A program made the position numbers and the translations under genes. A stretch of 8,857 bases of DNA from contig JAKCEW010000020.1 of the NCBI GenBank assembly GCA_023539445.1, positions 1-8,857 of the forward strand. The letters run 5' to 3'. Below, piece after piece: positions 1 to 8,857 of the stretch. The notes beneath the pieces were generated by a model. The model had not been told where the DNA came from. It saw only the letters and a list, made by a program, of their open reading frames with translations, and made no database searches. Source of the stretch: Candidatus Terraquivivens yellowstonensis (lineage in GTDB: Archaea; Thermoproteota; Nitrososphaeria_A; Caldarchaeales; Wolframiiraptoraceae). Position 1 is the first letter of the stretch. The number at the start of each line of letters is the position of its first letter.

Positions 1-416
1 TACAGGCCGTTAAATAATCCCTTCAAGTGCGCATAAGTGAATATTGCAGCCCTTTCGTTGGATATACAGAGTTCTTCGTAATCTTGTGAGAGAGCTGCTG
101 AGCCTATGGAATCTACATTAAACTCGTTATAATCAACGTAGTAAACTTCATCCATGCTTTTAAACTCGTTTATCAGGTTCATAAGTTCTTGAGTTTGGAC
201 ATCTGTAACGTCCAAATAAACTACGCAAAATATGCCTCCGCTTTCTTCTGGTATGGCGTTTGTTATACAACCGACCACGTTGATATTTCTGAGATATATG
301 CTGCTGAAAATTTTGGCAAGCGTACCCGGGACGTCCTTCAGGACGAGGTTGAGCGTTATTGTTCTTCTACCTTGCCTAAATATCAGCAAAGGCAAGCACA
401 AACGTTTGCTCAACAC
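1..416 (-). CDS. ACT-domain protein, partial (C-terminus beyond window edge)
   Basis: Translating the minus strand from a GTG at 416-414 gives 138 residues with no stop before the left edge. Residues about 19-96 form an ACT domain: a beta strand (TITLNLVLKD), the classic turn DVPGTLAKI at 28-36, a helix, then two further strands around 62-70 and 91-95. ACT domains bind small ligands, usually amino acids, and regulate an attached enzyme or DNA-binding domain. The attached part begins near residue 115 (ERAAIFTYAHLKGLF) and is too short to identify; a V4R-type ligand-binding domain is possible but is a guess. The start rests on an upstream in-frame TAA at 441-443; TTG at 413 is an alternative. 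It lies 20 nt after the stop of the DUF2110-like gene and has its own TATA-like box about 30 bp upstream, so it may be leaderless. Confidence 0.75.
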   Translation of the reverse strand, partial: MLSKRLCLPLLIFRQGRRTITLNLVLKDVPGTLAKIFSSIYLRNINVVGCITNAIPEESGGIFCVVYLDVTDVQTQELMNLINEFKSMDEVYYVDYNEFNVDSIGSAALSQDYEELCISNERAAIFTYAHLKGLFNGL

Positions 417-436
417 GATCGTACAGAATGGTCTTG

Positions 437-1222
437 TTACTTATATAAGATTTTTGATAAATTTTCATGAGCAAAACTAAACTTTTGGTGGGCGGATGCG
501 AACATGCTTGCGGCATCCTCCCATCTCAGCACTTGTATAAGCGGTCTGGCCCCAATAGATTCCGCGATTTCGGATAGTAGTGCCCTTACGCTAGACGGCT
601 CAACGCCGAGCTTAACTAGAAAGGCATAGCTAAGGGGCGTGAGGACTTTCATTTCGACTACATTATCACTAATCCCCTTCGAAGCTATGAACTCATCAGC
701 CTCGATCGGTGTAAGGTCCAAGACCAGTACGATGTCTAACCCGCCTTTCAAAAAATCCATGAAAAAGTTAACAGAAAGGTCCGAAATAGTCCCCTTTGAT
801 GGAAGTATGCTTAAGGGTAGCCTCTCGACGATACCAAATGCTCTGGTAAATTCGCTCCGCCCTATCCCTTTCACCTTTAATCGTGCCATGAGCTCTTTGA
901 TGGCAATCGTTGTGGTTGACGTTCTGCCGTTTTCGTTTGGGTATATGACGCTTATCACCTTGGATGAATCAATTCCAGAAACCTTTGAGGTTCTTTCCTC
1001 CCCTTGTCCTACTGATACTGGATAGTAGCAAAGCTTGTTCAGTACGTTAAGCGTAAATTTCGCCCCCTCACCCTTAACTATAAACCATCCGTCATCGCTG
1101 AGCTCGACTGATGCTTGCACGTCGGCTTTCTCCAATAATACACGTAACCAAGAGTTCATGTCCGACAGAACCTTCGAGCTGTCCTTCCTCCAAGTCCTTT
1201 CTGCTATGGGCAGGGCAAACAT
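437..1222 (-). CDS. Conserved archaeal hypothetical protein, DUF2110-like
   Basis: This 261-residue soluble protein has no signal peptide, no membrane segment and only one cysteine (C65), so it is neither a metal ribbon nor a membrane protein. The best recognisable stretch is RAFGIVERLPLSIL at about 127-140, followed by an alternating hydrophobic/charged C-terminal half. From memory this central block and the overall layout resemble the archaeal DUF2110 family, which in haloarchaea sits beside tfe and trm56; both genes lie about 1.5 kb away here. Its function is unknown. The ATG at 1222 is chosen because the next in-frame upstream codons soon meet a stop. It is divergent from the amidase gene (85-bp spacer) and is followed 20 nt later by the ACT-domain gene. 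The reading frame is secure; the family assignment is an inference that a profile search should test. Confidence 0.7.
   Translation of the reverse strand: MFALPIAERTWRKDSSKVLSDMNSWLRVLLEKADVQASVELSDDGWFIVKGEGAKFTLNVLNKLCYYPVSVGQGEERTSKVSGIDSSKVISVIYPNENGRTSTTTIAIKELMARLKVKGIGRSEFTRAFGIVERLPLSILPSKGTISDLSVNFFMDFLKGGLDIVLVLDLTPIEADEFIASKGISDNVVEMKVLTPLSYAFLVKLGVEPSSVRALLSEIAESIGARPLIQVLRWEDAASMFASAHQKFSFAHENLSKILYK
440..449 (-). promoter_or_regulatory. TATA-box-like element for the ACT-domain gene
   Basis: The palindrome CTTATATAAG lies about 28 bp upstream of the GTG at 416. That is the distance expected between an archaeal TATA box and the start of a leaderless transcript. No Shine-Dalgarno-like sequence precedes the GTG. 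The element overlaps the stop codon end of the upstream DUF2110-like gene, so the ACT gene may be transcribed both alone and by read-through. Confidence 0.45.
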
Positions 1223-1266
1223 TCTAGGTGAATTAATCGGAGAACCTGCCGAAAAACTTTAGTAAG

Positions 1267-1276
1267 TTTTAAATAA
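1267..1276. promoter_or_regulatory. Shared TATA-like element in the divergent spacer
   Basis: The AT-rich element TTTTAAATAA contains the palindrome TTTAAA. On the plus strand it lies about 36 bp before the amidase TTG start (1308). On the minus strand it lies about 48 bp before the DUF2110-like ATG (1222). It is the only good TATA candidate in the 85-bp spacer, so it may serve both directions or mainly the amidase. Confidence 0.45.
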
Positions 1277-1307
1277 GTAATGCCGGCAATATCGTTAACG
1301 AGGATTC

Positions 1308-2618
1308 TTGCCCGAAAAAGTATTGGACGTCGTATTGAATGATAAGTTTACAGATGGAATTATAGGACCAAGCGTAAAGATGCTGGGCCCAGTTAAAAAT
1401 GGCGGTCTGATAATCTACATAACTGCACCAGGATGCTGGGGTCCGATGATCACGCCGACTATAAGAGGAGGCCACGAGGTCAACGTTCCTGTAGCGGTTG
1501 AGGATGCGAATATTGGCGATGCCGTGGCCATAAGTATTGAGTCCATAATCGTTAGGTCTAAAGCGACATCATCCGGAACAGACAGGCCAGTTGACAATGC
1601 CTACGTCGGGGACCCCTTCGTGGCAAAGAAGTGTCCTTACTGTGGTGAACCTTGGCCTAAGTCAAGGCTTGAGGGCATCGGTTTGGAGGCAATAAAGTGC
1701 GAGAAGTGCGGCTCACCATCGTCCCCCTTTAGGATGGTAAACGGTTACACGATCGTCTTTGACGAATGTAGACGTGTCGGTATTACTGTTAGTGAAGAGG
1801 TGGCAAGACGGCTTGCGGCCGATGGTTATGCCTGGATGGATATACCAAGAAACTCAAAACAATTCCCCGTGGTAATTGCGGCAAAAGCCGACTTGGTAGG
1901 TCTACCTACGAGGTTGAGACCATTCCTCGGACAGCTTGGAACTATGCCCAGCGTTGACATACCCGATTCCCACAACGCTGGAGACTTCGGTACTTTCCTC
2001 ATAGGCGCACCCCATAAGTACGCGATAACCGAACAGCAGTATAAGGAATGTATAACGGACGGTCATCTCGACGTAGACTCCGTGAGGGAAGGTGCAGTAC
2101 TCATCGCGCCAGTAAAGCTAGATGGTGCTGGCGTTTATGCTGGTGACGTTCATGCCCAGCAGGGAGACGGTGAGGTAGCCGGGCACACGACAGACGTCTC
2201 GGCCGAGGTTAAGGTGAGGGTTAACGTAATAAAGGGTCTTAACTTAAAAGGGCCGATTCTCTTCCCACCACCTGAAGATTTGCCACCTATGGCCAAACCA
2301 ATGCGTGCCGAGGAATGGACAATCATTAGGAGGCTGGCGAATGAGTATGGTTTAGAACCAGAACCATGGTTGCCAGTCCAAGTCATAGGAACGGGTCCGA
2401 ACATAAACAAAGCTGCTGAGATTGGTTTTTCGAGAGCCTCCGAGCTATTTGACATGCCCATACATGAAGTAAGAAACAGAGTGACAGTGGCTGGTGCCGT
2501 GGAAGTAGGTAGACTGCCGGGTGTAGTTCAGGTAACGTTGCCCGTGCCCGTGAAGAAGATGAAAGAGTTACAACTTTACGAGATAGCCAAAAGGTTGTAC
2601 GCGCCACCCTTTGATTAG
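1308..2618 (+). CDS. Acetamidase/formamidase family protein with inserted zinc ribbon
   Basis: At 436 residues this protein belongs to the FmdA/AmdA family of amidohydrolases, which release ammonia from formamide, acetamide or related small amides. Family landmarks are visible: GHEVNVPVAVEDANIGDAV near 55-73, SHNAGDFGT at 221-229 followed by GAVLIAPVKLDGAGVYAGD, and the hallmark GDVHAQQGDGEV at 279-290. A CPYC (109-112) ... CEKC (131-134) pair forms a likely zinc ribbon inserted in the N-terminal half, which I do not recall in the bacterial formamidases of about 400 residues. The start is TTG at 1308, supported by GAGG at 1300-1303. The ATG at 1280 is out of frame. No ammonium or amide transporter is adjacent, so the true substrate is open; family membership is secure. 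Confidence 0.88.
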   Translation: MPEKVLDVVLNDKFTDGIIGPSVKMLGPVKNGGLIIYITAPGCWGPMITPTIRGGHEVNVPVAVEDANIGDAVAISIESIIVRSKATSSGTDRPVDNAYVGDPFVAKKCPYCGEPWPKSRLEGIGLEAIKCEKCGSPSSPFRMVNGYTIVFDECRRVGITVSEEVARRLAADGYAWMDIPRNSKQFPVVIAAKADLVGLPTRLRPFLGQLGTMPSVDIPDSHNAGDFGTFLIGAPHKYAITEQQYKECITDGHLDVDSVREGAVLIAPVKLDGAGVYAGDVHAQQGDGEVAGHTTDVSAEVKVRVNVIKGLNLKGPILFPPPEDLPPMAKPMRAEEWTIIRRLANEYGLEPEPWLPVQVIGTGPNINKAAEIGFSRASELFDMPIHEVRNRVTVAGAVEVGRLPGVVQVTLPVPVKKMKELQLYEIAKRLYAPPFD

Positions 2619-2725
2619 AGGCCCACAAGCAACGTGGTAAACGTTCGTCATTCGTTGATTTAGTGTAAATTATCGGTACTGCACCAAGCATATTTCGTGC
2701 GCTACTCAGTACTCCCAACGATTGC

Positions 2726-2733
2726 TTTATATT
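2726..2733 (+). promoter_or_regulatory. TATA box for tfe (and probably trm56)
   Basis: TTTATATT lies about 32 bp before the GTG start of tfe, in the 143-bp spacer after the amidase gene. It predicts a transcript start around 2755, only a few bases ahead of the GTG, so the mRNA would be nearly leaderless. Confidence 0.5.
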
Positions 2734-2761
2734 TCCGCACACTACATATATCACTTGGAGG

Positions 2762-3277
2762 GTGCCGGACTTCCTACTAATAGTCGATGAAGATGCCGTT
2801 CTCGAAGTAATGAGGCTAGTCGGCGGCGAAGATGCGGTTAACATAGTAAAATTTCTAATGAAGAACCCATCCAAGAGCGACGAGGAGATAGCATCCGCTT
2901 TAGGGATGAATGTGAAGGATGTAAGAAGGATTCTCCATAAACTTATCGATTACTCGCTTCTTACGTACGATGTAGCAAAGGACAAGGACACGGGACACAG
3001 GATATTCAGATGGAGGGTTCAGCAGGACCAAGTCCTAGGTTACATAAAGACCCAAATTAGGAGGATGGTAGAAAGGCTTAAGGCTAAGCTAGAGTACGAG
3101 CAGAGCCACCAGTTCTACTATTGTGGTACGAAAGGTTGCAGGAAGTACACATTCGAGGAAGCCGTCGATAAGCTCTTCAGATGCCCGGTATGCGGCAACA
3201 TGTTGAACTACTATGACAACAGCAAGCTGATAGAGGCGCTTAAACAAAAGCTCCAGGTACTAGAAAAATCGATTTAA
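2762..3277 (+). CDS. tfe: Transcription initiation factor TFE, alpha subunit
   Basis: This 171-residue protein is the archaeal homologue of the TFIIE alpha N-terminal half. It helps RNA polymerase with TBP and TFB open promoter DNA. Residues about 12-85 form the extended winged helix (GGEDAVNIVKFLMKN, then SDEEIASALGMNVKDVRRIL and a wing ending in RWR). Residues about 95-115 form a charged helical linker, and 118-150 a zinc ribbon with C121, C126, C141 and C144. The first cysteine pair is spaced C-x4-C rather than the usual C-x2-C. The length is normal for the family. The start is GTG at 2762; GGAGG directly abuts it, too close to act as a normal ribosome-binding site, but no other in-frame start fits. 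trm56 follows within about 25 nt. Confidence 0.93.
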   Translation: MPDFLLIVDEDAVLEVMRLVGGEDAVNIVKFLMKNPSKSDEEIASALGMNVKDVRRILHKLIDYSLLTYDVAKDKDTGHRIFRWRVQQDQVLGYIKTQIRRMVERLKAKLEYEQSHQFYYCGTKGCRKYTFEEAVDKLFRCPVCGNMLNYYDNSKLIEALKQKLQVLEKSI

Positions 3278-3302
3278 TCTGCCCCTTCTCTATATGGGTT
3301 GT

Positions 3303-3830
3303 ATGAAATTAGTCGTTCTTAGGCTGGGTCATAGAATACATAGGGACGAAAGGGTTACGACGCATGTCTGCCTGACCGCTAGGGCGTTTGGTTGCGATGG
3401 TGTAATCATCTCGGGACAGCCGGACGAGGGTGTGAAGAGGTCCGTGGAGGATGTGGTACAGAGGTTCGGTGGTAAATTCTTCGTCGAAATAAGGCGGGAT
3501 TGGAAGCGCGTCATAAAAGAATGGCTTGAACTTGGAGGAGAAGTGGTGCACCTGACAATGTACGGGCTTCAGTTGCCCGAAGTAATCGAAGAGATAAGGT
3601 CCTCAAACAGGGACAAGCTCATAATCGTAGGCTCTGAGAAGGTACCAGGCGAAGTTTACAGGATGGCAACTTGGAATGTTTCCGTGACGAACCAGCCAAT
3701 ATCTGAGGTTGCGGCGCTAGCAGTTTTTCTTGACTGGCTACAACAGCATCGCGAATTCTACATAGAGTTCGAGAATGCAAAGATTAAGGTAATTCCATCG
3801 GCAAGGGGAAAGAGGTTGGTCCGTTTGTAG
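3303..3830 (+). CDS. trm56: tRNA (cytidine(56)-2'-O)-methyltransferase Trm56
   Basis: This SPOUT-family enzyme methylates the 2'-OH of C56 in the T-loop of archaeal tRNAs using S-adenosylmethionine. From the ATG at 3303 it has 175 residues, the usual core length. Family signatures, in this numbering, are VVLRLGHR near the N-terminus with DERVTTHVCLTARAF after it, HLTMYG at 83-88, IVGSEKVP at 108-115, and NQPISEVAALAVFLD at 130-144, which lies in the knotted SAM-binding region. An in-frame ATG at 3294 would add MGC; the family normally begins just before VLRLGHR, so 3303 is preferred, though neither start has a clear ribosome-binding site. It directly follows tfe and is probably cotranscribed. 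The three tRNAs in this window all keep C56 in a TTC T-loop and are potential substrates. Confidence 0.93.
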   Translation: MKLVVLRLGHRIHRDERVTTHVCLTARAFGCDGVIISGQPDEGVKRSVEDVVQRFGGKFFVEIRRDWKRVIKEWLELGGEVVHLTMYGLQLPEVIEEIRSSNRDKLIIVGSEKVPGEVYRMATWNVSVTNQPISEVAALAVFLDWLQQHREFYIEFENAKIKVIPSARGKRLVRL

Positions 3831-3845
3831 GAGAGCTATTTCTAA

Positions 3846-3850
3846 TTTTT
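3846..3850 (+). terminator. Possible oligo-T terminator after trm56
   Basis: A T5 tract starts 15 nt past the trm56 stop, and a second T6 tract lies at 3897-3902. Archaeal termination commonly uses such T runs. No stable hairpin precedes them. The rest of the 188-bp spacer up to the tRNA shows no gene. Confidence 0.3.
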
Positions 3851-4007
3851 AGCCTTCATGTCGCGCAAAAATATTTACATTCTTTAAGAGATATAGTTTT
3901 TTGTGGACACTTTGTCGAATTCCATACGATTTCAGCTTTAATAAACTCTCCAAGCAGATGCGCATACTCCATCAATAAAGATGGAAAGGATGTTCCAAGA
4001 TTCGCTT

Positions 4008-4012
4008 AAAAA
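4008..4012 (-). terminator. Oligo-T terminator of tRNA-Val(GAC)
   Basis: On the minus strand a T5 run begins 6 nt after the tRNA discriminator base, a typical archaeal tRNA terminator. Confidence 0.45.
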
Positions 4013-4018
4013 TTTAGG

Positions 4019-4112
4019 TGGGCCGGCCCGGACTCGAACCGGGGATTTCCACCGCTTCCTGTAGCTGCAGTCTAAGTCAGGGTGGCGTCATACCAGGCTA
4101 GACCACCGGCCC
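4019..4112 (-). tRNA. tRNA-Val(GAC) with a 20-nt anticodon-loop intron
   Basis: The minus strand folds into a full cloverleaf. The acceptor GGGCCGG pairs with CCGGCCC, followed by discriminator A at 4019 and no encoded CCA. The D-arm is GTC...GAC, the anticodon stem CCACC/GGTGG, the variable region AAATC, and the T-arm CCCGG-TTCGAGT-CCGGG. The anticodon loop is 27 nt, 20 too long. Removing 4056-4075 leaves CTGACGC, with anticodon GAC (4076-4078) for valine. This placement is backed by the intronless tRNA-Val(UAC) at 8375-8447, which has the same acceptor stem, the same T8-G9-GTC D-arm start and also G at position 37. The splice site would lie between positions 36 and 37, one base off the canonical 37/38. 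Exact splice ends are inferred, and the GAA (Phe) reading was rejected. Confidence 0.85.
4056..4075 (-). other. tRNA-Val(GAC) intron
   Basis: This 20-nt insert in the anticodon loop can form a bulge-helix-bulge-like structure. CCTG before the insertion pairs with CAGG in the intron, an ACT bulge follows on the 5' side, a short TAG/CTA inner helix closes the loop, and an AA|G bulge lies on the 3' side. It is a relaxed form rather than the strict motif. Splicing would be by the archaeal tRNA endonuclease. Confidence 0.6.
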
Positions 4113-4138
4113 CAAGATTACTAAAACTTCGGACGGTT

Positions 4139-4148
4139 GATATATATC
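4139..4148 (-). promoter_or_regulatory. TATA box of tRNA-Val(GAC)
   Basis: The palindrome GATATATATC is centred about 31 bp upstream of the tRNA 5' end, preceded on the minus strand by a purine-rich AAGG stretch at the BRE position. This predicts a transcript start a few bases before the mature tRNA. Confidence 0.55.
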
Positions 4149-4215
4149 TATATCCTTAAAACAGACAGCTCCTTAGGTAGTCGACGTTTTTCTGCTTTAC
4201 GAACATTATTGATGG

Positions 4216-4404
4216 TTACATACGGTTCTCGTCAGTTTGTTGCACTCCGTACGTCTGGACCTCTTGCTCGTTGAACTTCTCCAGCAACCTCCTTACGGCA
4301 TCTTTAACGAACTCCGCCCTGCTGCTGTAACCTGCTTTGTACAACACCTTGTCTATCTGAAGCCCCATCTCCTCTGGAATCTTAACAGTCACGTAGCGAG
4401 TCAT
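4216..4404 (-). CDS. Ribbon-helix-helix (CopG/Arc type) DNA-binding protein
   Basis: This 62-residue protein has the typical MetJ/Arc/CopG layout: a DNA-contacting strand (RYVTVKIPEEM, residues 3-13), helix 1 (MGLQIDKVLYKAG, 13-25), the turn YSSRAEF, and helix 2 (EFVKDAVRRLLEKF, 31-44), followed by a polar tail of about 18 residues. Such proteins bind operators as dimers through the ribbon and commonly regulate their own or neighbouring genes; archaeal genomes carry many of unknown target. The ATG at 4404 fits the family, whose members start a few residues before the ribbon. No toxin gene lies beside it, so a toxin-antitoxin role is not supported. It is divergent from the SufR-like regulator across a 231-bp spacer that may hold its operator. 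Confidence 0.85.
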   Translation of the reverse strand: MTRYVTVKIPEEMGLQIDKVLYKAGYSSRAEFVKDAVRRLLEKFNEQEVQTYGVQQTDENRM

Positions 4405-4461
4405 GTGGCTTCATCTATGCTGATAGGAGCTGGTTGATAAACATAACTAGTTTTTTGTAAA

Positions 4462-4472
4462 TTTTTTATAAG
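4462..4472 (-). promoter_or_regulatory. TATA box of the ribbon-helix-helix gene
   Basis: CTTATAAAAAA on the minus strand lies about 60 bp before the ATG at 4404, predicting a start near 4440 and a leader of about 36 nt. Confidence 0.4.
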
Positions 4473-4529
4473 AAAGCAAAAGGGGCTGGCACATGACGCT
4501 GACTTTTGGATAAATTTTCGGATGTATAC

Positions 4530-4538
4530 TTTATATTA
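4530..4538 (+). promoter_or_regulatory. TATA box of the SufR-like regulator gene
   Basis: CTTTATATT lies about 100 bp before the ATG at 4636. It predicts a transcript start near 4560 and an unusually long leader of about 75 nt for this window, in which inverted repeats occur (4558-4593). Confidence 0.45.
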
Positions 4539-4635
4539 TGGCGCAAAAATCATAAAACGTGCATGTCGCAATGATTGCAAGGCCCTTCGCACGCTTTTGT
4601 GATATGCTAGGCTTTTCCTTTGGGGGTTTTGGTAC

Positions 4636-5433
4636 ATGGATGACTTCTTGATGATGCTGGATGGGGTTCTAATAGATGCAGGCAAGACATTATCCAACAA
4701 GTCAAGATACGACATACTGACGGCCCTCTCGAAAGGAAGGAGGACAATATTACAGATCGCGAAGGAAACTGGTCTAAGTCAGATGACTGTCCGTTTCCAC
4801 CTTAAGGCACTCATCGAGGCTGGCCTAGTGAAAAAAAGCAGTATGTGCAGGACTGGAGGGGCTGGAAGACCATGTGCTTTTTATGAGCTCTCTAGGTCCT
4901 TGACGATGATATCGTTCCCGCCTAGGCAGTACATGCTCCTTTCTTATGCTCTCTTGTCCGCTCTCAAAGAATCTTTGGGAGAATTACAAGCAAAAACCGT
5001 CCTATACGGGTTGGGTAAGAGACTAGGCCAGAGCCTTAGGGCGGAGATAGAAAGAGCCCTTGCGAACGATAACGAATATACCGTAGAAAGATTCACCCAT
5101 TACCTAATTGACGTATGCTTTAAAAAGATTGGGATAATTGCCGAAGCCGTCAGGAGCAGCGACAAGGAGTTGCTCATAAAGCTCTACAACTGCCCGTTCG
5201 AGGAAGTGGCACGAAGTTATGCCAGTCTGATCTGTGAAGGCTTTGGGAACGGCCTTTATGATGGCATATACACGAACTGCAAGGGCTTTGCATGGAAGAA
5301 AGCAAAGAGCGTTTCGAAGGGAGATGAGTATTGTGAACATGTGCTGTTCTTAACATTCGGGAATAACAAAAAGGAATTACGCGAAAACAATATAAATAAT
5401 CATAGAAGCATCAAAAATTTGATGCCCCGGTAG
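4636..5433 (+). CDS. ArsR-type winged-helix regulator with SufR-like cysteine domain
   Basis: This 265-residue protein is a predicted transcription regulator of the COG2345/SufR kind. Residues about 20-66 are a winged helix (SRYDILTALSKG, LQIAKETGLSQMTVRFHLKALIEAGLV), with the wing at 73-85 carrying GGAGRPCAFYEL. The C-terminal part (about 100-240) has C186 in YNCPFEEVA, C200, C215, and C233 in KGDEYC. These spacings (x13, x14, x17) resemble the cysteine array that holds an Fe-S cluster in SufR repressors, where loss of the cluster relieves repression. Redox or Fe-S sensing is therefore plausible but inferred; no suf genes lie in the window. The ATG follows GGGGG (4622-4626) and GGT. The last 25 residues are a low-complexity N/K-rich tail, and the stop TAG lies inside the tRNA-Phe gene. 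Confidence 0.88.
   Translation: MDDFLMMLDGVLIDAGKTLSNKSRYDILTALSKGRRTILQIAKETGLSQMTVRFHLKALIEAGLVKKSSMCRTGGAGRPCAFYELSRSLTMISFPPRQYMLLSYALLSALKESLGELQAKTVLYGLGKRLGQSLRAEIERALANDNEYTVERFTHYLIDVCFKKIGIIAEAVRSSDKELLIKLYNCPFEEVARSYASLICEGFGNGLYDGIYTNCKGFAWKKAKSVSKGDEYCEHVLFLTFGNNKKELRENNINNHRSIKNLMPR
5389..5398 (+). promoter_or_regulatory. TATA box of tRNA-Phe(GAA), inside the upstream coding region
   Basis: AATATAAATA is centred about 30 bp before the tRNA 5' end at 5424, matching archaeal promoter spacing. It overlaps the codons for the N-rich tail of the preceding regulator. Confidence 0.6.
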
Positions 5434-5519
5434 CGCAGATCGGGAGCGCGCCCGGCTGAAGACCGGGGTGTCGTGGGTTCAAGATCTCCTCAAAGGGGAT
5501 GGAAATCCCACCCGGGGCA
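5424..5519 (+). tRNA. tRNA-Phe(GAA) with a 22-nt T-loop intron
   Basis: The cloverleaf is clear: acceptor GCCCCGG with CCGGGGC and discriminator A at 5519 (no CCA encoded), D-arm GCGC-AGATCGGGA-GCGC, anticodon arm CCCGG-CTGAAGA-CCGGG with anticodon GAA, variable region GTGTC, and T-stem GTGGG/CCCAC. The anticodon loop is a normal 7 nt, but the T-loop (5478-5506) is 29 nt. Removing 22 nt restores TTCAAAT. The insert is therefore a non-canonical intron near tRNA position 58/59, not an anticodon-loop intron. The gene overlaps the last 10 bases of the regulator gene, whose TAG stop is tRNA bases 8-10, and ends 8 nt from the stop of the convergent membrane-protein gene. Confidence 0.93.
5483..5504 (+). 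other. T-loop intron of tRNA-Phe
   Basis: This is the 22-nt insert in the T-loop. TTC (5478-5480) pairs with GGA (5501-5503), flanked by a 3-nt bulge AAG (5481-5483) on the 5' side and AAT (5504-5506) on the 3' side. Inside, 5484-5489 pairs with 5495-5500 to close a 5-nt loop. That is a near-ideal bulge-helix-bulge for the tRNA-splicing endonuclease. Because of flanking A residues the ends may shift by one or two bases. Confidence 0.8.
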
Positions 5520-5527
5520 TCAAACTT

Positions 5528-6043
5528 CTATAGCTTAGCGAAGTACCTCTTCCATAACAAGGATGTAAGGTATCCGGCCAAAGCTCCGCTAATAGTACCT
5601 CCCAATAGTACGGCGGCATAAAGCCAAGGTGACCACGGCATGAAGCCTAGCATGACCGTCACATACATGCTCAAGACGCCTATGGCGCTTGTGCTTAATA
5701 TCAGCGCGACTATCAGCCTGCCGGTCTTCACATCACCGCTTAATGTTTTTACTTTAAGGGCATAGAAGAGGCCGTCTATCATTAGACCGTATAATACAGC
5801 GAAGATTAGCGAGAAGGGGAAGAAGCCCGGTCTCCATATTTGCGTCAACAGCCCGCCTATTGTGGCGACGTATGTAGCACCCATTCTGCCAAGCATTAGG
5901 GATGATAGCGAGAGGAGTAAAGCTTGGACTATTGTGAGTATCTTGTCGAGCGGCGAGGGCAGCGCAACTTTAAACACGAAGGTGATGACGCCAAAAATCG
6001 TGGCCACTGTTATCCTTTTTGTTAGGGATCTGACGGCGGTCAT
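5528..6043 (-). CDS. Polytopic membrane protein, ECF-transporter S-component-like
   Basis: From the ATG at 6043 this is a 171-residue membrane protein with five or six hydrophobic segments. The loop GLLTQIWRPGFFPFSLIF and the following YGLMIDGLF, together with the small size and helix count, resemble substrate-binding S-components of energy-coupling-factor vitamin transporters; the ligand cannot be told. No ECF ATPase or T-component lies nearby, so if correct it would use a shared module encoded elsewhere. A TTG at 6073 would add ten polar residues, but it falls inside the TATA-like TTAATAATT (6072-6080), whereas the ATG at 6043 is about 33 bp downstream of that box. It is convergent with tRNA-Phe. 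The membrane nature is sure; the family is tentative. Confidence 0.75.
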   Translation of the reverse strand: MTAVRSLTKRITVATIFGVITFVFKVALPSPLDKILTIVQALLLSLSSLMLGRMGATYVATIGGLLTQIWRPGFFPFSLIFAVLYGLMIDGLFYALKVKTLSGDVKTGRLIVALILSTSAIGVLSMYVTVMLGFMPWSPWLYAAVLLGGTISGALAGYLTSLLWKRYFAKL

Positions 6044-6072
6044 GCCTTGGCCATCGACCTTAGGTATCTCCA

Positions 6073-6082
6073 ATTATTAAGT
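6073..6082 (-). promoter_or_regulatory. TATA-like element for the membrane-protein gene
   Basis: On the minus strand CTTAATAATT is centred about 34 bp before the ATG at 6043, consistent with a transcript of very short leader. It supports 6043 over the TTG at 6073. Confidence 0.35.
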
Positions 6083-6162
6083 CTCTAGCCTCAGTTTTAC
6101 GAATGGGGGTAAACCTTAATTCAAAGCCTCTAACAATTGTTATGCTTGGCTTGGTGTTTTCC

Positions 6163-6702
6163 ATGAGGATTGAGGATGAAGCACTCTTAAGGGTTGCAGA
6201 GCTGATGGCATTGAGCGCAAGAACGGCACCGAAGGCAAGAGGCGTGGATTCCTTGAGCACGGCAATAGTCTATGGCGAAGATAAAGAGAGGCTGGCAAAA
6301 GTCATGGAAGAGCTGGCGGACGAGCTCGGACAGGCTTTCTTTAAGCGGGATGCGCAGAATGTAAGACAATCGTCGGTCATCCTCTTACTCGCTGTGAAGG
6401 CCACGGAGCCGAAGCGACTGGATTGTAGCGCATGCGGGTATAAAATGTGTAGCGATTTTGAGAAAGTACCGAAAAGTATGGGCAGAGCATATAGGGGGCC
6501 GACGTGTGCCATGTGCATCGTAGACCTTGGCATAGCCGCAGGCTCAGCCGCAAAGACGGCAAGCATTCTCAACGCCGACAATAGGATAATGTACACGGTC
6601 GGTACGGCAGCCCTTAGGCTTGGGCTGATAGAGGGTGACGTCGCCTTGGGCATACCGCTCTCGGCGACTGGAAAGAGCCCATACTTCGATAGAAAATTCT
6701 AG
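6163..6702 (+). CDS. DUF2148 cysteine-rich (ferredoxin-domain) protein
   Basis: This 179-residue protein begins in the family-typical way with the run LMALSARTAPKARGVDSL near residues 14-32. It carries a cysteine cluster at C88, C91, C96 (CSACGYKMC) and a second pair at C115 and C118 (CAMC), probably binding an Fe-S cluster. DUF2148 proteins occur in archaea and anaerobic bacteria; their physiological role is not established. The ATG at 6163 is chosen because GGTG at 6153-6156 is well spaced before it and because the family starts here. An upstream in-frame ATG at 6103 would add 20 mostly hydrophobic residues. A TATA-like CTTAATT at 6114-6120 fits the 6163 start. The gene is divergent from the membrane protein and convergent with guaA, the two stops being one base apart. 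Confidence 0.88.
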   Translation: MRIEDEALLRVAELMALSARTAPKARGVDSLSTAIVYGEDKERLAKVMEELADELGQAFFKRDAQNVRQSSVILLLAVKATEPKRLDCSACGYKMCSDFEKVPKSMGRAYRGPTCAMCIVDLGIAAGSAAKTASILNADNRIMYTVGTAALRLGLIEGDVALGIPLSATGKSPYFDRKF

Positions 6703-6703
6703 G

Positions 6704-8254
6704 CTAGCAGGCCTCTATCGTGCTCGGCGGCTTCGGGGTCGTGGCATAAGCTACCATCGTCACGTTGCCCACTTCGTTCACTATTCTTTTTGATATCCTG
6801 TCGAGCAAATCCATGTCTGGCCTGTACCAATCCGCGGTCATCCCATCCTCACTCTCGACAGCCCTTACTATGACCACGTAACCCTCGGCCCTAGCATCGC
6901 CCATCACGCCCGTCCACGAACTGTCCGTCACAACCGCAAACGCCTGCCAGACCTTATCGTATACTCCTGCCTTCTTGAACTCCTCCTCTACTATCGCGTT
7001 GGCATCCCTGCATATCCTTAGCTTCTCTTCCGTAACCTCGCCGATTATCCTGACGGCCAGCCCAGGCCCTGGGAACGGATGGCGCGAGACAATCTCCTCC
7101 GGTATGCCAAGCTTCCTTGCAACCTCCCTAACCTCATCCTTGTAAAGGTCCTTGAGCGGCTCCACGAGCTTTAGCCTCAAACCAGCTGGAAGGCCTGCAA
7201 CGTTGTGGTGCGTCTTGATGAGGGCAGAGCCAGAACCTGCGGAGCCGCTCTCTATTCTGTCCGGGTAAATCGTCCCTTGAGCCAGCCAGCTGGCCCTCGG
7301 TATCTTCGCAGCCTCCTCCTCAAAAATTTTCGCGAACTCCTCCCCGATTATTTTCCTCTTCTTCTCCGGGTCCTTCACACCTCTGAGCCTCGACAAGAAC
7401 CTTTCTTCCGCCCTCACGAAGACCAAGTTTGCTATTCCCATGCGCCTTAACGTTGAGACTACCTGTTCAGGCTCGCCCTTCCTCATCAAGCCGTGGTCTA
7501 CGAATATGCAGTGGAGCCTTTCGCCGAGCGTCCTGTTGAGTAAGACGGCAGTCGTTACAGAATCGACACCTCCGCTGACCGCGCAGATTACGTGCTCGTC
7601 CGGAGGAACGGTTGCGGCTATCTCCCTACTTAGCTCCTCGACCCTATCCATGGGTCTCCAATCGCACCTGAAGCCGCAAACATCCACCAAGAACCTCTTG
7701 AGTATCATTTTGCCCATTTGGGTATGCCTGACCTCGGGATGGAATTGCACCCCGTAAATCGGTCTCTCGGCATGTCTCATGGCTGCCACGGCGCCCCTCT
7801 CCGTCAATGCCAAGACTTTGAAGTTAGGTGGTTGCTTCACCACGGAATCCATGTGGCTCATCCACGCAACAAACTGCTCCGGCACGTCCATGAATAAGAC
7901 GTCCCGCTCGATAACTCTGACGTACGTGTTGCCGTACTCCATCATTGTGCCATGCTCAAGCTCTCCGTTGAAAGCCAGAGCGATGAGCTGATGGCCATAG
8001 CATATGCCGAGCACGGGTACCGAAACATTCAGCAAATCCTCGGCCGGAATCCTCGGAGCGTTCGGCTCGTTGACACCTCGGGGACTCCCAGAGAGGATTA
8101 TGCCAAGAGTCTCATAATCTCCAGAAAGGACCTCCTTGAGAGGTTTGGTGAAGGGAACTATCTCAGAGTAAACGCCGAGCTCCCTGCACCTCCTAGCTAT
8201 CAGGTGCGTGTACTGGCCGCCGAAGTCCACCACCGCAACCCTTTGCTGCGCCAT
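6704..8254 (-). CDS. guaA: GMP synthase (glutamine-hydrolysing), full-length
   Basis: This 516-residue cytosolic enzyme converts XMP, ATP and glutamine to GMP, the last step of guanine nucleotide synthesis. The N-terminal class I glutamine amidotransferase domain (about 5-192) has the nucleophile C85 in GICYGHQL and the triad partners H172 and E174 in QFHPEV. The ATP-pyrophosphatase domain follows with the PP-loop SGGVDS at 227-232 and GLMRKGE at 255-261. The C-terminal dimerisation domain carries HPFPGPGLAVR at 392-402 and ends in KPPSTIEAC, slightly off the usual PPATIEWE ending. Length and domain order equal the bacterial and eukaryal enzyme. Both activities are on one chain, unlike the split subunits of most Euryarchaeota. 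ATG at 8254 is the natural start; a TATA-like TTTAATTT at 8293-8300 precedes it. Confidence 0.97.
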   Translation of the reverse strand: MAQQRVAVVDFGGQYTHLIARRCRELGVYSEIVPFTKPLKEVLSGDYETLGIILSGSPRGVNEPNAPRIPAEDLLNVSVPVLGICYGHQLIALAFNGELEHGTMMEYGNTYVRVIERDVLFMDVPEQFVAWMSHMDSVVKQPPNFKVLALTERGAVAAMRHAERPIYGVQFHPEVRHTQMGKMILKRFLVDVCGFRCDWRPMDRVEELSREIAATVPPDEHVICAVSGGVDSVTTAVLLNRTLGERLHCIFVDHGLMRKGEPEQVVSTLRRMGIANLVFVRAEERFLSRLRGVKDPEKKRKIIGEEFAKIFEEEAAKIPRASWLAQGTIYPDRIESGSAGSGSALIKTHHNVAGLPAGLRLKLVEPLKDLYKDEVREVARKLGIPEEIVSRHPFPGPGLAVRIIGEVTEEKLRICRDANAIVEEEFKKAGVYDKVWQAFAVVTDSSWTGVMGDARAEGYVVIVRAVESEDGMTADWYRPDMDLLDRISKRIVNEVGNVTMVAYATTPKPPSTIEAC

Positions 8255-8292
8255 GTTCCCTACCGTGCTCGGCTAAAGCATCATAAGCGCAC

Positions 8293-8300
8293 AAATTAAA
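8293..8300 (-). promoter_or_regulatory. TATA-like box of guaA
   Basis: TTTAATTT on the minus strand lies about 42 bp before the ATG at 8254, predicting a leader of about 15-20 nt. The weak AGGG at 8258-8261 may serve as ribosome-binding site. Confidence 0.4.
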
Positions 8301-8325
8301 GCTGTTTGTTGCCGTAATACAGCGC

Positions 8326-8335
8326 TAAATTTTAA
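8326..8335 (+). promoter_or_regulatory. TATA-like box of tRNA-Val(UAC)
   Basis: TAAATTTTAA is centred about 44 bp before the tRNA, which would give a leader of about 18 nt. It is divergent from the guaA promoter within a 120-bp spacer. Confidence 0.4.
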
Positions 8336-8374
8336 GAGCATCCGTATGCGCTTAAAGTTCGTCGGAGTTTGGAC

Positions 8375-8447
8375 GGGCCGGTGGTCTAGCGGCTATGACG
8401 CTGCCCTTACGAGGCAGAGGTCGTGGGTTCGAGTCCCACCCGGCCCA
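8375..8447 (+). tRNA. tRNA-Val(UAC), intronless
   Basis: This is a 73-nt cloverleaf without insertions: acceptor GGGCCGG/CCGGCCC with discriminator A at 8447, D-arm GTC-TAGCGGCTAT-GAC, anticodon arm CTGCC-CTTACGA-GGCAG with anticodon TAC, variable AGGTC, and T-arm GTGGG-TTCGAGT-CCCAC. CCA is not encoded. Its acceptor stem matches the tRNA-Val(GAC) at 4019-4112, which supports both identities. Confidence 0.96.
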
Positions 8448-8450
8448 TAG

Positions 8451-8456
8451 TTTTTT
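8451..8456 (+). terminator. Oligo-T terminator of tRNA-Val(UAC)
   Basis: A T6 run starts 4 nt after the tRNA 3' end, typical of archaeal tRNA termination. Confidence 0.55.
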
Positions 8457-8481
8457 CATCCTCATCAACGGCCCGCCGCAT

Positions 8482-8573
8482 CCGGCTCGCTCCAATTTTT
8501 CGCATGAGATTCTTCGAGTAATACCGAAAAATTCTCAAAAGCCGGTTGGAGGGTGCTTTAGAATTTTGGCTTT
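8482..8573. repeat. Overlapping imperfect inverted repeats (alternative hairpins)
   Basis: Two long imperfect hairpins share one arm. Hairpin A pairs CCGGCT (8482-8487) with AGCCGG (8540-8545) and AATTTTTCG (8494-8502) with CGAAAAATT (8525-8533), around a symmetric 6-nt internal loop and a 22-nt terminal loop. Hairpin B pairs AAAATTCT (8528-8535) with AGAATTTT (8560-8567), with AAAGCC/GGCTTT (8538-8543, 8568-8573) as a further option. The two cannot form together. The region lies after the tRNA terminator and before the next TATA box, and no coding frame is convincing in it. Confidence 0.55.
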
Positions 8574-8602
8574 CTACGTTCTCATTCCTTGGAATTTCTT
8601 GG

Positions 8603-8619
8603 ATTCTAATCAGTAGAAT
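8603..8619. repeat. Perfect 6-bp inverted repeat upstream of the exported-protein promoter
   Basis: ATTCTA (8603-8608) and TAGAAT (8614-8619) flank a 5-bp spacer, about 20-35 bp upstream of the TATA element at 8639. A related ATTCTAAG occurs at 8651-8658, between TATA and the start codon. Such placement suits a regulator operator, but the short length allows chance. Confidence 0.35.
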
Positions 8620-8638
8620 GTCTCTAGAAACGAGCTGG

Positions 8639-8646
8639 TTAAATAA
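8639..8646 (+). promoter_or_regulatory. TATA box of the exported-protein gene
   Basis: TTAAATAA lies about 50 bp before the ATG at 8693. It predicts a transcript start near 8668 and a leader of about 25 nt containing GTGATGAG (8682-8689), a plausible ribosome-binding site. Confidence 0.5.
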
Positions 8647-8692
8647 AGCGAATTCTAAGGTTCGGGCGCAAACTTGCGAGTGTGATGAGAAA

Positions 8693-8857
8693 ATGGGTAA
8701 TAGAGGTAAGTCCGCAAAAATACTTGCGCCAGCGCTCATAGTGGTGCTGGCACTAGCTACGATAGTTCCTGTGATAGCAGTTTTAATGCCATCTGCGCAG
8801 GCAGCTGCTGAGTGGAACGCATATCTGAAGTTGGTGACGCCGGCATGGAAGGGTACT
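8693..8857 (+). CDS. N-terminus of an exported protein with signal peptide, partial
   Basis: The 55 residues before the right edge show a classic Sec signal peptide: a basic N-region (MGNRGKSAK), a hydrophobic core of about 22 residues (ILAPALIVVLALATIVPVIAVL), and a polar end with the cleavage-like MPSAQA-AAE near residue 37. The mature part begins with EWNAYLKLVTPAWKG. This would be a cell-surface or secreted protein; an S-layer or solute-binding protein are both possible and nothing visible decides between them. The start ATG is supported by GTGATGAG three bases upstream and a TATA box at the proper distance. An ATG at 8685 is in another frame that stops after about 18 codons. Confidence 0.75.
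   Translation, partial: MGNRGKSAKILAPALIVVLALATIVPVIAVLMPSAQAAAEWNAYLKLVTPAWKGT

Follow-up and report, generated by a model that had tools for sequence, protein, structure and literature searches.

The tRNA-Phe(GAA) gene of Candidatus Terraquivivens yellowstonensis is interrupted in its T-loop by an intron that is real and evolutionarily kept. The gene lies in the window, by which we mean the whole stretch of 8,857 nt that was analyzed. It is very probably a functional tRNA-Phe(GAA) gene, and probably the only one of the genome, with a 22-nt bulge-helix-bulge (BHB) intron that would be removed by protein splicing between nucleotides 59 and 60.

The gene occupies positions 5424-5519 of the forward strand, 96 nt from G1 to A73, exactly where the earlier note had placed it. 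The anticodon GAA (5458-5460) sits in a 7-nt loop, and the T-stem (GUGGG, 5473-5477, with CCCAC, 5507-5511) encloses a T-loop of 29 nt (5478-5506); the normal anticodon loop and the long T-loop described in that note are thus borne out. Under the 59/60 model, sequence and the comparison of six genomes assign nucleotides 1-59 to a 5' exon at 5424-5483, and U60, the 3' strands of the T-stem and acceptor stem and A73 to a 3' exon at 5506-5519. ARAGORN called a tRNA-Phe(gaa) here but misplaced its 3' end at 5499, and with the Rfam tRNA model the gene reached 23.2 bits, against a cut-off of 29. Because of the 29-nt T-loop, then, the gene was mis-ended or under-scored by both tRNA finders that were run. 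Together, leader (5418-5423) and trailer (5519-5524) add 6 bp (TTTGAT/ATCAAA) to the acceptor stem. This extension measures 3-6 bp across the six species and covaries in G004, where it reads CAGAT/ATCTG; in most other tRNAs of the genome it is 0-2 bp.

The insert forms a strict BHB motif that spans the T-loop (5478-5506). A central helix of 4 bp joins UUCA (5478-5481) to UGGA (5500-5503) and is flanked by two 3-nt bulges, AGA (5482-5484) on the 5' side and AAU (5504-5506) on the 3' side. Between them lies an inner hairpin (5485-5499) of at least 5 bp, with UCUCC (5485-5489) opposite GGGGA (5495-5499). When the geometry is defined as a 4-bp central helix and at least four inner pairs in exactly this register, it is reached by 1.4e-4 of shuffled inserts (n=500,000) and by 3e-4 of random 22-mers. 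Nearest-neighbour folding slightly favours an open 6x6 internal loop over the BHB (-47.3 vs -45.0 kcal/mol), which carries little weight as an objection, because it is the bulged form that the enzyme binds. Both the 22-nt length of the insert and the BHB with 3-nt bulges on either side had been proposed in the earlier note, and both agree with what was found.

Removal of the insert yields a standard T-loop, UUCAAGU or UUCAAAU depending on the register, and both match the T-loop consensus. In archaeal introns at 37/38 a 5-bp stem is followed by four loop bases that enter the central helix; two bases of the 5' bulge then stay in the 5' exon and one base of the 3' bulge in the 3' exon. A sister genome (G003) carries such a 37/38 intron in its own tRNA-Phe, and it fits this layout, with CUGA/UUAG as the central helix and AGA and UCA as the bulges. 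Applied to the T-arm, the same rule, a cut after the second bulge nucleotide, places the splice at 59/60, the intron at 5484-5505 and the spliced loop at UUCAAGU. This canonical BHB rule makes 59/60 the probable splice point. If both bulges were instead cut one base further upstream (5483-5504), the loop left would be UUCAAAU, as given in the earlier note, which was right about the 22 nt and the standard T-loop and is probably one base off in the product. Several intronless relatives do have UUCAAAU or UUCGAAU. However, G59 is seen in other relatives too (TTCAAGT), and the base that follows it is A in four species and G in two (G003 and G004), variable as an intron base could be; together with the 37/38 rule these observations make the cut further upstream improbable.

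The intron is present in 6/6 genomes of the genus that were examined. When the six T-arms were aligned with that of a member of a distant family (G180), 98/98 cells were paired, compared with 43-58% when the partner was slid. Double changes affect 6 pairs and are all owed to the separate G180 sequence; within the genus the changes that keep a pair are one-sided (U-G/U-A and U-A/U-G). In G003 and G004 the tRNA-Phe contains a second intron, of 14 nt, at 37/38 and with the same layout. The gene order around tRNA-Phe is common to the members of the genus, and no match to the genes of the window was found at the tRNA-Phe loci of other genera. Outside the genus, tRNA-Phe is uninterrupted in several genera of the family, where its loop reads, for example, TTCAAAT, TTCGAAT or TTCAAGT. 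From the genes of the archaeon and the composition of the genome set, the phylum was taken to be Thermoproteota, with a possible place near Caldiarchaeum. In a pattern scan of 398 genomes of this phylum, G180 was the only genome outside the genus with a T-loop intron, the pattern being blind to a tRNA-Phe with an added anticodon intron, so that G003 and G004 were found separately and others were possibly missed. The G180 gene (G180:C14:29926-29987, reverse strand, L066) has a 22-nt T-loop intron of its own, with UUCA/UGAG, 3-nt bulges and the same geometry. Its D-arm region appears to be interrupted as well. We have a well-supported genus-wide case, absent from the sister genera examined, and a second, separate occurrence with the same length and layout.

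Upstream of the gene, a TATA-like sequence (ATATAAATAA, 5390-5399, forward strand) is the putative box A of its promoter and is directly preceded by GAAAACA (5383-5389). The TATA-like box and the stretch GAAAACAATATAAATAATCA, likewise upstream of tRNA-Phe, are identical in 6/6 genomes of the genus. An ORF for an ArsR-like regulator (4636-5433, forward strand) stays open through the tRNA promoter, where it encodes ENNINN, and its stop codon TAG (5431-5433) falls inside the tRNA-Phe gene; both features recur in all six species. The earlier note had named an intact second tRNA-Phe(GAA), with this one unexpressed, among the cases that would speak against it, and no second gene was found in the assembly, which is 95.8% complete, by similarity or by anticodon pattern.

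It may be asked whether the gene has simply decayed, or whether the long T-loop is kept in the mature RNA. The Rfam score under the curated cut-off would suit such a reading, and a hairpin insertion would be stable. Against this, the exons are conserved in six species, with no other tRNA-Phe found, and every species keeps the BHB in its register. Removal of the insert also yields a standard T-loop, and a retained insert would cost the contact between D-loop and T-loop. We regard decay or retention as very unlikely. An artefact of assembly or contamination, which a metagenome bin of 35 contigs could invite, is less credible still, since the intron recurs in six separate genomes, which belong to one genus and share a gene order but differ in the sequence of the intron. 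A functional gene with a spliced intron remains the preferred reading.

The genome encodes two EndA proteins, alpha and beta, as well as RtcB. The best matches of alpha are the catalytic subunits 3p1z (E 1e-49) and 2cv8, which we take to be those of Aeropyrum pernix and Sulfolobus tokodaii, respectively. Alpha retains the catalytic Tyr, His and Lys in the motifs GSDFAVY, DHAPFIV and VRKRFV; beta, a weaker homologue of EndA, lacks the His. The segment GYYGKPLGIPKPK of alpha aligns gap-free with GYYGQPLDVEKPR of 3p1z, which places the first K of PKPK opposite K44 of A. pernix, so that alpha possesses the conserved lysine of the crenarchaea-specific loop (CSL). The function of this loop has been described in a paper that also names K44 (PMC6379350). 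A catalytic alpha combined with a structural beta corresponds to the heterotetrameric (alpha-beta)2 type, and the sequences predict such a complex here. The heteromeric EndA that the earlier note advised looking for is thus encoded, as the two-subunit broad-specificity type with its CSL lysine. That note also held that a noncanonical intron usually implies an endonuclease of relaxed specificity. A broad-specificity enzyme is indeed encoded, but the T-loop motif is a strict hBHBh' and does not itself demand one; the need for a relaxed EndA comes rather from other tRNAs that the genome encodes and, in two sister species, from a 37/38 motif that is weak. Nor is the enzyme an explanation for the gain of the intron. 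Nearly all of 61 genomes searched have two EndA genes, with or without the T-loop intron, and an EndA special to the genus was accordingly rejected.

About half of the tRNA genes listed for the genome carry introns, many of them outside 37/38 on inspection, and no T-loop interruption was seen in the other intron-bearing genes of this list. The tRNA-Asp(GUC) gene (G000:C3:3769-3909, reverse strand, L076/L123) has an apparent intron in the 3' strand of its acceptor stem, at 68/69, where the parts follow one another as CCCGGCCA, TGGGGAGGGTTGAAACCCTGCCCGCCGAA and GGGCG. Splicing would restore GCCCUGG/CCAGGGC with G73, from a BHB with CGGC/GCCG and 3-nt bulges. The remaining five species of the genus (L124-L128) show the same 3' arrangement, which was not seen in family f2, and this intron is possibly more unusual than the one in the T-loop. 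At 4019-4112 on the reverse strand, ARAGORN reported a tRNA-Ser(act). This gene is a tRNA-Val(GAC) whose anticodon loop contains an intron, and its body agrees with that of tRNA-Val(TAC) at 8375-8447.

What was observed directly is the sequence with its motif, the conservation of this motif in six species, and the genes for EndA alpha, EndA beta and RtcB; from these we infer transcription, cleavage, an exact boundary and ligation of the pre-tRNA-Phe. In the proposed scheme the T-arm and the anticodon arm would look alike to the enzyme, each with a 5-bp stem and a 7-nt loop, so that an intron after nucleotide 6 of the T-loop would present to the two-subunit EndA an hBHBh' substrate identical in form to that at 37/38. 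EndA would cut within both 3-nt bulges and RtcB would join the exons, giving the T-loop UUCAAGU. Before splicing, the elbow between D-loop and T-loop should be unable to form, and modification of U54, U55, C56 and A58 would therefore probably follow splicing. As the earlier note pointed out, the window also encodes aTrm56, the tRNA C56 2'-O-methyltransferase (3294-3830, forward strand; Pfam PF01994, E 8e-50). The C56 that this enzyme targets is part of the interrupted loop. Pus4 of an alga is unable to modify U55 in pre-tRNA that still has a T-arm intron (PMC9602550). By analogy Trm56 may need the spliced tRNA-Phe, and it is plausible that splicing precedes T-arm modification such as C56 methylation. 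That the intron has been kept throughout the genus because splicing by EndA gates all T-loop modifications, including that by Trm56, or because it blocks integrases for which the 3' end of the tRNA gene serves as attachment site, is a speculation that we think unlikely to hold. The pre-tRNA-Phe nevertheless provides a clean natural substrate for asking whether T-arm modifications wait on splicing.

In the literature examined we found no description of a genus-wide 59/60 intron in tRNA-Phe, and a term search of a report on Aeropyrum and Sulfolobus tRNA cDNAs (PMC4307357) brought up nothing on T-loop introns. The position 59/60 is itself listed as a noncanonical site of archaeal tRNA introns (PMC4090602), and those introns (Marck and Grosjean 2003; PMC4090602) resemble ours in the BHB, in the position predicted for it and in the heterotetrameric kind of EndA that is predicted here; the host genus and the isoacceptor are different here. 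In Thermofilum pendens, the permuted tRNA-iMet and tRNA-Tyr are joined at 59/60 (PMC3218864), likewise through a BHB junction between T-loop nucleotides 59 and 60. There, however, the tRNA halves are swapped, whereas the tRNA-Phe described here has an ordinary cis intron. The T-arm is also interrupted in Caldiarchaeum subterraneum (PMC3293823) and Cyanidioschyzon merolae (PMC9602550), in tRNAs that differ from the tRNA-Phe here, and C. merolae is a eukaryote with an endonuclease that differs from archaeal EndA. Since 59/60 and T-arm introns have already been published, the tRNA-Phe intron belongs to a known kind. Its closest parallel in form is the canonical 37/38 intron, which has the identical layout of a 5-bp stem and a 4-bp central helix built from the first four loop bases, and is cut after loop base 6, as the tRNA-Phe intron would be, in the anticodon arm rather than the T-arm. 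The tRNA-Phe intron thus fits the view that, for EndA, 59/60 is the T-arm equivalent of 37/38.
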